Source: Romboutsia hominis (GTDB lineage Bacteria; Bacillota; Clostridia; Peptostreptococcales; Peptostreptococcaceae). Taken from it: a stretch of 64,000 nucleotides of DNA. The notes beneath the pieces are model-generated. The model made no database searches. It saw only the letters and a program-made list of their open reading frames with translations, and was not told where the DNA came from. Position 1 is the first letter of the stretch, and each line of letters starts with the position of its first letter. Both the position numbers and the translations under genes were made by a program. Where the stretch lies: positions 310,001-374,000 of the forward strand of contig NZ_LN650648.1 in NCBI RefSeq assembly GCF_900002575.1. Direction: 5' to 3'. Of this stretch, positions 1 through 64,000 are shown piece by piece.

Positions 1-87
1 AGAAGACAACATTGTATAAAAATAACTGGTGAAGTTTGCGAATATGTAGCAAGAACTTTAATGGAAGATAATAAATTAAATAAATAG
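1..87 (+). CDS. 3' end of an unidentified gene
   Basis: The first 87 bases read open and end in TAG at 85-87, encoding a 28-residue tail with two cysteines and a charged C-terminus. The start lies outside the window. Nothing in this fragment identifies a family. It ends 18 bases before the next gene on the same strand, so the two may be cotranscribed. Confidence 0.5.
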   Translation, partial: RRQHCIKITGEVCEYVARTLMEDNKLNK

Positions 88-105
88 TCGAAGGATTCAG
101 TTACT

Positions 106-1059
106 ATGAAAGATAATTTTAAGAATATACCAATAGCATTATCAGCTATATCATTAGGTTTTATGGGATTGGGAACTGCCTTTGCAGGATTTAATATTTT
201 ATGGGTAAGACACATAGCAGTTTTATTTTCAGTAATTTGTTTAGGACTTATATTTTTAAAGTATGTTATGCACCCAAAAGTAGTTTTAGAAGAAATAAAA
301 CACCCTGTATTAGGAAGTGTTTATCCTACTGTCTGTATGACACTTATGGTTATAGCTGTCTATTTTAATGATTTTAATCATGTGATAGGAAAAGGAACAT
401 GGGTATTTGCAATAGCTCTACATTTTATAATAAGTATATTTTTCTTCAAAGAAATGTTTAAAGAGTTTAAATTAGATAAAATGATACCAGGTTGGTTTAT
501 TCCTAGTGTAGGGATAGGAGTAGGAGCCGTTACCAGCGGTCCAATGAATATGCCTTTACTTTCGGATATTGTATTTTACTATGCATTAGCTATGTTTGCA
601 ATAATAACACCAATTATGATTTACAGACTAAAAAAACATTCTAAATTACAAGGGCCTGCAAAATCTACAATAATGATATTTACAGCTCCAGCTAGTGTAT
701 GTTTAGCGGGTTGTTTAGCTACTAGCAATATGGAAAATCAAATACTTGTAAATATTCTTGCAATATTAACCTACATATCTATTATTTATAGTTATGTACT
801 ATTACCACAACTTATAAGGGAAAAATCACTTCCGCATTTAGCACCATTGACATTCCCATTATCTATAGGAGTTATAGCTTCTCAAAGATATGTAAAATAT
901 CTTGGAAATAAAAATTCAAATTTACAAGGGATATGCGAAATATTATTATATGTTCAGTGTGTAGTAGCTACTTTAGTTATAGCATATGTAGTAATTAAAG
1001 CTGTTTGTTTATTATTTAGTAAATTTAAAACAGTAGATGACAAAGGATTAAGTGTATAA
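106..1059 (+). CDS. TDT-family transporter (tellurite-resistance/dicarboxylate transporter type)
   Basis: This 317-residue protein is almost entirely hydrophobic helices, about ten by eye, with short polar loops. Its length and the pattern around residues 120-160 (PGWFIPSVGIG, then GPMN) fit the TDT family (TehA, SLAC1-like and Mae1-like channels and carriers). Family members move dicarboxylates, anions or sulfite across the cytoplasmic membrane; the substrate here cannot be told. An AAGG element about 11 bases upstream supports the ATG. A strong hairpin terminator follows directly, so this is the last gene of its transcript. Confidence 0.8.
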   Translation: MKDNFKNIPIALSAISLGFMGLGTAFAGFNILWVRHIAVLFSVICLGLIFLKYVMHPKVVLEEIKHPVLGSVYPTVCMTLMVIAVYFNDFNHVIGKGTWVFAIALHFIISIFFFKEMFKEFKLDKMIPGWFIPSVGIGVGAVTSGPMNMPLLSDIVFYYALAMFAIITPIMIYRLKKHSKLQGPAKSTIMIFTAPASVCLAGCLATSNMENQILVNILAILTYISIIYSYVLLPQLIREKSLPHLAPLTFPLSIGVIASQRYVKYLGNKNSNLQGICEILLYVQCVVATLVIAYVVIKAVCLLFSKFKTVDDKGLSV

Positions 1060-1065
1060 AGAAAG

Positions 1066-1092
1066 CAAGTGTAATTTTTACACTTGTTTTTT
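1066..1092 (+). terminator. Intrinsic terminator after the TDT gene
   Basis: A perfect 9-bp stem (CAAGTGTAA / TTACACTTG) with a 3-base loop is followed by six T. Confidence 0.9.
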
Positions 1093-1259
1093 ATATGCCA
1101 TTTTATATAAAAGAGTATAATGTGGATTTTGAGTAAACGATTATTTATAGTCATTTTTATGTTAGTAAATAAATAAAAAATACATTTAATATTATAAAAA
1201 TTTAAGGTGATAAAGATTTATTTAAGAGTATAGAATTTTTATAGTTTAATCAAGTGTTT

Positions 1260-1297
1260 ACTTTATATAAATAAAATATATTTTATTTATATAAAGT
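1260..1297. repeat. Perfect 38-bp palindrome
   Basis: The 19 bases ACTTTATATAAATAAAATA are followed directly by their exact reverse complement. It lies in the 450-bp gap between the TDT gene and the sensor kinase gene and belongs to no gene I can see. It could be a protein-binding site or a transcribed hairpin. Confidence 0.8.
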
Positions 1298-1306
1298 AAT
1301 AATTGG

Positions 1307-1343
1307 CCATATTGATGAAAGATTCAATATGGTTTTTATTTTA
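1307..1343 (+). terminator. Orphan terminator-like hairpin
   Basis: A 9-bp stem (CCATATTGA / TCAATATGG) with an 8-base loop is followed by TTTTTATTTT. The preceding gene already has its own terminator at 1066-1092, so this one may end a short untranslated transcript from the gap. Apart from this hairpin and the palindrome at 1260-1297 I see nothing in 1093-1450. Confidence 0.6.
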
Positions 1344-1457
1344 CAAAAAAATTATATTAGTTTTTAAGTATTAAATAATATATAATTTATGTGATATGAT
1401 TGAAAAGAACACAATTAAGTAATTGAATAAAGTTTAAATAGGATTAAAGTGGGGGGC

Positions 1458-1484
1458 TTAAAGCTAATTAAATCATAGCTTTAA
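1458..1484 (+). promoter_or_regulatory. 5'-UTR hairpin ahead of the sensor kinase gene
   Basis: An 8-bp inverted repeat TTAAAGCT / AGCTTTAA sits 22 bases upstream of the kinase start codon. It could be an operator or a leader hairpin. Confidence 0.3.
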
Positions 1485-1506
1485 ATTTTATATTGGGAGA
1501 ATAATA

Positions 1507-2601
1507 ATGATACTTAGAATAATTGTAAACATTATTTTGGCAGTAAATATATTTTTATATGGTATGGAAAATGATATATACTTCGACAAAGTAAGTTATC
1601 CAATATGTATAGCTTTAATTAGCATAAGCTTATCAGTTTATATGCTATACATAATCAAACTTAAAAATAAAAAAATACTATTAGGAAATATTTTATATAT
1701 GATTATAGTAACCTACCTTTATCCTCCATCTTTAGTGATTTTGACATATATGATAACTGAATATATACAAGTTAAAGGCTATAAATGTAGGTATATTTTA
1801 CTTTTTGTATATATAATGTTATCTATAAAGATAGGATTAAATTATAATGATATATTTATAGGAATAATTGCTAGTATTTTTACTTATGAAATTATGAGAT
1901 ATGAACAAAAAATCTTGAAAATAGAAAAAATTAACTATGATTTAAAAGAGAAAAACTATAACATTGAAGAAAGAAGAAAAAAAGAAAATCGTATAAGACA
2001 TCAAAATGTTGAAGTTGTAAAAATCGAAGAAAGAAATATGATATCTCAAAAACTTCACGATAAGATAGGACATACTTTGGCAGGAAGTATAATGCAACTA
2101 GAAGCTTTAAAAATAGTAATTGTAAATGATAAAGAAAAAGGCAATGAAATGCTAGAAAGTATAATTACAAACTTAAGAAATGGTATGGATGATATAAGGC
2201 AAACTTTAAGAAAAATAAAGCCAGATCAATCGCAAGTTAATATAAATAATCTAAGGTTAATGTTAGAGGATTTTTCTAATAAATCTAATATAAATACTAA
2301 ATTAAATATAGAGGGAGATTTAAATGAGATAAATTTAGTTTATTGGAAAGCTATAATAGAATGTTGTAGTGAAATATTGACAAACAGCATGAAATATTCC
2401 AATGGGGAATTAATTAACATTGACATTAGCGTATTAAATAAAATTGTAAGATTACATATAAAAGATAATGGTTGTTATCAGGGTGAAATAAAAAAAGGAA
2501 TGGGGTTATTAGGGATTGAAGAGAGAATCATCAATTTAGGTGGAGATATTTATTTTAATAATGAAGATGGATTTTCAAACCTAATAATACTTAAAAGGTG
2601 A
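1507..2601 (+). CDS. Membrane sensor histidine kinase, HisKA_3 (NarL-partner) type
   Basis: This 364-residue protein has several N-terminal membrane helices (about residues 1-130), a charged coiled segment, a HisKA_3 dimerisation domain with the phospho-acceptor His184 in ERNMISQKLHDKIGHTL, and a HATPase domain with an N-box (about 285-300), a DNG motif and GMGLLGIEERI. It senses a signal, probably within the membrane, and phosphorylates the response regulator encoded 4 bases downstream. Position next to an ABC-2 exporter matches Bacillus lnrJ (yfiJ), which responds to linearmycin-type polyene antibiotics. The inducer here is unknown. Confidence 0.85.
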   Translation: MILRIIVNIILAVNIFLYGMENDIYFDKVSYPICIALISISLSVYMLYIIKLKNKKILLGNILYMIIVTYLYPPSLVILTYMITEYIQVKGYKCRYILLFVYIMLSIKIGLNYNDIFIGIIASIFTYEIMRYEQKILKIEKINYDLKEKNYNIEERRKKENRIRHQNVEVVKIEERNMISQKLHDKIGHTLAGSIMQLEALKIVIVNDKEKGNEMLESIITNLRNGMDDIRQTLRKIKPDQSQVNINNLRLMLEDFSNKSNINTKLNIEGDLNEINLVYWKAIIECCSEILTNSMKYSNGELINIDISVLNKIVRLHIKDNGCYQGEIKKGMGLLGIEERIINLGGDIYFNNEDGFSNLIILKR

Positions 2602-2605
2602 GAAA

Positions 2606-3250
2606 ATGATAAAATTAATTATAGTAGATGATGATGTTTTAATAAGAGAAAGTCTAAAAATAATAATAGGGATAGATAATGAAATTGAAGTAGTTAAAGC
2701 TTTGGAAAATGGGAAAGAATGTATAGATTTTTTAAGTGAAAATGAAGTAGATGTAGTACTTTTAGATATGAGAATGCCAGTGATGGATGGTACAGAAGTG
2801 CTAGAGGAAATTAGCAAGAAGAATATAAAGGTTAAGGTATTAATACTTACAACTTTTGATGAAGAAAAACTAATAAGTAGTGCTATAAAGCATAAGACTA
2901 GTGGATATCTGCTAAAGAGTAGTAAGCCAGAGAAAATCATAAGTGGGATAAAATCTGTTTATCTTGGAAATGGTGTGTTTGAGTCTGATATAGTGTCAAA
3001 ATTGGTAGTGGGTAGTAGTAATAAAAATGATAAGTCAGATGATGAGGGTTTAAATATTTATGGGTTAACAGATAGAGAAAAAGACATAGTAAGACTTATA
3101 TCAAAAGGCTTATCAAATAAAGAAATTGCAAATAAGCTTTTTTTATCTGAAGGAACCATAAAAAATCATATAACATCTATTCTGTCTAAAATGGATTTGA
3201 AACATAGGACACAGATAGCTATAGAGTATTTAAATAGTAAAATACACTAA
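2606..3250 (+). CDS. Response regulator, NarL/LuxR family
   Basis: The 214-residue protein has a receiver domain (acidic pocket VDDD near residue 9, phospho-acceptor Asp54 in LLDMRMP, switch Thr in LILTTF, conserved Lys about 103) and a C-terminal LuxR-type helix-turn-helix (LTDREKDIVRLISKGLSNKEIA). It is the partner of the kinase just upstream. The likely target is the exporter operon that follows, whose promoter region holds an ATGACT/AGTCAT palindrome. The layout corresponds to lnrK/yfiK in Bacillus. The gene ends at its own terminator, so the exporter has a separate promoter. Confidence 0.9.
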   Translation: MIKLIIVDDDVLIRESLKIIIGIDNEIEVVKALENGKECIDFLSENEVDVVLLDMRMPVMDGTEVLEEISKKNIKVKVLILTTFDEEKLISSAIKHKTSGYLLKSSKPEKIISGIKSVYLGNGVFESDIVSKLVVGSSNKNDKSDDEGLNIYGLTDREKDIVRLISKGLSNKEIANKLFLSEGTIKNHITSILSKMDLKHRTQIAIEYLNSKIH

Positions 3251-3270
3251 TTACATAATTGATTTTGAAG

Positions 3271-3295
3271 GAAAACCACTTAGGTTTTCTTTTTT
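3271..3295 (+). terminator. Intrinsic terminator after the response regulator gene
   Basis: A 7-bp stem GAAAACC / GGTTTTC with a 5-base loop is followed by six T. Confidence 0.85.
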
Positions 3296-3362
3296 ATTTA
3301 ACAAGGAATTATTTTAAATGAAATTAGTAAATGATTAAGGTTATTTGATAATCATGAAATTT

Positions 3363-3428
3363 ATGACTTTAGTCATGGTTAATCAATGACTATGTGTACT
3401 TAAGGAATTTATATATCTTTAATATAAT
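3363..3428 (+). promoter_or_regulatory. Exporter promoter with probable response-regulator site
   Basis: ATGACT-TT-AGTCAT (3363-3376) is an inverted repeat, and a third ATGACT follows at 3386-3391. Downstream lies a TATAAT -10 (3423-3428) with only a weak -35 (TTAAGG, 3400-3405, 17-bp spacing). The palindrome is centred about 65 bp before the likely start of transcription. LiaR/VraR-type regulators use ACT...AGT half-sites, so this looks like an activator site for the adjacent regulator. The assignment is inference. Confidence 0.55.
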
Positions 3429-3467
3429 TAAAATATAAACTAATGTAAATAAATGGGAGTGATATTT

Positions 3468-4400
3468 ATGAAATATATTGAGATAAGTGGCTTATATAAA
3501 CGTTTTGGGGATGTAAATGCTATAGAAAATTTAAATCTATATATAGAAAAGGGGGATATATTTGGCCTGCTTGGACCAAATGGAGCTGGAAAAAGTACAA
3601 CAATAAATATACTTTGCCAACTACTAGAAAAAGATAGGGGAAGTATAAAAATATGTAATGAAGAGTTAAGAAGGAGTGATGCTAACATAAGAGGTAAGCT
3701 TGGGATAGTTCCTCAAGACTTAGCTATATTTGAAGATATGACAGCATTAGAAAATACAATGTTTTTTGGTAGCCTATATGGGCTAAGAGGAAAAGACTTA
3801 AAAGAAAAAGCATTAAAAGCTTTGGAATTTGTAGGATTAGAAGACACTAAAAAGTTAAGCAAGACTTTTTCAGGAGGAATGAAAAGAAGATTAAACATTG
3901 CTTGTGGAATAGTACACAATCCAGAGTTATTAATCTTAGATGAACCAACTGTTGGAATAGATCCACAATCCAGAAATCATATAATGAAATCTATAAAATT
4001 TCTAAATAAAAACGGATGCACAATAATATACACAACACATTATATGGAAGAAGTAGAAGCTATTTGCAATAATATCGCAATAATTGATAAAGGGAAGGTC
4101 ATAGCAAGTGGAAGTAAGGAAAGCTTAAAATCAATTATTACAGATAAAAACAAGTTTGAAGTAATGGTTAATGATATTACAGAAATAAATGAAAAAGAGT
4201 TAATGGATATAAAAGGAATAGATAGTGTTGAATTTAAAGACAATAAAATTATTGTAAGTATAGATAGAGAAATTAATGGTTTAAATGAGTTCATACTTTA
4301 TATAAGTAGTAAATCCATTAAAATTTTAGATATAAAAAGTAAGGCACTAACACTTGAAGATGTGTTCTTAAATCTCACAGGAAGAAAGCTTAGAGATTAA
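3468..4400 (+). CDS. ABC transporter ATP-binding protein (LnrL-like)
   Basis: The 310-residue ATPase of an ABC-2 exporter has Walker A GPNGAGKST (about residue 35), the signature FSGGMKRR, Walker B LLILDEPTVGID and the H-loop histidine in TTHYMEE. A C-terminal extension of about 90 residues is typical of drug and antibiotic exporters (DrrA/CcmA group). I place the start at 3468 because GGGAGTG sits 7 bases before it; an earlier ATG at 3453 overlaps that ribosome-binding site. Two permease genes follow within 14 bases of each other, giving the LnrLMN layout. Confidence 0.9.
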   Translation: MKYIEISGLYKRFGDVNAIENLNLYIEKGDIFGLLGPNGAGKSTTINILCQLLEKDRGSIKICNEELRRSDANIRGKLGIVPQDLAIFEDMTALENTMFFGSLYGLRGKDLKEKALKALEFVGLEDTKKLSKTFSGGMKRRLNIACGIVHNPELLILDEPTVGIDPQSRNHIMKSIKFLNKNGCTIIYTTHYMEEVEAICNNIAIIDKGKVIASGSKESLKSIITDKNKFEVMVNDITEINEKELMDIKGIDSVEFKDNKIIVSIDREINGLNEFILYISSKSIKILDIKSKALTLEDVFLNLTGRKLRD

Positions 4401-4413
4401 GGAGGAGGAAAAA

Positions 4414-5532
4414 ATGAGTATAATACTATCTGCAATAAAAAGAAGTTTAAGAGATAAGAATACAATCATTGGTACTATATTTTTAGTTATAATGCTTCCT
4501 TATATATTCTCAATAATTTTTAGATTTGATAGTGTAAAGGAAAGCCTTGATATAAGTATAGTAGGAAACAAAAATAGTGAAATAAACAAATCATATGTAA
4601 AAGCATTAGAAGAATTTGATAAAGAAAATGAGATGATAAGCTTAGATTATAAAATCTATAACAAAGAAGAACTTGATAAAAATATTGAAGAAGTAAATAA
4701 GAGTAATTTAACTGTAATTATAGATGATAAAAATAGGAATATAAAGTTTGAAGGAAGCAAAAAACTTAGTATGGGTGAAGAAGTTATTGAAGGGATTACA
4801 AAAGAATTTTTTAATTTAATGTCTGTATACGAATCAGTGGCCAAAGAAGGTGAAGTACCTAGTATAAGTAATAATTTAGTAAAGGTATCAGAATACAAAA
4901 GTGAAGGAAACAAAAACTTAATAGCAGAAGATATAGATTATGGTAAATACTTCAGTGTAGTCATGCTTCAAATGGCAATCCTTGCAGTAAGTGCTTGTTC
5001 TTTTAAAAATACCTTTTACATAAAAGAAAATATAGGAGAAAGGGCAAAGTCCTCTCCAATGAAAATATCTAAACTTATGTCACTAGAGTTAATAGGCTCA
5101 TTCATAGTTATTTTTGGTCAAGGAATTATAATGTTACTTGCAATATCCATTTTATATGGTGTAAATATTACTAAACAAAATTTATTAGGAATGATAGCCT
5201 TGATAAGTGTACTTAGTATGCTTTCTGTTTGTATAGGACTATTTGCATCATCTATATGTAAGAAAAGAAGCGTTGGAGAAAATGTCTGCTCTATAATTGT
5301 AACTGTTATGGCTTTAGCTTCAGGCGAACTTATGCCGAAAATGGAACAATTTGCAAAAAATATTCCAATATTAAAGTTAAATCCATTTGTATGGATCAGT
5401 AAAGAATTTAATTCATTAGTAACTTTAAATTATAGTGAAAATTTATATACTGCATTAGGTGTTGGAATTATAGCATCTATTGTGTTAATGGCTATATCAA
5501 TACTAATTTTAAGTAGAAAAGTGGTGAAATAA
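4414..5532 (+). CDS. ABC-2 type permease, first (LnrM-like)
   Basis: The 372-residue permease has one N-terminal membrane helix (about residues 18-35), a large extracytoplasmic domain (about 40-175), and five to six C-terminal helices, which is the ABC2_membrane_3 architecture. It should pair with the next gene and the ATPase upstream to export a membrane-active compound. A strong AGGAGGA site precedes the ATG. The substrate is inferred only from the lnr-like gene order. Confidence 0.85.
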   Translation: MSIILSAIKRSLRDKNTIIGTIFLVIMLPYIFSIIFRFDSVKESLDISIVGNKNSEINKSYVKALEEFDKENEMISLDYKIYNKEELDKNIEEVNKSNLTVIIDDKNRNIKFEGSKKLSMGEEVIEGITKEFFNLMSVYESVAKEGEVPSISNNLVKVSEYKSEGNKNLIAEDIDYGKYFSVVMLQMAILAVSACSFKNTFYIKENIGERAKSSPMKISKLMSLELIGSFIVIFGQGIIMLLAISILYGVNITKQNLLGMIALISVLSMLSVCIGLFASSICKKRSVGENVCSIIVTVMALASGELMPKMEQFAKNIPILKLNPFVWISKEFNSLVTLNYSENLYTALGVGIIASIVLMAISILILSRKVVK

Positions 5533-5533
5533 T

Positions 5534-6664
5534 ATGAAAAATATCATGATTATATTAAAGCATAATTTAAAATGTACTATGAAAGGGTGGTTTTGGTTAG
5601 TATTAATATTTCCAATAGCTATTAATATACTTGTTAGCGTGTTGGTTGATAAAGTAGACTCATCTCTAGAAGATTCAAATAATAGTTTTAATGTAGGGAT
5701 ATATACAAAAGACAATAGTGAAATAGTAGATGGTTTATTGCCACCAGATAAAGTAGGTAGTTTTTTTAAAGTTAGTAGTGTAAAAGAGCTTAAAGAAACT
5801 TTAGATAAAGGAGATATATCTGTTGGAGTCATAATAAATAGTAAAGATATATATAAAGATATAAAAACTAATAAAGAAGGAACAATAGAAGTCATTTCTC
5901 AAAGTAATTCAGGAAACAAAGAGTATATACTTAGCGTTATAAATACTGGAATTATGCAAATTCAATCTTTTGGAGATAACAAAGGTGAATACCTAAAATT
6001 ATATAAAGAATATGAAAAGAATAGCTATAAATTTACTTATGAAAATAGTGATTTATCGTATGCTTTCCATTATATAATCATGTTTGGTTTATTTGAAATA
6101 GCATTTTTAATTATAGGAGGAAGATGTATAGCACCATTATTAAAAGAAAGGGAGCTCAAAATAGACAGGAGAATTTTAATGTCTAAGATAAGTAAGGTAG
6201 AATATACATTAGGACACATATTAGGATGCTTTGTATTATTGTTGTTTCAAGGTGTAACTTTAGTAGCTACTTTTTATATACTAAATCCACAGTTTGATAT
6301 TAACTTAATATGGATGATGCTACTATCGTTTGCATTATCCATTGTAGGGATAGCAGTAGCTTTAGTAGTTTTAAGTATATCTAATAATTCAACAATGTAT
6401 TATACACTACTTTCTGTAATAGTAACTCCAATGTGCTTATTAAGTGGTGGATTTCTTCCTATAGAATTTATGCCAGAATCAGTTCAACATTTTTCACTGA
6501 TTTTACCACTAACTTGGATAAATTCAGCATTTAAAAAGATTATTATGGAGGGGAGTTATTTAAGTATAGGGTTAGATTTATTAGCAGCAGTATCAATATC
6601 ATTAGTATTAATTATGCTATATTTAGTATTAGAACGTAAAAGGAAAAATAAATTAACTTGTTAA
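5534..6664 (+). CDS. ABC-2 type permease, second (LnrN-like)
   Basis: The 376-residue protein repeats the architecture of the previous permease: an N-terminal anchor helix (about residues 17-35), an extracytoplasmic domain (about 40-170), then a C-terminal membrane bundle ending in a basic tail. The start codon is one base after the previous stop, so translation is probably coupled. The two permeases likely form the heterodimeric channel of the exporter. A large imperfect hairpin closes the operon. Confidence 0.85.
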   Translation: MKNIMIILKHNLKCTMKGWFWLVLIFPIAINILVSVLVDKVDSSLEDSNNSFNVGIYTKDNSEIVDGLLPPDKVGSFFKVSSVKELKETLDKGDISVGVIINSKDIYKDIKTNKEGTIEVISQSNSGNKEYILSVINTGIMQIQSFGDNKGEYLKLYKEYEKNSYKFTYENSDLSYAFHYIIMFGLFEIAFLIIGGRCIAPLLKERELKIDRRILMSKISKVEYTLGHILGCFVLLLFQGVTLVATFYILNPQFDINLIWMMLLSFALSIVGIAVALVVLSISNNSTMYYTLLSVIVTPMCLLSGGFLPIEFMPESVQHFSLILPLTWINSAFKKIIMEGSYLSIGLDLLAAVSISLVLIMLYLVLERKRKNKLTC

Positions 6665-6717
6665 ATAATATAATTAAGAATAGATAAGTTTTTATTTATA
6701 TTAATTTAATATTAGAT

Positions 6718-6790
6718 ACCACTTTTTCATAAATAAACTGAAGCTAATATTTAAGACAGTTTATAATGGATAGGTGGTTTTTATTTTTGT
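6718..6790 (+). terminator. Probable terminator of the exporter operon
   Basis: A long imperfect hairpin pairs CCAC...AAACTG (from 6719) with CAGTTT...GGTGG (to about 6777), with a loop of about 16 bases and a TTTTTATTTTT tail. Confidence 0.6.
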
Positions 6791-6851
6791 AATAAAATAT
6801 AATAAAAGATAGTTTTACTTAAAATAAATATAATGCTAAAGAGGAGACAAG

Positions 6852-8135
6852 GTGATTAATAATATAAATAGTAATTCATATAGCAATTTATCTAAAGCAG
6901 TATTAACAAATAGAAATAATCAAGCTAAGACAATACAAGATAAGTCAGCAATAAAAATAGATTTAGAGGCAGTATCAAAGGAACAATTTGCTAAATTAAA
7001 TAAATCTCAAAAAGAAGAAGTAGCAAATTTATTAAAGCGAATTCAAGGAGAAATAGCAAAGGCAGAAATAATAGCAGTAAAAATAGTTAAGGGAGAGACA
7101 TTAAATTTTGAAGAAAAAAAGTTTATAAAAGAAAAATATCCAGATTTAAAGCAAGTAGCAGAAGAATCTGCAAAAGAGGTAAAAGAATTAAAGCATGAAA
7201 TAAAAAATTTAAAAAGTGAAGATCAAAAACAACAAGTAATATCAAAAGCAATAAATAATATAAAACTAATGAATAAAAAGGGAATACTTTCTGAGGTACA
7301 AACTAAAATTAAAATGTCAGGAATAGAAGAAGTTGAAAAGTTCATAAAGAATATTCAAAAAGAACTTAAAAAGTCAGAAATGATAGCAGTAAAAATAGTT
7401 AAAGGAGAGAGATTAAATTCTGAAGAAAAAAAGTTCATAAAAGAAAAATATCCAGATTTAAAGCAAGTAGCAAAAGAATCTGAAAAAGAAGTAAAAGAAT
7501 TAAAGCATGAAATAAAAAACTTAAAAAGTGAAGAACAAAAACAACAAGCAATATCAAAAGCAATAAACAATATAAAACTAATGAATAAAAAAGGAATACT
7601 TTCTGAAGCACAAACTAGAATTAAAATGTCAGGAATAGAAGAAGTTGAAAAGTTCATAAAGAATATTCAAAAAGAACTTAAAAAGTCAGAAATAATAGCT
7701 ATCAAAATGATTAAAAGTGAGAAATTAACTATTGAAGAAAAAAATCTTATAAATGAAAAGTACCCAGAGTTAAGACATGAAGTAGAAAAATATATAAAGA
7801 AAAGTAATAGCTTAAAGGAACAATTAAAGTTATGTAAAAATGAAGAAGAAAGGCAACAAATAGTATCAAAAGAAATTAAGAATATAGAAAATATGAGCAG
7901 TAAAGGCATTATTTCAGAAAGTGAATTAAAAATAAATATGGCAGCAATAGAAGAAGCTGTCATATTTATAAAAGATAGCAAATTAGAAATAAATAAAGAA
8001 GAAAGAGAAAATGATAAAGGTAAGTTATTAAAGTTTATTATAAATCCATATTTCTATGTAGGTACAGTTTCAGATAATCTATCAAGCATATTTATTATCA
8101 TAGCAATAATAACAATTATTTATCTGTTTTTATAA
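6852..8135 (+). CDS. Coiled-coil protein built from 104-residue tandem repeats, C-terminal membrane anchor
   Basis: I do not recognise a family. The 427 residues are Lys/Glu-rich and predicted helical. Three repeats of 104 residues (312 bp) begin at nucleotides 7071, 7383 and 7695, each containing a KYPDLKQV-like segment and an NNIKLMNKKGILSE-like segment. The first two copies differ at about 16 of 312 bases by eye; the third is diverged. The last 20 residues are a hydrophobic helix, so the C-terminus probably sits in the membrane. No signal peptide is visible. The start is GTG with GAGGAG five bases upstream. Confidence 0.75.
   Translation: MINNINSNSYSNLSKAVLTNRNNQAKTIQDKSAIKIDLEAVSKEQFAKLNKSQKEEVANLLKRIQGEIAKAEIIAVKIVKGETLNFEEKKFIKEKYPDLKQVAEESAKEVKELKHEIKNLKSEDQKQQVISKAINNIKLMNKKGILSEVQTKIKMSGIEEVEKFIKNIQKELKKSEMIAVKIVKGERLNSEEKKFIKEKYPDLKQVAKESEKEVKELKHEIKNLKSEEQKQQAISKAINNIKLMNKKGILSEAQTRIKMSGIEEVEKFIKNIQKELKKSEIIAIKMIKSEKLTIEEKNLINEKYPELRHEVEKYIKKSNSLKEQLKLCKNEEERQQIVSKEIKNIENMSSKGIISESELKINMAAIEEAVIFIKDSKLEINKEERENDKGKLLKFIINPYFYVGTVSDNLSSIFIIIAIITIIYLFL
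7071..8006 (+). repeat. Three tandem 312-bp in-frame repeats
   Basis: Copies run 7071-7382, 7383-7694 and 7695-8006. Copies 1 and 2 are about 95% identical by eye count, while copy 3 is clearly diverged. This suggests a recent duplication of an older repeat unit. Confidence 0.85.
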
Positions 8136-8291
8136 ACATGCTATTCATATTAAAGAAGAGTATTTTTATTTATAGCGTTACAAGAGTTTAGTTGCAATAG
8201 ATGATTAATAATCCTATAGATTTATACATAAAAGACGTATATAGAATATATAGACATCAAAATAGTTAGTAGAGAAAATTGGAGGATTATA

Positions 8292-9218
8292 ATGGGACTT
8301 TCAGAAAATACAAGCCAAACGAAAATACTTTTAGAGTCTGGCACTAATGAACTTGAGATTATGGAGTTTACAATTTCAGGTGAAGTATTTGGTATAAATG
8401 TAGCAAAAGTACGTGAAATTTTAATGGCTCAAGAAGTAAAGAAAATGCCAAATTCACATGACGTTGTAGAAGGTGTATTTAAGCCAAGAGATGAGATTAT
8501 CACGGTTATAGACCTTGGAAAATATTTAAATCTTCCTAAGCCAAAAGATATAGGACATGATATATTTATCGTTACTCATTTTAACAAGTTAAACTTTGCA
8601 TTCCGTGTAAATTCAGTAGTTGGGATTGATAGAGTTTCTTGGAAAGATATAAAAAAACCAGATAGAGTTATATATGGTGGAGATGAAGGCGCAGCAACAG
8701 GTATTGCAGAATACAAGGATAGACTTATAACTATATTAGATTTTGAAAAAATAATTGCAGAAATTAGTCCGGAATCAAGTATTCAATTTGAAGCTATAGA
8801 AAAATTAGGCGATCGTAAATGTAATGATAAAACTATTTTAATAGTAGAAGATTCAATGTTACTTTCAAAACTTATAATCGAGTGTTTACACAAAGCAGGC
8901 TATAAAAACACAGTTAAGGCAGATAATGGACAAGAAGCATGGGATTATTTATTAGAAGTAAAAACTTGTGGTGACCCAATTGAAAATCATGTTTCTTGTA
9001 TAGTATCAGATATTGAAATGCCTCTAATGGATGGTCATAGGCTAACAAAACTTGTTAAAGAAGACAGTGTTTTAAAAGATATTCCACTAATACTATTCTC
9101 ATCTTTAATAAGTGAAGAAATACGTATTAAAGGTCAGGCACTTGGAGCGGATGAACAGATAACTAAGCCAGAAATAGTTAATCTTGTTAGCATTATAGAT
9201 AGATTAACAGAAAAATAA
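8292..9218 (+). CDS. cheV: Chemotaxis coupling protein CheV
   Basis: The 308-residue protein joins an N-terminal CheW domain (about residues 20-165) to a C-terminal receiver domain (about 182-305) with the acidic pair in VEDSM, phospho-acceptor Asp240 in VSDIEMP, and a conserved Lys near the end (TKPE). CheV couples chemoreceptors to the kinase CheA and tunes signalling through its phosphorylation. The gene stands alone with GGAGGATTATA before the ATG and its own terminator; no other chemotaxis genes are in the window. Confidence 0.93.
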   Translation: MGLSENTSQTKILLESGTNELEIMEFTISGEVFGINVAKVREILMAQEVKKMPNSHDVVEGVFKPRDEIITVIDLGKYLNLPKPKDIGHDIFIVTHFNKLNFAFRVNSVVGIDRVSWKDIKKPDRVIYGGDEGAATGIAEYKDRLITILDFEKIIAEISPESSIQFEAIEKLGDRKCNDKTILIVEDSMLLSKLIIECLHKAGYKNTVKADNGQEAWDYLLEVKTCGDPIENHVSCIVSDIEMPLMDGHRLTKLVKEDSVLKDIPLILFSSLISEEIRIKGQALGADEQITKPEIVNLVSIIDRLTEK

Positions 9219-9275
9219 TAAGGAAAAATTAAATAGAGTTAAGTAAAATACATTTTAAATATATCAAATATAAGA

Positions 9276-9309
9276 AAATATTATCATAAGCGTATGATAA
9301 TATTTTTTT
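9276..9309 (+). terminator. Intrinsic terminator after cheV
   Basis: A 12-bp stem AAATATTATCAT / ATGATAATATTT is followed by T-rich sequence. Confidence 0.85.
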
Positions 9310-9352
9310 ATTTATTTTAAAATATATAAAAAATTTATAAAATAAAAATATA

Positions 9353-9380
9353 TTGACTATAAAAAATTAGATGATATAAT
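9353..9380 (+). promoter_or_regulatory. Promoter of the first siderophore importer
   Basis: TTGACT (9353-9358) and TATAAT (9375-9380) with 16-bp spacing form a near-consensus vegetative promoter. Confidence 0.75.
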
Positions 9381-9396
9381 AATTATATAAATCAAG

Positions 9397-9439
9397 TGAT
9401 AATAATTATTAATAACAAAAAATAATGATAATAATTACA
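9397..9439 (+). promoter_or_regulatory. Two Fur-type operators
   Basis: TGATAATAATTATTAA (9397-9412) and AATGATAATAATTACA (9424-9439) resemble the Fur 19-mer GATAATGATAATCATTATC. They lie just downstream of the -10 element, where a bound repressor would block transcription. Seventeen bases of the first site recur, inverted, at 33576-33592. Confidence 0.75.
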
Positions 9440-9463
9440 TAAATAACAACACGGAGGAATGAC

Positions 9464-10408
9464 ATGAAAAGATTAAAATCATTAGTAGTATTAGGTGTAA
9501 CAATAGCTACTCTTGGAATTGTTACTGGTTGTTCGGGAAACAGTAACAATGAAGATAGTAATAAAAAAGAAGAAACAAGAGTAGTACAATCCGTAAAAGG
9601 GGAGGTAGAAATACCAGCAGATCCTAAAAGAATAGTTGATATATCTGGAAGTAGTGAGGAGCTAGTTTTACTAGGTCACACTCCAGTAGCTACAGCAAAT
9701 GTAGATTCATATGAAACAGATAAAGTTCCATCATACGTAGAGGATAAGTTAGGAAAGTCAAAAGTAGTTGGTCACTCAATGATGGATACTATGGATATAG
9801 AAGCAATATTAGCATCTAATCCAGATTTAATAATAATGGCACCAAGACAAGAAAAGATATATGATCAATTAAAAGAAGTAGCTCCAGTAGTTATGCTAAA
9901 AGATGAAGCAAATGATTGGGAAGCTAAACTTAAAGATGTAGCTAAGTTATTTGGACAAGAAGAAGAAGCTCAAAAATGGTTAGATAGCTACTATACAAAA
10001 GCTAAAAAATTAGGTGATGAAATAAAGAAAGCTAATGGGGACAAAACATACTTAACAGTATTAGCTAGTCAAGGTCAATTTATGGTATTTACTGAAGGTG
10101 GTATAGGGACAATATTAAAAGATGATATGGGATTACCTCAACCTGCTAATATGCCTAAGCAAGATGGAATAACTTTACCAACTGTTACTATGGAAGGTTT
10201 AACAGAGATAGATGCAGACCATATAATAGTTATAGCTACAGATTCAGATAAAGCCGATTTAGAAAAAAGTACAGTATGGCCAGAAATTAGAGCTGTAAAA
10301 GAAGGTAACGTAACAATACTTGATGCAAGTCCATACTTTAGTCAAGCATACAATCCAATAGGAAGAGAATTATTATTACAATCAATAAAAGATGAAGTTG
10401 TAAAATAA
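9464..10408 (+). CDS. Siderophore/ferric-chelate ABC transporter substrate-binding lipoprotein
   Basis: The 314-residue protein has a lipoprotein signal peptide with the lipobox IVTGC (Cys about residue 23), a short Ser/Asn/Lys linker, and a periplasmic-binding fold of the FecB/FhuD/FeuA class (motifs PKRIVDISGSSEELVLLG and NPDLIIMAPRQ). It captures a ferric siderophore outside the membrane and delivers it to the two permeases encoded next. Tandem Fur-type sites in its promoter region indicate iron repression. The overall sequence looks like hydroxamate-type receptors (YfiY/FhuD), but the ligand cannot be fixed. Confidence 0.9.
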   Translation: MKRLKSLVVLGVTIATLGIVTGCSGNSNNEDSNKKEETRVVQSVKGEVEIPADPKRIVDISGSSEELVLLGHTPVATANVDSYETDKVPSYVEDKLGKSKVVGHSMMDTMDIEAILASNPDLIIMAPRQEKIYDQLKEVAPVVMLKDEANDWEAKLKDVAKLFGQEEEAQKWLDSYYTKAKKLGDEIKKANGDKTYLTVLASQGQFMVFTEGGIGTILKDDMGLPQPANMPKQDGITLPTVTMEGLTEIDADHIIVIATDSDKADLEKSTVWPEIRAVKEGNVTILDASPYFSQAYNPIGRELLLQSIKDEVVK

Positions 10409-10421
10409 TATAAGTATATAA

Positions 10422-10458
10422 AGTAGGTGGTAAAAGGATATAACTTTTGTCACCTACT
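10422..10458 (+). terminator. Hairpin between binding-protein and permease genes
   Basis: An 8-bp stem AGTAGGTG / CACCTACT with extended pairing inside is followed by only a weak T tract (ATTTAATTT). It may be a partial terminator or an mRNA-stabilising hairpin that raises binding-protein yield relative to the permeases. Confidence 0.5.
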
Positions 10459-10562
10459 ATTTAATTTATAGAGAATTAATTTCAATTAAAAAATAATTAC
10501 AATTAAATTTTATGGGTATATTTAAAAGAGTATTTCAGTTAAATTTAATCTAAGGAGGAACT

Positions 10563-11576
10563 ATGAAAAAATTAAGCAAAAAAACTTTAGCTTATTCATT
10601 TATGCTTATAGGAATAATATTGCTTATAGCTGGAATAGTTATGTCTATTTCACTAGGAGCAAAAGATATAGATTTTCAAACAATAATACATAGCATATTT
10701 ACAAATAGTAATGATGTAAGTATTAAGATAGTTAGGGATGTTAGGATACCAAGAGCTATTTGTGCAGCTCTTGTTGGAGGATTCTTAGCAGTGGCTGGAG
10801 CTATAATGCAAGGTATAACTAGAAACCCTATTGCAGAGCCATCTGTAATGGGTATAACACAAGGGGCTACATTTATGATAGCAGTAGCTTTTGTATTACA
10901 AAGAATATACAAAAATTTAGTTATAGGAAGTTTTGGGTTGATGGTATTTGCATTTTTAGGTGCTAGTATAAGTGGACTTTTAGTTTATTTTATAAGCTCA
11001 AGGTCGGCAAGGAAAGTAGATCCAGTAAAGCTTGCTCTTGCAGGAACTGCATTAGGTACTTTACTTATATCATTAGCTATGGGAATCGTAATGTACTTTA
11101 ACTTATCTCAACAGCTAAGCTTTTGGATTTCTGGAGGACTAGTTAGTGCTAAGTGGGAAGGTGTTAAACTATTAGCTATAGTAGGAGGAACTGCATTTAT
11201 AGGGGCTATGTTTATGGCACCTAAGATAACTATTTTAAGTTTAGGAGAAGAAGTTGCCATAGGATTGGGACAAAGAACAAATGCAGTTAGGTTTGTGAGT
11301 TTAATAATAGTAATATTTTTAACTGGAGCATCTGTTTCTGTGGCTGGAAATATAGTATTTGTAGGATTAATAGTTCCTCAAATTGCTAAAAGAGTAGTAG
11401 GAGCGGACTATAAATATATAATACCTAGTTCAATGATATTAGGTTCAGTTTTACTTGTATATAGTGATATTATGGCTAGAATGATTAATCCTCCTTATGA
11501 AACACCGATAGGTTCTTTAACAGCATTATTAGGAGTTCCTATGTTTATATACCTTGTTAGAAAGGATACAAAATAG
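10563..11576 (+). CDS. FecCD-family siderophore permease, first subunit
   Basis: The 337-residue permease has about ten membrane helices and family motifs: RDVRIPRAICAALVGGFLAVAGAIMQGITRNPIAEPSV is represented by RIPRA, GAIMQG and NPIAEP near residues 60-95, and GNIVFVGLIVPQIAK near residue 265 is the loop that contacts the ATPase. It transports the ferric chelate across the cytoplasmic membrane. An AAGGAGG site precedes the ATG. The next permease gene starts 3 bases after its stop. Confidence 0.93.
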   Translation: MKKLSKKTLAYSFMLIGIILLIAGIVMSISLGAKDIDFQTIIHSIFTNSNDVSIKIVRDVRIPRAICAALVGGFLAVAGAIMQGITRNPIAEPSVMGITQGATFMIAVAFVLQRIYKNLVIGSFGLMVFAFLGASISGLLVYFISSRSARKVDPVKLALAGTALGTLLISLAMGIVMYFNLSQQLSFWISGGLVSAKWEGVKLLAIVGGTAFIGAMFMAPKITILSLGEEVAIGLGQRTNAVRFVSLIIVIFLTGASVSVAGNIVFVGLIVPQIAKRVVGADYKYIIPSSMILGSVLLVYSDIMARMINPPYETPIGSLTALLGVPMFIYLVRKDTK

Positions 11577-11579
11577 ATT

Positions 11580-12593
11580 ATGAATATAAAAAAGAATAAA
11601 AAATTTATTATGATTATAGGCATTTTAATGGTATTAATATTTGCTACATTTTTAGTTAGTTTAAATATGGGATCGCTGTCTATAGAGCCATTAGATGTTA
11701 TAAAAACTTTAGTAGGACAAGGATCTAAAAGTCATGAAATTGCTATATTTAAACTACGATTACCTAGAATAGTGATTGGAATTCTAGTTGGAACAGCTTT
11801 GGCAATAGCAGGTACTATTTTACAAGGTGTTACTAAGAATGATTTGGCAGACTCAGGAATACTAGGAATAAATTCAGGAGCTGCATTATTCGTTGTTATA
11901 TACATTTATATTATGAATGGAAATGTATATGATGGTATAAGTAATATGACTATATTTACAATGCCAATAGTTGCATTATCAGGAGCTATATTTGGAGCAT
12001 TTTTAATTTATATACTTGCATGGAAAAACGGAATAAATTCATCTAGATTATTGTTAATAGGTATAGGTATAAATGTAGCATTTACATCATTACTTACAAT
12101 ATTCCAATTAAGATTTACAACACAAGAATTTAATAGAGTAATGGCGTGGACTTCAGGAAGTATATGGGGAGCAAGCTGGAAATATGTATTAGCAGTTTTA
12201 CCTTTTATATTAATATTTACTTTGCTTACAATATATAAATCTAGATATTTAGATGTACTAAATTTAGGAGATGAAGTGGCAACAGGGTTAGGTATAGAGG
12301 TTGAAAAAGAGAGAAGAAGATTAATAATATATGCTGTAATATTAGCAGGTGTAGCGACTTCTGTAGCAGGAAGTATAGGCTTTTTAGGATTAGTTGCACC
12401 GCATATAGCTAGAAAATTAGTTGGGCCTAAGCATAAAAAGTTAATTCCTACAGCTGCACTTGTGGGAAGTTTAATTTTACTAGTGTCTGACACTATAGCT
12501 AGAAATTTAATAGCACCTATGGAAATCCCCGTAGGAATAGTAGTAGCAATAATAGGTGTTCCATACTTTATTTATCTGATGCTATCAGAATAA
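11580..12593 (+). CDS. FecCD-family siderophore permease, second subunit
   Basis: Also 337 residues with about ten helices, a paralogue of the preceding subunit: RLPRIVIGILVG near residue 60, GTILQGVTKNDLADSG near 80-95, and GSIGFLGLVAPHIARK near 265 as the coupling region. The two subunits form the heterodimeric channel. There is little ribosome-binding sequence and only a 2-base gap, so translation is probably coupled to the upstream gene. Confidence 0.93.
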   Translation: MNIKKNKKFIMIIGILMVLIFATFLVSLNMGSLSIEPLDVIKTLVGQGSKSHEIAIFKLRLPRIVIGILVGTALAIAGTILQGVTKNDLADSGILGINSGAALFVVIYIYIMNGNVYDGISNMTIFTMPIVALSGAIFGAFLIYILAWKNGINSSRLLLIGIGINVAFTSLLTIFQLRFTTQEFNRVMAWTSGSIWGASWKYVLAVLPFILIFTLLTIYKSRYLDVLNLGDEVATGLGIEVEKERRRLIIYAVILAGVATSVAGSIGFLGLVAPHIARKLVGPKHKKLIPTAALVGSLILLVSDTIARNLIAPMEIPVGIVVAIIGVPYFIYLMLSE

Positions 12594-12640
12594 ATAATTT
12601 CATTTTAAATAATCGAAATAATTAACCAAAGGAGATAAAA

Positions 12641-13426
12641 ATGAACTGTATAAATACTAAAGATTTAAATATTTCATATGGAAATTTAGATATAGTAAAA
12701 GATTTAAATTTAGACATACCAAAAGGAAAAATAACTACGATAATAGGGTCTAATGGATGTGGAAAATCAACTATATTAAAAACTATAGCTAGAATTATAC
12801 AACCTAAAAGTGGTGACATATATATAAATGATAAAAATATAAAGGAACAAAGTCCAAAAGAATTAGCAAAAACTATGGCAGTTCTTCCACAAAGTCCTCA
12901 GGCTCCAAGTGGCCTTACTGTAGAGGAGTTAATAGCTTATGGAAGATTTCCTCATCAAAAGGGATTTGGTAAATTAAAAAAAGAAGACAATGATATAGTT
13001 ACATGGGCATTAAAGTCAACGGGAATAGAGGAATTTAGAGATAGACCGATAGAAGCCTTATCTGGAGGTCAAAGACAAAGAGCTTGGATTGCCATGGCAC
13101 TAGCTCAACAAACAGATATACTTATACTTGATGAGCCAACAACATATTTAGACTTAGCTCACCAATTAGAAGTATTAAAGTTATTAGAAGAATTAAACAG
13201 AAAACAGGGAACAACTATTGTTATGGTAATACATGAACTTAACAATGCAGCTAGGTTTGCAGACTATATGATAGGTGTTAAAAAGGGTAAAATAGCATGT
13301 CAAGGTAGTGCACATGAGGTTATGACAAAGGAAAATCTTAAAGAGTTATTTAATATAGATGCTGAGATTGTTGAAGATCCTAGAACTCAAAAACCAGTAT
13401 GTATAACTTATGACATGGTGGTATAG
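12641..13426 (+). CDS. Siderophore ABC transporter ATPase (FecE type)
   Basis: The 261-residue ATPase has Walker A GSNGCGKST (about residue 37), signature LSGGQRQRAW, Walker B DILILDEPTTYLD and an H-loop His in VIHELN. It energises the two FecCD permeases. AAGGAGA precedes the ATG. The MATE gene follows after 9 bases and is probably in the same transcript. Confidence 0.93.
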   Translation: MNCINTKDLNISYGNLDIVKDLNLDIPKGKITTIIGSNGCGKSTILKTIARIIQPKSGDIYINDKNIKEQSPKELAKTMAVLPQSPQAPSGLTVEELIAYGRFPHQKGFGKLKKEDNDIVTWALKSTGIEEFRDRPIEALSGGQRQRAWIAMALAQQTDILILDEPTTYLDLAHQLEVLKLLEELNRKQGTTIVMVIHELNNAARFADYMIGVKKGKIACQGSAHEVMTKENLKELFNIDAEIVEDPRTQKPVCITYDMVV

Positions 13427-13435
13427 GAGTAATTT

Positions 13436-14779
13436 ATGGAAAGTCAACAAGCTTTAAAAGAAGATAAAATAGGAAGGTTACTACTTAAGTATTCAGTACC
13501 TGCTATATTAGCAATGATGGTAACATCTTTATATAATACAGTAGATAGAGCTTTTATAGGTTCTATTAAGGATGTAGGAGCACTTGCTATATCTGGACTT
13601 GGAGTGACAATGCCTTTATTTACAATACTAGGAGCATTTTGTGTAGGAATTGCTATTGGAGGAAGTACTAATATATCTATAAAGCTCGGTGAAGGTAATA
13701 AAGAAGAAGCTGAAAGAATATTAGGAAATACATTTGCTTTAGAAATAGTTGTTGCTATAGCAATAATGATAATAGGGGCATTCTTTTTAGATGATATACT
13801 TTATATATTTGGAGCTAGTATTGATACTATTAAATACGCAAGAGATTATATGAGTGTAATATTCTTTGGTACATGGTTTAATTTACCAGGGTTTGCACTT
13901 AATAGTGCTATAAGGGCAGAAGGAAGACCTAAGCTAGCTGCTACGATGATGATAATAAGTTGTATTCTTAATCTAATATTAGACCCTATATTTATATTTG
14001 GATTTGATATGGGAATAAAAGGTGCAGCTATAGGAACTATAATGTGTCAACTGTTAGTATTTATATGGTCTACCTATTATTTTACACTAGGAAAATCAAA
14101 TCTTAAGCTAAAAATCAAAAATATTAGGCTAGAAAAAAGACTTTTAAAAGCTATTATATTAATAGCATTAACTCCATTTTTTATGGAACTAGCATCAGGT
14201 TCTATACATCTAGTAACAAACAGAGTACTGAAAATATACGGTGGAGACTTAGCAATAGGAGCTATGACAACCATAACATCTATATACTTGATTTTCTTAA
14301 TGCCTGTATTTGGATTAAGCCAAGGAATGCAAACTATAATTGCATATAATTATGGAGCTAAGCAATATGGACGTACTAAAAAGGCATTGTTAATAGCTAT
14401 GTTAGTAGGAACAATAATATTAACTTTTGGGTTTATATTTATTAGATTATTCCCAGAGTTATTCATCAGTATATTTACAAATGACAGTAAACTTACTGAG
14501 TTAGCTATGAATGGAGTAAATATATATACATTTACATTACCAACAATAGGTATTTCTATTTTGGGAGCAGTATATTTCCAATCAATAGGTAGTGCAAAGA
14601 TATCTATGTTTTTAAGTTTATTAAGACAAGTTATAATATTAATACCTGTTATACTTGTAGTACCTAGAATATACGGATTAAATGGAGTATGGGCATCACA
14701 ACCAATAGCAGATGTAAGTACTATGATTATAGTAGGTATATTTTTATTAAGAGAGTTTAAAAAAGTAAATAAATTTTAA
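13436..14779 (+). CDS. MATE-family efflux transporter, cotranscribed with the iron importer
   Basis: The 447-residue protein has twelve predicted helices in two similar halves (motif-like segments PAILAMMVTSLYNTVDRAFIG near residue 22 and TPFFMELASGSIH near residue 245). It should use a Na+ or H+ gradient to expel organic molecules. Its position at the end of the siderophore-uptake operon, before the terminator, suggests iron-linked expression. Export of the stripped siderophore or a toxic by-product is possible but unproven. Confidence 0.88.
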   Translation: MESQQALKEDKIGRLLLKYSVPAILAMMVTSLYNTVDRAFIGSIKDVGALAISGLGVTMPLFTILGAFCVGIAIGGSTNISIKLGEGNKEEAERILGNTFALEIVVAIAIMIIGAFFLDDILYIFGASIDTIKYARDYMSVIFFGTWFNLPGFALNSAIRAEGRPKLAATMMIISCILNLILDPIFIFGFDMGIKGAAIGTIMCQLLVFIWSTYYFTLGKSNLKLKIKNIRLEKRLLKAIILIALTPFFMELASGSIHLVTNRVLKIYGGDLAIGAMTTITSIYLIFLMPVFGLSQGMQTIIAYNYGAKQYGRTKKALLIAMLVGTIILTFGFIFIRLFPELFISIFTNDSKLTELAMNGVNIYTFTLPTIGISILGAVYFQSIGSAKISMFLSLLRQVIILIPVILVVPRIYGLNGVWASQPIADVSTMIIVGIFLLREFKKVNKF

Positions 14780-14782
14780 AAG

Positions 14783-14817
14783 AAAACACCCATATCAATA
14801 TTTGATAGGGTGTTTTT
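14783..14817 (+). terminator. Intrinsic terminator of the siderophore/MATE operon
   Basis: AAAACACCC and TATCA pair with TGATA and GGGTGTTTTT around a short loop. The tail is T-rich. Confidence 0.85.
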
Positions 14818-14949
14818 ACAATGTACCATAAAATGGTAGTTACAAAAAAGTGCCTAATTGTTAATGTCAATTAAATTTGTTATATTAAACATATAAATAT
14901 AATGAAAGGATTTTAAGTATTAAATGTACTTAGAAATAGGCATAAGATT

Positions 14950-15252
14950 ATGACTGATAAATTAACTTACAAAATACAAAATTTACTTCTTACAAATGAA
15001 TATACAGATATAAAAGTAAGCAGCAAAGTAAATGGTGAAGAAATGAATATAAAAGAGGCTAATATAAAATTTAGATATGAGCCTAAAGAAGATAAAGGAT
15101 ATCTAAGTTTTGGAGAATGTAAAAATACTACTGTATGTGAAGTAGAAGACAGTGCTATAGATGAGATAGTAGTATATGATGATTCTTTACGTATAGAAAC
15201 AAAAGAAAAGACATATTACTGTTATAAAGATAGCGATAAGATGTATTTTTAA
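14950..15252 (+). CDS. Small hypothetical protein, 100 residues
   Basis: I do not recognise this protein. It is hydrophilic, acidic overall, with alternating short strands in the second half (residues 45-100) and two cysteines at about 55 and 61, plus one near 91. It has no signal peptide or membrane helix. A TATAAT at 14898-14903 may belong to its promoter. The ribosome-binding site is weak. Monocistronic, ended by a hairpin. Confidence 0.6.
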   Translation: MTDKLTYKIQNLLLTNEYTDIKVSSKVNGEEMNIKEANIKFRYEPKEDKGYLSFGECKNTTVCEVEDSAIDEIVVYDDSLRIETKEKTYYCYKDSDKMYF

Positions 15253-15307
15253 TAATATAACGTTTAGTTAGGTAATGAGCGAAATTTAATCTAAAAGTAT
15301 TAAAGGT

Positions 15308-15356
15308 AAAAGAAGATGCTACCATAGTCTTATGATAATATCTTCTTTTATTTTTA
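15308..15356 (+). terminator. Intrinsic terminator after the 100-residue protein gene
   Basis: AAAAGAAGAT (15308-15317) pairs with ATCTTCTTTT (15340-15349) and T-rich sequence follows. Confidence 0.75.
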
Positions 15357-15556
15357 TTCGGAATCAAAAAACTCTAAAATCTCACTCTAAAAATAATAAC
15401 TATGGACAAGTTAAATTATATTTTTAGCAAAAGGAATTTTATATAATTGTGATATTGTTTTAAGTTTAAATAATTTACAAATAAAATATTATATTATATA
15501 ATATAATAAAATAATCAAGCTAATAATTAAAATGTGCTTATAAATTAAGATTATAT

Positions 15557-15603
15557 GCTGGATAAGAAGTGAGCTTTAAGCTTGCAACTTATCCAGCTTT
15601 TTA
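15557..15603 (+). terminator. Terminator-like hairpin in the leader of the second MATE gene
   Basis: GCTGGATAAG (15557-15566) pairs perfectly with CTTATCCAGC (15588-15597), an inner AGCTT/AAGCT hairpin lies between, and five T follow. It ends 40 bases before the MATE start and no gene precedes it after the terminator at 15308-15356, so it is a candidate attenuator. An upstream CAAGCT near 15515 could pair with AGCTTG inside the hairpin and compete with it. Confidence 0.6.
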
Positions 15604-15642
15604 TATCATAAATAAGTTATTAACATAAGGAGGAAAGAGAAT

Positions 15643-17037
15643 ATGAGTGTTTTTGTGAAAGAAAAATCTTTTTATAAAGATGTACTAAAAATTAGCATAC
15701 CGATAGCTATGCAGGGACTTATAAATGTTGGTGTAAGTATGACAGATACTATGATGTTAGGCTCTTTTGGGGAGATAACACTATCAGCAGCATCCTTAGC
15801 GAATCAATTTTGTTTTATATTTTTAATTATTAACTTTGGACTAGGTGGAGGAGCAGGTGTATTATCTGGTCAATTTTGGGGCAAGAAGGATATAAATTCC
15901 ATTAACAAAGTATTATCAATATTGATAAGAGCTAGTATAGCTTTTGCTATAATTTTCTTAAGTTTATCACAGTTTATGCCAGATAAAATAATGTCTATAT
16001 ATACTAGTGAATTACCTGTGGCAGATCAAGGAGTAATGTACCTTAAGATAATATCATTATCATTTATATTCCAAGGAATATCTACTACAGTAAATATTTT
16101 GTTTAGAACAGTAGGGTCAGTTAAAGTTGCTTTATTTGCATCTTTAACATCTTTTGGATTTAATATTTTTCTAAATTGGGTTTTAATATTTGGTAAATTA
16201 GGCGCACCAGAACTTGGAATACAAGGAGCAGCAATAGCTACTCTTATAGCTAGAATTATAGAATTTACAGTGGTAGTTACTTACTTATTTAAGATAGATA
16301 AAAAACTTAACTTCAAATTAAAGTATTTACTTACTTTAGATAAAGAGCTACTTAAAAGTTATATAAAAATAGGTGGACCTGTTTTAGTAAGTGATCTTAT
16401 ACTTGCTCTTGGTCTTAACATGGTATCTGTAATAATGGGTAGAATGGGTTCAGACATGGTGGCAGCTAACAGTATATCTGCTGTTGTCCTACAGTTTACT
16501 AATGTATTTTTAATGGGTGTATCTAATGCAAGTGGAGTTATTACAGGCAATACTATAGGTAAAGGAGATTATGAATCAGCATATAAAAGAGCTGTTACGT
16601 TCTTGGCTATGGCTATTATATTAGGGGGATGTTCAGGAGTAGTTATATTTAGCCTTAAATATATTGTAATAGATTTTTATAATATATCAGATTATACTAA
16701 ATCTATTGCCTATCAATTAATGAACTCAACGTCAGTTTTAGTAGTATTTATGTCTGTAGCAACACTTCTTACAAAAGGGGTACTTAGAGCTGGTGGAGAT
16801 ACTAAGTTTTTAATGATTGCGGATGTATTATTTTTATGGATTATATCTATTCCACTAGGATATGTAGCTGGGATTGTTTTAGAATTACCTCCAGGAATAG
16901 TTCTTATTGTATTAAAATCAGATGAGATTTTAAAGGGAATTTGGTGTGTGTTTAGATTATTTAGCAAAAAGTGGATTAGAGATATTGATTATAAAGAAAA
17001 AGATAATAAAAATCTAGAGGCTTGTGTTAACAATTAA
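15643..17037 (+). CDS. MATE-family efflux transporter (NorM-like)
   Basis: The 464-residue protein has twelve predicted helices with MATE landmarks (SIPIAMQGLINVGVSMTDTMMLG region near residue 20 and GGPVLVSDLI near residue 245). It is not closely similar to the MATE protein at 13436. It should export cationic drugs or metabolites using an ion gradient. AAGGAGGA precedes the ATG. The preceding leader carries a terminator-like hairpin, so expression may be controlled by attenuation. Confidence 0.9.
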   Translation: MSVFVKEKSFYKDVLKISIPIAMQGLINVGVSMTDTMMLGSFGEITLSAASLANQFCFIFLIINFGLGGGAGVLSGQFWGKKDINSINKVLSILIRASIAFAIIFLSLSQFMPDKIMSIYTSELPVADQGVMYLKIISLSFIFQGISTTVNILFRTVGSVKVALFASLTSFGFNIFLNWVLIFGKLGAPELGIQGAAIATLIARIIEFTVVVTYLFKIDKKLNFKLKYLLTLDKELLKSYIKIGGPVLVSDLILALGLNMVSVIMGRMGSDMVAANSISAVVLQFTNVFLMGVSNASGVITGNTIGKGDYESAYKRAVTFLAMAIILGGCSGVVIFSLKYIVIDFYNISDYTKSIAYQLMNSTSVLVVFMSVATLLTKGVLRAGGDTKFLMIADVLFLWIISIPLGYVAGIVLELPPGIVLIVLKSDEILKGIWCVFRLFSKKWIRDIDYKEKDNKNLEACVNN

Positions 17038-17042
17038 TATAT

Positions 17043-17079
17043 AAAAAGATACTACAATAAATTATGTAGTATCTTTTTT
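17043..17079 (+). terminator. Intrinsic terminator after the second MATE gene
   Basis: AAAAGATACTAC pairs with GTAGTATCTTTT around a 10-base loop, followed by T. Confidence 0.9.
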
Positions 17080-17140
17080 GTATAAAGGATTATAGGAGAT
17101 TTAGTCGAATATATTATCTACTAACACTAAGTCAAAGGGG

Positions 17141-18205
17141 ATGACAAGTAAAATAATGAATAGAGTTGATGAAAGAGATACAATGTTTGCTAGATCAAAC
17201 TATGAAAAGGGTAGTGAGGCTTATGTAGATTACTACTCGAGAAATCCTGAAAAAAAGGATATAGATGATAGCATAAGAACTAGACCTTATCTATGCAGTG
17301 AGGAAAGTATGACGTATAATCCAACAAATTCACCAATGGCTTTGTCTGCATTTGAATTTTTATCAGACATAAAGCACTTATGTGAAAACAAACCTAAACC
17401 AGAAAAGGTAAAAGTAAATAAAAAAATAATAACTAAGAAAATAAAGGGGTTTGCAAAACAGTATGGAGCTAAATTAGTAGGGATAACAGAATTAAAAGAC
17501 TATCATTATTATACTCATAGAGGAAGACATGAAGAAAATTATGGTGAAGAAATAACTAATCATCACAAATATGGAATAGTATTTGCAGTAGAGATGGATA
17601 AAGATATGATAAATAGAGGACCTATGATAGCAGAAGTTATAGAAACTAGTAAGTGCTATGTAGATGCATCTATAGTTGGGATGGTACTTAGTTATTACAT
17701 AAGAAACCTAGGCTATGAAGCTAGAAATCATATGGACTCGAATTATTTATTGATGCCAGTTAGGGTGGCAAAAGATGCTGGACTTGGACAGATAGGAAGA
17801 AATACTATTTTAACTACTAAAGATTATGGCTCAAGAATAAGACTTGGAGTGGTAACTACAGATTTAGAATTAGATGTAGATGAGCAAATAGATTTTGGGC
17901 TAGATGACTTCTGTAAATTGTGCAACAAGTGTGCACATTTTTGTCCTTCGCAATCTTTATCCAATAAGCCAGATAAAGATTCTTGGGTAATAGAGCAAGA
18001 ATCTTGTTACATAAAATGGTTGTATATGGGGACAGATTGTGGGATGTGTATATCAGTATGTCCATTTGCACAAGAGTTAGAAACTATAAAAGAAGTAAAT
18101 ACTTTTAAAGATAATCAAGAACTTATAAAAAAGGCTCTTGATGAATATAAAGAAAAGTTTGGTAAAAGACCTTTCGTTCCAGGAAATCCTGATTGGTTAA
18201 GGTAA
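17141..18205 (+). CDS. Soluble reductive-dehalogenase-like protein with two [4Fe-4S] sites
   Basis: The 354-residue protein ends in a ferredoxin-type pair: C258-x2-C261-x2-C264-x3-C268-P and C289-x10-C300-x2-C303-x3-C307-P. The middle (about 100-250) resembles the corrinoid-binding nitroreductase-like core of reductive dehalogenases, a family also related to epoxyqueuosine reductase QueG. It has no Tat signal and no membrane-anchor partner gene nearby, so it is probably cytoplasmic. Substrate unknown. GGGG abuts the annotated ATG, while the alternative ATG at 17156 is 15 bases from it, so the start is uncertain. Confidence 0.75.
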   Translation: MTSKIMNRVDERDTMFARSNYEKGSEAYVDYYSRNPEKKDIDDSIRTRPYLCSEESMTYNPTNSPMALSAFEFLSDIKHLCENKPKPEKVKVNKKIITKKIKGFAKQYGAKLVGITELKDYHYYTHRGRHEENYGEEITNHHKYGIVFAVEMDKDMINRGPMIAEVIETSKCYVDASIVGMVLSYYIRNLGYEARNHMDSNYLLMPVRVAKDAGLGQIGRNTILTTKDYGSRIRLGVVTTDLELDVDEQIDFGLDDFCKLCNKCAHFCPSQSLSNKPDKDSWVIEQESCYIKWLYMGTDCGMCISVCPFAQELETIKEVNTFKDNQELIKKALDEYKEKFGKRPFVPGNPDWLR

Positions 18206-18222
18206 ACATATTGAATTAAAAT

Positions 18223-18268
18223 AAGCTGTAGGTAAAGTTGTATTAAACAAACTTATCTACAGCTTTTA
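18223..18268 (+). terminator. Intrinsic terminator after the reductive-dehalogenase-like gene
   Basis: AAGCTGTAG and TAAAGTTG pair with AACTTAT and CTACAGCTT around a short loop; TTTTATAAATTT follows. Confidence 0.7.
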
Positions 18269-18277
18269 TAAATTTAT

Positions 18278-18639
18278 TTAATCATCAAAATCCTTATACA
18301 AAGAGTACTCATTACAATCTATAAAATAAATTTTTTCTATATCTTTTATATAAAGTTTATTTATGTCATCTGTATAAGAAAAGCTAACTCCAATACCACA
18401 GTTAGAGCTTAAATTTCTGGGAACTGGAGAAGACTCATTTTCCATACCACTTTTAGTTAAAAATCTAGAAAATTTAATAGCGCAAGAATGAGTAAACTTT
18501 TTATATTTTGACAAGCAGCATTATTATCTACCAAAACTTCTACACCTTAAGGATTTTCTTCTAAACCCTTCTTAGCCATGAGTACAGGTTGAAGACAAGA
18601 ATATCCTCTAGCATCTATTTTTTTAGCCAATACTAACAT
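18278..18639 (-). pseudogene. yedF: yedF remnant (TusA-like plus DUF3343), broken
   Basis: Read on the minus strand from the ATG at 18639, the first 25 codons give a TusA/SirA domain start (KIDARGYSCLQPVLMAKKG). A TAA then interrupts it (18547-18549), and the reading resumes as GVEVLVDNNAACQN. The frame then shifts near 18515 into a DUF3343 domain (SCAIKFSRFLTKSGM...LSSNCGIGVSF) that ends at 18278. Intact YedF proteins are longer, so linker sequence also appears lost. YedF is a selenium-metabolism protein usually encoded beside YedE, as here. It overlaps the yedE stop by 17 bases. Confidence 0.8.
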
Positions 18640-19711
18640 CTACTTTTAATTTATTTTTTATATCTTTATCAGCCTTGCAACTGTAATATGAAATGATACC
18701 AAGTATAAAAAAGCATACAATCACAGCTATTTGACTATTAGATGTAGGTCCTTTTGAAGAAGATGCTAATTGGAAGTTGTGACAAAAAGCTGCTCCAACA
18801 AGCATACCAAATATAGTTATTACAGAGTCAATATTTCCCTCGCCAGATAAAATTAATTGTCTCATAGGACAACCACCTAATAATACAGAACCCCATTCTG
18901 CTAATACCATACCTAAAAAATTCCATAAACCATCTGTATGGGCTACTGGCTGATCAGTAAATCCAGGAGTGAAGAATCCAAAAGTTAAATTCCCTATAAA
19001 AGCAGCTACTAGCATAGCTAAAAATCCTAATAAAAAATAATAATCTTTAAACAATATTAAATCTCTAAATCCACTAACCATACACAATCTAGTTTTTTGA
19101 CATATAACTCCAACAGCTAGCCCTATTGTTAAAGCTATAAAAGCTGGAGCATGCTGAGAACCAGGACCTTCTTTTGAGAATAATAATAAAGCAGAAGATG
19201 ATATTAGCATAATGAATAATACAATATTTATAGCTGGGAATAAAAATCCTTCTAATTTAGTTTGTTTGTAACTTCTTTTGAGAGAGAATCCTTTTCGCAA
19301 GCAAACTATACCAATAAGTATACCTACTACAAAACCACCTATACCAAATAAAGCATTTAAATCTCCACCTGCAAGTCTAAGCACCATTCTAGTAGGACAA
19401 CCTAAGAACATTAATGCTCCTATTATTACTATAAATCCTAGATAAAATCTTATAAATGGAGAAGAGCCACCACGAGACTTAAATTCACGACTACCAAGTG
19501 CTAAAATAAAAGAACACAACACCATTCCTATAATTTCAGGTCTTATATATTGAACTATTTCAGTTCTGTGAAGACCTAATGAATCTGCAATATCCCTAAT
19601 AAAGCAAGCTACACATATTCCCATATTCTTTGGATTTCCATAAAGTACGGATAAAACAGATATAATTCTAATTATAGCTCCACCGATAATGATGTTTCTT
19701 TTTTCCTTCAT
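18623..19711 (-). CDS. yedE: YedE-family selenium-metabolism membrane protein
   Basis: The 362-residue integral membrane protein of the YeeE/YedE (sulf_transp) family has two copies of the family signature: GCPTRMVLRLAGGD near residue 105 and GGCPMRQLILSGEG near residue 290. YedE is implicated in moving a selenium compound across the membrane. The frame is open throughout and I see no lesion. Start taken at 19711, with GGGGG seven bases upstream. The partner genes yedF and the divergent desulfurase are both broken, so this copy may be the last intact part of a decaying selenium locus. Confidence 0.85.
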   Translation of the reverse strand: MKEKRNIIIGGAIIRIISVLSVLYGNPKNMGICVACFIRDIADSLGLHRTEIVQYIRPEIIGMVLCSFILALGSREFKSRGGSSPFIRFYLGFIVIIGALMFLGCPTRMVLRLAGGDLNALFGIGGFVVGILIGIVCLRKGFSLKRSYKQTKLEGFLFPAINIVLFIMLISSSALLLFSKEGPGSQHAPAFIALTIGLAVGVICQKTRLCMVSGFRDLILFKDYYFLLGFLAMLVAAFIGNLTFGFFTPGFTDQPVAHTDGLWNFLGMVLAEWGSVLLGGCPMRQLILSGEGNIDSVITIFGMLVGAAFCHNFQLASSSKGPTSNSQIAVIVCFFILGIISYYSCKADKDIKNKLKVDVSIG

Positions 19712-19911
19712 TAAAAATACCCCCATATGAAATTGTTAGATACAAAATACTTTTCCACGCAAAGTATAACATAGCCATTTTGTAGATAATTAGGTAAAAA
19801 TGTAGTATAGAAAAATTCTAAAATACTCATGTAAAGATAGATAAAAACAGTATAGCAGTAATAAAAATGAATGATATATTAAACTTAAGATATATTTAAT
19901 TAGGGGGAAAA

Positions 19912-20596
19912 ATGGATAAGATACATTGTGATAATGGAGCAACATCATATCCAAAGACAACATTAAAGGGTGGAACTATGCTAGATTATATAAATAATGT
20001 AGGTTGTAATGTAAATAGAGGTGCATATTCATCATCCTATGAAGCGGAAAATGTTCTATATGAAACTAGAGAATTAATATGTGAATTATTCAATTTTGAT
20101 AAACCTAAAAATGTTGTTTTCACACCTAATATTACAACTAGCTTAAATATAGTAATTAAAGGCTTACTAAAAAAGGTGACAATGTAATAGTTTCTTCTAT
20201 GGAGCACAATGCAGTTATGAGACCGTTGAATTCTTTAAATGACATAACGATTACAAAAGTTAATTGTAACTTTTTAGGCGAAATCAAACTAAAAGATTTG
20301 TAGGTGGAATAAAAGGAATAGATAAAAGTTTGTTAGTTGGAAAGCTTGATACTAAAAATAGAACCTCGGTAGTTTCTCTTGATTTTAAAGAACTTGATAA
20401 TGGGATAGTATGTCATATGTTAGATAAAAATTACGGTATATCAACTAGAAGCGGTCTTTATTGTGCACCTTCTGCTCATAAAACACTAGGAACTTTTCCT
20501 AATGGTACTGTTAGATTTAGTTTTGTGTACTTTAACACAGAAAAAGAAATAGATTATATTATTGATTGTGTGAAAAATATATGGATAAATAAATAA
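19912..20596 (+). pseudogene. Cysteine desulfurase-like class V aminotransferase, internally deleted
   Basis: The first 87 codons match the N-terminus of the selenium-associated class V family (DNGATSYPK...VFTPNITTSLNIVIKGLLKK). A one-base loss in the A run at 20169-20174 shifts the frame; corrected, it continues GDNVIVSSMEHNAVMRPLNSL to about 20290. Sequence then jumps to the C-terminal part (from about 20297), which includes the active-site cysteine loop STRSGLYCAP and TVRFSF. The roughly 170-residue core with the pyridoxal-phosphate lysine is missing. It is divergent from yedE. Confidence 0.85.
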
Positions 20597-20679
20597 TTCA
20601 TGTTTTATAATATACTTTAAGAAAATGGATAATCATTTTAAAATCAATTTACATTTAAAGATCTGAATAAGGGGAAGAT

Positions 20680-21240
20680 ATGAAAATAAAGGACATAAAC
20701 TGGAAGGATATATCATACCTAAAAGAGGGGAATAATACTCAAAGAAAAAGTTATGAAATACTTAAAAGAATAAATATATTTGAAGTACTCAAGGATTACA
20801 ACCCAATACTGATAGGAACTATTCCAATACAAATAAACATAGAAAGTAGTGATCTAGATATTGTATGTGAAGTAGAAAACTTCGTTACTTTTAAAGAAGT
20901 ATTAGTCAATGAATTTGAAATAAGAAAAGGATTTAAAGTAATATAAAATAGTATAGAAAATATAATAGTATGTAACTTTTATGTGGATGATATAGAAATA
21001 GAGATATATGCGAGCAAAAATCATTCAGAGAAAACCAACGGATATAGACATATGGTGATAGAAGCTAGATTGATAGAGATTTTAGGAAAAGATTTTAAAA
21101 ATGAAATAATAGCTTTAAAAAAGAGGGGATTAAAAACAGAGCCAGCTTTTGCTAAACAACTAGGATTAAAAGGTAATCCATATGAAAGTTTACTAGAATT
21201 AGAAGAATACTATGATGATGATTTAAAAAATTTAAAATAA
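20680..21240 (+). pseudogene. DUF4269 protein gene interrupted by one stop codon
   Basis: The reading frame gives a DUF4269 protein (WKDISYLKEGNNTQRKSYEIL..., SSDLDIVCEV, GLKTEPAFAKQLGL) of about 186 residues, but codon 89 is TAA (20944-20946). Both halves stay in the same frame and both match the family, so this is a point nonsense change. The family has a nucleotidyltransferase-like look (DLD motif) and no firmly known role. AAGGGGA precedes the ATG. A single sequencing error cannot be excluded for this gene alone, but its neighbours are broken too. Confidence 0.8.
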
Positions 21241-21259
21241 TATTAATATAGAAAAATAT

Positions 21260-21304
21260 AAAGAAGTTATTATGCTTATTTTTAGTATAGTAACTTCTTT
21301 ATTA
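21260..21304 (+). terminator. Intrinsic terminator after the DUF4269 remnant
   Basis: AAAGAAGTTA pairs with TAACTTCTTT with partial pairing inside, followed by ATTATAT. Confidence 0.6.
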
Positions 21305-21377
21305 TATAAATATTATATAAAGTATTGTATATTAGATTATGAAATAACATATGCAAATTAACAAATGAGGTGTTTAT

Positions 21378-21842
21378 ATGAAAAATATTTTTTATTATGA
21401 AACAAAGCTGGGAAAGATAGGAATTGCTGAAGATGGAAAAGGAATAACAGATCTTTATCTAGCGGAGAAACTATCATCAGAAGATATGCATATTGAAGAA
21501 ACACCATTAATTAAAGAAACAGCAAAGCAACTTCAGGAATACTTATTAGGACAAAGAATAGAATTTGATGTACCACTTTCTCTTAACGGTACAGAATTTC
21601 AAAAGCTAGTATGGAATGAACTTAAAGATGTACCATATGGCAAAACATATAGTTATAAAGAATTAGCTCAAAAAATAGGTAAGCCAACAGCAGCTAGAGC
21701 AGTGGGAATGGCAAATAATAAAAATCCTATATTAATAATAATTCCATGCCATAGAATTATAGGTGCTGATGGAAGTTTAGTTGGTTATGCTGCGGGTTTA
21801 GAGATAAAAAAACAATTATTAGATATGGAAAATAATAATTAA
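21378..21842 (+). CDS. ogt: Methylated-DNA--protein-cysteine methyltransferase
   Basis: The 154-residue protein has the Ogt/Ada C-domain signature: helix-turn-helix with Arg finger (AARAVGMANNKNP), the active-site IPCHR loop (Cys about residue 125) and GLEIKKQLL. It transfers O6-methyl groups from guanine to its own cysteine, a suicide repair reaction. GAGGTG precedes the ATG. The gene just downstream is a broken alkD, so a two-gene alkylation-repair operon has lost its second member. Confidence 0.95.
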   Translation: MKNIFYYETKLGKIGIAEDGKGITDLYLAEKLSSEDMHIEETPLIKETAKQLQEYLLGQRIEFDVPLSLNGTEFQKLVWNELKDVPYGKTYSYKELAQKIGKPTAARAVGMANNKNPILIIIPCHRIIGADGSLVGYAAGLEIKKQLLDMENNN

Positions 21843-21878
21843 ATAAAAGTATATTAACATTATATGGAGAAGGGATAT

Positions 21879-22380
21879 ATGAACGAAAAAATTAGAGAAG
21901 AACTTTTGAAATTATCAGAAGAAAAGTATAGAGAATTTTCTTCAAGGCTAATACCAGGAGTTGAGAATATACTAGGTGTTAGACTTTTGTGTTTAAGAAA
22001 AATAGCGAAGAGAATAGCTAAAAAAGACTGGAGAGAATATCTAAAAAATGCTAATGATACATATTTTGAAGAGGTTATGTTACAGGGAATGGTAATAGGA
22101 TATGTTAAGGATAGTAATATAGAAGAAATATTAGTATATATAAAAAACTTTATTCCTAAAATAAATAACTGGTCTGTATGTGATAGTTTTTGTAGTGGGC
22201 TTAAAATAACCAATAAAAATAAAGAAATAGTATGGGAATTTCTAAAAAAATATAACACTAGAATATTTAAATAATAATAATCTTGATGATTTTACTTACA
22301 ATAAATCTCTCCAGAAAATATGTGAATCTTTAAAGATTGACAAAGAAAGGAAAGTCTTAATAAAATCAATGAAGAGATAG
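21879..22380 (+). pseudogene. alkD: alkD-like DNA glycosylase gene with internal deletion
   Basis: Codons from 21879 (GGAGAAGGG upstream) encode the first 131 residues of an AlkD-type HEAT-repeat DNA alkylation repair protein (WREYLKNANDTYFEEVMLQGMVIG, INNWSVCDSFC), then stop at 22272-22274. In another frame from about 22270 the typical C-terminus reads NNNLDDFTYNKSLQKICES...IKSMKR and stops at 22378-22380. About 60 residues between the parts are missing. AlkD removes bulky cationic alkylated bases; this copy should be non-functional. Confidence 0.82.
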
Positions 22381-22383
22381 TAA

Positions 22384-22427
22384 AAATGGGCTAATTTACC
22401 TTAACATAGCCCATTTCTATTTTTTTA
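22384..22427 (+). terminator. Intrinsic terminator after alkD remnant
   Basis: AAATGGGCTA pairs with TAGCCCATTT; CTATTTTTTT follows. Confidence 0.85.
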
Positions 22428-22432
22428 CATAC

Positions 22433-22568
22433 AAGGATTTTATATTAAGAACAAAACTGTTGATAAATTATGGATATAAGATATATCAACAAGTTTGAAA
22501 ATGTAGAAAAATATATTTTGAGCAACGGACGTAGTCGTTGGCGACATGAGCGAAGCGAATTTTTTATT
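22433..22568 (+). repeat. Dispersed intergenic repeat, copy A
   Basis: The segment ends in a conserved block at about 22517-22566 reading GAGCAACGGACGTAGTCG, then TTGGCGACATGAGCGAAGCG and ATTTTTT. The same block and about 90 bases of upstream similarity recur at 33341-33505, and a weaker copy lies inverted at about 26104-26170. The block can fold (AACGGAC / GTCGTT; GTCG / CGAC) and ends in T. It begins just after a terminator, as does copy B. Confidence 0.65.
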
Positions 22569-22572
22569 TAGA

Positions 22573-23394
22573 TTACTTCCAAGATATTTGTGCTTCTTTT
22601 CTTGGAGTTGTTCTTTGATATTTTACATCTGGATATCCGATAACCATGCAAGTTACAATTTTTTGATTTTCGTTCAGTCCTAAGAAGTCCATAATTTTTT
22701 TATTTCCTTCAGCAGATCTTGTAAAGAATCCACTAAAGAAAGTTCCAAGGCCTAGAGCATTAGTCATAAGTTCCATATTAGAGGAAGCTAAACTAGCATC
22801 TACAGGATTATCAGAAACTACAAGTATTACAGCAGGAGCATTGAAGAATAGACTATCCCTACCAGTAGGATTTGCTTTAAATTCTTCATACATTTTTACC
22901 CACATCTGGGCATATAGCTTTAAATTCATTGTTTCAGGTGTTAAGTTAGCAAGCATATATTTACCCATATCACTTAATCTTTCTAAAGACATTTCTTTTA
23001 AAGTTTCTATGCCATCTTTAACTACAATATAAGATACATCTTGTGCATTTCTTGCTGTTTGAGTAAATCTCCCTGCTTCTATGATTTTAGAAAGTTTTTC
23101 TATTTCTACATCCTGATTTTTAAAGTGTCTTACACTTCTTCTAAACTTGATAAAGTTTAGTAAATTATCTGCATCAATAGAGAAATCCTCTTTATTATAA
23201 TCTTTAACTTCATTCATGTTATAATCATCAGTTGATACTGCATTTTTAGGGCATATTGCAATACAGTGACCACATTTAAAACAGGCTACATTTTTAATAT
23301 GAGCCTTTTTATCTATAAGTTCAATATCTTTAACCATGCAATCTTTAACACATAGAGAACATCCTATACAAAGATCCTTATCTACTTTCATCAT
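22573..23394 (-). CDS. Nitroreductase with N-terminal 2[4Fe-4S] ferredoxin domain
   Basis: The 273-residue protein has two four-cysteine motifs at the N-terminus (CIGCSLCVKDC and CFKCGHCIAIC, residues about 9-48) and a nitroreductase FMN domain from about residue 80 (FRRSVRHF, NAQDVSYIVV, GLGTFFSGFF). It probably passes electrons from its own clusters to FMN to reduce an unknown substrate. GGGAG lies eight bases before the ATG at 23394. A LysR gene is divergent, with a strong inverted repeat between them, so that regulator probably controls this gene. Confidence 0.9.
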   Translation of the reverse strand: MMKVDKDLCIGCSLCVKDCMVKDIELIDKKAHIKNVACFKCGHCIAICPKNAVSTDDYNMNEVKDYNKEDFSIDADNLLNFIKFRRSVRHFKNQDVEIEKLSKIIEAGRFTQTARNAQDVSYIVVKDGIETLKEMSLERLSDMGKYMLANLTPETMNLKLYAQMWVKMYEEFKANPTGRDSLFFNAPAVILVVSDNPVDASLASSNMELMTNALGLGTFFSGFFTRSAEGNKKIMDFLGLNENQKIVTCMVIGYPDVKYQRTTPRKEAQISWK

Positions 23395-23512
23395 AAAAAA
23401 CACTCCCTTTAATTTATATAATATCTTTCAATTTTAATTTATATGTCTTAATTATTTTGGTATACTAATAAGTAAAATTCATAAGAAAATACAAATATAT
23501 TTATTAAGGATA

Positions 23513-23543
23513 ATAGTGATTATAGCACTGTTATAACCACTAT
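23513..23543. promoter_or_regulatory. Inverted-repeat operator between nitroreductase and LysR genes
   Basis: ATAGTGATTATA (23513-23524) and TATAACCACTAT (23532-23543) are inverted copies matching at 11 of 12 positions with a 7-base spacer. Position in the divergent intergenic region is typical of a LysR-type regulator binding site. Confidence 0.65.
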
Positions 23544-23615
23544 GTCTAATTTAAAATATTCATAAACATATAACTTTTAGTTATAGATTTGATAAATTAT
23601 AAAAAGGAGTAGAAA

Positions 23616-24524
23616 ATGAACCTACAACAACTAGAGTATTTCAAAACAGTCGCTGAAACCGAAAATTTTACTAAAGCTTCAAAGTTATTATTAGTTACTC
23701 AACCAGCATTAAGTAAATCAATAGCAAAGTTGGAAGGAGAACTAAAAGTCCCTTTATTTGAAAAGAGTGGCAGAAATGTCAAACTAACTAGGTTTGGGAA
23801 ATTATTTTTAGTTCATGCAGAGAGAGCATTGGTAGAGATTGAAAAAGGGATAAAGGAATTAGATGAAATGGTTAGTGATACTACAGGGACAGTTTCTATT
23901 TCCTCTACATCTAGAGTAGGAGCTTATTTTATGAATTTTATAATAAGCGATTTCTTAAATGATAACCCTAATGTAAAGTTTCAATTTAACCAACAGTCTG
24001 TAACTGAAATAATAGAAGATTTAAAAAAAGGAAAAATTGATATTGGTTTCTATGATAATCATACAGAACCTATTTGGGATATTAATATAGAATCTATACC
24101 AATAAAAAAGCAAGAGTATATATTAATAGTACCAAAGAATCATAAATTAGCCGGTAGAGGAGAGGTATCTTTAAAGGAATTAGAAAATGAATCTTTTATA
24201 GCATTTTGTGAAGGTAGTAAAGATAGGATTCTTTCTTGTACTGATGCTTTAGGGTATACCCCTAAAATATCAATTCAGCCAAAAGGAGCTAATATAGGAA
24301 GTGTAATAGAAGGATTAGTATCTGCTGGAGCAGGGATTTCAGTAGTTCCTGATTCACCAACTATCAATACAAATACACTATCTAAAATAAATATTAAAGA
24401 AACTATTAAGGAAAGAATAATATATATGAGTTATTTAAAAAATTCATATATACCTCCAATAGCAAAGTTATTTAGAGATTATATATTAGAATATGTTGAT
24501 AGAAATTATATAACTTCATCATAA
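23616..24524 (+). CDS. LysR-family transcriptional regulator
   Basis: The 302-residue protein has the N-terminal LysR winged helix-turn-helix (residues 1-60, MNLQQLEYFKTVAETENFTKASKLLLVTQPALSKSI core) and a C-terminal effector-binding domain (about 90-295). It most likely regulates the divergent ferredoxin-nitroreductase gene and itself. AAAGGAG precedes the ATG. Confidence 0.92.
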   Translation: MNLQQLEYFKTVAETENFTKASKLLLVTQPALSKSIAKLEGELKVPLFEKSGRNVKLTRFGKLFLVHAERALVEIEKGIKELDEMVSDTTGTVSISSTSRVGAYFMNFIISDFLNDNPNVKFQFNQQSVTEIIEDLKKGKIDIGFYDNHTEPIWDINIESIPIKKQEYILIVPKNHKLAGRGEVSLKELENESFIAFCEGSKDRILSCTDALGYTPKISIQPKGANIGSVIEGLVSAGAGISVVPDSPTINTNTLSKINIKETIKERIIYMSYLKNSYIPPIAKLFRDYILEYVDRNYITSS

Positions 24525-24560
24525 AAAATGTAACTCCTAAGTTAAAGGAGTTACATTTTT
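24523..24560. terminator. Bidirectional terminator between lysR-type gene and lysP
   Basis: ATGTAACTCCT pairs with AGGAGTTACAT, flanked by A6 on one side and T6 on the other, so it serves both converging genes. Confidence 0.9.
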
Positions 24561-24568
24561 TATGTTTA

Positions 24569-26035
24569 TTAATTTAATTCAAGGATCTTTTTTTCTATAT
24601 TATCTAAATTTTTATCTTCTCCATAAGTTAAATCAACCTTGTGAAGAGGGATAAGTTTAGTCTTGTGCTTAATTTTATAACCTATATATAAACTTAAAAA
24701 TAGAGGTATACCTATATAAGAAGCTATTAAACCACTCCAGTCAATGCCATCTGGTTTAATACAAGAATAACCTTGACCTATTATTATAACTATACACATT
24801 ATTAATGCTAGTATAGGTCCAAAAGGATACCATTTAGCAGTAAATTTTAAATCTTTTAAATTATTACCTTGATGAGTATATGCTTTTCTAAATCTATAAT
24901 GGCATATTGCTATTCCAACCCATGCTATAAATCCAGCAAGGCCAGATGCAGCAACTAACCAAACATAAACAGTACTTTCGGCAAATACACCTGTTAAGAA
25001 ACAAAAAGATGCAACTATAGTAGTTAATATTAAAGCATTTACAGGAACACCTCTTTTATTAGTCTTAGCAAATAGCTTTGGAGCAAGTCCATCCTTAGCC
25101 ATAGAGTGAAGCATTCTGCTTGATGCATACATACCAGAATTTCCAGCAGATAATACAGATGTTAATATTACTGCATTCATAAGAGAAGCAGCTCCAGCTA
25201 TACCTGCTTTCTCAAATACCATAGTAAATGGACTTTCAGAAACACCAGCCTGTGTAAAAGGTATTATAGCACCTAAAACTATTATCGTTCCTAAATAAAA
25301 TATTAATATTCTCCAAAATATGGATTTTATAGCCCTAGGAATAGTTTTTTCTGGATTTTCACTTTCTCCAGCAGCAACTCCTATAAGTTCGGTTCCCTGA
25401 AATGAAAATCCTGCAACTAGAAAAATGGCAAAGATTGATTTTATTCCACCATGGAAAGGTCCATCTTTTATAAAATAATTATGAAATCCTATTTCATCAG
25501 AACCAATTATACCAACTATCATTAATACACCTATTATTAAAAATATAATTACAGTAACAACTTTAACACCAGCAAACCAATATTCAGACTCACCGTAGGC
25601 TTTTGATGATAGGAAGTTTAATCCGACAATTATTATTAAAAATAATAAACTCCAGTAAACTCCTGGTATGTTTGGGAACCAAAATTTCATAACTAAAGAA
25701 CCTGCAACCATTTCGGCAGCTATTGTTATAGCCCAGTTGTACCAGTAATTCCATCCAAGTGCAAACCCAAGTGCTGGGTCAATAAATTTAGTAGCATAGG
25801 AACTAAAAGATCCAGAGATTGGCATAAAAGTAGCCATTTCACCTAAACTTGTTATTAAAAAATAAACCATAATGCCTACTAAACCATATGCAACTAATGC
25901 ACCACCAGGTCCTGCTTGATAGATAGTATCTCCCATTGCAAGAAATATACCTGTTCCAATAGAACCACCTAGTGCTATCATGTTTAGATGTCTTGCTTTT
26001 AATCCTCTTTTTAATTCTTGATTTTGTTCACTCAT
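24569..26035 (-). CDS. lysP: Lysine-specific permease (AAT/APC family)
   Basis: The 488-residue permease has about twelve helices and starts with the AAT-family motif LKRGLKARHLNMIALGGSIGTGIFL. Such carriers import one amino acid with protons. A lysine riboswitch in its leader (26228-26494) fixes the substrate as lysine with good confidence. Start is 26035 with TAAGGAGG upstream; a longer open frame to 26104 has no such site. It shares a terminator with the converging LysR gene. Confidence 0.93.
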   Translation of the reverse strand: MSEQNQELKRGLKARHLNMIALGGSIGTGIFLAMGDTIYQAGPGGALVAYGLVGIMVYFLITSLGEMATFMPISGSFSSYATKFIDPALGFALGWNYWYNWAITIAAEMVAGSLVMKFWFPNIPGVYWSLLFLIIIVGLNFLSSKAYGESEYWFAGVKVVTVIIFLIIGVLMIVGIIGSDEIGFHNYFIKDGPFHGGIKSIFAIFLVAGFSFQGTELIGVAAGESENPEKTIPRAIKSIFWRILIFYLGTIIVLGAIIPFTQAGVSESPFTMVFEKAGIAGAASLMNAVILTSVLSAGNSGMYASSRMLHSMAKDGLAPKLFAKTNKRGVPVNALILTTIVASFCFLTGVFAESTVYVWLVAASGLAGFIAWVGIAICHYRFRKAYTHQGNNLKDLKFTAKWYPFGPILALIMCIVIIIGQGYSCIKPDGIDWSGLIASYIGIPLFLSLYIGYKIKHKTKLIPLHKVDLTYGEDKNLDNIEKKILELN

Positions 26036-26103
26036 TTGATTATCCTCCTTATGGTGTAAATTTTCCATAAGTAAGTAACTAAGATAATAAAATTTATCTA
26101 ACA

Positions 26104-26170
26104 ATAAAAATGCGCTTAGTTTATGTCGCTAACGACTTCGACGGTTACTCAGATATATTTTTATATTATT
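26104..26170 (-). repeat. Dispersed intergenic repeat, diverged inverted copy C
   Basis: On the minus strand this reads GAGTAACCGTCGAAGTCG, TTAGCGACATAAACTAAGCG and CATTTTT, aligning with the conserved block of copies A (22517-22566) and B (33433-33501). It sits in the lysP leader between the riboswitch terminator and the start codon. Confidence 0.5.
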
Positions 26171-26227
26171 GAGTTATTGATATACCTTATATAAGTTATC
26201 AGTAATTTTAGGTTTACATAAGGTTTT

Positions 26228-26494
26228 TGTATACAAAAAAAGCCATGAGACTATACCCATGACAAAAATACGTAAATTATATACAAAAAATACAACGTAC
26301 CGTACGTTTTCATTGAAAATAGCTCTCCACAAAAATGTGACAGTCTTATGCATATTTTACATAAGCCCAGTAAATAGTATCAAAGCCATTAACTATTTAC
26401 TTCGGCGAAATTTCCTTTTGTATTATTTCATTGAGCTTACCTCCATAATACTACTCTTAAATTTCGCGCCTCTATCTCAGTTATCTACTTGTTG
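26228..26494 (-). ncRNA. Lysine riboswitch (L box) with terminator, controlling lysP
   Basis: Read on the minus strand, conserved L-box elements occur in order: GAGGCGCGA, GAGGTAAGCTC, AAGGAAATTTCGCCGAAG, then TGTCAC and GTGGAGAGCTA. They are followed by a stem CATGGG / CTCATG with T7 (26234-26262), which acts as the terminator. A second palindrome, ACGTAC-C-GTACGT (about 26295-26307), with T6 after it lies in the expression platform. Bound lysine should terminate transcription before lysP. An 82-codon frame on the opposite strand is not a gene. Confidence 0.93.
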
Positions 26495-26500
26495 TTTTAA

Positions 26501-26528
26501 ATTATAACCAAAACAAAAAATAAGTCAA
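26501..26528 (-). promoter_or_regulatory. Promoter of the lysine riboswitch-lysP transcript
   Basis: On the minus strand TTGACT (26528-26523) and TATAAT (26506-26501) are 16 bases apart. Transcription should start near 26494, just before the riboswitch. Confidence 0.85.
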
Positions 26529-26672
26529 TAGAAAAGATTAGATTTTGTACAAAAACAATAAATAATAAGTTTACTAACAATAATTGCAAGTGTTAAAATA
26601 GAGTTAACATAGTTAGTAAAAATATAACAAGGAGCAAAAGCATTAAATAAAGAAAATTGAGGGGGAAAGCAA

Positions 26673-29240
26673 GTGACATTATTAAAAAAGAGCATAGCAA
26701 GCATAACAACACTATGTTTAATAACTATAAATCTAACTAGTTTGAGTTTTGCAAGTGAGGATATGCAAAAACAAGAATTAAAAAAAGCTATAGAAAAATC
26801 GGAACCATTTGTAGTAAGTGGTAATATAAAGGAAGAGAAAAAAGAAGGTATATCACCTCAACAAATCCTAATTAATTATTTAAGCAATGTAGAAAAAACT
26901 TCTACTTTCAAAGTCAAATCAAAAGAAGATGATAAAAATGATTCTCAGGTTATAGTAAGACTTCAACAGTATATAAATAATATACCTATCTATGGTTCAG
27001 ATTTAGTAGGATGCGTAGATTATGACGGAAATATAAAATCAATTTCAGGATATATAGAGCCAACATCAAAGACATTAAAAGGATTTAACTATAATCCGAC
27101 TTTAACTAAAGATGATGCACTTAAGATAGCAAAGGAAAAACTTGAACTAAAAAATGAATTAAATAAAAATGAAAAAGTAGAGTTATATTTATATAAAAGT
27201 AAAGAAGAATATAAACTTGCATACAAAGTAGATGTAAATATAATAGGAAAAACAATTTATAACAAAATTGTATTTATAGATGCTAACAGTGGAGATATAA
27301 TAAATCAATACGAAAACACAAACAATATAATCAAATCAGAAAAAATTAAAGCAAAAGGTGTATTTGGAGATGAAAGAGAAATACAAGTAATACATAGACA
27401 AGGTGAAGCAGGCTTTAAAGACGGGTATTATTTTATAGATTTAAGTAGAGGATCAAAACCTATAAAAACTTTAGATATAAAAGGTCAATATTTTTATCAA
27501 TATTATTATCAAAATAAAATTCCTTATGGCATGGATAATGATATAAAATATTTTAGCACAAAACTAGAAAAGAGCGATGGAAAGTTTGTAGATGCAAACT
27601 ACCATGTAGGAAAAACTTACGATTTTTATTTAAATAAATACAATAGAGATGGGCTAGATGGAAAGGGAAGTAAGCCAGAATTACTTGTAAATGTAAATGA
27701 GCCAGGAAATGCATTTTCCAGTCTAGTAAATGGAGTTGATATACTAGTTTTTGGAAATGAAAACTCAACAACTTATGATTCTGCAGGATCATTAGATGTA
27801 ATTGGACATGAATATACTCATTCAGTAGTAAGACATACTGCTAATTTAGATTATGTATCTCAATCAGGCGCTATAAACGAAGCATATGGAGATATTTTTG
27901 GTACTTTAGTAGAACATACTTATAAATCAAGCAAAAATTGGACTATAGGAGAAGATTTTTCAAAATATGGATACTTAAGAAGCATGAAAAACCCAGATAT
28001 AGATAATGTAGATAATATGGAAATCTGTAGAAGGTCTCATGTACATAATGATAGCTGTGACAATGATTACGTACATGAAAATAGTGGTATAATAAATAAA
28101 TTAGCTTACCTAATATCTGAAGGTGGAACACAATATGGTATTAATGTTAAAGGTATCGGAGAAGAAAAAATGGGTAAACTTTTCTATGATGCACTTACAG
28201 AAGGCTTATATTCTCAATCAGATTTTAATCATCTAGGAGAAGTATTATTATTAAAAGCTAAAACAGCAAGTGAAAAAGAAACAGTAGAAAATGCTCTAAA
28301 AGCTGTTGGGATAATGAAGGTAAGCTCAAATAATCCTAAAGTAGTTATAAGTAAAATGGTAGGAGAAACTAGATATGAAACATCTATAATGATAAGTCAA
28401 AAAGGTTGGGATACTTCTGATAATGTAGTATTAGTAAATTCAAGTTCTATAGCAGATGCTCTTTCAGCCACACCATTTGCAAAATCTATAAATGCGCCAA
28501 TACTTCTAACACCAAATGACAGCTTATATTATAATATTGAACAAGAGATAAAGAGACTAAAAGCTAAAAATATATATATTATTGGAGGTACAAGTTCAGT
28601 ATCGAATAATATAGTAAATGAGCTTGAATATGATGGATTTAAGGTAAATAGAATAAGTGGAATAGATAGATATGACACATCATTAGAAATAGCTAAAAGA
28701 TTAGGTAACATATCAAATATAGCTGTTGTAAATGGAGTTAAAGGATTAGCAGATGCAGTTAGTATAGCACCTGTCGCAGCCAATAAGAATATGCCGATAA
28801 TACTAACATCACAAAATGAAAATTTTGATAAAATTAATAAGTTTATTAAACAAAACAATATACAAACATCTTATGTTATAGGTGGACAAAGTACTATATC
28901 TAATGATATAACAACTAAATTACCTAACTATAAAAGAATAGGTGGAGATGATAGAAATGAAACCAATGCTTTAATTTTAGAGAACTTTTATAAAGAAAAA
29001 AATCTAGAAGACATACTTATAGCAAAAGATGGCATAAATAAACAAGATGATTTAATTGACGCCCTATCAGCAGGAGTATTAGCAGCTAAGAAAAACTCTC
29101 CAATTGTAATAGTTGGAAGTAATTTAAATTGGAAGCAAAAAGAAATTTTATCATCTAAAGAAACAAATGAAGTAACTCAAGTTGGTGGAAATGGAAATGA
29201 AAATTCATTTAGTCAAATAATTGATATATTAAACAAATAA
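26673..29240 (+). CDS. Secreted thermolysin-family (M4) metalloprotease with three CWB2 wall-binding repeats
   Basis: The 855-residue preproprotein has a signal peptide (residues 1-28, ending SFA), an FTP/PepSY propeptide (about 40-225), and an M4 catalytic domain with zinc site H379-E-Y-T-H383 and third ligand E403 in NEAYGD. Three CWB2 modules follow (about 555-855), each with a GETRYET- or GIDRYDT-like opening and a PILLT-like end; the last is diverged. CWB2 modules hold proteins to the wall polymer PS-II in Peptostreptococcaceae, so the enzyme is probably kept at the surface. The start is GTG after a G-rich site. Confidence 0.93.
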   Translation: MTLLKKSIASITTLCLITINLTSLSFASEDMQKQELKKAIEKSEPFVVSGNIKEEKKEGISPQQILINYLSNVEKTSTFKVKSKEDDKNDSQVIVRLQQYINNIPIYGSDLVGCVDYDGNIKSISGYIEPTSKTLKGFNYNPTLTKDDALKIAKEKLELKNELNKNEKVELYLYKSKEEYKLAYKVDVNIIGKTIYNKIVFIDANSGDIINQYENTNNIIKSEKIKAKGVFGDEREIQVIHRQGEAGFKDGYYFIDLSRGSKPIKTLDIKGQYFYQYYYQNKIPYGMDNDIKYFSTKLEKSDGKFVDANYHVGKTYDFYLNKYNRDGLDGKGSKPELLVNVNEPGNAFSSLVNGVDILVFGNENSTTYDSAGSLDVIGHEYTHSVVRHTANLDYVSQSGAINEAYGDIFGTLVEHTYKSSKNWTIGEDFSKYGYLRSMKNPDIDNVDNMEICRRSHVHNDSCDNDYVHENSGIINKLAYLISEGGTQYGINVKGIGEEKMGKLFYDALTEGLYSQSDFNHLGEVLLLKAKTASEKETVENALKAVGIMKVSSNNPKVVISKMVGETRYETSIMISQKGWDTSDNVVLVNSSSIADALSATPFAKSINAPILLTPNDSLYYNIEQEIKRLKAKNIYIIGGTSSVSNNIVNELEYDGFKVNRISGIDRYDTSLEIAKRLGNISNIAVVNGVKGLADAVSIAPVAANKNMPIILTSQNENFDKINKFIKQNNIQTSYVIGGQSTISNDITTKLPNYKRIGGDDRNETNALILENFYKEKNLEDILIAKDGINKQDDLIDALSAGVLAAKKNSPIVIVGSNLNWKQKEILSSKETNEVTQVGGNGNENSFSQIIDILNK

Positions 29241-29253
29241 CTAAATTCTTTAT

Positions 29254-29287
29254 AAAAAATACTAACAAGTAAAGTTAGTATTTTTTT
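29254..29287 (+). terminator. Intrinsic terminator after the metalloprotease gene
   Basis: ATACTAAC pairs with GTTAGTAT around a 7-base loop, with A6 before and T7 after. Confidence 0.9.
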
Positions 29288-29416
29288 GTTTAAAATCTAA
29301 CTTATATGTTTTATATGTAAAAATATGGGAATAAAATTAATATATATGGATAGAAAGCTTAATTCAAGTAAAAAAGAAATTGAAGAATTTAAAGAATGTA
29401 GTTAGGAGATATTAAA

Positions 29417-29629
29417 ATGAAGTTGGAAAAAGAAATAATATTAGAAGAAAGAGAAGCTAAAAAGATAGAAAGAAAATCTGAGAAATGTGATAAAAAGGAA
29501 TTCGAAATTAACAGCGAAAGAAATTACAAAGAAGCACAAAAAGAAGCTAAAGCTCATCAAAAATCTATGAAAAAATTAGAAAAAGAAAAGTTTGAAGAAA
29601 AAAGGGAAGAAAGAAAAGTAAATAAATAA
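29417..29629 (+). CDS. Small Lys/Glu-rich coiled-coil protein, 70 residues
   Basis: I do not recognise a family. Over half of the residues are Lys or Glu and the whole chain should be helical, with one Cys near residue 24. It has no membrane segment. TAGGAGAT precedes the ATG at proper spacing, and a terminator follows at 29705. The compositional simplicity leaves some doubt that it is a real gene. Confidence 0.5.
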   Translation: MKLEKEIILEEREAKKIERKSEKCDKKEFEINSERNYKEAQKEAKAHQKSMKKLEKEKFEEKREERKVNK

Positions 29630-29704
29630 ATTAAATAGGTATTTATAAAGGTATATAATTTAAGTATTATATGTTTATATAAGTATCTATTTAGATTATT
29701 TACT

Positions 29705-29736
29705 AAAACACTAACTTATTAAAGTTAGTGTTTTTT
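29705..29736 (+). terminator. Intrinsic terminator
   Basis: AAAACACTAAC pairs with GTTAGTGTTTT around an 8-base loop. Confidence 0.9.
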
Positions 29737-29836
29737 AATATATTTAAATAATAAATACAAAGATATAAAAAAAGTGGATTAATTAAAGGAATTTGTTTAA
29801 ATTTGTAAAAGTATATTAATAAAGAGGTGAGTTCAT

Positions 29837-30217
29837 ATGTTTAACCAAAGTATTGTTTTAGAATTTGACAAAAGGTTAGTTTCAGAAGAAGAGATGATTG
29901 AGAATATAGATTATTATATTTCAAGGTCTAGTGAAGGTATGAAACTCATATCACAGGGAAAGCAAAAGGAGGCTATGAAAATATTAAAAGAAATTAAAAC
30001 GTCATTAAAGAAAGAATACATATATTATAATAAAGAGAAGATTAAACCATATATACATAGAAATAATGTATATAGAACTTATCAATGGGGGATAGTTTTA
30101 GCTTATTCTAAATTATATAAAGTCTATTCTTATAAATATTTGTATGACAATTTATTTAATGTATGGGATAGTATCTCTAATCATGATTCTTGTTTATTTT
30201 TAGGATATAGAATATAA
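29837..30217 (+). CDS. Hypothetical protein, 126 residues
   Basis: I do not recognise this protein. It is probably all-helical and soluble, basic, Tyr-rich in the second half (residues 70-126). AAAGAGGTGAG precedes the ATG and a strong terminator follows directly, both supporting a genuine monocistronic gene. Confidence 0.6.
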   Translation: MFNQSIVLEFDKRLVSEEEMIENIDYYISRSSEGMKLISQGKQKEAMKILKEIKTSLKKEYIYYNKEKIKPYIHRNNVYRTYQWGIVLAYSKLYKVYSYKYLYDNLFNVWDSISNHDSCLFLGYRI

Positions 30218-30255
30218 AGACACTTATATTATTTAATGATATAAGTGTCTTTTTA
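30217..30255 (+). terminator. Intrinsic terminator after the 126-residue protein gene
   Basis: AAAGACACTTATAT pairs with ATATAAGTGTCTTT around a short loop, followed by T. Confidence 0.9.
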
Positions 30256-30455
30256 GTATAAAATAAATTTTATTTGTATAAAAATTTGGGTAAATATGAT
30301 CTATAGCTACTTTTATATTTATTAGATTATTTACATCGAGATATTATAAAATTATCAAAAAAATATAAAAAAATAAGGAAATTTACTGAAAAATATAAAA
30401 TTTAAGCTAGAATTAGGTGGTATCAAGGGGTATAAGAAAAGTGAATATAAATAGC

Positions 30456-30510
30456 TTGAATATACACTATATATGGTATAAAATAGAGGTTGTGTTACTA
30501 CATATAGTGC
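30456..30510 (+). promoter_or_regulatory. nrdDG promoter with two NrdR boxes
   Basis: ACACTATATATGGTAT (30464-30479) and TTACTACATATAGTGC (30495-30510) match the NrdR box ACACTATATATAGTGT at about 13 and 12 of 16 positions. Their starts are 31 bp apart, the spacing NrdR requires. The first box overlaps a candidate promoter (TTGAAT 30456-30461, TAAAAT 30479-30484). NrdR represses ribonucleotide reductase genes when dATP is high. Confidence 0.85.
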
Positions 30511-30549
30511 TTATGCAAAGTTAAGTAAAGTGCTGAAAAACAAAAAAGT

Positions 30550-30583
30550 CAATACTTTTTATTAAAAAAGTTATTGTTTTTTT
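30550..30583 (+). terminator. Terminator-like hairpin in the nrdD leader
   Basis: CAATACTTTTT pairs with AAAAAGTTATTG and T7 follows. It lies after the NrdR boxes and 55 bases before nrdD, so it would act as an attenuator if real. The stem is mostly A-T, which weakens the case. Confidence 0.4.
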
Positions 30584-30637
30584 ATCTAGTAAGACTTGAC
30601 AAACACATCAAGAAATATTAGGCAAAAGGAGAGTTTT

Positions 30638-32767
30638 ATGACCAGAAAATTAAATATAATAAAAAGAAATGGAAAGGTTGCAGAGTTTGATAAAATAAAA
30701 ATCGAAAATGCAATACTAAATGCTATGAAATATGGTAGCGGTATATATGAAGAAGAAATAGCTAAAAAAATAGCTAACGAAATAGAAGAAAATTGTTATG
30801 AAAAGTCACCTTCGCCGACAGTATATCAAATAGAAGATATGGTATATAAGAAGTTAATAGATTATAAACACGAATTGACTGCGAAAGCTTATGAAGGATA
30901 TAGAGCGGTACAGTCATTTAAAAGAGAAGTGAATACAACTGACGAAAGTATATTAGGATTACTAGACAATAGTAATGAAGATGTTATAAATGAAAATTCA
31001 AATAAAAATGGATTATTAGCGTCTACTCAAAGAGACCTAATAGCTGGAGAAGTTTCAAAAGATATAGCAAGAAGAAAATTAATACCAGCACATATAGCGC
31101 ATGCCCATGATGAAGGTGTACTTCACTATCACGATATGGACTATGCAATTCAACCAATTCATAACTGTATGCTTATAAACTTAGAAGATATGTTAAATAA
31201 TGGTACAGTAATAAGTAATAAATTAGTAGAATCACCAAAATCATTTACAACAGCTTGTACAGTTACAACACAAATAATAGCTCAAATAGCAAGCGGTCAA
31301 TATGGTGGAAACTCTATAACTATAAAGCATATAGCACCATTTTTAAGAGTATCGTATGATAAATATTTCAATAAATACAAAGAAAAGTATTCTGAAGAAA
31401 TGGCTAAAGAATTAGCTGAAGAAAGAATGTTAGAGGAGCTAAAAGCAGGTATACAAACTATAAGATATCAATTATCAACGTTATATACAAGTAATGGTCA
31501 ATCACCATTTTCAACTATATATTTAGAGATTGAAGAAGGTCATGAATATGAAAGGGAAATGGCTTTAATTTGCGAAGAAATGATAGCGCAAAGATTAGAA
31601 GGAATGAAAAACTACAAAGGACAAGAAGTAGGAGAAGAATTCCCTAAACTAGTTTATTTATTAGATGAACATAACTGCCTAGAAGGTGGTAAGTATGACT
31701 ATATTACAAGGCTAGCAGCTAAATGTAATACGAAAAGATTAGTTCCAGATTATCAAAGTGCTAAAATAATGAGAAAGAATTATGAAGGAAATACTTTCCC
31801 ACCTATGGGATGTAGAAGTCACTTATCTCCATGGAAAGATGAAAATGGAAATTATAAGTGGTATGGAAGATTCAATCAAGGTGTAATATCATTAAACTTA
31901 GTACAAGTTGCATTAACTGCAAATAAAGATATGGATAAATTCTGGGAGATATTAGATGAAAGATTAGAACTTTGTAAAGAAGCTTTAATGGTTAGACATG
32001 ATTTATTAAAAGGAGTAAAATCAGATGTATCTCCAATACATTGGCAACATGGAGGAATAGCTAGACTTAAAAAAGGAGAGAAGATAGACGCTCTTTTAGA
32101 GGATGGATATTCAACTCTTTCTTTAGGATATGTTGGGGTATATGAAATGACTCAAGCAATGCTTGGTGTAAGTCATACAACTAAAGAAGGGGAAGCATTT
32201 GCATTAGAAGTTATGCACCATTTAAATGATGCTTGCCAAAGTTGGAAGGAAGAAACTGGTCTTGGATTTGGATTATACGGAACTCCTGGAGAAAGTTTAA
32301 CTTCAAGATTCTGTAGAATAGATAAGCAAAAATTCGGAGAAATTAAAAATGTAACTGATAGAATGTATTATACAAACTCATACCATGTTCACGTAACTGA
32401 AGAAATAGATGCTTTTGAAAAATTAAAGTTTGAAAGTCAATTCCACGACATAAGTTTAGGTGGATGTATAAGTTATGTAGAAGTACCGGATATGAGTAAA
32501 AACCTACAAGCAGTAGAGCAAATAATAAATTACATCTATCACAATATACAATACGCAGAAATAAATACTAAGCCAGATATATGCTATAAATGTGGATACA
32601 CAGGTGAAATAAAGCTTGATAAGGATTTAGAATGGTATTGTCCAAACTGCGGAAACAGAGATAAAGATGAAATGCAAGTTATGAGAAGAACTTGTGGATA
32701 CATTGGGGCAAATATGTGGGGTAAAGGACGTACTCAAGAGATAGGTGAGAGAGTACTTCACTTATAG
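30638..32767 (+). CDS. nrdD: Anaerobic ribonucleoside-triphosphate reductase, large subunit
   Basis: The 709-residue enzyme has an N-terminal ATP-cone (about residues 4-95), the catalytic barrel, a C-terminal zinc site (CYKCGY...CPNCG) and the glycyl-radical loop RRTCGYIG close to the end. It reduces ribonucleoside triphosphates to deoxynucleotides without oxygen, once activated by NrdG. The start at 30638 has AAAGGAGAG five bases upstream. It forms an operon with nrdG and is controlled by paired NrdR boxes. Confidence 0.97.
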   Translation: MTRKLNIIKRNGKVAEFDKIKIENAILNAMKYGSGIYEEEIAKKIANEIEENCYEKSPSPTVYQIEDMVYKKLIDYKHELTAKAYEGYRAVQSFKREVNTTDESILGLLDNSNEDVINENSNKNGLLASTQRDLIAGEVSKDIARRKLIPAHIAHAHDEGVLHYHDMDYAIQPIHNCMLINLEDMLNNGTVISNKLVESPKSFTTACTVTTQIIAQIASGQYGGNSITIKHIAPFLRVSYDKYFNKYKEKYSEEMAKELAEERMLEELKAGIQTIRYQLSTLYTSNGQSPFSTIYLEIEEGHEYEREMALICEEMIAQRLEGMKNYKGQEVGEEFPKLVYLLDEHNCLEGGKYDYITRLAAKCNTKRLVPDYQSAKIMRKNYEGNTFPPMGCRSHLSPWKDENGNYKWYGRFNQGVISLNLVQVALTANKDMDKFWEILDERLELCKEALMVRHDLLKGVKSDVSPIHWQHGGIARLKKGEKIDALLEDGYSTLSLGYVGVYEMTQAMLGVSHTTKEGEAFALEVMHHLNDACQSWKEETGLGFGLYGTPGESLTSRFCRIDKQKFGEIKNVTDRMYYTNSYHVHVTEEIDAFEKLKFESQFHDISLGGCISYVEVPDMSKNLQAVEQIINYIYHNIQYAEINTKPDICYKCGYTGEIKLDKDLEWYCPNCGNRDKDEMQVMRRTCGYIGANMWGKGRTQEIGERVLHL

Positions 32768-32783
32768 AATTTGGAGTGATAAT

Positions 32784-33287
32784 ATGAGATTTGCCAAAAT
32801 AAAAGACAATGACATAGCTAATGGACTTGGAGTAACAATGTCTTTTTGGACACAAGGATGTCCCCACCACTGTAAAGGATGTTTCAATGGAGAAACATGG
32901 GATTTTAACGGAGGTCAAGAATTTACACAAGAAGATTTACAATATATTATTGATAATATAAATAAAAATAATATAGATAGAGACTTATCTATATTAGGAG
33001 GAGAGCCATTATGCCCTCAAAATGTAGAAGGTGTATTTAATTTATGCAAAGAATTTAAGAAACATTACCCAAATAAAATGATATACCTATGGAGTGGATA
33101 TACACTAGAAAATTTTGATGAAAGTCAAAAGAAAGTATTAAAATATATAGATGTATTAATAGATGGTAAGTTTGAAGAAAACAATAGAAATCTAAGCCTA
33201 ATGTTAAGAGGTTCATCAAATCAAAGAGTTATAGACGTAAAAAAGACATTATTAAGTAATAAAATAGTATTTTATGAGCTAGGTTAA
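32784..33287 (+). CDS. nrdG: Anaerobic ribonucleotide reductase-activating protein (radical SAM)
   Basis: The 167-residue protein has the radical-SAM cluster motif CPHHCKGC (C-x3-C-x2-C) near residue 27 and the GGEP motif of SAM binding. It uses S-adenosylmethionine to make the glycyl radical on NrdD. TTGGAGTGAT precedes the ATG; a longer open frame starting inside nrdD lacks such a site. Ends at a long perfect hairpin terminator. Confidence 0.97.
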   Translation: MRFAKIKDNDIANGLGVTMSFWTQGCPHHCKGCFNGETWDFNGGQEFTQEDLQYIIDNINKNNIDRDLSILGGEPLCPQNVEGVFNLCKEFKKHYPNKMIYLWSGYTLENFDESQKKVLKYIDVLIDGKFEENNRNLSLMLRGSSNQRVIDVKKTLLSNKIVFYELG

Positions 33288-33295
33288 GTATGTAG

Positions 33296-33338
33296 AATGC
33301 ATCAAGATAAATATAAATTTTATCTTGATGCATTTTTT
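33296..33338 (+). terminator. Intrinsic terminator of nrdDG
   Basis: AATGCATCAAGATAAA pairs with TTTATCTTGATGCATT around a short loop, followed by T6. Confidence 0.95.
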
Positions 33339-33340
33339 AC

Positions 33341-33505
33341 ATGTAAGTAAATTATATTAAGCACAAAAATGTTAACAACTCATGAAAGTAAAATATGTCA
33401 ATAAGATTGAAAATGTAAAACGTGACATTTGAGGAACGGACAAAGTCGTTGGTGACATGAAGTGTAGCGCCCACGCAGTGGCTTAAGCGAAGCGAATTTT
33501 TTACA
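33341..33505 (+). repeat. Dispersed intergenic repeat, copy B
   Basis: It aligns with copy A (22433-22568) over its length and shares the block GAGGAACGGACAAAGTCG, TTGGTGACATGA, AAGCGAAGCG and ATTTTTT. About 22 extra bases (33461-33484), with the hairpin CCAC-GCA-GTGG, split the block. Like copy A it starts directly after a terminator on the same strand. Confidence 0.65.
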
Positions 33506-33575
33506 AAATAAAAAATTATTATGCTAGAAGAAGTAATTTCATAGAGTACTTTAACGTTTAGTTTCAAAAAATGAA

Positions 33576-33621
33576 ATTAATAATTATTATCATTTACAAA
33601 AATGATTAATTATGATATACT
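33576..33621 (+). promoter_or_regulatory. Fur-type box overlapping the promoter of a probable small RNA
   Basis: ATTAATAATTATTATCA (33576-33592) is the exact reverse complement of 17 bases of the Fur-type site before the siderophore importer (9397-9413). It abuts a -35 TTTACA (33593-33598), followed 17 bases later by TATACT (33616-33621). Confidence 0.7.
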
Positions 33622-33640
33622 TTAAATAAATAGAGAATTA

Positions 33641-33754
33641 ATGAGTAATTTACTAGCAAGTGAACATAAAAGTGTAAATTATATCATAGCTTACATAAAT
33701 TTTTTAAATCCGATGATCTTCAGCACGTTATTAGATTTAATACAGAAAGTATAA
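33641..33754 (+). CDS. Possible 37-residue peptide within the small-RNA candidate
   Basis: ATG at 33641 opens 37 codons ending in TAA at 33752-33754. The peptide is moderately hydrophobic in its second half (residues 14-32) and could touch a membrane. The only ribosome-binding element is a weak AGAG. It may be chance. Confidence 0.25.
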   Translation: MSNLLASEHKSVNYIIAYINFLNPMIFSTLLDLIQKV

Positions 33755-33842
33755 TATTCCCCTATATGATAAATTACATTATAAATGTTATGCTAATTAT
33801 ACTCTTAATTTACTAATATAACTACACAACTTCTATATAAAG

Positions 33843-33871
33843 ACCACGATTCATATCGTGGTTTTTATTTT
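33843..33871 (+). terminator. Terminator of the small-RNA candidate
   Basis: ACCACGAT pairs perfectly with ATCGTGGT around TCAT; TTTTATTTT follows. No conventional gene precedes it. Confidence 0.85.
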
Positions 33872-33878
33872 AAAAAAT

Positions 33879-33921
33879 GATAATGAAATTCATTTACAAA
33901 AAATAAAAATTATGATATATT
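33879..33921 (+). promoter_or_regulatory. Fur box overlapping the rpsD-paralogue promoter
   Basis: GATAATGAAATTCATTTAC (33879-33897) matches the Fur 19-mer at 15 positions by eye. It overlaps the -35 TTTACA (33893-33898); TATATT (33916-33921) follows at 17-bp spacing. The box-promoter layout repeats that at 33576-33621. Confidence 0.7.
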
Positions 33922-33977
33922 AAAAATAGGCTTAAAATTATCGCGGCAAATTTCTGATTTTATAGGAGATGATAATT

Positions 33978-34571
33978 ATGGCAAGAATGATGGGACCTAG
34001 ATTTAAACAATGTAGAAGACTAGGGTTAAATGTATGTGGGCATCCAAAAGCAATGGATAGAGCTACAAAAGGAACGTCTAGAGCGGACAAAAAGCTTTCA
34101 CCATATGGAGTACAGTTATTAGAAAAGCAAAGATTAAAGGCTTACTATGGTGTGTTAGAAAAGCAATTTTCTAACTATGTAAAAAAAGCGATGAAATCTA
34201 AAGACTCTACAGGTACAGCATTAGTACAAATGTTAGAATGTAGATTAGACAACTTAGTATATAGATTAGGGTTAGCAAGCTCTACAAGACAAGCTCGCCA
34301 AATGGTAGTTCATGGACATATACTAGTTAATGGGAAAAAAGTAGATATACCTTCTTATGGAGTGTCAGTAGGAGATGTTATATCTTTAAGAGAAAAATCT
34401 CAAAAAAATACAATGTTTAAAGATAGTTTTCAACAAAATGCTACTAGCCAATATCCTTACTTAACTAAGGATATAGAGAACTTTTCAGGTGTTCTTACTA
34501 GAAAGCCTGAAAGAAATGAAGTACCAATAGAAATTGACGATATTTTAGTTGTTGAGTACTACTCAAAATAA
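33978..34571 (+). CDS. rpsD2: Ribosomal protein S4 paralogue lacking metal-cluster cysteines
   Basis: The 197-residue protein is a full S4: N-terminal domain ([21 protein letters not shown]), linker [15 protein letters not shown]4 RNA-binding domain ([32 protein letters not shown]) and C-terminal VVEYYSK. S4 nucleates assembly of the small ribosomal subunit. The usual clostridial S4 has four N-terminal cysteines (positions about 9, 12, 26, 31) for zinc or a [4Fe-4S] cluster; here only C12 (plus C20) remains. It stands alone, outside any ribosomal-protein operon, behind a Fur-type box. Start by AGGAGATGAT spacing. Confidence 0.88.
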
Positions 34572-34583
34572 TCTAAATATAAA

Positions 34584-34619
34584 ATTACCATAAATCTTAG
34601 GGTTTATGGTAATTTTTTT
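34584..34619 (+). terminator. Intrinsic terminator after the S4 paralogue
   Basis: ATTACCATAAA pairs with TTTATGGTAAT around an 8-base loop, followed by T6. Confidence 0.9.
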
Positions 34620-34708
34620 ATTTTAAGTATTTTATAAAGATAAAAATGGACAAAATGATAGTTATATTATAAGCTAATCTATATAAAATAATTAAAAGGA
34701 GGTCGTTA

Positions 34709-35044
34709 ATGTATAGTTTGAACAATATCAAGCAAAATAATTGTCCATTAAAATTCATATCAAACATACTCGGAAAAAAATGGGTATGTGAAATAATATG
34801 GGAAATTGGTAATGATAAAAAAAGATTTGGAGAATTACAAAGGTGCATAGAAGGATGTAGCAAGAAGATGTTAATTCAACAATTAGAATTTTTAATCGAA
34901 AATGGAATAGTAATTAATGACAAAAAAGAATTAAAAAATAATATCCAATCAACATACTATTTAAGTGAATGTGGTGTTTCGTTACTTCCAATAATGGAAA
35001 CTATGATACTTTGGAGTAACAAACATATTAAATGTGATTGTTAA
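34709..35044 (+). CDS. HxlR-family transcriptional regulator
   Basis: The 111-residue winged-helix protein has the HxlR/DUF24 pattern: N-terminal CPLKFISNILGKKWVCEIIWEI, KRFGELQRCIEGCSKKML recognition region, and a C-terminal wing with STYYLSECG. Cysteines near residues 12, 51, 94 and 109-111 could sense thiol or redox state. AAAAGGAGG precedes the ATG. The cystine transporter gene follows on the same strand behind two inverted repeats, its likely targets. Confidence 0.88.
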   Translation: MYSLNNIKQNNCPLKFISNILGKKWVCEIIWEIGNDKKRFGELQRCIEGCSKKMLIQQLEFLIENGIVINDKKELKNNIQSTYYLSECGVSLLPIMETMILWSNKHIKCDC

Positions 35045-35062
35045 TTTTATATAGATATTAAT

Positions 35063-35134
35063 CTGGTTACAAAAAAGTTACCAGTTGATACAAGAGCTCA
35101 TACTTGTTATATTATAAAAAACAGGTATGAGCTC
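35063..35134 (+). promoter_or_regulatory. Cystine-transporter promoter framed by two inverted repeats
   Basis: A promoter TTGATA (35085-35090) and TATATT (35108-35113), spacing 17, is bracketed by repeats. CTGGTTAC / GTTACCAG (35063-35084) sits just upstream of the -35. GAGCTCATACTTGTT (35094-35108) and its near-perfect inverted copy (35120-35134) flank the -10. This looks like a repressor operator, most simply for the adjacent HxlR protein. The long repeat could also form an RNA hairpin. Confidence 0.65.
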
Positions 35135-35172
35135 ATTTACTTTATATAAAAATAATCGGAAGGAGGCAATAC

Positions 35173-36540
35173 ATGAATTATACGTTTTTTTCAGAATTTC
35201 TTATGGTCACGAATTATATGACTTTAATATCAATAGCAATTTTAATAGGAATGTTTTTTGTAATAAATAAATTAAGTAAAAAGATAAAATTTAATAAATT
35301 AATGATTTTATCAATAGTATTAGGGATTGGACTAGGAGTATTAGTCCATGCTATAGCAGGATTCCCAGAAGATCCTACTAAGGTAACTTGGTTAACAGAA
35401 GTATCTAAATGGTATGGGCTATTTGGATATGGTTTTATGGATTTATTAAAAATGTTAGTAGTTCCACTTGTGTTTGTTTCAATAGTAAGAGTAATAATGA
35501 ACTTAAAGCAAGGTGAAAACCTAGGTAAATTAACAGGAAAGACTATTGTAATGTTATTAGGAACAACAGCGATAGCAGCAATAATAGGTATAGTAGTTGG
35601 AAATTTATTTAACTTAGGAGTAGGACACGAAGCGATAGTAAAAAGTGGAGAAATAAGAGAGGTTACACCAATAGTCGATACTATAAGAGGTTTATTACCA
35701 TCAAATCCAGTAAATGCAATGGCACAAGCTAATGTAGTTGCAGTAGTAATATTTGCAGGATTTTTAGGTATAGCAGTAAAGAGACTTAATAAAAAGTATT
35801 CAGAAATAATAAAACCATTTGTAGATTTAGTAGAAGCATTTTATAAAATAATAATAAGTGTTTCTATAACAGTAATAAAACTAATGCCTTATGCAGTAGT
35901 TGCTTTAATGGCTACTACGATAATAGATAGAGGTGTAACATCAATATTAGATGTTATGGACTTTATAATAGCTCTTTATGTAAGTGTAGCAATAATGTTT
36001 ATTGTACATTTAGTAATAATAACTTTAAGTGGGGTAAATCCTATAAAATACTTAAAAAATGTATCTAAACCACTTATATTAGCATTTACATCTAGATCAA
36101 GTTTAGGAACATTGCCTGTAACAATAGAAACACTTACAGATAATGTTAAAGTAGATCAAGGTATAGCAAGTTTTGTAGGAAGTTTAGGTTCTAATATGGG
36201 AATGAACGGTTGTGCAGGAATCTATCCAGCATTAATGGCAATTACTGTAGCTAATATGTCTGGTACTCCTATGAACTTTAGTTTTTATATCATGTTACTT
36301 ATAGTAATAACTATAAGTTCGTTAGGAATAGCTGGGATACCAGGTACTGCAACAATGTCAGTTTCAGTAGTTATATCAGGTATGGGTATGGGAGCATATT
36401 TCCCGCTATTAGGTGGAATACTTGCTATAGATCCAATATTAGATATGGGACGTACAATGCTTAATGTTAATGGAACTATGGCTTCAGCAATAGCAGTTGC
36501 TAGTTCATTAGATAAAATTGAAAAAGATAAAATAAGTTAA
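35173..36540 (+). CDS. tcyP: TcyP-like L-cystine:cation symporter (DAACS family)
   Basis: The 455-residue carrier has about eight helices plus the re-entrant loops of the dicarboxylate/amino-acid:cation symporters. Its motifs (LLKMLVVPLVFVSI, AFTSRSSLGTLPVTIET, NGCAGIYPALMA, MGRTMLNVNG) are closer to Bacillus TcyP (cystine) than to glutamate carriers. It would import cystine as a sulfur source. GAAGGAGG precedes the ATG. Controlled by the operator region just upstream. Confidence 0.85.
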   Translation: MNYTFFSEFLMVTNYMTLISIAILIGMFFVINKLSKKIKFNKLMILSIVLGIGLGVLVHAIAGFPEDPTKVTWLTEVSKWYGLFGYGFMDLLKMLVVPLVFVSIVRVIMNLKQGENLGKLTGKTIVMLLGTTAIAAIIGIVVGNLFNLGVGHEAIVKSGEIREVTPIVDTIRGLLPSNPVNAMAQANVVAVVIFAGFLGIAVKRLNKKYSEIIKPFVDLVEAFYKIIISVSITVIKLMPYAVVALMATTIIDRGVTSILDVMDFIIALYVSVAIMFIVHLVIITLSGVNPIKYLKNVSKPLILAFTSRSSLGTLPVTIETLTDNVKVDQGIASFVGSLGSNMGMNGCAGIYPALMAITVANMSGTPMNFSFYIMLLIVITISSLGIAGIPGTATMSVSVVISGMGMGAYFPLLGGILAIDPILDMGRTMLNVNGTMASAIAVASSLDKIEKDKIS

Positions 36541-36550
36541 TAAAATCTAT

Positions 36551-36592
36551 AAAAAACCTTCAAACAACTATTAATTATTTGAAGGTTTTTTA
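36551..36592 (+). terminator. Intrinsic terminator after tcyP
   Basis: AAAAACCTTCAAA pairs with TTTGAAGGTTTTT; it can also serve brnQ from the other side. Confidence 0.9.
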
Positions 36593-36617
36593 TTAGTTTT
36601 TTATATGAATATTTTTA

Positions 36618-37907
36618 TTAAGAAATCTTTGAATTTATACATATACTATTTTCTTTAATTATTAGTTTGCCTAAAAAAGCTCCAATTAGTGCAGGAATAA
36701 CCCAGTTAAATCCTATATTAGCAAATGGAAGATTGTTAATAAAAGGGATATTTATACCTAGATTACTAAGTACTGTAAGCAAGCTTGTTAATAATGTTGC
36801 ATAAGCAGCACCCTTAAAAGCAGAATCTCTCTTAAATATTTTTCCAAACAAGCTCATTAGAACTAAAACTATTGAAACAGGATATAACACTGTTAGTATA
36901 GGAGCAGCAATAGCTATTATTTTATCTACGCCTAAATTAGAAAATATGGCACTAAATACACATATAAAGGTTACTATGTATTCATATTTTAGTTTTCTAT
37001 TAGTTACATCTTCGAAATACTTAGCTGTAACAGAAGTTAATCCTATGGAAGTTGTTAAGCAAGCAAATGCAACAACTATACTTAATAATATAGTACCAGT
37101 ATTTCCTAATAAAAGATTTGTTATATTAACTAGTAATTCTGTCTGAGAAATGCTAGCATCATACACCGTAGAAACTGTAGCTCCAAGATAAGCTAGTCCA
37201 CCATAAACTAGTGTAAGCCCAATACCTGCAATTAAAGATGCTTTTATCGTAAGGCTTATATTTTCTTTCTTATTTCTGTAACCTTTACTTAAGAAAGATG
37301 ACATAACAAGTGCAGTTATACCACCTAATCCAAGGGCATCCATAGTTTGATAACCTTGAGTTACACCTCTCATAAATAGATTATCAGAAGAAATATTAGT
37401 ATTTAACTCACCAATAGGAGATAATATCCCCTTGATTATTAAGATCGCTAACGCTGCTAAAAGTATAGGCGTTAAAAATTTACCTATAATATCCATAACC
37501 TTACTTGGTTTTATAGTTAATATAAACACTAGTGTAAAGAATAAAATTGAAAATATTATTGGATTAAATGAGTTATTTAGAGGAAGTATACTCATTTCAA
37601 ATGTAGTTGCACCAGTTCTAGGCACTACTAATATTGGACCTAAGCACAACATCATTATTACTTCTAAAGTAAGCCCAAATCTTTTGCCAGCTTTTCCAAT
37701 AACATCTTGGAATGAACCAGCCTTTGCTATTGCATTGATAGAAAGTAGTATTATACCAACATCTGCAATTATAAACCCTAAGAAACTCATTAGCCAATTG
37801 CTACCAGAGGTAACACCTATGTATGGTGGGAAAATCAAATTACCTGCTCCAAAGAACATTGAAAATAGTGCGAAACCAATAACAATAATATCAATATTTT
37901 TTTTCAT
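36618..37907 (-). CDS. brnQ: Branched-chain amino acid:cation symporter
   Basis: The 429-residue permease of the LIVCS family has about twelve helices and the family start (GFALFSMFFGAGNLIFPPYIGVTSG). It imports leucine, isoleucine and valine with Na+ or H+. AGGTGTT precedes the ATG. Its roughly 300-base leader has a CodY box, a leader-peptide frame, alternative hairpins and two terminators (37934-38263), fitting control by amino-acid supply. Confidence 0.93.
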   Translation of the reverse strand: MKKNIDIIVIGFALFSMFFGAGNLIFPPYIGVTSGSNWLMSFLGFIIADVGIILLSINAIAKAGSFQDVIGKAGKRFGLTLEVIMMLCLGPILVVPRTGATTFEMSILPLNNSFNPIIFSILFFTLVFILTIKPSKVMDIIGKFLTPILLAALAILIIKGILSPIGELNTNISSDNLFMRGVTQGYQTMDALGLGGITALVMSSFLSKGYRNKKENISLTIKASLIAGIGLTLVYGGLAYLGATVSTVYDASISQTELLVNITNLLLGNTGTILLSIVVAFACLTTSIGLTSVTAKYFEDVTNRKLKYEYIVTFICVFSAIFSNLGVDKIIAIAAPILTVLYPVSIVLVLMSLFGKIFKRDSAFKGAAYATLLTSLLTVLSNLGINIPFINNLPFANIGFNWVIPALIGAFLGKLIIKENSICINSKIS

Positions 37908-37933
37908 AATAACACCTCTTTTTTATTTTATAT

Positions 37934-37978
37934 ATAAAAAAGCCACATAGTATGTACCATGTGACTTTTATTTTGCCT
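37934..37978 (-). terminator. Second leader terminator before brnQ
   Basis: On the minus strand AAAAGTCACATG pairs with TATGTGGCTTTT and T6 follows. It is a near copy of the hairpin at 37984-38020. Confidence 0.75.
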
Positions 37979-37983
37979 AGGAT

Positions 37984-38020
37984 AAATAAAAAAGCCACAT
38001 AGTATTATCTATGTGGCTTT
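37984..38020 (-). terminator. First leader terminator before brnQ
   Basis: On the minus strand AAAGCCACATAG pairs perfectly with CTATGTGGCTTT around six bases, followed by TTTATTT. It precedes brnQ and follows the alternative hairpins, as in an attenuator. Confidence 0.8.
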
Positions 38021-38046
38021 ACATAACAAGTTAGCTTTCACCATCA

Positions 38047-38105
38047 TAGATACAAACAAGTACCAGTTTGTATCTACGATTAATCTATCGTTCATAAATA
38101 CAAAC
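38047..38105 (-). promoter_or_regulatory. Mutually exclusive hairpins in the brnQ leader
   Basis: The segment 38066-38076 can pair with 38047-38057 (11 bp, TAGATACAAAC / GTTTGTATCTA). Alternatively 38066-38080 can pair with 38087-38105 (GTTTGTAT / ATACAAAC plus ACGAT / ATCGT). The two structures share one strand and cannot coexist, the hallmark of an attenuator switch. Confidence 0.6.
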
Positions 38106-38108
38106 CAA

Positions 38109-38180
38109 CTACAATAGCCAAAAGCTAAAATAAGATATATTTAATTGTTTATTGTTAGTTAGATTTGTATTAATTATCAT
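38109..38180 (-). CDS. Possible 23-residue leader peptide of brnQ
   Basis: On the minus strand AGGAGA lies eight bases before an ATG that opens 23 codons ending in TAG. Seven of 23 residues are Leu or Ile, and the last four codons include two Leu. The stop lies just before the alternative hairpins, so ribosome position could choose between them. Confidence 0.45.
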   Translation of the reverse strand: MIINTNLTNNKQLNISYFSFWLL

Positions 38181-38215
38181 ATTTATATTCTCCTAAAAAA
38201 TTTATATTTAAATTG

Positions 38216-38263
38216 ATTATATATAGTTAAAGGGAATATGTCAATAATATTTTTCAGAAAATT
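38216..38263 (-). promoter_or_regulatory. brnQ promoter with CodY box
   Basis: On the minus strand TTGACA (38244-38239) and TATAAT (38221-38216) are 17 bases apart. Upstream at 38249-38263 the sequence matches the CodY box AATTTTCWGAAAATT at 14 of 15 positions. CodY senses branched-chain amino acids and GTP, consistent with the gene. Confidence 0.8.
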
Positions 38264-38512
38264 TATACAAATTATTTTATAATTAAAGTAAAAAATATTT
38301 TATAAATATGCAGTAAATTATAAAGGCTTAAGTAATAGCAATTATAGAAAAAAATAAAAATTTAGTGTATATTAGTTAAATGCTAATATAAAAGTAATAA
38401 AATAAAAAGACAATCATAATACAATAAAACATTGAAATAAAATAAACATATTAGCCATATTCTATGATGGTTAATAAAACAATAATAGTAAAATTAGATA
38501 AGGTGGAATTAA

Positions 38513-39964
38513 ATGAATAATAAATTTGAGAGTTTAAAATTAAATAAAGATATATTAAAAGCATTGTATAATTTAGGCTATAATTCACCATCGAAAGTTC
38601 AGAGTGAAGTTATACCAAGGTTATTAAGATATGAAAATATAATAGTCAAATCAAAAACTGGGAGTGGAAAAACTGCGAGCTTTGCTATACCAATATGTGA
38701 AACAGTAGAAGTGGATAATAACAATCTTCAAGCACTAATAGTTGTACCCACTAGAGAGTTAGCACTTCAAGTAAAAGAAGAGATATCTAATATAGGTAGA
38801 TTGAAGAAAATAAGATGTAGTGCTATATTTGGAAAACAACCTATGAAAGATCAAATAAAGGAGTTAAAGCAAAGAGTTCATATTGTAGTAGCAACTCCAG
38901 GAAGAATAATTGATCATATAAGTAGGGGTACAATTAACCTTGAAAGTATAAGATATTTTATAATTGATGAAGCAGATAAAATGCTTAAAAAAGGGTTTGT
39001 AGAAGATATGGAGTTTATATTTAATAGTATACCTAAAAATAGCATTAAAGGACTATTCTCAGCGACTATAGATAAAGATATAAAAAATATTTGCTTAGAA
39101 TATATGAAAGATGCAGAAATGGTAGAAGTAAAAAATGAAAATTTATTAAATAATAAACAAATATCAGAAAAGACAGTCAAAGTAGAGGATAAAAAAAAGT
39201 ATGATACTTTAAAAAATATAATATATTCTCAGGCTCCAGTATCAGTTATGATATTTTGCAATACAAAAGAAACTGTTACAAAACTTTATAAAAATTTAAA
39301 GGAAGATAGGTTTTTAGTAACAGAACTTCATGGTGATATGTCTCAAGACAAAAGAAATTTTACGATAAAAGATTTTAAAAATGGTAAGTTTAATATACTA
39401 GTAAGTACAGATGTAGCTGGTAGAGGTATACATATAGATGACATATCTTTAGTTATAAATTTTAATGTGCCTAGAGATAAAGAAAACTATATACATAGAA
39501 TAGGTAGGACAGGTAGAAAAAAAAGCTTTGGAAAATCTATAACTATGGTAAATCAAAAAGATGAAAAGTATATGGAAGAAATAGAACATTATATTGGATA
39601 TAAAATAGAAGATCTAGATGACATAAAAAAAGAAGATATTGCTTTAGGAAAAGCTAAGTTTGAAGAAAATAATAAAAAAGTTTTAAAAAATAGAAAAAAT
39701 AGAAATGAAGAAAAAAAGGTTCACAGTGAAGTAACGAGACTATACCTAAATGCTGGAAAGAAAAAGAAAATAAGAGTTATAGATATTGTTGGAGCTCTTA
39801 ATAGTATAGAGGGAATAAATAATGAAGATATAGGTGTAATAGAGGTACAAGACCTTTGTTCTTATGTAGATATATTAAATCACAAAGGTGAAATTATATT
39901 AAAGAAGTATAAAGAGATTAGTGTAAAAAAGAAGATGGTAAAAATAAAAAAAGATAATAGATAA
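38513..39964 (+). CDS. dbpA: DEAD-box RNA helicase, DbpA-like
   Basis: The 483-residue helicase has motif I SKTGSGKT (about residue 46), PTRELA, DEAD in IDEADKM, SAT in FSATID, and HRIGRTGR in the second RecA domain. The C-terminal domain (about 405-475, VTRLYLNAGKKKKIRVIDIVGAL...) matches the DbpA RNA-binding domain that recognises hairpin 92 of 23S rRNA, so a role in large-subunit assembly is likely. AAGGTGG precedes the ATG. The 240 bases upstream of it hold no other gene. Confidence 0.9.
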   Translation: MNNKFESLKLNKDILKALYNLGYNSPSKVQSEVIPRLLRYENIIVKSKTGSGKTASFAIPICETVEVDNNNLQALIVVPTRELALQVKEEISNIGRLKKIRCSAIFGKQPMKDQIKELKQRVHIVVATPGRIIDHISRGTINLESIRYFIIDEADKMLKKGFVEDMEFIFNSIPKNSIKGLFSATIDKDIKNICLEYMKDAEMVEVKNENLLNNKQISEKTVKVEDKKKYDTLKNIIYSQAPVSVMIFCNTKETVTKLYKNLKEDRFLVTELHGDMSQDKRNFTIKDFKNGKFNILVSTDVAGRGIHIDDISLVINFNVPRDKENYIHRIGRTGRKKSFGKSITMVNQKDEKYMEEIEHYIGYKIEDLDDIKKEDIALGKAKFEENNKKVLKNRKNRNEEKKVHSEVTRLYLNAGKKKKIRVIDIVGALNSIEGINNEDIGVIEVQDLCSYVDILNHKGEIILKKYKEISVKKKMVKIKKDNR

Positions 39965-40031
39965 AAAACCCCCTTAACTTCTATAATACACCAAAAAAAT
40001 ATATAATAATAGCCTTAAAATGTAATTGTTT

Positions 40032-40094
40032 TCCTGTTATTATTTAAATATACAAGATAACTTGTATATTTAAAAATGTAGTCCAGATACAGGA
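40032..40094 (+). promoter_or_regulatory. hpf 5' leader able to hide the ribosome-binding site
   Basis: TCCTGT (40032-40037) is complementary to ACAGGA (40089-40094), which overlaps the ACAGGAGG ribosome-binding site. Between them lies a perfect 14-bp-arm hairpin (TTTAAATATACAAG / CTTGTATATTTAAA, 40043-40074). Folding could limit translation of hpf. Confidence 0.4.
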
Positions 40095-40104
40095 GGTACA
40101 TACT

Positions 40105-40635
40105 ATGAGCGTAAAAATAATTTCAAAGCATGTAAAAGTTACAGAGGCAATAAGAGAAAAAATTGAAAGTAAGTTTGAAAAGCTAGAAAAATATATTAAT
40201 GATGATTTTGATGTACATGTTAAAATAGATGTAAAGAGAAAAAATCAAAGTATTGAAGCGACAGTATATACTAAACATGGAACTATCGTTAGAGCTGAAG
40301 AATGCCAAGAAGATTTATATTCAGCAATAGACTTATTATATGATAAGCTTTATAAACAGCTTAGAAAATACAAAACACAAATGATAAGAAGAAATAGAAA
40401 AAATGAAAGTATAAGATTTGATAATATAGAGGAATATGAAGAAATAGATTTAGATGACGATGTAATAAAAAGAAGAAAGAAATTTAAAATGGACAAGCCA
40501 ATAACTCCAGAAGATGCAATTGTTCAAATGAATTTATTAGGACATCAATTCTTTTTATTTAGAAATATAGAGACAAATAAAACAAGTATTATATATAAAA
40601 GACATGATGGATATGGCCTTATAGAACAAGTGTAA
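40105..40635 (+). CDS. hpf: Long-form ribosome hibernation-promoting factor
   Basis: The 176-residue protein has the N-terminal HPF/RaiA domain (about residues 1-98) and the C-terminal dimerisation domain (about 118-174, PITPEDAIVQMNLLGHQFFLFRN...HDGYGLIEQ). The long form joins two 70S ribosomes into inactive 100S dimers in stationary phase. Strong ribosome-binding site. Monocistronic with its own terminator. Confidence 0.95.
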   Translation: MSVKIISKHVKVTEAIREKIESKFEKLEKYINDDFDVHVKIDVKRKNQSIEATVYTKHGTIVRAEECQEDLYSAIDLLYDKLYKQLRKYKTQMIRRNRKNESIRFDNIEEYEEIDLDDDVIKRRKKFKMDKPITPEDAIVQMNLLGHQFFLFRNIETNKTSIIYKRHDGYGLIEQV

Positions 40636-40655
40636 TACCATAAACATTTAATAAT

Positions 40656-40688
40656 AAAAAACGTATTGAAAATTTCAATACGTTTTTT
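40656..40688. terminator. Bidirectional terminator between hpf and the CPBP gene
   Basis: AAAAAACGTATTGAAA pairs with TTTCAATACGTTTTTT, serving both converging genes. Confidence 0.92.
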
Positions 40689-40728
40689 ATTATTAAAAAA
40701 TAGCTTATTATTATTAATATAACTTGAA

Positions 40729-41505
40729 TTATTTAGATTTTAGTTTTATACATTTTTTTGATATATAAAATATAATAAAACCAGCTAGACAAGTTGCTAG
40801 AGCTATAATTATATGTAAATCCACATCATACTCAAATACATAAGAACAAGCATTATCTAAAGCATGAAATAATATACAAAGCCAAATGCTATTAGTTTCC
40901 ATGTATATGTAAGTAAGTACAAAAGAAGAAGCAATACAACTAAGAGCAAATGGAATAAAACTAGTATGTTGTTGTGGTGTACCAACTACAAACCATAAAG
41001 GTAGATGCCATAAGGACCAAATAATACCTATTATTAGAGAACTTTTAAAAGGAGAATATTTCTTTAGTAATTTAGGAAGTAAAAAACCTCTCCATCCTAT
41101 TTCCTCTAATCCTCCCCCAAATATCATTATAGGAGTTAACCAACTTAAAAATATTAATGGGGATTTTAGTAAGGCACCATAGCCTCTAAACATTTCAACT
41201 ACTATATATGGAACGGTCCAAAGTATTAAAGCGGCAATAATAACATATAAATATTCCTTTAGACTCCTGTTTGCATTTACACAGTTCCTTAAAAATCTAT
41301 CAAATTCATCTTTAGACAAAAACTTTTTAGCGGTAATTAATCCAGCTAAAGCAGGAGAATACCCTGAAAGTGCATAAAATAACATAAAAATAGGAGAACC
41401 ATATATTAAAATATTGAGTTGTGTTGTAGATATAGTTACTGTAAATCCAATTATACAAAAAAGTATTAGTACTATAAAAAAGTACTTTGTATCTTTTGAA
41501 ATCAA
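40729..41505 (-). CDS. CPBP-family intramembrane glutamic protease
   Basis: The 258-residue membrane protein has about eight helices and the CPBP/Abi motifs: EEIGWRGFLLPKL (catalytic Glu pair), SLWHLPLWF, and FHALDN. Relatives cleave prenylated or membrane peptides or confer bacteriocin immunity. The start is TTG with GGAGGCG about seven bases upstream; no ATG fits. No bacteriocin genes are nearby. Confidence 0.88.
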   Translation of the reverse strand: MISKDTKYFFIVLILFCIIGFTVTISTTQLNILIYGSPIFMLFYALSGYSPALAGLITAKKFLSKDEFDRFLRNCVNANRSLKEYLYVIIAALILWTVPYIVVEMFRGYGALLKSPLIFLSWLTPIMIFGGGLEEIGWRGFLLPKLLKKYSPFKSSLIIGIIWSLWHLPLWFVVGTPQQHTSFIPFALSCIASSFVLTYIYMETNSIWLCILFHALDNACSYVFEYDVDLHIIIALATCLAGFIIFYISKKCIKLKSK

Positions 41506-41732
41506 TTTTTTTCGCCTCCGAATTTTTTATAAGAATTAATTTATAGAATAATTCAAAGTATATTGAAATTATTGAATAACTATATAATTATTATACATAA
41601 GAAATCTAACTAATTTAATAGGGAAATTAAATAAAATTCGTATAATAAATATATATATAGTTTATTTATAAACTAATAATTTGTTGATTATGAAAATACA
41701 TTGTGCTACACTCAACTTGTAAAAATAAATAA

Positions 41733-41828
41733 AAGCTAGGGGAGCTATGATTGGATAGCTGAGAAGTAAAGCCATAACTTTCAGACTCTAAGAACCTGAT
41801 TAAGATAATTCTTACGTAGGGAAGCTCG
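41733..41828 (+). ncRNA. TPP riboswitch (THI element)
   Basis: Conserved elements occur in order: AGGGGAGC, GCTGAGA (41758-41764), CAGACTCT, AAGAACCTGATT, GATAATTC and ACGTAGGGAAGCT. Thiamine pyrophosphate binding should promote the terminator at 41865-41894 and shut off thiSFGH-tenI. Confidence 0.95.
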
Positions 41829-41864
41829 TATATTTTAATGTACCTAGATTTTTAGTTAAATAAG

Positions 41865-41894
41865 GCGCTCTCTATAAAAAGAGAGTGCTTTTTT
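41865..41894 (+). terminator. Riboswitch-controlled terminator of the thi operon
   Basis: GCGCTCTCT pairs with AGAGAGTGC around six bases, followed by T6. It lies between the TPP riboswitch and thiS. Confidence 0.9.
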
Positions 41895-41969
41895 AATGCT
41901 ATTAAAGTTAAATTTATATAATTATTTTTATATCTTATAAAAGATAATCCTTAAAAGGAGGAAATGTAA

Positions 41970-42164
41970 GTGAAGGTAAATGGGGAAGAGTTTGAATTTA
42001 AATCAGATATGACAATATCAAAGTTATTAGAAGATATTGGAGTAAAAAAAGATAGCGTAGTAGTAGAGATAAATTTAAACATAATTGAAAATAATCAATA
42101 CGATAGCTATATACTAAGAGAAGAAGATGTTATAGAAGTCATAAGGTTTGTTGGAGGGGGATAA
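41970..42164 (+). CDS. thiS: Thiamine sulfur-carrier protein ThiS
   Basis: The 64-residue ubiquitin-like protein ends in Gly-Gly-Gly, the C-terminus that ThiF adenylates and that carries sulfur to ThiG for thiazole synthesis. The start is GTG with AGGAGG eight bases upstream. The thiF start is one base after its stop. First gene behind the TPP riboswitch. Confidence 0.95.
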   Translation: MKVNGEEFEFKSDMTISKLLEDIGVKKDSVVVEINLNIIENNQYDSYILREEDVIEVIRFVGGG

Positions 42165-42165
42165 G

Positions 42166-42972
42166 ATGCAACTTTTTATAAATGAGCTACTTGTAAATAT
42201 TGATGAAGATATAGTTACAGTAGATAAAGTTAAAGAAAAATATAAAAAAGATGCAGATATAATAATACTAAATGGTCATCCAGTAGATGCATATGTAGAT
42301 TTAGAATTATATGAAAATGATAGAGTTACATTAATAAAAAGGGGTGAAATTCCAAAATTTGAAGAATTAGAAAATCTTATGGTTAGCAGACATACTCCAA
42401 ATGTTCACTACAAATTAAAAAATGGAAAAGTAGCAATATTAGGTATTGGTGGATTGGGTTCAAATATAGCTATATCTTTAGCTAGAATAGGCGTAGGAAC
42501 ATTAATACTAGCAGACTTTGATATAGTAGAACCATCTAATTTAAATAGACAACAATATTTTATAAATGATATAGGAAAATATAAAACCGAGGCACTTAAA
42601 AATAATATAGAAAATATTAATCCATTTATAGAAGTTGAAACTATAAACAAAATAATAGATTCATCAAATATACATGAATTTGGGAACGTAGATATAATAA
42701 TAGAGGCTTTTGATAATCCAAAGTACAAAGCAGAAATTGCAAATAACATTTTAACTAAAATGAGAGATAAATATTTAATATCCTCATCTGGAGTGGCAGG
42801 ATATTATGATTCTAACATAATAAAAACAAGAAAAATCAGAGATAAATTTTACATATGTGGAGATGAGATAAATGAAGCTAAAGAAGGTGATGGGCTTATG
42901 GCACCAAGGGTGGCTATATGTGCTAATCACATGGCTAATTTAGCAACAAAAATATTGATAGAAGACAAATAA
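42166..42972 (+). CDS. thiF: ThiS adenylyltransferase ThiF with N-terminal ThiS-like domain
   Basis: The 268-residue protein begins with about 65 residues of a ThiS-like beta-grasp domain ([12 protein letters not shown]...[14 protein letters not shown]) without a GG end. A Rossmann adenylation domain follows ([19 protein letters not shown] near residue 90; [15 protein letters not shown]). It activates ThiS with ATP before sulfur transfer. The CxxC zinc motifs of larger ThiF/MoeB proteins are not evident. GGAGGGGG precedes the ATG. Confidence 0.92.
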
Positions 42973-42991
42973 GATTATGTGGGGGATAAAA

Positions 42992-43768
42992 ATGGATAAA
43001 TTAATATTAAACGGACATGAGTTTAATAGTAGACTTTTAATAGGAACGGGAAAATATAGTTCAAATGATATGTTACCAAGAGTAATAGAGTCAAGTAACA
43101 GTGAAATAATAACTATGGCACTAAGAAGAGTAGACTTAGACAATACAGAAGAAAATATACTATCACATATACCTAGCAATATGACAATACTTCCTAATAC
43201 ATCAGGAGCGACTAATCATATGGAAGCTGTTAGGATAGCAAGAATAGCTAGAAAAATGGGATGTGGAAACTTTATAAAAATAGAAGTAATAAGTGATACA
43301 AAATACTTATTACCCGATAATGAAGAAACTATAAAAGCAACTAAAATACTTGCTGATGAAGGATTTGTAGTTCTTCCATATATGAGTCCAGATCTATATG
43401 CAGGCAAAAGGCTAATAGAAGCAGGGGCAGCAGCAGTTATGCCACTTGGGGCACCAATAGGTTCTAATAGAGGGCTTAAAATGAAAGAAATGATAAAAAT
43501 AATGATAGAAGAATTAGATATACCAATAATAGTAGATGCAGGAATTGGAAAACCATCTCAGGCTATGGAAGCTATGGAAATGGGGGCAGCAGCAGTACTT
43601 GTAAACACTGCAATAGCTAGTGCAGGCGACCCTATAAAAATGGCGAATGCTTTCAAATTAGCAGTTGAAGGTGGAAGAGAAGCATATTTAGCTAAAACAG
43701 GAAGAGTAAGCAATTTTGCAAATGCATCTTCACCTCTTACTGGATTTTTAAGTGAAGTAGGTGTTTAA
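42992..43768 (+). CDS. thiG: Thiazole synthase ThiG
   Basis: The 258-residue barrel enzyme has GTGKYSS near residue 16, MALRRVD, the lysine in FIKIEVI that forms a Schiff base with deoxyxylulose phosphate (about residue 95), and the phosphate site [11 protein letters not shown] and AVLVNTAIA. It makes the thiazole ring from DXP, ThiS-thiocarboxylate and dehydroglycine. Start at 42992 with GTGGGGG upstream. Confidence 0.96.
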
Positions 43769-43769
43769 T

Positions 43770-44873
43770 TTGAGTTTTTATAATGTTATAGAAAAGTATA
43801 AAGATATTGATATAGATAAATATCTAGAAAATGTATCAAATTATGATGTTTTAAGAAGTTTAGAAAAGGATAATTTAGATGAATATGATTTATTAAATTT
43901 ATTATCGAAAAAAGCCACTAAATACCTGGAAGAAATGGCACAAAAAGCACACGAGATAACTAATAGATATTTTGGAAAGACTATACTTTTGTATACTCCT
44001 ATGTATATAGCAAACTATTGTGTAAATAAATGTCTATACTGTGGATATAATATAGATTCTGGAATAAGTAGAAAAAAGCTCAACATTAATGAAATTAAAA
44101 TAGAAGGAAATGAAATATCTAAAGAGGGATTTAAGCATTTGTTGCTTTTAACTGGAGAAAGTAAGATTCATTCAGACGTAGAGTATATAGGTGAAGCTGT
44201 AGAAGTTCTTAAAGATAAATTTCCATCTATTACAATAGAAGTTTATCCAATGGATGAAGAAGAGTATAAATATTTAGTAGATAAAGGCGTTGAAGGGCTT
44301 ACTGTATACCAAGAAGTATATGATGAAAATATTTATAAAGAGGTACATTTAAAAGGTCCAAAATCTAATTATAAATATAGATTAGACTCACCAGAAAGAG
44401 GAATAAAAGCTGGAATGAGAAGTGTATCAATAGGTTCGTTACTTGGTCTTAATGATTTTAGAAAAGAAACTTTTTTTACATTAATGCATGGAAGATATTT
44501 AAGAAAAAAATATCCACATGTAGACGTTTCATACTCAATACCTAGAATAAGACCATTTAAGGGATGTTATGAAAAAATAATTGATATCAATGATAATGAT
44601 TTAGTACAAGCTATGGTTGTTATGAGATTATTTGATAATCAAGGTGGTATAAATTTATCGACTAGAGAAAGCTTATCATTGCGAAGAAATTTAATACCTT
44701 TGGGAGTTACAAAATTAAGTGCAGGTGTATCAACAAATGTAGGAGGGCATTCTCAAAATAGTAAAGATACATCTCAATTTAAAATTAGTGATGAAAGTAG
44801 TGTTAGTGATATAAAAGCCATGTTAAAAGATATTGGATACCAACAAATATTTAAAGATTGGGAAAGGTTTTAA
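43770..44873 (+). CDS. thiH: 2-iminoacetate synthase ThiH (radical SAM)
   Basis: The 367-residue radical-SAM enzyme has the cluster motif C-VNK-C-LY-C near residue 85. It cleaves tyrosine to give dehydroglycine for ThiG, the anaerobic alternative to ThiO, so it fits the host. I take TTG at 43770 as start (TAGGTG eight bases upstream; MSFYNVIEKY resembles other ThiH starts). GTG at 43761, overlapping thiG, is possible. Confidence 0.94.
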   Translation: MSFYNVIEKYKDIDIDKYLENVSNYDVLRSLEKDNLDEYDLLNLLSKKATKYLEEMAQKAHEITNRYFGKTILLYTPMYIANYCVNKCLYCGYNIDSGISRKKLNINEIKIEGNEISKEGFKHLLLLTGESKIHSDVEYIGEAVEVLKDKFPSITIEVYPMDEEEYKYLVDKGVEGLTVYQEVYDENIYKEVHLKGPKSNYKYRLDSPERGIKAGMRSVSIGSLLGLNDFRKETFFTLMHGRYLRKKYPHVDVSYSIPRIRPFKGCYEKIIDINDNDLVQAMVVMRLFDNQGGINLSTRESLSLRRNLIPLGVTKLSAGVSTNVGGHSQNSKDTSQFKISDESSVSDIKAMLKDIGYQQIFKDWERF

Positions 44874-45499
44874 TGTATCTAATAACGAATAGGCATCTAT
44901 GCAAATATGATAGGTATATTGAAGTTATAAAAGAAGCATCTTATTGTGGCGTTAAAAATATAATACTAAGAGAAAAAGATCTGAGTAATGATGAGCTAGA
45001 AAATTTATATCTTAAGATTAAAAAAAATATAAATAAAGATACTAAGATAATAATAAATAGCAATATAGAAGTATTTAAAAGAGTTGATGCCGACGGTATA
45101 CATTTACCATTTGATAAGTTTATAGATATTTATGATGAAAAAAATAAAAAAGATACAAATGAGTATATAGATATCAAAAACTTTAATAAAATATTAGGAG
45201 TATCAACTCATAGTATAAAAGATATAGTAGAAGTACTAAAAAGAAATGCAGATTATATATTTTTATCACACATATATGAAACTAAATGTAAGGAAAACTT
45301 AAAACCTAAAGGAATTGAAATATTAAAAGAGGCCAATTCTTTACTTACTAATTCAAATATAAATTTAATTGCATTAGGTGGAATAACACCTAGCAATGTC
45401 AAATACATAGTAGATTATTGTGATGATATAGCTGTTATGTCTAACCTAATGAGTAGTAAAAATATAAAAAAAACAATAAATGAATATAATATAGATTAA
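44873..45499 (+). CDS. tenI: TenI-like thiazole tautomerase (ThiE/TenI family)
   Basis: The 208-residue ThiE/TenI barrel has LREKD near residue 33, DGIHLP near 75, and LSHIYETKCKENLKPKG near 140. That last segment follows TenI (GHVFETDCKKGLEGRG in Bacillus) rather than the GPIFPTxTK of thiamine-phosphate synthase ThiE. TenI aromatises the ThiG thiazole product. Start codon overlaps the thiH stop by one base. Annotation as thiE is the alternative. Confidence 0.82.
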   Translation: MYLITNRHLCKYDRYIEVIKEASYCGVKNIILREKDLSNDELENLYLKIKKNINKDTKIIINSNIEVFKRVDADGIHLPFDKFIDIYDEKNKKDTNEYIDIKNFNKILGVSTHSIKDIVEVLKRNADYIFLSHIYETKCKENLKPKGIEILKEANSLLTNSNINLIALGGITPSNVKYIVDYCDDIAVMSNLMSSKNIKKTINEYNID

Positions 45500-45548
45500 A
45501 AGTTAGCGTCTAAAATAATTTTTATTATTTTAGACGCTAACTTTTATT
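45498..45548. terminator. Long terminator hairpin of the thi operon
   Basis: About 22 bp of perfect pairing (AAAAGTTAGCGTCTAAAATAAT and its complement) around a few T, with TTTTATT after it. It can also serve the converging MerR gene. Confidence 0.92.
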
Positions 45549-45649
45549 ATAAATAGGTATTTTTATGTATTTTACTATTTAAAATAGTTACAATCTTTGA
45601 TCTAGTAAAGGATTAGAATTTAAAGTTAATACCATTTAAATCATGAGTT

Positions 45650-46474
45650 TTATTTAGATAAATTAACTTTTATTGAGATTTTTATTACATAATCATCATA
45701 TTCTTGAACTGCTAAATCATCAAGTATTATATCTTCATAGAAATGACCTTGAACAGACAGATTATTTTCTTCTATAAACTTTAAAATCTTATTATAAGTA
45801 ATGCTAGTGTTATAATAACTACCCCTATGATATGCAACAATGTACAATCCCTTAGCTTTAGTAAAATTAGAATATTCTTTATTAGGAAGTTTATTATATA
45901 TATATTTATAATCTAAGTAATTACCATTAGCTATATCACTGTATTCAAGCATTTCACCTAAAAAATGGGGGTAAGCTATACCTCTATCTTCACAACGACC
46001 TATATGAGCAGAAAAAGCCTCATAAACTTCTTTATCTGTAGAACAATTAAAAACTTTTGAAATAAATATGTATTCTTCTTGTAATGGTAAAATGCTGACT
46101 TTATCTGTATAATTATTAATAAAATCTTTGGAGTATTCAATTTTTCTATCAATAAAGAGTTTTATCTGGTTTAACTTATCTATTTTATTGATTACATTTA
46201 TACGTTCCTTTTCTAGTAAATTAATTAATTCATTGGGATTTCTCTTACTTAAGTATTCTTTTATTTCTTTTAAAGGCATACCAATATCCTTTAGCATTGT
46301 TATAGCTCCAAACGTTTCTATTTGTTGATAAGAATAATATCTATAATTATTATCTCCTTTTATTTCAGGAGAAAAAATTCCAACTTGATCGTAATGATAA
46401 AGAGTTTGCTTACTAGTTTTGCAAAGCTTAGCAAATTCTCCAGTAGTAAAATGTATATTCTTATTAATTTTCAT
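45650..46474 (-). CDS. MerR-family regulator with effector-binding domain
   Basis: The 274-residue protein has an N-terminal MerR helix-turn-helix (FTTGEFAKLCKTSKQTLYHYDQVGIFSP), a dimer coiled coil (about 75-120) and a GyrI-like/BmrR-type C-terminal domain for drug-like ligands. It would activate a multidrug-type gene from a distorted promoter, but the target is not adjacent. Start at 46474 with GGAGTG upstream. The 360-base gap beyond it holds no feature I can support except an AT-rich TATCCA / TGGATA repeat near 46711. Confidence 0.88.
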   Translation of the reverse strand: MKINKNIHFTTGEFAKLCKTSKQTLYHYDQVGIFSPEIKGDNNYRYYSYQQIETFGAITMLKDIGMPLKEIKEYLSKRNPNELINLLEKERINVINKIDKLNQIKLFIDRKIEYSKDFINNYTDKVSILPLQEEYIFISKVFNCSTDKEVYEAFSAHIGRCEDRGIAYPHFLGEMLEYSDIANGNYLDYKYIYNKLPNKEYSNFTKAKGLYIVAYHRGSYYNTSITYNKILKFIEENNLSVQGHFYEDIILDDLAVQEYDDYVIKISIKVNLSK

Positions 46475-46836
46475 ATAAAACACTCCAGATAATATAATAG
46501 TTTAATTATAAATATAACACAAAATGTTTAAGATTAAACTAATTAGCATTAATTTATGATAGTCTCCAATTCAAAAGTAAATACTATAAAAATAATAAAA
46601 TTTTTATAATAGGAAGATATGGAAAGTGTAAGGGAAGTTTTAACAAATGGAAATTTTACTTATTAGTAAAAATTAAATTAAAATTTTTTAAGGAAAATAT
46701 AAGTATTTTATATCCACAAATGGATATTAATTAAAAAAAAGAAGATAAGTAGATTTTATTGCAAAAATTATGGTGTATTTGATTTTGTATAATGAACAAA
46801 CTAATGTTAAATAGATTATAAAAAGGAGTGAAGGTA

Positions 46837-47037
46837 GTGGAAGATAATAATTCTTTTATGGATGGATTAAGAAATTTGGGAAAGCAACTACTTTACACAG
46901 AAAGTGAGAATACAAATACTGATAGAGAGAATATAACAGAAATAAACAGTAATGGGAATAAAAGATGTATAACTAGAGCAGGCGCAGGGCCTAAAAGTCA
47001 TAATAGAGTAGGTAACCCAAATAATAAATTTAGATAA
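46837..47037 (+). CDS. Small hypothetical protein, 66 residues
   Basis: I do not recognise it. It is hydrophilic and Asn-rich (about 14 Asn), with a C-terminal basic Gly/Pro/Asn tail (AGAGPKSHNRVGNPNNKFR). The start is GTG at 46837, eight bases after AAAGGAG; the GTG at 46828 overlaps that site. The next small gene begins 33 bases on, so the two may form a unit. Confidence 0.5.
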   Translation: MEDNNSFMDGLRNLGKQLLYTESENTNTDRENITEINSNGNKRCITRAGAGPKSHNRVGNPNNKFR

Positions 47038-47070
47038 ATAATAAAATAATATCATTATGGAGGTAGTAAT

Positions 47071-47259
47071 ATGAAAAAAGGATTAATACCAGTAGCTTTA
47101 GGAACAGTAGTAACAGCAACAGGATTGATGTTAGATGCTAAGCAAAATAAAAAAGAGAAGTTCAATAGAAAAGATTATAAAAATATGGCAGGTGCACTTC
47201 TAGTGGGAGCAGGAGTTGCTCATATTGCCTTAGGTGGAATAGACATAGCTAAATATTAA
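47071..47259 (+). CDS. Small membrane-associated hypothetical protein, 62 residues
   Basis: Not recognised. Two hydrophobic stretches (about residues 3-22 and 39-60) flank a basic loop (KQNKKEKFNRKDYKN), so it could be a two-helix hairpin in the membrane. TGGAGGTAG precedes the ATG and a terminator follows directly. Confidence 0.6.
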   Translation: MKKGLIPVALGTVVTATGLMLDAKQNKKEKFNRKDYKNMAGALLVGAGVAHIALGGIDIAKY

Positions 47260-47293
47260 AATAAGAGGAGATTATTCATTCTCCTCTTATTTT
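47259..47293 (+). terminator. Intrinsic terminator after the small protein genes
   Basis: AAATAAGAGGAG pairs with CTCCTCTTATTT around a 10-base loop, followed by T. Confidence 0.9.
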
Positions 47294-47398
47294 ATATTAT
47301 ATTTAGAAATCACTATTATTAGGTGCTTGTCATATAAATGAAAACAAGTCGTTAATATATGTAAGAGCTTATTTTTGTTTTTGAAGATAAAAATTTAA

Positions 47399-47456
47399 AT
47401 TAATAATTATTAATAAATAAAAAAATATTGACAATGATAATAATTATCAATACAAT
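47399..47456 (+). promoter_or_regulatory. Promoter of the yclNOPQ-type operon with Fur boxes
   Basis: TTGACA (47428-47433) and TACAAT (47451-47456) have 17-bp spacing. The spacer is filled by TGATAATAATTATCA (47435-47449), a perfect palindrome and strong Fur-box core. A second site, ATTAATAATTATTAATA (47399-47415), resembles the box at 33576-33592. Confidence 0.85.
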
Positions 47457-47523
47457 AAAAGTAAGTTGAAAATTAATTTCAAGAGATATGTGTTTTCATA
47501 TAAGGTTATAGCTAGGAGGAAAG

Positions 47524-48477
47524 ATGAAGAAAAGATACTTAGGAATAATATTGATAATATTATCTGCAATATCAGTATTTTTAGGAGTACATAACATAAA
47601 GATAGTAGATATATTAACTTTAAATGAAGAACAATTAAATATTTTATTAATAAGCAGATTGCCTAGATTAATAAGTATATTAGTTGCAGGAATAGGAATG
47701 AGTATATGCGGTCTTATAATGCAACAAATAAGTAGAAATAAATTTGTATCTCCAACAACAGGAGCTACTATTGATTCAGCTCAATTAGGACTGATATTTG
47801 CGATGCTAATTCTACCAAATGCAACTATGGGTAGCAAAATGATAACATCTTTTGTATTTGCTCTTGGTGGGACCTTTATATTCATGAAAATATTAAAAAG
47901 TTTAAAGTTTAAAAATGCTGTGTTTGTACCGTTAGTTGGTATAATGTTTGGAAATATAATAGGTTCAATGACGACTTTTATAGCATATAAATATGATTTA
48001 ATGCAAGATATAACTTCTTGGATGCAAGGAAATTTCTCTATGATACTTAAAGGAAACTATGAAATATTATACATAACAATACCAATGATAATACTTGCAT
48101 ATATTTATGCAAATAAATTTACTATAGCTGGTATGGGTGAAGATTTTGCGACAAACCTAGGACTTAATTACAATAAAGTTGTGAACTTAGGGTTAATTAT
48201 CGTAGCAATAGTTACAGTATGTGTAGTAACAACAGTAGGAAGTATACCTTTTATAGGATTAATAGTACCAAATATAGTATCAATTTATAAAGGTGATAAT
48301 GTAAAAGATAGTATATGGCATACAGGGTTATTTGGAGCAATATTTGTGTTAACATGTGATATATTCTCAAGGATTGTAATATATCCTTATGAAATACCAA
48401 TAGGATTAACAGTTGGTGTTATAGGAAGTATAGTTTTCCTTTATATGATATTAAGGAGGAAGTCATATGCAAGTTAG
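47524..48477 (+). CDS. yclN: Iron-siderophore ABC permease, YclN-like
   Basis: The 317-residue FecCD permease has RLPRLISILVAGIGMSICGLIMQQISRNKFVSPTT near residues 45-80 and VGSIPFIGLIVPNIVS near 240. The missing classic NPLAxP and the short length match the YclN/CeuB group (petrobactin and related catecholates). First gene of a four-gene importer behind a strong Fur-type box. GAGGAAAG precedes the ATG. Confidence 0.9.
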   Translation: MKKRYLGIILIILSAISVFLGVHNIKIVDILTLNEEQLNILLISRLPRLISILVAGIGMSICGLIMQQISRNKFVSPTTGATIDSAQLGLIFAMLILPNATMGSKMITSFVFALGGTFIFMKILKSLKFKNAVFVPLVGIMFGNIIGSMTTFIAYKYDLMQDITSWMQGNFSMILKGNYEILYITIPMIILAYIYANKFTIAGMGEDFATNLGLNYNKVVNLGLIIVAIVTVCVVTTVGSIPFIGLIVPNIVSIYKGDNVKDSIWHTGLFGAIFVLTCDIFSRIVIYPYEIPIGLTVGVIGSIVFLYMILRRKSYAS

Positions 48478-49480
48478 TAGTGTAAATAAATTACCTAGTA
48501 AAAATATAAATATTAGATTACAAAAAGAAAACAGGCAAAAAAGAATTATATATTTAATAGGATTAATGGTTATTGCATTTTCAGCACTATTCTTAATAGC
48601 AGGGGTAAATCCAGAACATATAGATTATGCTATGAGCCAAAGAATACCTAAGTTAATAGCAATAGTATTAACAGGTGGATGTATAGCTTTTTCATCCATG
48701 ATTTTTCAAACCATAACTAATAATAATATACTTACACCAAGTGTATTAGGTTTAGATTCTTTATACATATTAGTTCAGACGCTTATAGTATTTATTGTTG
48801 GAATAGATAGCAAATTTATAGCAAGTAAAAGTCATAACTTTTTATTATCAGTAGTAATAATGGTTGTAGCATCTTTTGTTTTATATAAGAAACTTTTTGA
48901 AAAAAGTGGGAATAATATATTTTTCTTACTTCTTGTAGGGATGATATTTGGAACTTTGTTTAAAAGTATGTCTACTTTCATGCAAGTTGTAATAGACCCA
49001 AATGAGTATGCTACTCTTCAAAATAGCCTACATGCAAGTTTTGGGAATGTAAATACAGAAATACTTTTAATAGCATCCATAATTTTAATAGCAATAATAC
49101 CATTTATATATGATGAACTTAAGTATTTAGATGTATTATGTTTAGGTAAAGATAATGCCATAAATTTAGGTGTGGATTATGATAAAGTTGTTAAAAAGAT
49201 GATAATAGTAGTATCTATATTAGTATCAATATCTACAGCTTTAGTAGGTCCAATAACTTTCTTAGGACTATTAGTAGTAAATATAACAAAGCAACTGCTA
49301 AGCACATATAAGCACAGTTACTTAATAGTAGCATCAATTCTTATAAGCGTGTCAACATTAGTTGGTGGGCAATTCTTAGTAGAAAGAGTATTTAGCTTTA
49401 ATACAACTCTAAGTGTAATTATAAACTTTGTAGGGGGAGTATATTTCATATACTTATTGCTAAAGGAGAGTAAAGCATAA
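48467..49480 (+). CDS. yclO: Iron-siderophore ABC permease, YclO-like
   Basis: The 337-residue second FecCD permease overlaps yclN by 11 bases and has AAGGAGGAAG upstream. Motifs include MSQRIPKLIAIVLTGGCIAFSSMIFQTITNN near residues 55-85 and VGPITFLGLLVVNITK near 260. It pairs with YclN to form the channel. Confidence 0.9.
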   Translation: MQVSSVNKLPSKNINIRLQKENRQKRIIYLIGLMVIAFSALFLIAGVNPEHIDYAMSQRIPKLIAIVLTGGCIAFSSMIFQTITNNNILTPSVLGLDSLYILVQTLIVFIVGIDSKFIASKSHNFLLSVVIMVVASFVLYKKLFEKSGNNIFFLLLVGMIFGTLFKSMSTFMQVVIDPNEYATLQNSLHASFGNVNTEILLIASIILIAIIPFIYDELKYLDVLCLGKDNAINLGVDYDKVVKKMIIVVSILVSISTALVGPITFLGLLVVNITKQLLSTYKHSYLIVASILISVSTLVGGQFLVERVFSFNTTLSVIINFVGGVYFIYLLLKESKA

Positions 49481-50235
49481 TGATAGTAGTAAAAGATATA
49501 ATAAAAAAATATTCAAATAAGTCAGTAGTTGATAATGTTTCAATAAATATAGAAAAAGGAAAAATAACATCCTTTATAGGCCCAAATGGAGCTGGAAAAA
49601 GTACTGCCTTATCTATAATAACTAGGTTAATGAAAAAAGATGGAGGAGAAGTTATTATAGATGGAAAGAGATTAGAAGATTGGGATAATAAAGAATTATC
49701 TACTAAAATAGCTATATTAAAACAATCTAATCATATAAATCTAAAGCTTACAATAAGGGAACTTGTTGCTTTTGGAAGGTTTCCATATAGCCAGGGAAGG
49801 CTTACAGAAGAAGATAATAAATATATAGATGAAGCAATAGAATATATGAAGCTTAAAAGTATAGAAGATAGATACTTAGATGAATTAAGTGGAGGACAAA
49901 GACAAAGAGCTTACATAGCAATGGTTATAGCTCAAAATACAGAATATGTATTTTTAGATGAACCACTTAATAATTTAGACATGAAGCACTCAGTTGAAAT
50001 GATGAGGGTACTTAGAAATTTATGTGATGAGCTAGGAAAGACTGTAATTTTAGTTATGCATGATATAAATTATACATCTTGTTATTCAGATTACATAGTA
50101 GCACTTAAAGATGGAAAAATAGCAAAGCATGGAAAGACTGATGAGATAATAAATAAAAAAGTATTAGAAGAAATATATGAGATGAAATTTGATATCCAAG
50201 AGATAAATGGAGATAAAATTTGTATTTATTTCTAA
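49480..50235 (+). CDS. yclP: Iron-siderophore ABC ATPase, YclP-like
   Basis: The 251-residue ATPase has Walker A GPNGAGKST, signature LSGGQRQRAY, Walker B YVFLDEPLNNLD and H-loop VMHDIN. The start overlaps the yclO stop (TAATG), so translation is coupled. Confidence 0.93.
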   Translation: MIVVKDIIKKYSNKSVVDNVSINIEKGKITSFIGPNGAGKSTALSIITRLMKKDGGEVIIDGKRLEDWDNKELSTKIAILKQSNHINLKLTIRELVAFGRFPYSQGRLTEEDNKYIDEAIEYMKLKSIEDRYLDELSGGQRQRAYIAMVIAQNTEYVFLDEPLNNLDMKHSVEMMRVLRNLCDELGKTVILVMHDINYTSCYSDYIVALKDGKIAKHGKTDEIINKKVLEEIYEMKFDIQEINGDKICIYF

Positions 50236-50302
50236 AAAATTTAAAGTTTTAATGATAAAGATAATTAATATAAAATAGTAAAAATTATTAGGAGGACGTA
50301 TT

Positions 50303-51262
50303 ATGAATAAAAAAGTAGCAGCTATATCAGGTTTAGTTATAGCAGGATTAATAGGAGGGGCATTAGTATTTTCAAATAAAGGCAATAAAGAAGTTGCATC
50401 TAAAGCAGATGAAACAGTTAAGGTAGAGCATGCCTTAGGAACTACAGAGGTAGGAGTTAATCCTAAGAGAGTGGTAGTGTTTGACTATGCAGCATTAGAT
50501 GCAATGCAAAGTTTAGGTATAGATGGTGTAGTAGGAACTCCGCAATCATCTTCGATACCAGAATATTTAAGTGAATACAAAGGGTCTAAATACGGAAATG
50601 TTGGAGGCTTAAAAGAACCAAATTTAGAAAAGGTAAATGAACTTAAGCCAGACTTAATAATAATAAATGGAAGACAACATAGTTTCTATGATAAGTTTAC
50701 GGAAATAGCACCAACTATATCATTATCAAAAGAAGATGGGAAGTACATGGAATCTTTTACTCACAATATGGAGGTTATAGGAGATATATTTGATAAAGAA
50801 GATAAGGTAGATGCTGAGTTAGCTAAGATAAATAAAAAAGTAGAAGAAATAAATAAGAAAGTAACAGAAAAAGATTTAGATGCAACAACTTTAATGGTTA
50901 GTGATGGATCATTAAGTGTACTTGGATCAGAATCAAGATTTGGGATAATATATAAGAGTTTAGGATTTAAAGAGACAGATGAGAATGTGAAAAATTCTGA
51001 CCATGGACAAGATGTTTCATTTGAATATATAGCAAGTCAAGATTCAGATTATATATTTGTTGTTGATAAGTCAGTTATATCTAGTGATGAAGGTCAAAAG
51101 CCAGCACAGGAAATATTAAATAATGAATTAATAAATAATACTAGGGCAGCTAAAGATGGAAATATAGTTTATTTAGATACTCATTCATGGTATTTAAGTG
51201 ATGGTGGAATAATATCTACAAATACTATGCTAGATGAGGTAGATGAAGCAATAAGCAAATAA
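50303..51262 (+). CDS. yclQ: Siderophore-binding protein YclQ-like, without lipobox cysteine
   Basis: The 319-residue protein resembles Bacillus YclQ through most of its length (NPKRVVVFDYAALDAMQSLG, VGGLKEPNLEKVNELKPDLIIINGRQ, DHGQDVSFEYI, YLDTHSWYLSDGG). The N-terminus has a hydrophobic segment (about residues 5-24) after MNKK, but GGALVFSNKG stands where relatives have the lipobox Cys. It may stay anchored by an uncleaved helix or be released. It probably delivers a catecholate siderophore such as petrobactin; ligand is inference. Confidence 0.88.
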   Translation: MNKKVAAISGLVIAGLIGGALVFSNKGNKEVASKADETVKVEHALGTTEVGVNPKRVVVFDYAALDAMQSLGIDGVVGTPQSSSIPEYLSEYKGSKYGNVGGLKEPNLEKVNELKPDLIIINGRQHSFYDKFTEIAPTISLSKEDGKYMESFTHNMEVIGDIFDKEDKVDAELAKINKKVEEINKKVTEKDLDATTLMVSDGSLSVLGSESRFGIIYKSLGFKETDENVKNSDHGQDVSFEYIASQDSDYIFVVDKSVISSDEGQKPAQEILNNELINNTRAAKDGNIVYLDTHSWYLSDGGIISTNTMLDEVDEAISK

Positions 51263-51296
51263 TAATTCACGTATAATACAAATAAATGTAACTTAC

Positions 51297-51347
51297 TAAA
51301 AGTTGTATGAGGATGGGTTTAATTCTTATACAACTTTTGTTCTTTAG
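51297..51347 (+). terminator. Intrinsic terminator of the yclNOPQ operon
   Basis: AAAAGTTGTAT pairs with ATACAACTTTT around a loop; the T tract is interrupted (TGTTCTTT). Confidence 0.75.
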
Positions 51348-51512
51348 TAACTATTATACAAGTTATATTATTTGTAAGAATAATATAGATATCATTTACT
51401 TATAGATAAATTAGAAATATAATTATGTGGAGTGCATAAAATCTTTGAAATATAAAATGGTTTTAAAATATTATATACAATGTATAAATATATTGAAAGA
51501 TGGAGGTAGACA

Positions 51513-53213
51513 ATGATAAAAGAATTCATAAAATATTACAAACCTTATAAAAAATTGTTTGTACTTGATTTACTAGCTGCTTTCACAGTGGCACTATGTG
51601 ACTTAGTTTATCCAATGATAACTAGAAGTATAATGGATGATGTTGTACCAAATAAAGATACAAGAATGTTAGTTGTATTTGCAATATCTCTATTAGTTAT
51701 ATTTATTATAAAAGCAGGATTAAACTATTTTATGCAATACTGGGGGCATGTAGTAGGTGTAAGGATGCAAGCTGATATGAGAAGCTATGTATTTACTCAT
51801 CTTCAAAAACTTCCAAGTTCTTATTTTAATAATAATAAAACAGGTGTTATAATGTCTAGAATAATAAATGACCTTATGGAGATATCTGAATTGGCTCATC
51901 ATGGACCAGAAGACTTATTCATATCTATTGTCATGTTGGTTGGTTCATTCTTTATATTATTAGGAATAAATATAGAGCTTACACTAATAGTTTTTGCTAT
52001 ATTACCTATAATACTTTTATATGCTATAACTCAAAGAAAGAGAATGAATAAGGCATTTAAAGAAACTAGAGTAAAAACTGGTGATGTAAATGCTACTTTA
52101 GAAAATAGTATAGCAGGTATGAAAGTTACTAAATCATTCTGTACCCAAGAAGAAGAATTAGAAAAATTTAATAAATCTAATAACATATTTAAATACGCAA
52201 GAGAAAGTGCATATAAAGTTATGGCACAATATTTTTCGGGAATGTTTTTATTTATAGATTTATTAGAGTTAGTTGTTTTAATAGTAGCAGGATATTTTAC
52301 TTATATGAATCGTATAACGTTAGGTGATTTCGCAGCATATCTTTTATATGTAAAAATGTTTATACAGCCAATTAGAAAATTAATAAACTTTACTGAGCAA
52401 TACCAAAATGGTATGACAGGATTTGAAAGATTTATGGAAATAATAAATGAAGAAACAGAAAAGGAAGCTAAAAACCCAATAGAACTTAATGGTGTAAAAG
52501 GTAATATAGAAATAGAAAATGTATCTTTTACATATGAAGATGAAAATCAAGTTTTAGATAATTTAAATTTATCTATAGAAGCTGGAAAAACAATAGCCTT
52601 AGTTGGTCCATCAGGTGGAGGTAAAACAACTTTATGTAATCTTATACCTAGGTTTTTTGATTTTGATGAAGGTAGCATAAAGATAGATGGAATAAATATT
52701 AAAGACGTAAGCCTAGATTCCCTAAGAAAAAATATAGGGGTTGTAGCACAAGATGTATTTTTATTTACAGGAACTATAAGAGATAATATTGTAATAGGAA
52801 AAACTGGTGCTACTGATGAAGAAATAGTAGAGGCTTGTAAAAAGGCTAAAATACATGATTTTATACAAACTCTTCCTAAAGGTTATGATACATATATAGG
52901 AGAAAGAGGAGTTAAGTTATCAGGAGGACAAAAACAAAGAATTTCTATAGCTAGAATATTTTTAAAAAATCCTCCAATAATGATACTAGATGAGGCTACA
53001 TCAGCACTTGATAATGTCACAGAATATGAAATACAAAAATCTTTAGAAGAGCTAAGTAAAGATAGAACAAATTTAGTTGTGGCACATAGATTATCAACTA
53101 TAAAAAATGCAGATGAGATAGTAGTATTAACGGAAAAAGGTATAGAAGAGAGAGGAACTCATAAGGAACTTATAGAAAAAGGTGGAGTTTACTCAAAACT
53201 TCATAGAAAATAG
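51513..53213 (+). CDS. ABC exporter with fused membrane and ATPase domains
   Basis: The 566-residue half-transporter has six helices (about residues 15-310) and a C-terminal ATPase (about 325-566) with Walker A GPSGGGKTT, signature LSGGQKQR, Walker B IMILDEATSALD and H-loop AHRLST. It should act as a homodimer and belongs to the MsbA/LmrA/BmrA group (lipid or drug export). TGGAGGTAG precedes the ATG. A gene of its own with a terminator behind it. Confidence 0.93.
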   Translation: MIKEFIKYYKPYKKLFVLDLLAAFTVALCDLVYPMITRSIMDDVVPNKDTRMLVVFAISLLVIFIIKAGLNYFMQYWGHVVGVRMQADMRSYVFTHLQKLPSSYFNNNKTGVIMSRIINDLMEISELAHHGPEDLFISIVMLVGSFFILLGINIELTLIVFAILPIILLYAITQRKRMNKAFKETRVKTGDVNATLENSIAGMKVTKSFCTQEEELEKFNKSNNIFKYARESAYKVMAQYFSGMFLFIDLLELVVLIVAGYFTYMNRITLGDFAAYLLYVKMFIQPIRKLINFTEQYQNGMTGFERFMEIINEETEKEAKNPIELNGVKGNIEIENVSFTYEDENQVLDNLNLSIEAGKTIALVGPSGGGKTTLCNLIPRFFDFDEGSIKIDGINIKDVSLDSLRKNIGVVAQDVFLFTGTIRDNIVIGKTGATDEEIVEACKKAKIHDFIQTLPKGYDTYIGERGVKLSGGQKQRISIARIFLKNPPIMILDEATSALDNVTEYEIQKSLEELSKDRTNLVVAHRLSTIKNADEIVVLTEKGIEERGTHKELIEKGGVYSKLHRK

Positions 53214-53226
53214 TAAGTTATATAAC

Positions 53227-53264
53227 AAAAAGATGATTCTAACTTTAGAATCATCTTTTGTTTT
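53227..53264. terminator. Terminator between ABC exporter and converging small gene
   Basis: AAAAGATGATTCTAA pairs with TTAGAATCATCTTTT. Confidence 0.85.
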
Positions 53265-53458
53265 TATAAATCAACCCAAGTTGATTTACCTGTATATATA
53301 AACTCTGTATGTCTACACTTAGGACAGACGTAAATTTTAAACATTAAATGCTCCTCTACATCAAAGATAGCTTTAAAAAATCCACGGTCAGCCTCTTGAG
53401 AATCAAATCTATATTCTTTTAAAAATTCAAGACTTGTGTCACATCTTAAACAGTTCAT
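53264..53458 (-). CDS. Small zinc-ribbon protein, 64 residues
   Basis: Two Cys pairs, CLRC at residues 3-6 and CPKC near residue 45, should bind one zinc. It starts MNCLRCDTSLEFL and resembles small zinc-ribbon proteins of unknown function found singly in Firmicutes. GGGGGAA is eight bases before the ATG at 53458. Confidence 0.75.
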   Translation of the reverse strand: MNCLRCDTSLEFLKEYRFDSQEADRGFFKAIFDVEEHLMFKIYVCPKCRHTEFIYTGKSTWVDL

Positions 53459-53678
53459 AAAATATTCCCCCTTAATAAACAAGTAAGTAATATAATTGTA
53501 AGATATATTTAGACAAATTTGGTTGCAATATGGTTACATATACCTAAATTAGACAATAAGAAATATTAGAAAGTTATAGAATCTTACAAAAGTGTAATGA
53601 AAATGAAAGACAAATGAATATGTAGATTTTTGGATTTAGTATAAAATACATATATAAGAAATCTAAGGAGGTTATTAA

Positions 53679-54446
53679 ATGAATAATATATTAAAAGTTG
53701 AAAATATAGAAAAATACTATGGAAATAAAGACAATATAACAAAGGCAATTGATAATATAAGTTTTAGAGTAGATGAAGGAGAATTTGTTGGTATAATGGG
53801 TCCTTCAGGAAGTGGTAAGACAACTCTACTAAACTGTATATCGACAATAGACAATGTATCTACAGGAAATATAATAATAAATGGTCAAAATATAACGAAT
53901 TTAAAATCAAAAAAACTAGATAAGTTTAGACAAAATGAATTAGGATTTATATTTCAGGACTTTAATCTTTTAGATACTTTAACAAATTATGAAAATATAG
54001 CATTAGCTCTTACTATAAAAGGAGAGAAGCCATCTAATATAGACTCTAAAGTAAAAGAAGTAGCAAAATATCTAGAAATAGAAAAAGCATTAAATAAATA
54101 TCCATACCAAATATCAGGAGGACAAAAGCAAAGAGTAGCATCAGCAAGAGCGATTGTTACAAATCCATCACTTGTACTTGCAGATGAACCTACAGGAGCA
54201 TTAGATTCAAAATCAGCAAGATTATTACTTGAAAGATTTGAAAGTTTAAATGAAGACTTAAAAACAACAATACTTATGGTTACACATGATGCCTTTACTG
54301 CAAGTTATGCTCATAGAATCTTATTTATAAAAGATGGAAAAATATTTAGTGAGTTAGTAAGAGGTAGTGATACTAGAAAAGAATTTTTCAACAGAATAAT
54401 AGAAGTTATAACCCTTCTTGGAGGTGATGACAACGATGTATTCTAA
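53679..54446 (+). CDS. BceA-type ABC ATPase
   Basis: The 255-residue ATPase of the MacB/BceA class has Walker A GPSGSGKTT, the Q-loop FIFQDFNLLDTLTNYEN, signature ISGGQKQR, Walker B LVLADEPTGALDS and H-loop VTHDA. With the large permease encoded next it should form an antimicrobial-peptide detoxification module. AAGGAGG precedes the ATG. Confidence 0.93.
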   Translation: MNNILKVENIEKYYGNKDNITKAIDNISFRVDEGEFVGIMGPSGSGKTTLLNCISTIDNVSTGNIIINGQNITNLKSKKLDKFRQNELGFIFQDFNLLDTLTNYENIALALTIKGEKPSNIDSKVKEVAKYLEIEKALNKYPYQISGGQKQRVASARAIVTNPSLVLADEPTGALDSKSARLLLERFESLNEDLKTTILMVTHDAFTASYAHRILFIKDGKIFSELVRGSDTRKEFFNRIIEVITLLGGDDNDVF

Positions 54447-56445
54447 GATAGCAATAGGAAATGTAAAAAAGAGTTTTAAAGATTATGCTATATATTTTTT
54501 AACACTAACTTTAGCTGTAAGTATATTCTATAGTTTTAACTCAATAGAATCTCAAAAAGCTATTTTAGAGATGAACAATTCAACAATGGGATTTGTAGAT
54601 ACACTATCTAAGATTATAGGTGGAATATCTGTATTTGTATCATTTATATTAGGTAGTTTAATAGTATATGCAAATAATTTTTTAATCAAAAAACGTAAAA
54701 AAGAGCTTGGAATATATATGACTTTAGGTATGGGTAAAGGAAAAATATCTAAAATACTAATTTTAGAAACACTTATAGTTGGGGTAATATCATTAGCAAG
54801 TGGGCTTATATTAGGACTAATAATGAGTCAAGGGTTATCATTATTTACATCTAAATTATTTGAAGTAAATATGAGTGAGTATAAATTTATTTTTTCTACA
54901 AGTGCAATAATCAAAACCATAATATACTTTGGAATAATATTTTTAATTGTTATGGCATTTAATGTAATTGTAATATCTAGATACAAGATAATAGATTTAT
55001 TAACTGCAGGGAAAAAGAATGAAAATATAAGATTTAAAAATCCAATTATATACCTAATAACATTTATCTTATGCTTAATTTCAATAGGAACTGCATATAA
55101 GCTAATATTAGATGCTAAACTTAATATTGAAGATATAAGATTTTCAATGTCAATAGGACTTGGTGTGGTTGGTACATTCTTATTTTTCTATAGTTTAGCT
55201 GGATTTGGATTATATATATTTAAAAATAGTAAAAATATTTATTTTAGAGGATTAAATATTTTTATAACAAAGCAAATAAATAGCAAAGTTAATACAAACT
55301 TTATATCAATGTCTATTATATGTCTAATGTTATTTTTAACTATGGGAATGTTATCAACTGGAATAGGGTTTAAAAATGCATTAGAAAAAGGACTTGAGAA
55401 AACAACACCATTTGATGCTAGTGCGAGAGTATTTGCAAATGAAGATGATAAAATTAAAAGTATAAAAGATGCTTTAAATAATTTAGGATTTAAATTTAAT
55501 GATAAAGACAAATATTTATACTATAATACATATGACTCAGGATTTGAGATAAAGAATCTAAATAAAGGTTTAGATAAGGAAAATCAAAAGAATTTAGACA
55601 AGATAGAGGACATAGGTGCTGATTTTATAAAAATATCAGAATACAATGACATAAGAAAGCTAGAGGGTAAAAAAAGTATAAGCTTAGGTAAGAATGAAGT
55701 TTTAATTATGTCAAATAATAATATGGCTAGCAAAATAATAAATAACTTTTTAGAAAATAATAAAGAGATAAAAATAGATAAAAAAAATTATAAGGTTAAA
55801 AATGAAAAGGCTATAGAGGACTCTCTTCATACAACTGCTTTAGCTGACAATATGTTTACTATAGTAGTTAATGATGATTTAACAAACAAACTTCAAGTTA
55901 GAGAATCTTATTTAAATGTGAATTTTGGAGAAAATAGCAAGAACTCAGAAGAAAAACTATCTAAATTATTTGATGATTTTAAAAATGGTAAGATTGACTA
56001 TAAAAATTCAGCATTTATCTACGGAGAAACTAAGGTTCAAGTATATGCAGAAAGTAAAGGTATGACAACAATTATGTTATTTATAGGTATATACCTAGGA
56101 ATAATATTCTTAATATCTAGTATGGCAGTATTAGCATTACAACAGTTATCAGAAGCAAGTGATAGTATAGAAAGATATAAATCACTAAGAAGAATAGGTG
56201 CAAATGATAAAATGATAAATAAGAGTATATTTATACAAACATTAATATATTTTAGTTTACCAATAGTACTTGCATTTATACATTCTATAGTTGGTATAAA
56301 AGTATCAAATGAGTTTATAGCTATGTATGGTAAGCCAGATATAGGATTATCATCTTTAGTAACTGCGTTAATATTTGTGTTTATATATGTTGGATATTTC
56401 TATGCAACTTATACTGGATATAAAAATATAGTCAAAAATTCATAA
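54436..56445 (+). CDS. BceB-type FtsX-domain permease
   Basis: The 669-residue permease has about ten helices, with FtsX-type domains near residues 60-190 and at the C-terminus (about 545-665) and a large extracellular domain (about 310-540), which is the BceB layout for resistance to bacitracin, nisin or other lipid II binders. The start is 54436 (GGAGGTGATG upstream) and overlaps the ATPase gene by 11 bases. Usually a BceRS two-component system lies alongside; none is here. Confidence 0.9.
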   Translation: MYSKIAIGNVKKSFKDYAIYFLTLTLAVSIFYSFNSIESQKAILEMNNSTMGFVDTLSKIIGGISVFVSFILGSLIVYANNFLIKKRKKELGIYMTLGMGKGKISKILILETLIVGVISLASGLILGLIMSQGLSLFTSKLFEVNMSEYKFIFSTSAIIKTIIYFGIIFLIVMAFNVIVISRYKIIDLLTAGKKNENIRFKNPIIYLITFILCLISIGTAYKLILDAKLNIEDIRFSMSIGLGVVGTFLFFYSLAGFGLYIFKNSKNIYFRGLNIFITKQINSKVNTNFISMSIICLMLFLTMGMLSTGIGFKNALEKGLEKTTPFDASARVFANEDDKIKSIKDALNNLGFKFNDKDKYLYYNTYDSGFEIKNLNKGLDKENQKNLDKIEDIGADFIKISEYNDIRKLEGKKSISLGKNEVLIMSNNNMASKIINNFLENNKEIKIDKKNYKVKNEKAIEDSLHTTALADNMFTIVVNDDLTNKLQVRESYLNVNFGENSKNSEEKLSKLFDDFKNGKIDYKNSAFIYGETKVQVYAESKGMTTIMLFIGIYLGIIFLISSMAVLALQQLSEASDSIERYKSLRRIGANDKMINKSIFIQTLIYFSLPIVLAFIHSIVGIKVSNEFIAMYGKPDIGLSSLVTALIFVFIYVGYFYATYTGYKNIVKNS

Positions 56446-56454
56446 TATAAAAAT

Positions 56455-56487
56455 AAGCTAGATACAATATATGTATCTAGCTTGTTT
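56455..56487 (+). terminator. Intrinsic terminator after the bceAB-like pair
   Basis: AAGCTAGATACA pairs with TGTATCTAGCTT, followed by GTTTTG. Confidence 0.85.
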
Positions 56488-56546
56488 TGTATATTAAAAA
56501 AGTATTTGTTTAATGTGGAACTTGTAGTAACTTAAAATATTAAACT

Positions 56547-56587
56547 AAAAAAGGAGCTATTAGAAATCTAATATAGCTCCTTTTTTA
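56547..56587. terminator. Terminator of the DUF2975/XRE pair
   Basis: GGAGCTAT-TAGA pairs with TCTA-ATAGCTCC with A-rich and T-rich flanks on either side. On the minus strand it ends the XRE gene. Confidence 0.8.
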
Positions 56588-56592
56588 ATTAT

Positions 56593-56817
56593 TTACTTTA
56601 ATCTTTCATCATCTTCATCTACATATTCTAATATGTCTCCAGGTTGACAGTTTAGTATTTTACATATTGAATCTAATGTAGTAAATCTTACAGCTTTGGC
56701 TTTATTATTTTTTAATATAGATAGATTAGCCATAGTTATACCAAGTTCCTTTGAAAGTTCGGTAGAACTAATCTTTCTTTTAGCCATCATAACATCTAAA
56801 TTTACAAGAATTGGCAT
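56593..56817 (-). CDS. XRE/Cro-type small regulator
   Basis: The 74-residue protein is essentially one Cro/C1 helix-turn-helix (MAKRKISSTELSKELGITMANLSILKNNKAKAVRFTTLDSICKILNCQPGDILEY). It is encoded directly after a DUF2975 membrane protein, a frequent pairing in Firmicutes; such regulators usually control their own operon. GAGG is eight bases before the ATG at 56817. Confidence 0.9.
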   Translation of the reverse strand: MPILVNLDVMMAKRKISSTELSKELGITMANLSILKNNKAKAVRFTTLDSICKILNCQPGDILEYVDEDDERLK

Positions 56818-56830
56818 AAAATATTCCTCA

Positions 56831-57322
56831 CTAAATTGTTTTATCATTTTCATCTTTTATCTTTGTAGCTGTCTCAAATAATTGAGATAAAGTAAGACAT
56901 AATAATCCTATAACTAGGCAGATAAAAGTAACTACTATAATTGCTGGAATTATAAGAGTGTCATTAAATGGACTTACAAAGTATTTTAGATACAACATGC
57001 ATACAGCAAATATAATAATCTCACTAAAAGAACATATAGATATAGTTTTTAGAGCTTTTGAGCTGGCCATAGTAAAAGGTATATTCTTTATAATTAATCT
57101 ACAAAGCTTTTTTAATTTAAATAAAGATATCATATAAGGTATAAAACATAAGTATACGCAAATTGATACATTAATCATTATTGGGTTAAGTTCTGACACA
57201 GGTACTTGTGTTTTACATAAAGCTATACTTATCATTGGTGTAGCTAGGAGTAAAACACCTGTAATAAATATTCCTATTAATATAATAACATTTAATATTT
57301 TAGAATTTAAGCTTTTTATCAT
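56831..57322 (-). CDS. DUF2975 membrane protein
   Basis: The 163-residue protein has four hydrophobic helices (about residues 10-35, 48-70, 92-115 and 125-150) typical of DUF2975. Function is unknown; the constant pairing with an XRE regulator suggests membrane control of that regulator. GAGAGG precedes the ATG. Confidence 0.85.
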   Translation of the reverse strand: MIKSLNSKILNVIILIGIFITGVLLLATPMISIALCKTQVPVSELNPIMINVSICVYLCFIPYMISLFKLKKLCRLIIKNIPFTMASSKALKTISICSFSEIIIFAVCMLYLKYFVSPFNDTLIIPAIIVVTFICLVIGLLCLTLSQLFETATKIKDENDKTI

Positions 57323-57423
57323 TTTTATTTACCTCTCTTAAAAAATATATATTATACACCTATAATAAATATGTAATTATCGTTTGTCAATAAAAAAACA
57401 TAATATTACAATAATGTAATGTA

Positions 57424-57460
57424 CAAAAAAACTGTAGATAGCAAAAGGCTTTTCTACAGC
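57424..57460 (-). terminator. Intrinsic terminator of the large HTH regulator gene
   Basis: On the minus strand CTGTAGA pairs with TCTACAG and T7 follows. Confidence 0.85.
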
Positions 57461-57467
57461 TTTGATT

Positions 57468-58988
57468 TTATTCTATATTTTCTCCGAAATTTTCGCTTAT
57501 TATTCGCGTATAACTTATAGATTTTGATATTCTGTCTAATATTTCTTCTTTTTTATCTAATACTATATCTTTTCTATCATTCCAAAGTGTATCAAATAAA
57601 TTATTACACATATTTTTGAAATCATTATCACTTATTATAAAGTAATCATTTTGTCCTGAATTAGGATGTACTTTTGTAAACTTTAAATTCTTAGATAAAT
57701 ATAAAGATGGATTCTCTTTTTCTCTAAAATCATCAACAAAATCTCCATCAACTAATCGTATTTCAACATCATTAGATTCCATTAATATTTTTTCTATATA
57801 TTCAATATGTCTTTCCCTTTCTTTGAATGTAAGAGTTACTGGTATATTGAAAAAGTGTAAGCAACCTGAAGACATATACTTTCTAAGTTCTGATTCATAT
57901 ATAAGTACTTTAAGATTAGATTTATAAGTAACATTATGAAGGAATACATTTATCTTTTTTAGCTCATTTATAATTTTTTTATTATCTCCAAAAACTCTTT
58001 CGGCAATCTCCATGAATAAATCCGGAGGCATAAAGAATTCATTAATAGAACCTAAAAGACATCTTAAATCATTGTTCATTATATATTGTATATAAGTTTG
58101 ATTTTCTATCATAGAGGTACAATCTCTTTTGTCGTATAAAAGTTTTCCTTTATTTTTTAAAGTATACTTTATATTTGCATAAAAATCTTCTACTAATTTT
58201 CTGTCTTTAGAGGTTGTGGTAAACATACATTCACCTTCTTCAAAGAATAGATTTGTAGATAAGAATTTATTTTTAATTGCAAATATTGCAGTATTGGAAT
58301 TTATACTACAGTTGTATAACTTAAAATTAAGTGAAGTAGATGTTGAAATTAAGTTTATAGCAAGGAGTGTATTAATAACGTCCTCATCTTCATAGTCATT
58401 AAGACCGATTAAAAAACTCGCTTTAACATTAACTTTTTTACTTAATTCATTTAAAAAAGCTTTCAAATTAGATAGTGTTAATTTATCTTTATGGTTTAGA
58501 TAAAGTAAATTTACAGAAATCAGTACTTCTAAATCTTCATCTTTATCAGCATAAAAGCTCAATTCTTTAAAAAAGGTTTTATAAATTATGCCTGGATTAA
58601 CTAAAGAAGTACTATTATAATATTCCTCTGAATGCGTAGTTTTAGGCATGGATTTTACCTGAGTATTGTTTACATTGACAGTATCCATATAAACTTCTTT
58701 GAGCTTAGTTTCTATATATTCTCCAATGAATTCATTACTGCTATCAGAAGATATTTCAAAATAATCTATTAAATTATCTAATGTATCGTCATTTAAAGAC
58801 TCCATAATAAAGTCTGATATATTTTTACATATTTCATTTATTCTTTTTGAGCTTGGAAGATGTTTAGAAAGAATCCACTTATTTACATAAGAAACATCAT
58901 AGCCTACATACTTTGCCAAACTACTTTTCTTTTGATTTGATAAGTATAGTAGATTCTCTAATAAACTTCCAAAAGTAATGGTTTTCAA
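57468..58988 (-). CDS. Large HTH protein of unknown family, 506 residues
   Basis: The N-terminal 60 residues look like an XRE-type helix-turn-helix (LAKYVGYDVSYVNKWILSKHLPS, then INEICKNISDFI). The remaining roughly 440 residues are soluble, with no motif I recognise, and may be a ligand-sensing or oligomerisation region. It is divergent from an MFS transporter across 330 bases that contain several inverted repeats, so it probably regulates that transporter. A G-rich GGGGGGAATATAA site precedes the ATG. Confidence 0.75.
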   Translation of the reverse strand: MKTITFGSLLENLLYLSNQKKSSLAKYVGYDVSYVNKWILSKHLPSSKRINEICKNISDFIMESLNDDTLDNLIDYFEISSDSSNEFIGEYIETKLKEVYMDTVNVNNTQVKSMPKTTHSEEYYNSTSLVNPGIIYKTFFKELSFYADKDEDLEVLISVNLLYLNHKDKLTLSNLKAFLNELSKKVNVKASFLIGLNDYEDEDVINTLLAINLISTSTSLNFKLYNCSINSNTAIFAIKNKFLSTNLFFEEGECMFTTTSKDRKLVEDFYANIKYTLKNKGKLLYDKRDCTSMIENQTYIQYIMNNDLRCLLGSINEFFMPPDLFMEIAERVFGDNKKIINELKKINVFLHNVTYKSNLKVLIYESELRKYMSSGCLHFFNIPVTLTFKERERHIEYIEKILMESNDVEIRLVDGDFVDDFREKENPSLYLSKNLKFTKVHPNSGQNDYFIISDNDFKNMCNNLFDTLWNDRKDIVLDKKEEILDRISKSISYTRIISENFGENIE

Positions 58989-59132
58989 GTTATATTCCCC
59001 CCAATAATTCGTTTTATGTCAGCTTTTAAATTATATTATATCACTTACTAAGGTATATTATAAGAGTTCGAAATAGATTGAAATATAATAAAATAGAAGC
59101 AATTTGAAGAAAGTTTTTTCAATGAAAAATGC

Positions 59133-59151
59133 AGAGGCATATAAAAAATGC
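59133..59151. promoter_or_regulatory. Inverted repeat between the HTH regulator and the MFS gene
   Basis: AGGCAT-ATAAAAA-ATGCCT is one candidate operator in the 333-base divergent region. Confidence 0.35.
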
Positions 59152-59285
59152 CTTATATCCTTAAGTTTCGTTATTATTCGTAAAAGTAAGTAGATGATAC
59201 GTGTTATTATATAAGCATAGACAATGAAAAATACGTTTTCTCAACAAGGGAATACGAAATATACTAAAATTACGGTAAGGAAAAA

Positions 59286-59300
59286 CTAGAAAATTTCTAG
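59286..59300. promoter_or_regulatory. Palindrome just before the MFS start
   Basis: CTAGAAA-A-TTTCTAG lies 12 bases before the ribosome-binding site of the MFS gene. It could be a repressor site or a small leader hairpin. Confidence 0.4.
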
Positions 59301-59321
59301 GCAATAAAATTAGGAGGATAT

Positions 59322-60620
59322 ATGGGCAATTTAAAGAGTAACAAAATAGCAAAGGGATGGATGATAGTAATAGCATGTATGCTTATACAAGCAATACCAT
59401 TTGGTGTAGCATCAAATATTCAGCCATTATTTATACATCCAGTAACAACAGATAAGGGGTTTAGTCTGAGTTCATTCTCATTAATATTTACAATAGGAAC
59501 AATAGTATCAGCAGTAGCATCTCCATTTATAGGTGCGCTTTACGGGAAGATAAATGCTAAATTAATATATATAGTAGGATGTTTATTATCTGGTGGAGGA
59601 TTTATGTTATTCTCTATGTGTACAGAGTTATGGCAATTCTACTTAGTAGCAGGAATAGTTAATATAGGAACATCAGCTATATCAGCTATAGGAGTTCCAC
59701 TTTTAATAAACTCATGGTTTGATGAAAGTACAAAAGGAAAGGCAATGGGAATTGCTTTTGCTGGAGGATCTATAGGTAATATATTCCTTCAACAAATGGC
59801 TATATACTCAATAGCATCTAATGGATATTCTAAAGCTTATTTCTTGTTTGGGGTATTATCTTTAGCTGTTGGTATACCAGTCGCATTATTAATGATAAGA
59901 ATGCCTAAAAATAAAGATGAGATAGTAGTAGGAAATAAAAAATTAGATAAGGCAGAAGATAAAAAGAAAGAAAAAGTAGATTTAGCATATACATTAAAAG
60001 AAGTACAGAAGATAAAATATTTTTGGATGATGGCAATAGGATTTTTATTTGTAGGAATATATGTATCTGCATATTCAGTACAATATGCTGCATATTTCCA
60101 AGGAGAGTTAAAGTTAAATCCTAGTGTTGTAGCAATGTCAGGTTCAATATTTGCAATTACATCATTATGTGGAAACGTAGTTGGTGGTATATTATTTGAT
60201 AAAATAGGTGTTATGAAGTGCTTAGTAATATCATCAGTAGCAGTATTTGTGTCAGGAATATTCTTGACTATGTCTGGAACATCTCCAATATTTGCATATG
60301 CATTCTCTGCTATAAAAGGTATAGCTGTTTATATGTATATGATGGGACCAGCATATCTTACAGGTTCATTCTTTGGAAGAAAAGAATATGGTAGTATATT
60401 AGGTATGATAAACTTAGTATTTGCACTTGGATTCTCAGGAGGATCAGCTATATTTGGTTTATTTACAGATAAGTTTGGTTATAACACTGCATGGATGGGT
60501 ATATTAGCTTGTGTTGCAGCAGCATACATATTACTTATAATAGCATCTAGAGGAATGAATAATCTAAACAAAGATAGAAGACAAAGATTAGAAGATGAAA
60601 AGGAAATTAAAATAGCTTAA
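59322..60620 (+). CDS. MFS transporter, oxalate/formate-antiporter (OFA)-like
   Basis: The 432-residue protein has twelve helices in two halves with a cytoplasmic loop (about 200-225, Lys/Glu-rich), and an MFS loop GALYGKINAKLIY near residue 75. The N-terminal style (KGWMIVIACMLIQAIPFGVASNIQPLF) and overall look fit the OFA or monocarboxylate group. The carried acid is unknown. AGGAGGA precedes the ATG. Confidence 0.88.
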   Translation: MGNLKSNKIAKGWMIVIACMLIQAIPFGVASNIQPLFIHPVTTDKGFSLSSFSLIFTIGTIVSAVASPFIGALYGKINAKLIYIVGCLLSGGGFMLFSMCTELWQFYLVAGIVNIGTSAISAIGVPLLINSWFDESTKGKAMGIAFAGGSIGNIFLQQMAIYSIASNGYSKAYFLFGVLSLAVGIPVALLMIRMPKNKDEIVVGNKKLDKAEDKKKEKVDLAYTLKEVQKIKYFWMMAIGFLFVGIYVSAYSVQYAAYFQGELKLNPSVVAMSGSIFAITSLCGNVVGGILFDKIGVMKCLVISSVAVFVSGIFLTMSGTSPIFAYAFSAIKGIAVYMYMMGPAYLTGSFFGRKEYGSILGMINLVFALGFSGGSAIFGLFTDKFGYNTAWMGILACVAAAYILLIIASRGMNNLNKDRRQRLEDEKEIKIA

Positions 60621-60621
60621 T

Positions 60622-60653
60622 AAAAAGTCGCCTTTAATTAAAGGCGACTTTTT
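60622..60653 (+). terminator. Intrinsic terminator after the MFS gene
   Basis: AAAAAGTCGCCTTTAA pairs perfectly with TTAAAGGCGACTTTTT. Confidence 0.95.
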
Positions 60654-60846
60654 AATTTATTTCATTAGAAATGACCATATTCTCAAAGAAATTTTACAAA
60701 ATGAAGGAATAGAGATAAGTGTGTAAGGTAAATATTAAAAAATGACTATACATGATGGTATTATGCAAAAAGAGTTTGAATTAATCTAATATATATAATA
60801 ATATCTTAATATGGACATAAAAATATGAGATGATAGGTGTGAATGA

Positions 60847-62010
60847 ATGGAAGAACTAATAAAATCAATTGATGAAATAACTAAAGATGAAGTTATTAAA
60901 GTAGTTATAAGTAATAAAAAAAATAAAGATATAAAATACAATAAAATAAATATAGTTTTAAAAGAAAAAAACAATAAAGAATACTATCAAATAGAAAAGT
61001 ATACGGATAAACAAGTTTTTCATGAGAATATAGAAAAAGATGAGCTAAATACTAAATTATTAGAGTATATAGGCGATAACTATAAACAATTAGCAGCATG
61101 GACTATATCTAAAACTTTTGATCTAAAAGTATCTAAAAAAGGTAAAATATTTTTAGGAAAAAAAAATAGTGATAACTCAAATATGGTAAACAAGAGCCAT
61201 AATAAAGAGAAAAACTATATATTAAAAGAAGGAATGATAATACAACCACTTATAGACTTAGGAGTATTTACTAAGGAAGGGAAGGTTGTTAAATCAAAAT
61301 ATGATAAATATAAGCAAATAAATAGATTTATAGAGATTATTGATGATGAAATTAAGAAGAATAACTATAAAGAACTTACTATATTAGACTTTGGATGTGG
61401 AAAATCTTATTTAACATTTGTCTTATATTATTATTTTGTAGAGATAAAAAAAATAGATGTAAAAATGATAGGTCTAGATTTAAAAGCTGATGTCATTAAA
61501 AAGTGTAATGATATAGCTAAAAAGTACAATTATGATAATTTAAGCTTTGAATTAGGAGATATAAATGGATATAGATTTACAGATAAGGTAGATATGGTAA
61601 TAACACTTCATGCATGTGATACGGCTACTGATTATGCTCTATATAATGCTATAAAGTGGAATACAAAGATGATATTCTCAGTTCCTTGTTGTCAACACGA
61701 GTTTAATAGTCAAATGAAGTCAGATGAATTTTCTCTACTTACAAAGTATGGGATAATCCAAGAAAGAATGGCTGCACTTATGACAGATGCTGTAAGAGCA
61801 AATTTACTTGAAAGTATAGGGTATAAAACTCAATTACTAGAATTTATAGATATAGCCCACTCACCTAAGAATATATTAATAAGAGCGGCTAAGGGAAAAG
61901 TGTCTAAAGAGAAGAGAGAAAAAGCATTAAATGAAGTAAATAATTTAATAAGTGAATTTAACTTTAAGCCGACATTATACAAACTTTTAAAAGATGATAA
62001 ATTAATATAA
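60847..62010 (+). CDS. Class I SAM-dependent methyltransferase (Methyltransf_32-like)
   Basis: The 387-residue protein has a variable N-terminal part (1-140) and a Rossmann methyltransferase domain with motif I ILDFGCGKSYLTF (about residue 180), GLDLKADVI, and THLHACD-type motif IV (ITLHACDTATD). A VPCCQHEF motif follows near residue 280, as in METTL25/RRNAD1 relatives. The substrate may be RNA or protein; unknown. AGGTGTGAATG precedes the ATG. Confidence 0.82.
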   Translation: MEELIKSIDEITKDEVIKVVISNKKNKDIKYNKINIVLKEKNNKEYYQIEKYTDKQVFHENIEKDELNTKLLEYIGDNYKQLAAWTISKTFDLKVSKKGKIFLGKKNSDNSNMVNKSHNKEKNYILKEGMIIQPLIDLGVFTKEGKVVKSKYDKYKQINRFIEIIDDEIKKNNYKELTILDFGCGKSYLTFVLYYYFVEIKKIDVKMIGLDLKADVIKKCNDIAKKYNYDNLSFELGDINGYRFTDKVDMVITLHACDTATDYALYNAIKWNTKMIFSVPCCQHEFNSQMKSDEFSLLTKYGIIQERMAALMTDAVRANLLESIGYKTQLLEFIDIAHSPKNILIRAAKGKVSKEKREKALNEVNNLISEFNFKPTLYKLLKDDKLI

Positions 62011-62120
62011 TAAATCTTTATAATTATAAGGGTTATTTATATGTGTGATAAAGTCACAGAAATATGTAGTAAAGTATGGTAACATATATTCATGAACTAA
62101 AGTACTTAAGGAGTGATAGT

Positions 62121-62489
62121 ATGATAAGACCATCAGAATACCATAGTCAAGGGTATACTTGTGCAGAAGCATTAATAAAAGCATATAACGAAGAACATAA
62201 TACAGACATACCTGTTGCACTAGGTAGTGGTATGGGAGTTGGCATGACAGTAGGAAGTATATGTGGTGCTGTAAATGCAGGTATAGTAGTTATAGGATTT
62301 ATAAAAGGAAGAGAAAATAATACAGAGGCTAATATAGCTAGAAAATATTCAAATAAGTTGATGAAAAAAGTTAGAGAAAAATATAATTCTGAAATATGTG
62401 TAGACTTAAAGAAAAATAAAGTTGGATGTGATGAAATAATAAACTTTACTTATGATGCTATAAATGAGCTACTTGCGGAGGAAATGTAA
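62121..62489 (+). CDS. C_GCAxxG_C_C-family redox protein
   Basis: The 122-residue protein has the spaced cysteines of the family: YTCAEAL near residue 13, GSICGAVNAG near 52, EICVD near 93 and GCDEI near 103. Members probably bind a metal or heme or act in redox chemistry; no defined role. AAGGAGTG precedes the ATG at 62121. It follows the methyltransferase gene by about 110 bases. Confidence 0.85.
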   Translation: MIRPSEYHSQGYTCAEALIKAYNEEHNTDIPVALGSGMGVGMTVGSICGAVNAGIVVIGFIKGRENNTEANIARKYSNKLMKKVREKYNSEICVDLKKNKVGCDEIINFTYDAINELLAEEM

Positions 62490-62660
62490 AAATACAAATT
62501 AATAACTATTAAATATAAATAAATTTTACCAAGATATAAAATTTTGAAAAATTGATTTAACAGTTATTAAAGGTAATAAATATACTATTAATATATTTTA
62601 CGCTAGAAATAGTATGTATTAATTTAATAAGGATTAAAGAGGCAATTTTGGAGGGAAAAA

Positions 62661-62972
62661 ATGGGAAAAATAATTAATAGCACTAATTTTGAACAAGAAG
62701 TAAATGATGGAGTTGTAGTGGTTGATTTCTTCGCTACTTGGTGTGGACCTTGTAAAATGCTAGCTCCTATATTTGAGCAACTTAGCGTTGAAATGAAAGA
62801 TGACGCTAAATTTGTTAAGGTAGACATAGATAAAAGTCTTGAAATAGCTAGAAAATATATGATATCTAGTGTTCCTACAATGATGATTTTTAAAGATGGA
62901 AAGCCTGTAGATACTATGGTTGGATTTATGCAAAAGGAATCTATAAAGAGCAAAGTAGAATCACATATATAA
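62661..62972 (+). CDS. trxA: Thioredoxin
   Basis: The 103-residue protein has the active site WCGPC at residues about 28-32, the cis-proline in SVPTMM near residue 72 and the GF pair. It reduces protein disulfides with electrons from thioredoxin reductase, which is not encoded here. TTGGAGGG precedes the ATG. Confidence 0.97.
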   Translation: MGKIINSTNFEQEVNDGVVVVDFFATWCGPCKMLAPIFEQLSVEMKDDAKFVKVDIDKSLEIARKYMISSVPTMMIFKDGKPVDTMVGFMQKESIKSKVESHI

Positions 62973-62973
62973 T

Positions 62974-63009
62974 AAAAATGGATGCCTAAAAGTTTAGGTA
63001 TCCATTTTT
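62974..63009 (+). terminator. Intrinsic terminator after trxA
   Basis: AAAAATGGAT-G-CCTAAA pairs with TTTAGG-T-ATCCATTTTT. Confidence 0.9.
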
Positions 63010-63179
63010 ATTGTATTAAGAAATTGATTAAATAAAACAAATATATAAATTATATTATAAAAATGAGAAAAATATAAAATTTATTTTATAGGATGTTTAA
63101 AAATAATTAATTAAAAAATACATAAAAATAAAATTTTACATAAAAAAGAAATTATAATATGGTAAAAAATGTAGAAATA

Positions 63180-63377
63180 TATTATATTATTAATAGTCAC
63201 CGACAGGAACGGACATAGAAGGACACAACCACAATTTATATCATAAGAATAAATTAATTTACTCAGATTATTTTTAAATGATGAATAATATAAGAGTAAA
63301 TCTAATGACATGGAAAATACTATCCCCCCTGAATAGTATTAAAAAAGCTTAAGACTGCATATGCAGTCTATTTTTTT
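63180..63377 (+). ncRNA. Possible small RNA with C-rich loop
   Basis: This 570-base gap has no gene. It contains a hairpin AATACTAT / ATAGTATT (63316-63340) whose loop is CCCCCCTGA, then a strong terminator (AGACTGC / GCAGTCT, T7, 63352-63377). C-rich loops like this bind G-rich ribosome-binding sites in several Firmicute regulatory RNAs. No clear promoter was found, so boundaries are guesses. The part near 63203-63215 (GGAACGGACATAG) resembles the dispersed repeat. Confidence 0.4.
63352..63377 (+). terminator. Orphan intrinsic terminator
   Basis: AGACTGC pairs with GCAGTCT around ATAT and T7 follows. No protein gene lies between it and the trxA terminator. Confidence 0.85.
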
Positions 63378-63580
63378 ACAAAAAATTAGCTTGCATATTG
63401 AGAGGATATATATAGGAAGTTAAGATAAAAGAATTAGTAAAACACAAAAAATGGTATTGATTTAATTAAAACAATACCATTTTTAATTTATTGATATTTA
63501 CAGATATACTATTATATATGTAGTGCAGGCATTTTCTATAATGATTAGCTATTAAATATAAATAGTTTTTATAAAATTTA

Positions 63581-64000
63581 TTAAAGATTATAATTAAATG
63601 AACTAATAAGGTTATCTAACTTGAATTTAGGATATATAGGTTTCGAATTGCACATAGAACGTAATATTAAGTAATGCTTATATTCATTACTATCAGATTT
63701 AAAATATTTATTTATAGATATTTCTAACATGTCTTCTTTATCACTAAAATTCATATATTTTAAATAAGAGTCCTTTAAATTAGGGTAATCTAAAGTAAGA
63801 GAATAAAACTTTCTTTCTACTATTTTCAAATCTTCTATAAGTTTATATGTTCGATTATTTATTTCTTGATTTAAAAAATCACAATCTCTAGAACTATTAG
63901 TTAAATCTGACATAATTTCATACTGGATATGCTTGATTTTTTTATTTAACATAAGGGATAAGCAAAATAGTTCACCTAGTTCTTTTTCTTTTTCAAATTC
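63581..64000 (-). CDS. Unidentified gene, 5' part beyond the window
   Basis: On the minus strand an open frame runs from the window edge to the stop at 63581 (140 codons seen). An internal ATG at 63952 lacks a ribosome-binding site and the frame stays open upstream of it, so the true start is outside. The sequence is charged, probably helical, with many Lys, Asn and Tyr. No family recognised. Confidence 0.55.
   Translation of the reverse strand, partial: EFEKEKELGELFCLSLMLNKKIKHIQYEIMSDLTNSSRDCDFLNQEINNRTYKLIEDLKIVERKFYSLTLDYPNLKDSYLKYMNFSDKEDMLEISINKYFKSDSNEYKHYLILRSMCNSKPIYPKFKLDNLISSFNYNL

Follow-up and report, generated by a model that had tools for sequence, protein, structure and literature searches.

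A stand-alone S4 paralogue of Romboutsia hominis under a predicted Fur box: a possible iron-sparing exchange of a ribosomal protein

Introduction

The protein uS4 is a primary assembly protein of the 30S ribosomal subunit. Ribosomal protein paralogues that spare a metal are well documented in the case of zinc; a counterpart for iron would be new. For the Clostridia, Chen, Roberts and Luthey-Schulten described in 2009 a class of S4 proteins, C-(V), which are encoded outside the alpha operon, lack the zinc-finger cysteines and the PGxHG motif, and occur alongside a cysteine-bearing (C+) S4 (PMC3087516). For C. acetobutylicum ATCC 824 they list one C+ gene and two C-(V) genes. In the relevant passages of that paper the cysteine site of clostridial S4 is treated as a zinc site, a search for Zur sites is reported which gave none near S4, and regulation is left open with a hint of sporulation; the word "iron" is absent from its main text (PMC3087516). 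The S4 of Thermus binds a [4Fe-4S] cluster (PMC11791143, PMC10450194), and the roles of ribosomal Fe/S clusters have been called poorly understood (PMC11791143). The passages of these two papers that deal with the cluster hold no clostridial S4 in which one was demonstrated. A search of the open-access literature by title and beginning of abstract, with closed papers outside its reach, returned no link of Fur or of iron to an S4 paralogue.

We describe here a second S4 gene of Romboutsia hominis, called S4B below, which a preliminary description had presented as a stand-alone paralogue that might replace a metal-bound S4 when iron is low. The window, that is the whole stretch of DNA analysed, comprises 64,000 nucleotides (positions 310001-374000) of a 3.04 Mb single-contig genome; coordinates are those of the window unless a contig is named.

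Results

The S4B gene and its product

The S4B ORF lies on the plus strand (33978..34571), begins with ATG at 33978, ends with its stop codon at 34571 and specifies a protein of 197 amino acids. It is preceded by a Shine-Dalgarno sequence, AGGAG, at 33964-33968. The protein scores above the cut-offs of two NCBIfam S4 equivalogs (251 bits against a cut-off of 116, and 227 against 177), matches the Pfam Ribosomal_S4 and S4 domains, and has orthologues in many relatives, which bears out the assignment as a stand-alone S4 paralogue. Its best-scoring solved chains are, as we presume from the entry codes, S4 proteins of Bacilli. The gene is apparently monocistronic, with its own promoter, a leader of about 50 nt (the start site being inferred), the single ORF, and an intrinsic terminator found by the terminator scan at 34581..34616 (+). 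It is flanked on the 5' side by nrdD and nrdG and on the 3' side by genes for an HxlR regulator and an SDF-family symporter, and stands outside the alpha operon, about 0.37 Mb from the C+ copy if the contig is circular.

The statement that S4B keeps one of four N-terminal cysteines also held: among C9, C12, C26 and C31 of the alpha-operon protein it retains C12 alone, with F9 at position 9, and it has two further cysteines outside this set, C20 and C88. The CxxC...CxxxxC motif occurs in none of 104 distinct S4B sequences. As C12 is retained in 55 of these and C20 in 63 (H22 in 100), no complete metal site is conserved in S4B. The PGxHG motif is missing from the S4B of the window and from 103 of the 104 sequences. 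In a fasttree phylogeny 107 S4B rows are split from 48 C+ rows by a branch with a support of 100. Judged by its location and motifs, S4B fits class C-(V) of Chen et al.

The alpha-operon S4

The genome contains two S4 genes by PF00163. The second, the C+ S4, follows rpsK, precedes rpoA and carries C9, C12, C26 and C31, so that the cysteine-bearing rpsD of the alpha operon, for which the preliminary description had proposed a search, is indeed there. Its four cysteines all align with those of an S4 that occurs in 351 PDB entries and that, from the entry codes, we take to be the Thermus protein. The CxxC...CxxxxC motif is found in the C+ partners of all 48 partner-bearing genomes of the first set defined below and of 23/23 named genomes. 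From the Thermus case and the link to Fur, the metal centre of the clostridial C+ S4 is probably a [4Fe-4S] cluster rather than zinc.

Fur box and promoter of S4B

A Fur box, GATAATGAAATTCATTTAC, is predicted at 33879..33897, where 15 of 19 positions match the consensus GATAATGATAATCATTATC. It overlaps the -35 hexamer (TTTACA, 33893-33898) of a promoter at 33893..33921 (+), TTTACA-17-TATATT, in which a spacer of 17 nt separates it from the -10 hexamer TATATT. The promoter is sigma-A-like in appearance and its layout recurs, by eye, in relatives; it was found by a promoter scan that listed 11 promoters against 8.6 expected by chance. The count of matches to the consensus is unremarkable by itself, one site of the window reaching 17 and six other listings reaching 15.

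The promoters of feoA were also used, to build a matrix. Among 21 family genomes examined, 20 gave sites, mostly TGATAATGAATTTCATTAGGAGG or the variant TGAGAATGAAACTCATTAGG; the feo locus L145 was left out because no box was seen. The matrix was built from the feoAB promoter sites of 19 other genomes, with the site of R. hominis itself left out. It ranks 33879-33897 first of the 63,982 positions of the window, at 19.3 bits, and in 100 shuffled windows the best score was 19.0 bits, so that none reached that of the S4B box. The runner-up in the window, at 47430 and 14.5 bits, precedes a gene for a FecCD permease. The core of the feoAB promoter box is also present at the S4B box. The earlier claim of a 15-of-19 Fur box over the S4B promoter is accordingly confirmed as regards match and position, and strengthened by the rank of the site under an independent matrix.

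Genome-wide pattern searches were less informative. The pattern TGATAATGAWWWTCATTWWCA, derived partly from this same site, occurs without mismatch only at the S4B box. The Fur 15-mer (7-1-7) gave 1,092 matches per strand against 1,572 for its reversed control, and the 21-mer pattern 17/23 matches against 14/20. As these counts exceed those of the reversed controls by little or not at all, they prove nothing; promoter context, the feo matrix and conservation carry the case. The neighbours of 16 loci of the 21-mer pattern were inspected, and several lie beside genes without an iron link. Sites near the Fur pattern in the R. hominis genome precede feoAB and genes for a FecCD permease, a Peripla_BP_2 lipoprotein, a ZnuA lipoprotein and a NifH-family protein, as well as others without an iron link.

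Within the window, Fur-like sites are present at 9398-9440, before the Peripla_BP_2 lipoprotein gene (9464-10408), and at 47430-47448, before the FecCD permease gene (47524-48477). Elsewhere in the genome, Fur-like boxes precede a ZnuA-type lipoprotein gene (G000:C1:1829064, L079) and a NifH-family gene (G000:C1:1857893, L080). They hint that Fur may touch zinc or manganese uptake too, in a genome in which no Zur was detected.

Fur-family regulators

A profile search at E 0.001 detected one FUR-family protein in the R. hominis genome and no second one that could serve as Zur or PerR. It scores 173 bits against the Fur model (cut-off 220), 112 against PerR and 52 against Zur, all below the respective cut-offs. 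With a single FUR-family protein that is closest to Fur, binding of Zur or PerR to the S4B promoter, which the preliminary description had named as a way in which its reading could fail, is unlikely in R. hominis. Zur and PerR were rejected as regulators of S4B for this species only. The genome G050 likewise has one FUR-family protein, and its S4B box is the identical 19-mer. In the other 39 genomes checked, 38 have one to four FUR-family proteins and G252 has none. Each of the nine genomes of genus g14 (Peptostreptococcus) has at least three matches; the eleven genomes of family f36 include G252, without a FUR-family protein, and G362, with one at 63 bits.

Conservation and the cysteine-bearing partner

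S4B orthologues are present in 39 of 71 genomes of the family, whose other genera include Intestinibacter, Terrisporobacter and Peptostreptococcus, and also elsewhere in the Clostridia. The S4B matches in named genomes, taken as the best 80 of 590, extend to Negativicutes, Synergistales, Halanaerobium and a rumen Treponema MAG.

With g8 and g22 set aside, 25 family genomes of 11 genera were compared for the position of the site that scores highest by the feo matrix. In 24 of them it begins between 97 and 102 nt ahead of S4B; the exception is L047, at which an upstream box outscores the S4B box. Farther upstream the DNA diverges, by eye, among relatives. Boxes are also found outside the family, with matches of 19/19 in Propionispora (Negativicutes), 17/19 in Geosporobacter ferrireducens and 16/19 in Pelosinus fermentans, a species that has both S4 types.

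Of the genomes in the first set, 48 encode a C+ partner as well as S4B, and 20 have S4B as their only S4. A box was counted where at least 14 of 19 positions matched the Fur 19-mer, the upstream DNA being scored over 300 nt in the first set and over 250 nt in the named set. By this count 40/48 loci with a partner have a box as against 1/20 of the S4B-only loci (Mann-Whitney p = 4e-10; with each group reduced to its genera, 25 and 9, p = 5e-5). The feo matrix scores above zero at 41/48 loci with a partner (seven fall below) and at 0/20 of the S4B-only loci. Pooled with the named genomes and deduplicated, the figures are 54/69 with a C+ partner versus 1/35 with S4B only. In the pooled set 39 of the 80 named loci entered the partner counts and 41, including L261, stayed outside; three duplicate upstream sequences were taken out, G420 (a MAG with an unclear partner) was kept out of all counts, and G415, G187 and G311 of family f36, each with a single S4 of lower similarity that is not of the S4B type, were kept out of the S4B-only set. 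In these genome sets the Fur-like box is associated with a cysteine-bearing partner.

Fifteen of the 69 partner-bearing loci miss the box criterion (L069, L072, L166, L171, L172, L174, L176, L177, L264, L278, L280, L291, L300, L323 and L324). By eye, degenerate boxes can be made out at L171, L172, L278, L280 and L323, and no box at L264, L291, L300, L324 or the f53 pair L176 and L177; the partner-bearing loci without a visible box include those of C. beijerinckii HUN142, C. mediterraneense, C. mobile, Halanaerobium and family f53.

S4B is the sole PF00163 match in 20 genomes, belonging to genus g14 and family f36. It is the sole S4 in 9/9 genomes of g14, so that S4B is a working ribosomal protein which can serve alone as the S4 of a cell, and in these nine genomes no Fur box is found at S4B despite their FUR-family proteins. 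It is also the sole S4 in 16/39 named genomes, one of which is also among the 20 and some of which are MAGs that may be incomplete. In the S4B-only genomes 11/24 feo promoters reach the same box count (scored over 900 nt in the nine genomes of g14 and over 400 nt in the other 15); with feo motifs this weak, the contrast may be due in part to a Fur motif that has drifted. On a quick tree of S4B the partner or sole state changes 8 times, and the 2 independent pairs on well-supported branches are too few for a sign test.

Two further observations concern distribution. One genome gave no full-length S4B but encodes, at G003:C49:87004-87102 (L074), 33 residues that share 91% identity with the C-terminus of S4B and are likely the remnant of a lost gene. 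C-(V)-like S4 proteins are encoded at L288, L293, L304, L305, L308, L309, L317, L319 and L324, in Negativicutes, Synergistales, Halanaerobium and the Treponema MAG, and form the sole S4 in all four genomes tested of Veillonella (two) and Megasphaera (two); the type is thus not limited to Clostridia, as the class of 2009 was.

The leader of S4B

Just before the Shine-Dalgarno sequence, at 33933..33962 (+), the leader contains a putative hairpin, TAAAATTA-[TCGCGGCAAATTTC]-TGATTTTA, recognized from its motif and from a test of its arms. The loop contains CGCGGC, and a CGCGG-type motif occurs in the last 90 nt of 88/148 loci. When the arms of 74 distinct leaders were tested against each other, own arms gave 16.1, arms of other species 12.2 and shuffled arms 10.8 (Wilcoxon p = 2.6e-9, with 55/74 above the cross mean and relatedness uncorrected). 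RNAalifold found no consensus pairs in a leader alignment (50 of 77 distinct leaders), in which MAFFT seems to have split the hairpin arms; folded singly, the S4B leader of the window does not surpass its shuffles (z +0.46) and favours a different pairing. Six leaders folded in this way range from z -2.7 to +0.5. Rfam gave no match covering the hairpin in the S4B loci searched at E up to 1.

The hairpin is present with and without a Fur box, as would be expected of self-regulation by S4, and it may let S4 tune its own translation. Its loop, as we read it, resembles the sense and antisense of the 530 loop of 16S rRNA, the core CCGCGG being its own reverse complement. The S4B genes of the genus Peptostreptococcus (L060-L068, last 200 nt) have another leader, with repeated TGGACAATG...CATCCA arms and without the CGCGGC hairpin. 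Elsewhere in the window are a lysine riboswitch at 26312-26482 (-) and a TPP riboswitch at 41728-41839 (+).

The upstream transcript

The neighbouring Fur-controlled transcript that had been invoked in favour of an iron link has a counterpart in the DNA: pattern and matrix scans place a second predicted Fur box, TGAAATTAATAATTATTATCATTTACA, at 33572..33598, over the -35 of a promoter at 33593..33621 (+), TTTACA-17-TATACT, listed by the promoter scan. It would give a putative Fur-controlled small RNA of about 250 nt, drawn by eye at 33622..33870 (+), that ends in a terminator-like stem, ACCACGAT-TCAT-ATCGTGGT, and a T run. The layout and the T run on the plus strand were read by eye; the terminator scan lists the stem on the minus strand only. 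Rfam gave no match for this transcript, which is apparently non-coding; for a 37-codon ORF close to its start no counterpart was seen, by eye, in relatives.

A similar unit is visible before S4B in the family genera g10, g11, g15, g17, g19, g20 and g23, and was not seen by eye before S4B in the g5 and g9 loci or within 340 nt in g6. In g8 and g22 the small RNA and its terminator form the leader of S4B, with no clear Fur box in g8. The transcript evolves fast across relatives, and we regard it as a candidate iron-sparing small RNA. Farther upstream, at 33430-33500, lies a short GC-richer element, ACGGACAAAGTCGTTGG...GCAGTGG, which is like a tandem ACGGACGAAGTCGTTGGCGCCATGAACGCAGTGAATTTT found upstream of S4B in another genus (L048).

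Discussion

The account that we prefer, and consider probable, is that S4B is a Fur-repressed, cluster-free uS4 which replaces the C+ S4 at low iron. When iron is plentiful, Fur would sit on the box over the -35 and repress S4B, and the ribosome would use the alpha-operon S4, whose cysteines would hold the metal centre. When iron is scarce Fur would leave, S4B would be made from its own transcript, and it would replace the cluster-bearing S4 in newly made small subunits; ribosome assembly would then need neither iron nor the delivery of an Fe-S cluster. The preliminary description had proposed such a Fur-controlled exchange, and the cysteine-bearing S4 found elsewhere in the genome, the box core common with feoAB and the 54 of 69 partner-bearing loci with a box all speak for it. 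At four iron atoms in each ribosome, and with ribosomes numbering in the tens of thousands, S4 could by our estimate be among the larger users of iron in the cell.

A wider proposal, to which we lean by a little, is that many Clostridia and some Negativicutes match the S4 of their 30S subunits to the supply of iron, using an Fe-S protein in plenty and a cluster-free one in shortage, that the ribosome thereby serves as an iron store that can be drawn upon, and that the Fur-boxed small RNA and S4B form one iron-sparing module. The exchange, if true, would tie the composition of the ribosome to iron supply and give the S4 cluster a job. Control by Fur would also offer an answer to the question, left by the 2009 paper, of how the C-(V) S4 genes of Clostridia are regulated.

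It is rather unlikely that Fur controls S4B for a benefit other than iron sparing, such as a specialised ribosome for circumstances that accompany low iron, among them slow growth, inflammation of the host and the damage done to clusters by redox stress or NO, or a guard against failed cluster assembly. The evidence on regulation would be the same under this explanation, and the lost cysteine site could also be one that stress damages; however, the Fur link together with the loss of exactly the cluster site points most simply at iron, and an S4B-type protein that is the sole S4 of the 20 g14 and f36 genomes serves ordinary growth and forces no special state on the ribosome.

We think it improbable that the metal is zinc, with the C+ S4 holding zinc and S4B sparing it under Zur or under a Fur that answers to zinc. 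Other ribosomal proteins do undergo zinc-sparing exchanges under Zur, the clostridial S4 site was treated as zinc in 2009, and the ZnuA gene of R. hominis itself has a Fur-like box. Yet Chen et al. found no Zur sites near the S4 paralogues (PMC3087516), the box at S4B is of the type found at feoAB, and R. hominis has no detected candidate for Zur, its regulator scoring 173 bits as Fur and 52 as Zur. This last argument applies to R. hominis only, as other genomes with S4B have up to four FUR-family proteins.

That S4B is a developmental paralogue for the ribosomes of spores, with an incidental Fur box, is very improbable: its promoter is sigma-A-like with a conserved Fur box, and S4B is the sole S4 in the tested genomes of Peptostreptococcus, Peptoniphilus and Veillonella, which are non-spore-formers. 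The idea derives from data cited in the 2009 paper, according to which C-(V) genes rise during sporulation in C. acetobutylicum and C. novyi (PMC3087516). Finally, a chance likeness of an AT-rich promoter to a Fur box is scarcely credible: 15/19 matches are common in the window and the reversed control of the 15-mer pattern is at least as frequent as the pattern itself, but the independent feo matrix puts this box first with no shuffle of 100 reaching its score, and the site keeps its 97 to 102 nt distance in 24/25 family genomes of 11 genera while the DNA farther upstream differs.

Comparison with known systems

RyhB and FsrA are Fur-regulated small RNAs of the iron-sparing response. The transcript upstream of S4B is like them in its predicted Fur box, promoter and terminator-like stem and in that no conserved ORF was seen, and differs in having no Rfam match. 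The clostridial S4 ribosomal leader, one of the Firmicutes S4 leaders treated by Eckert and Weinberg in 2020 (PMC7247131), is, like the leader of S4B, a structured leader before an S4 gene; the published element regulates rpsM-rpsK-rpsD-rpoA-rplQ, whereas the putative S4B hairpin has a CGCGGC loop and precedes a stand-alone rpsD.

The uS4 of Thermus thermophilus has in common with the alpha-operon S4 of R. hominis the motif of four cysteines; the cluster was demonstrated in the former (PMC11791143) and is presumed in the latter. S4B belongs to the same protein class as the C-(V) S4 of Chen, Roberts and Luthey-Schulten (PMC3087516); to their description, as far as the passages cited here go, we add the predicted Fur box, the difference from genomes that have S4B alone, and the putative hairpin of the leader. 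A parallel in logic is provided by the Zur-controlled zinc-free paralogues of S14, L31, L33 and other ribosomal proteins in Bacillus, Streptomyces and Mycobacterium, in which metal-binding C+ proteins are backed by C- proteins under a metal-sensing repressor of the FUR family (PMC3087516). S4B would differ from these in its sensor, which is predicted to be Fur, in the presumed Fe-S nature of the metal centre that is spared, and in the protein concerned, uS4.
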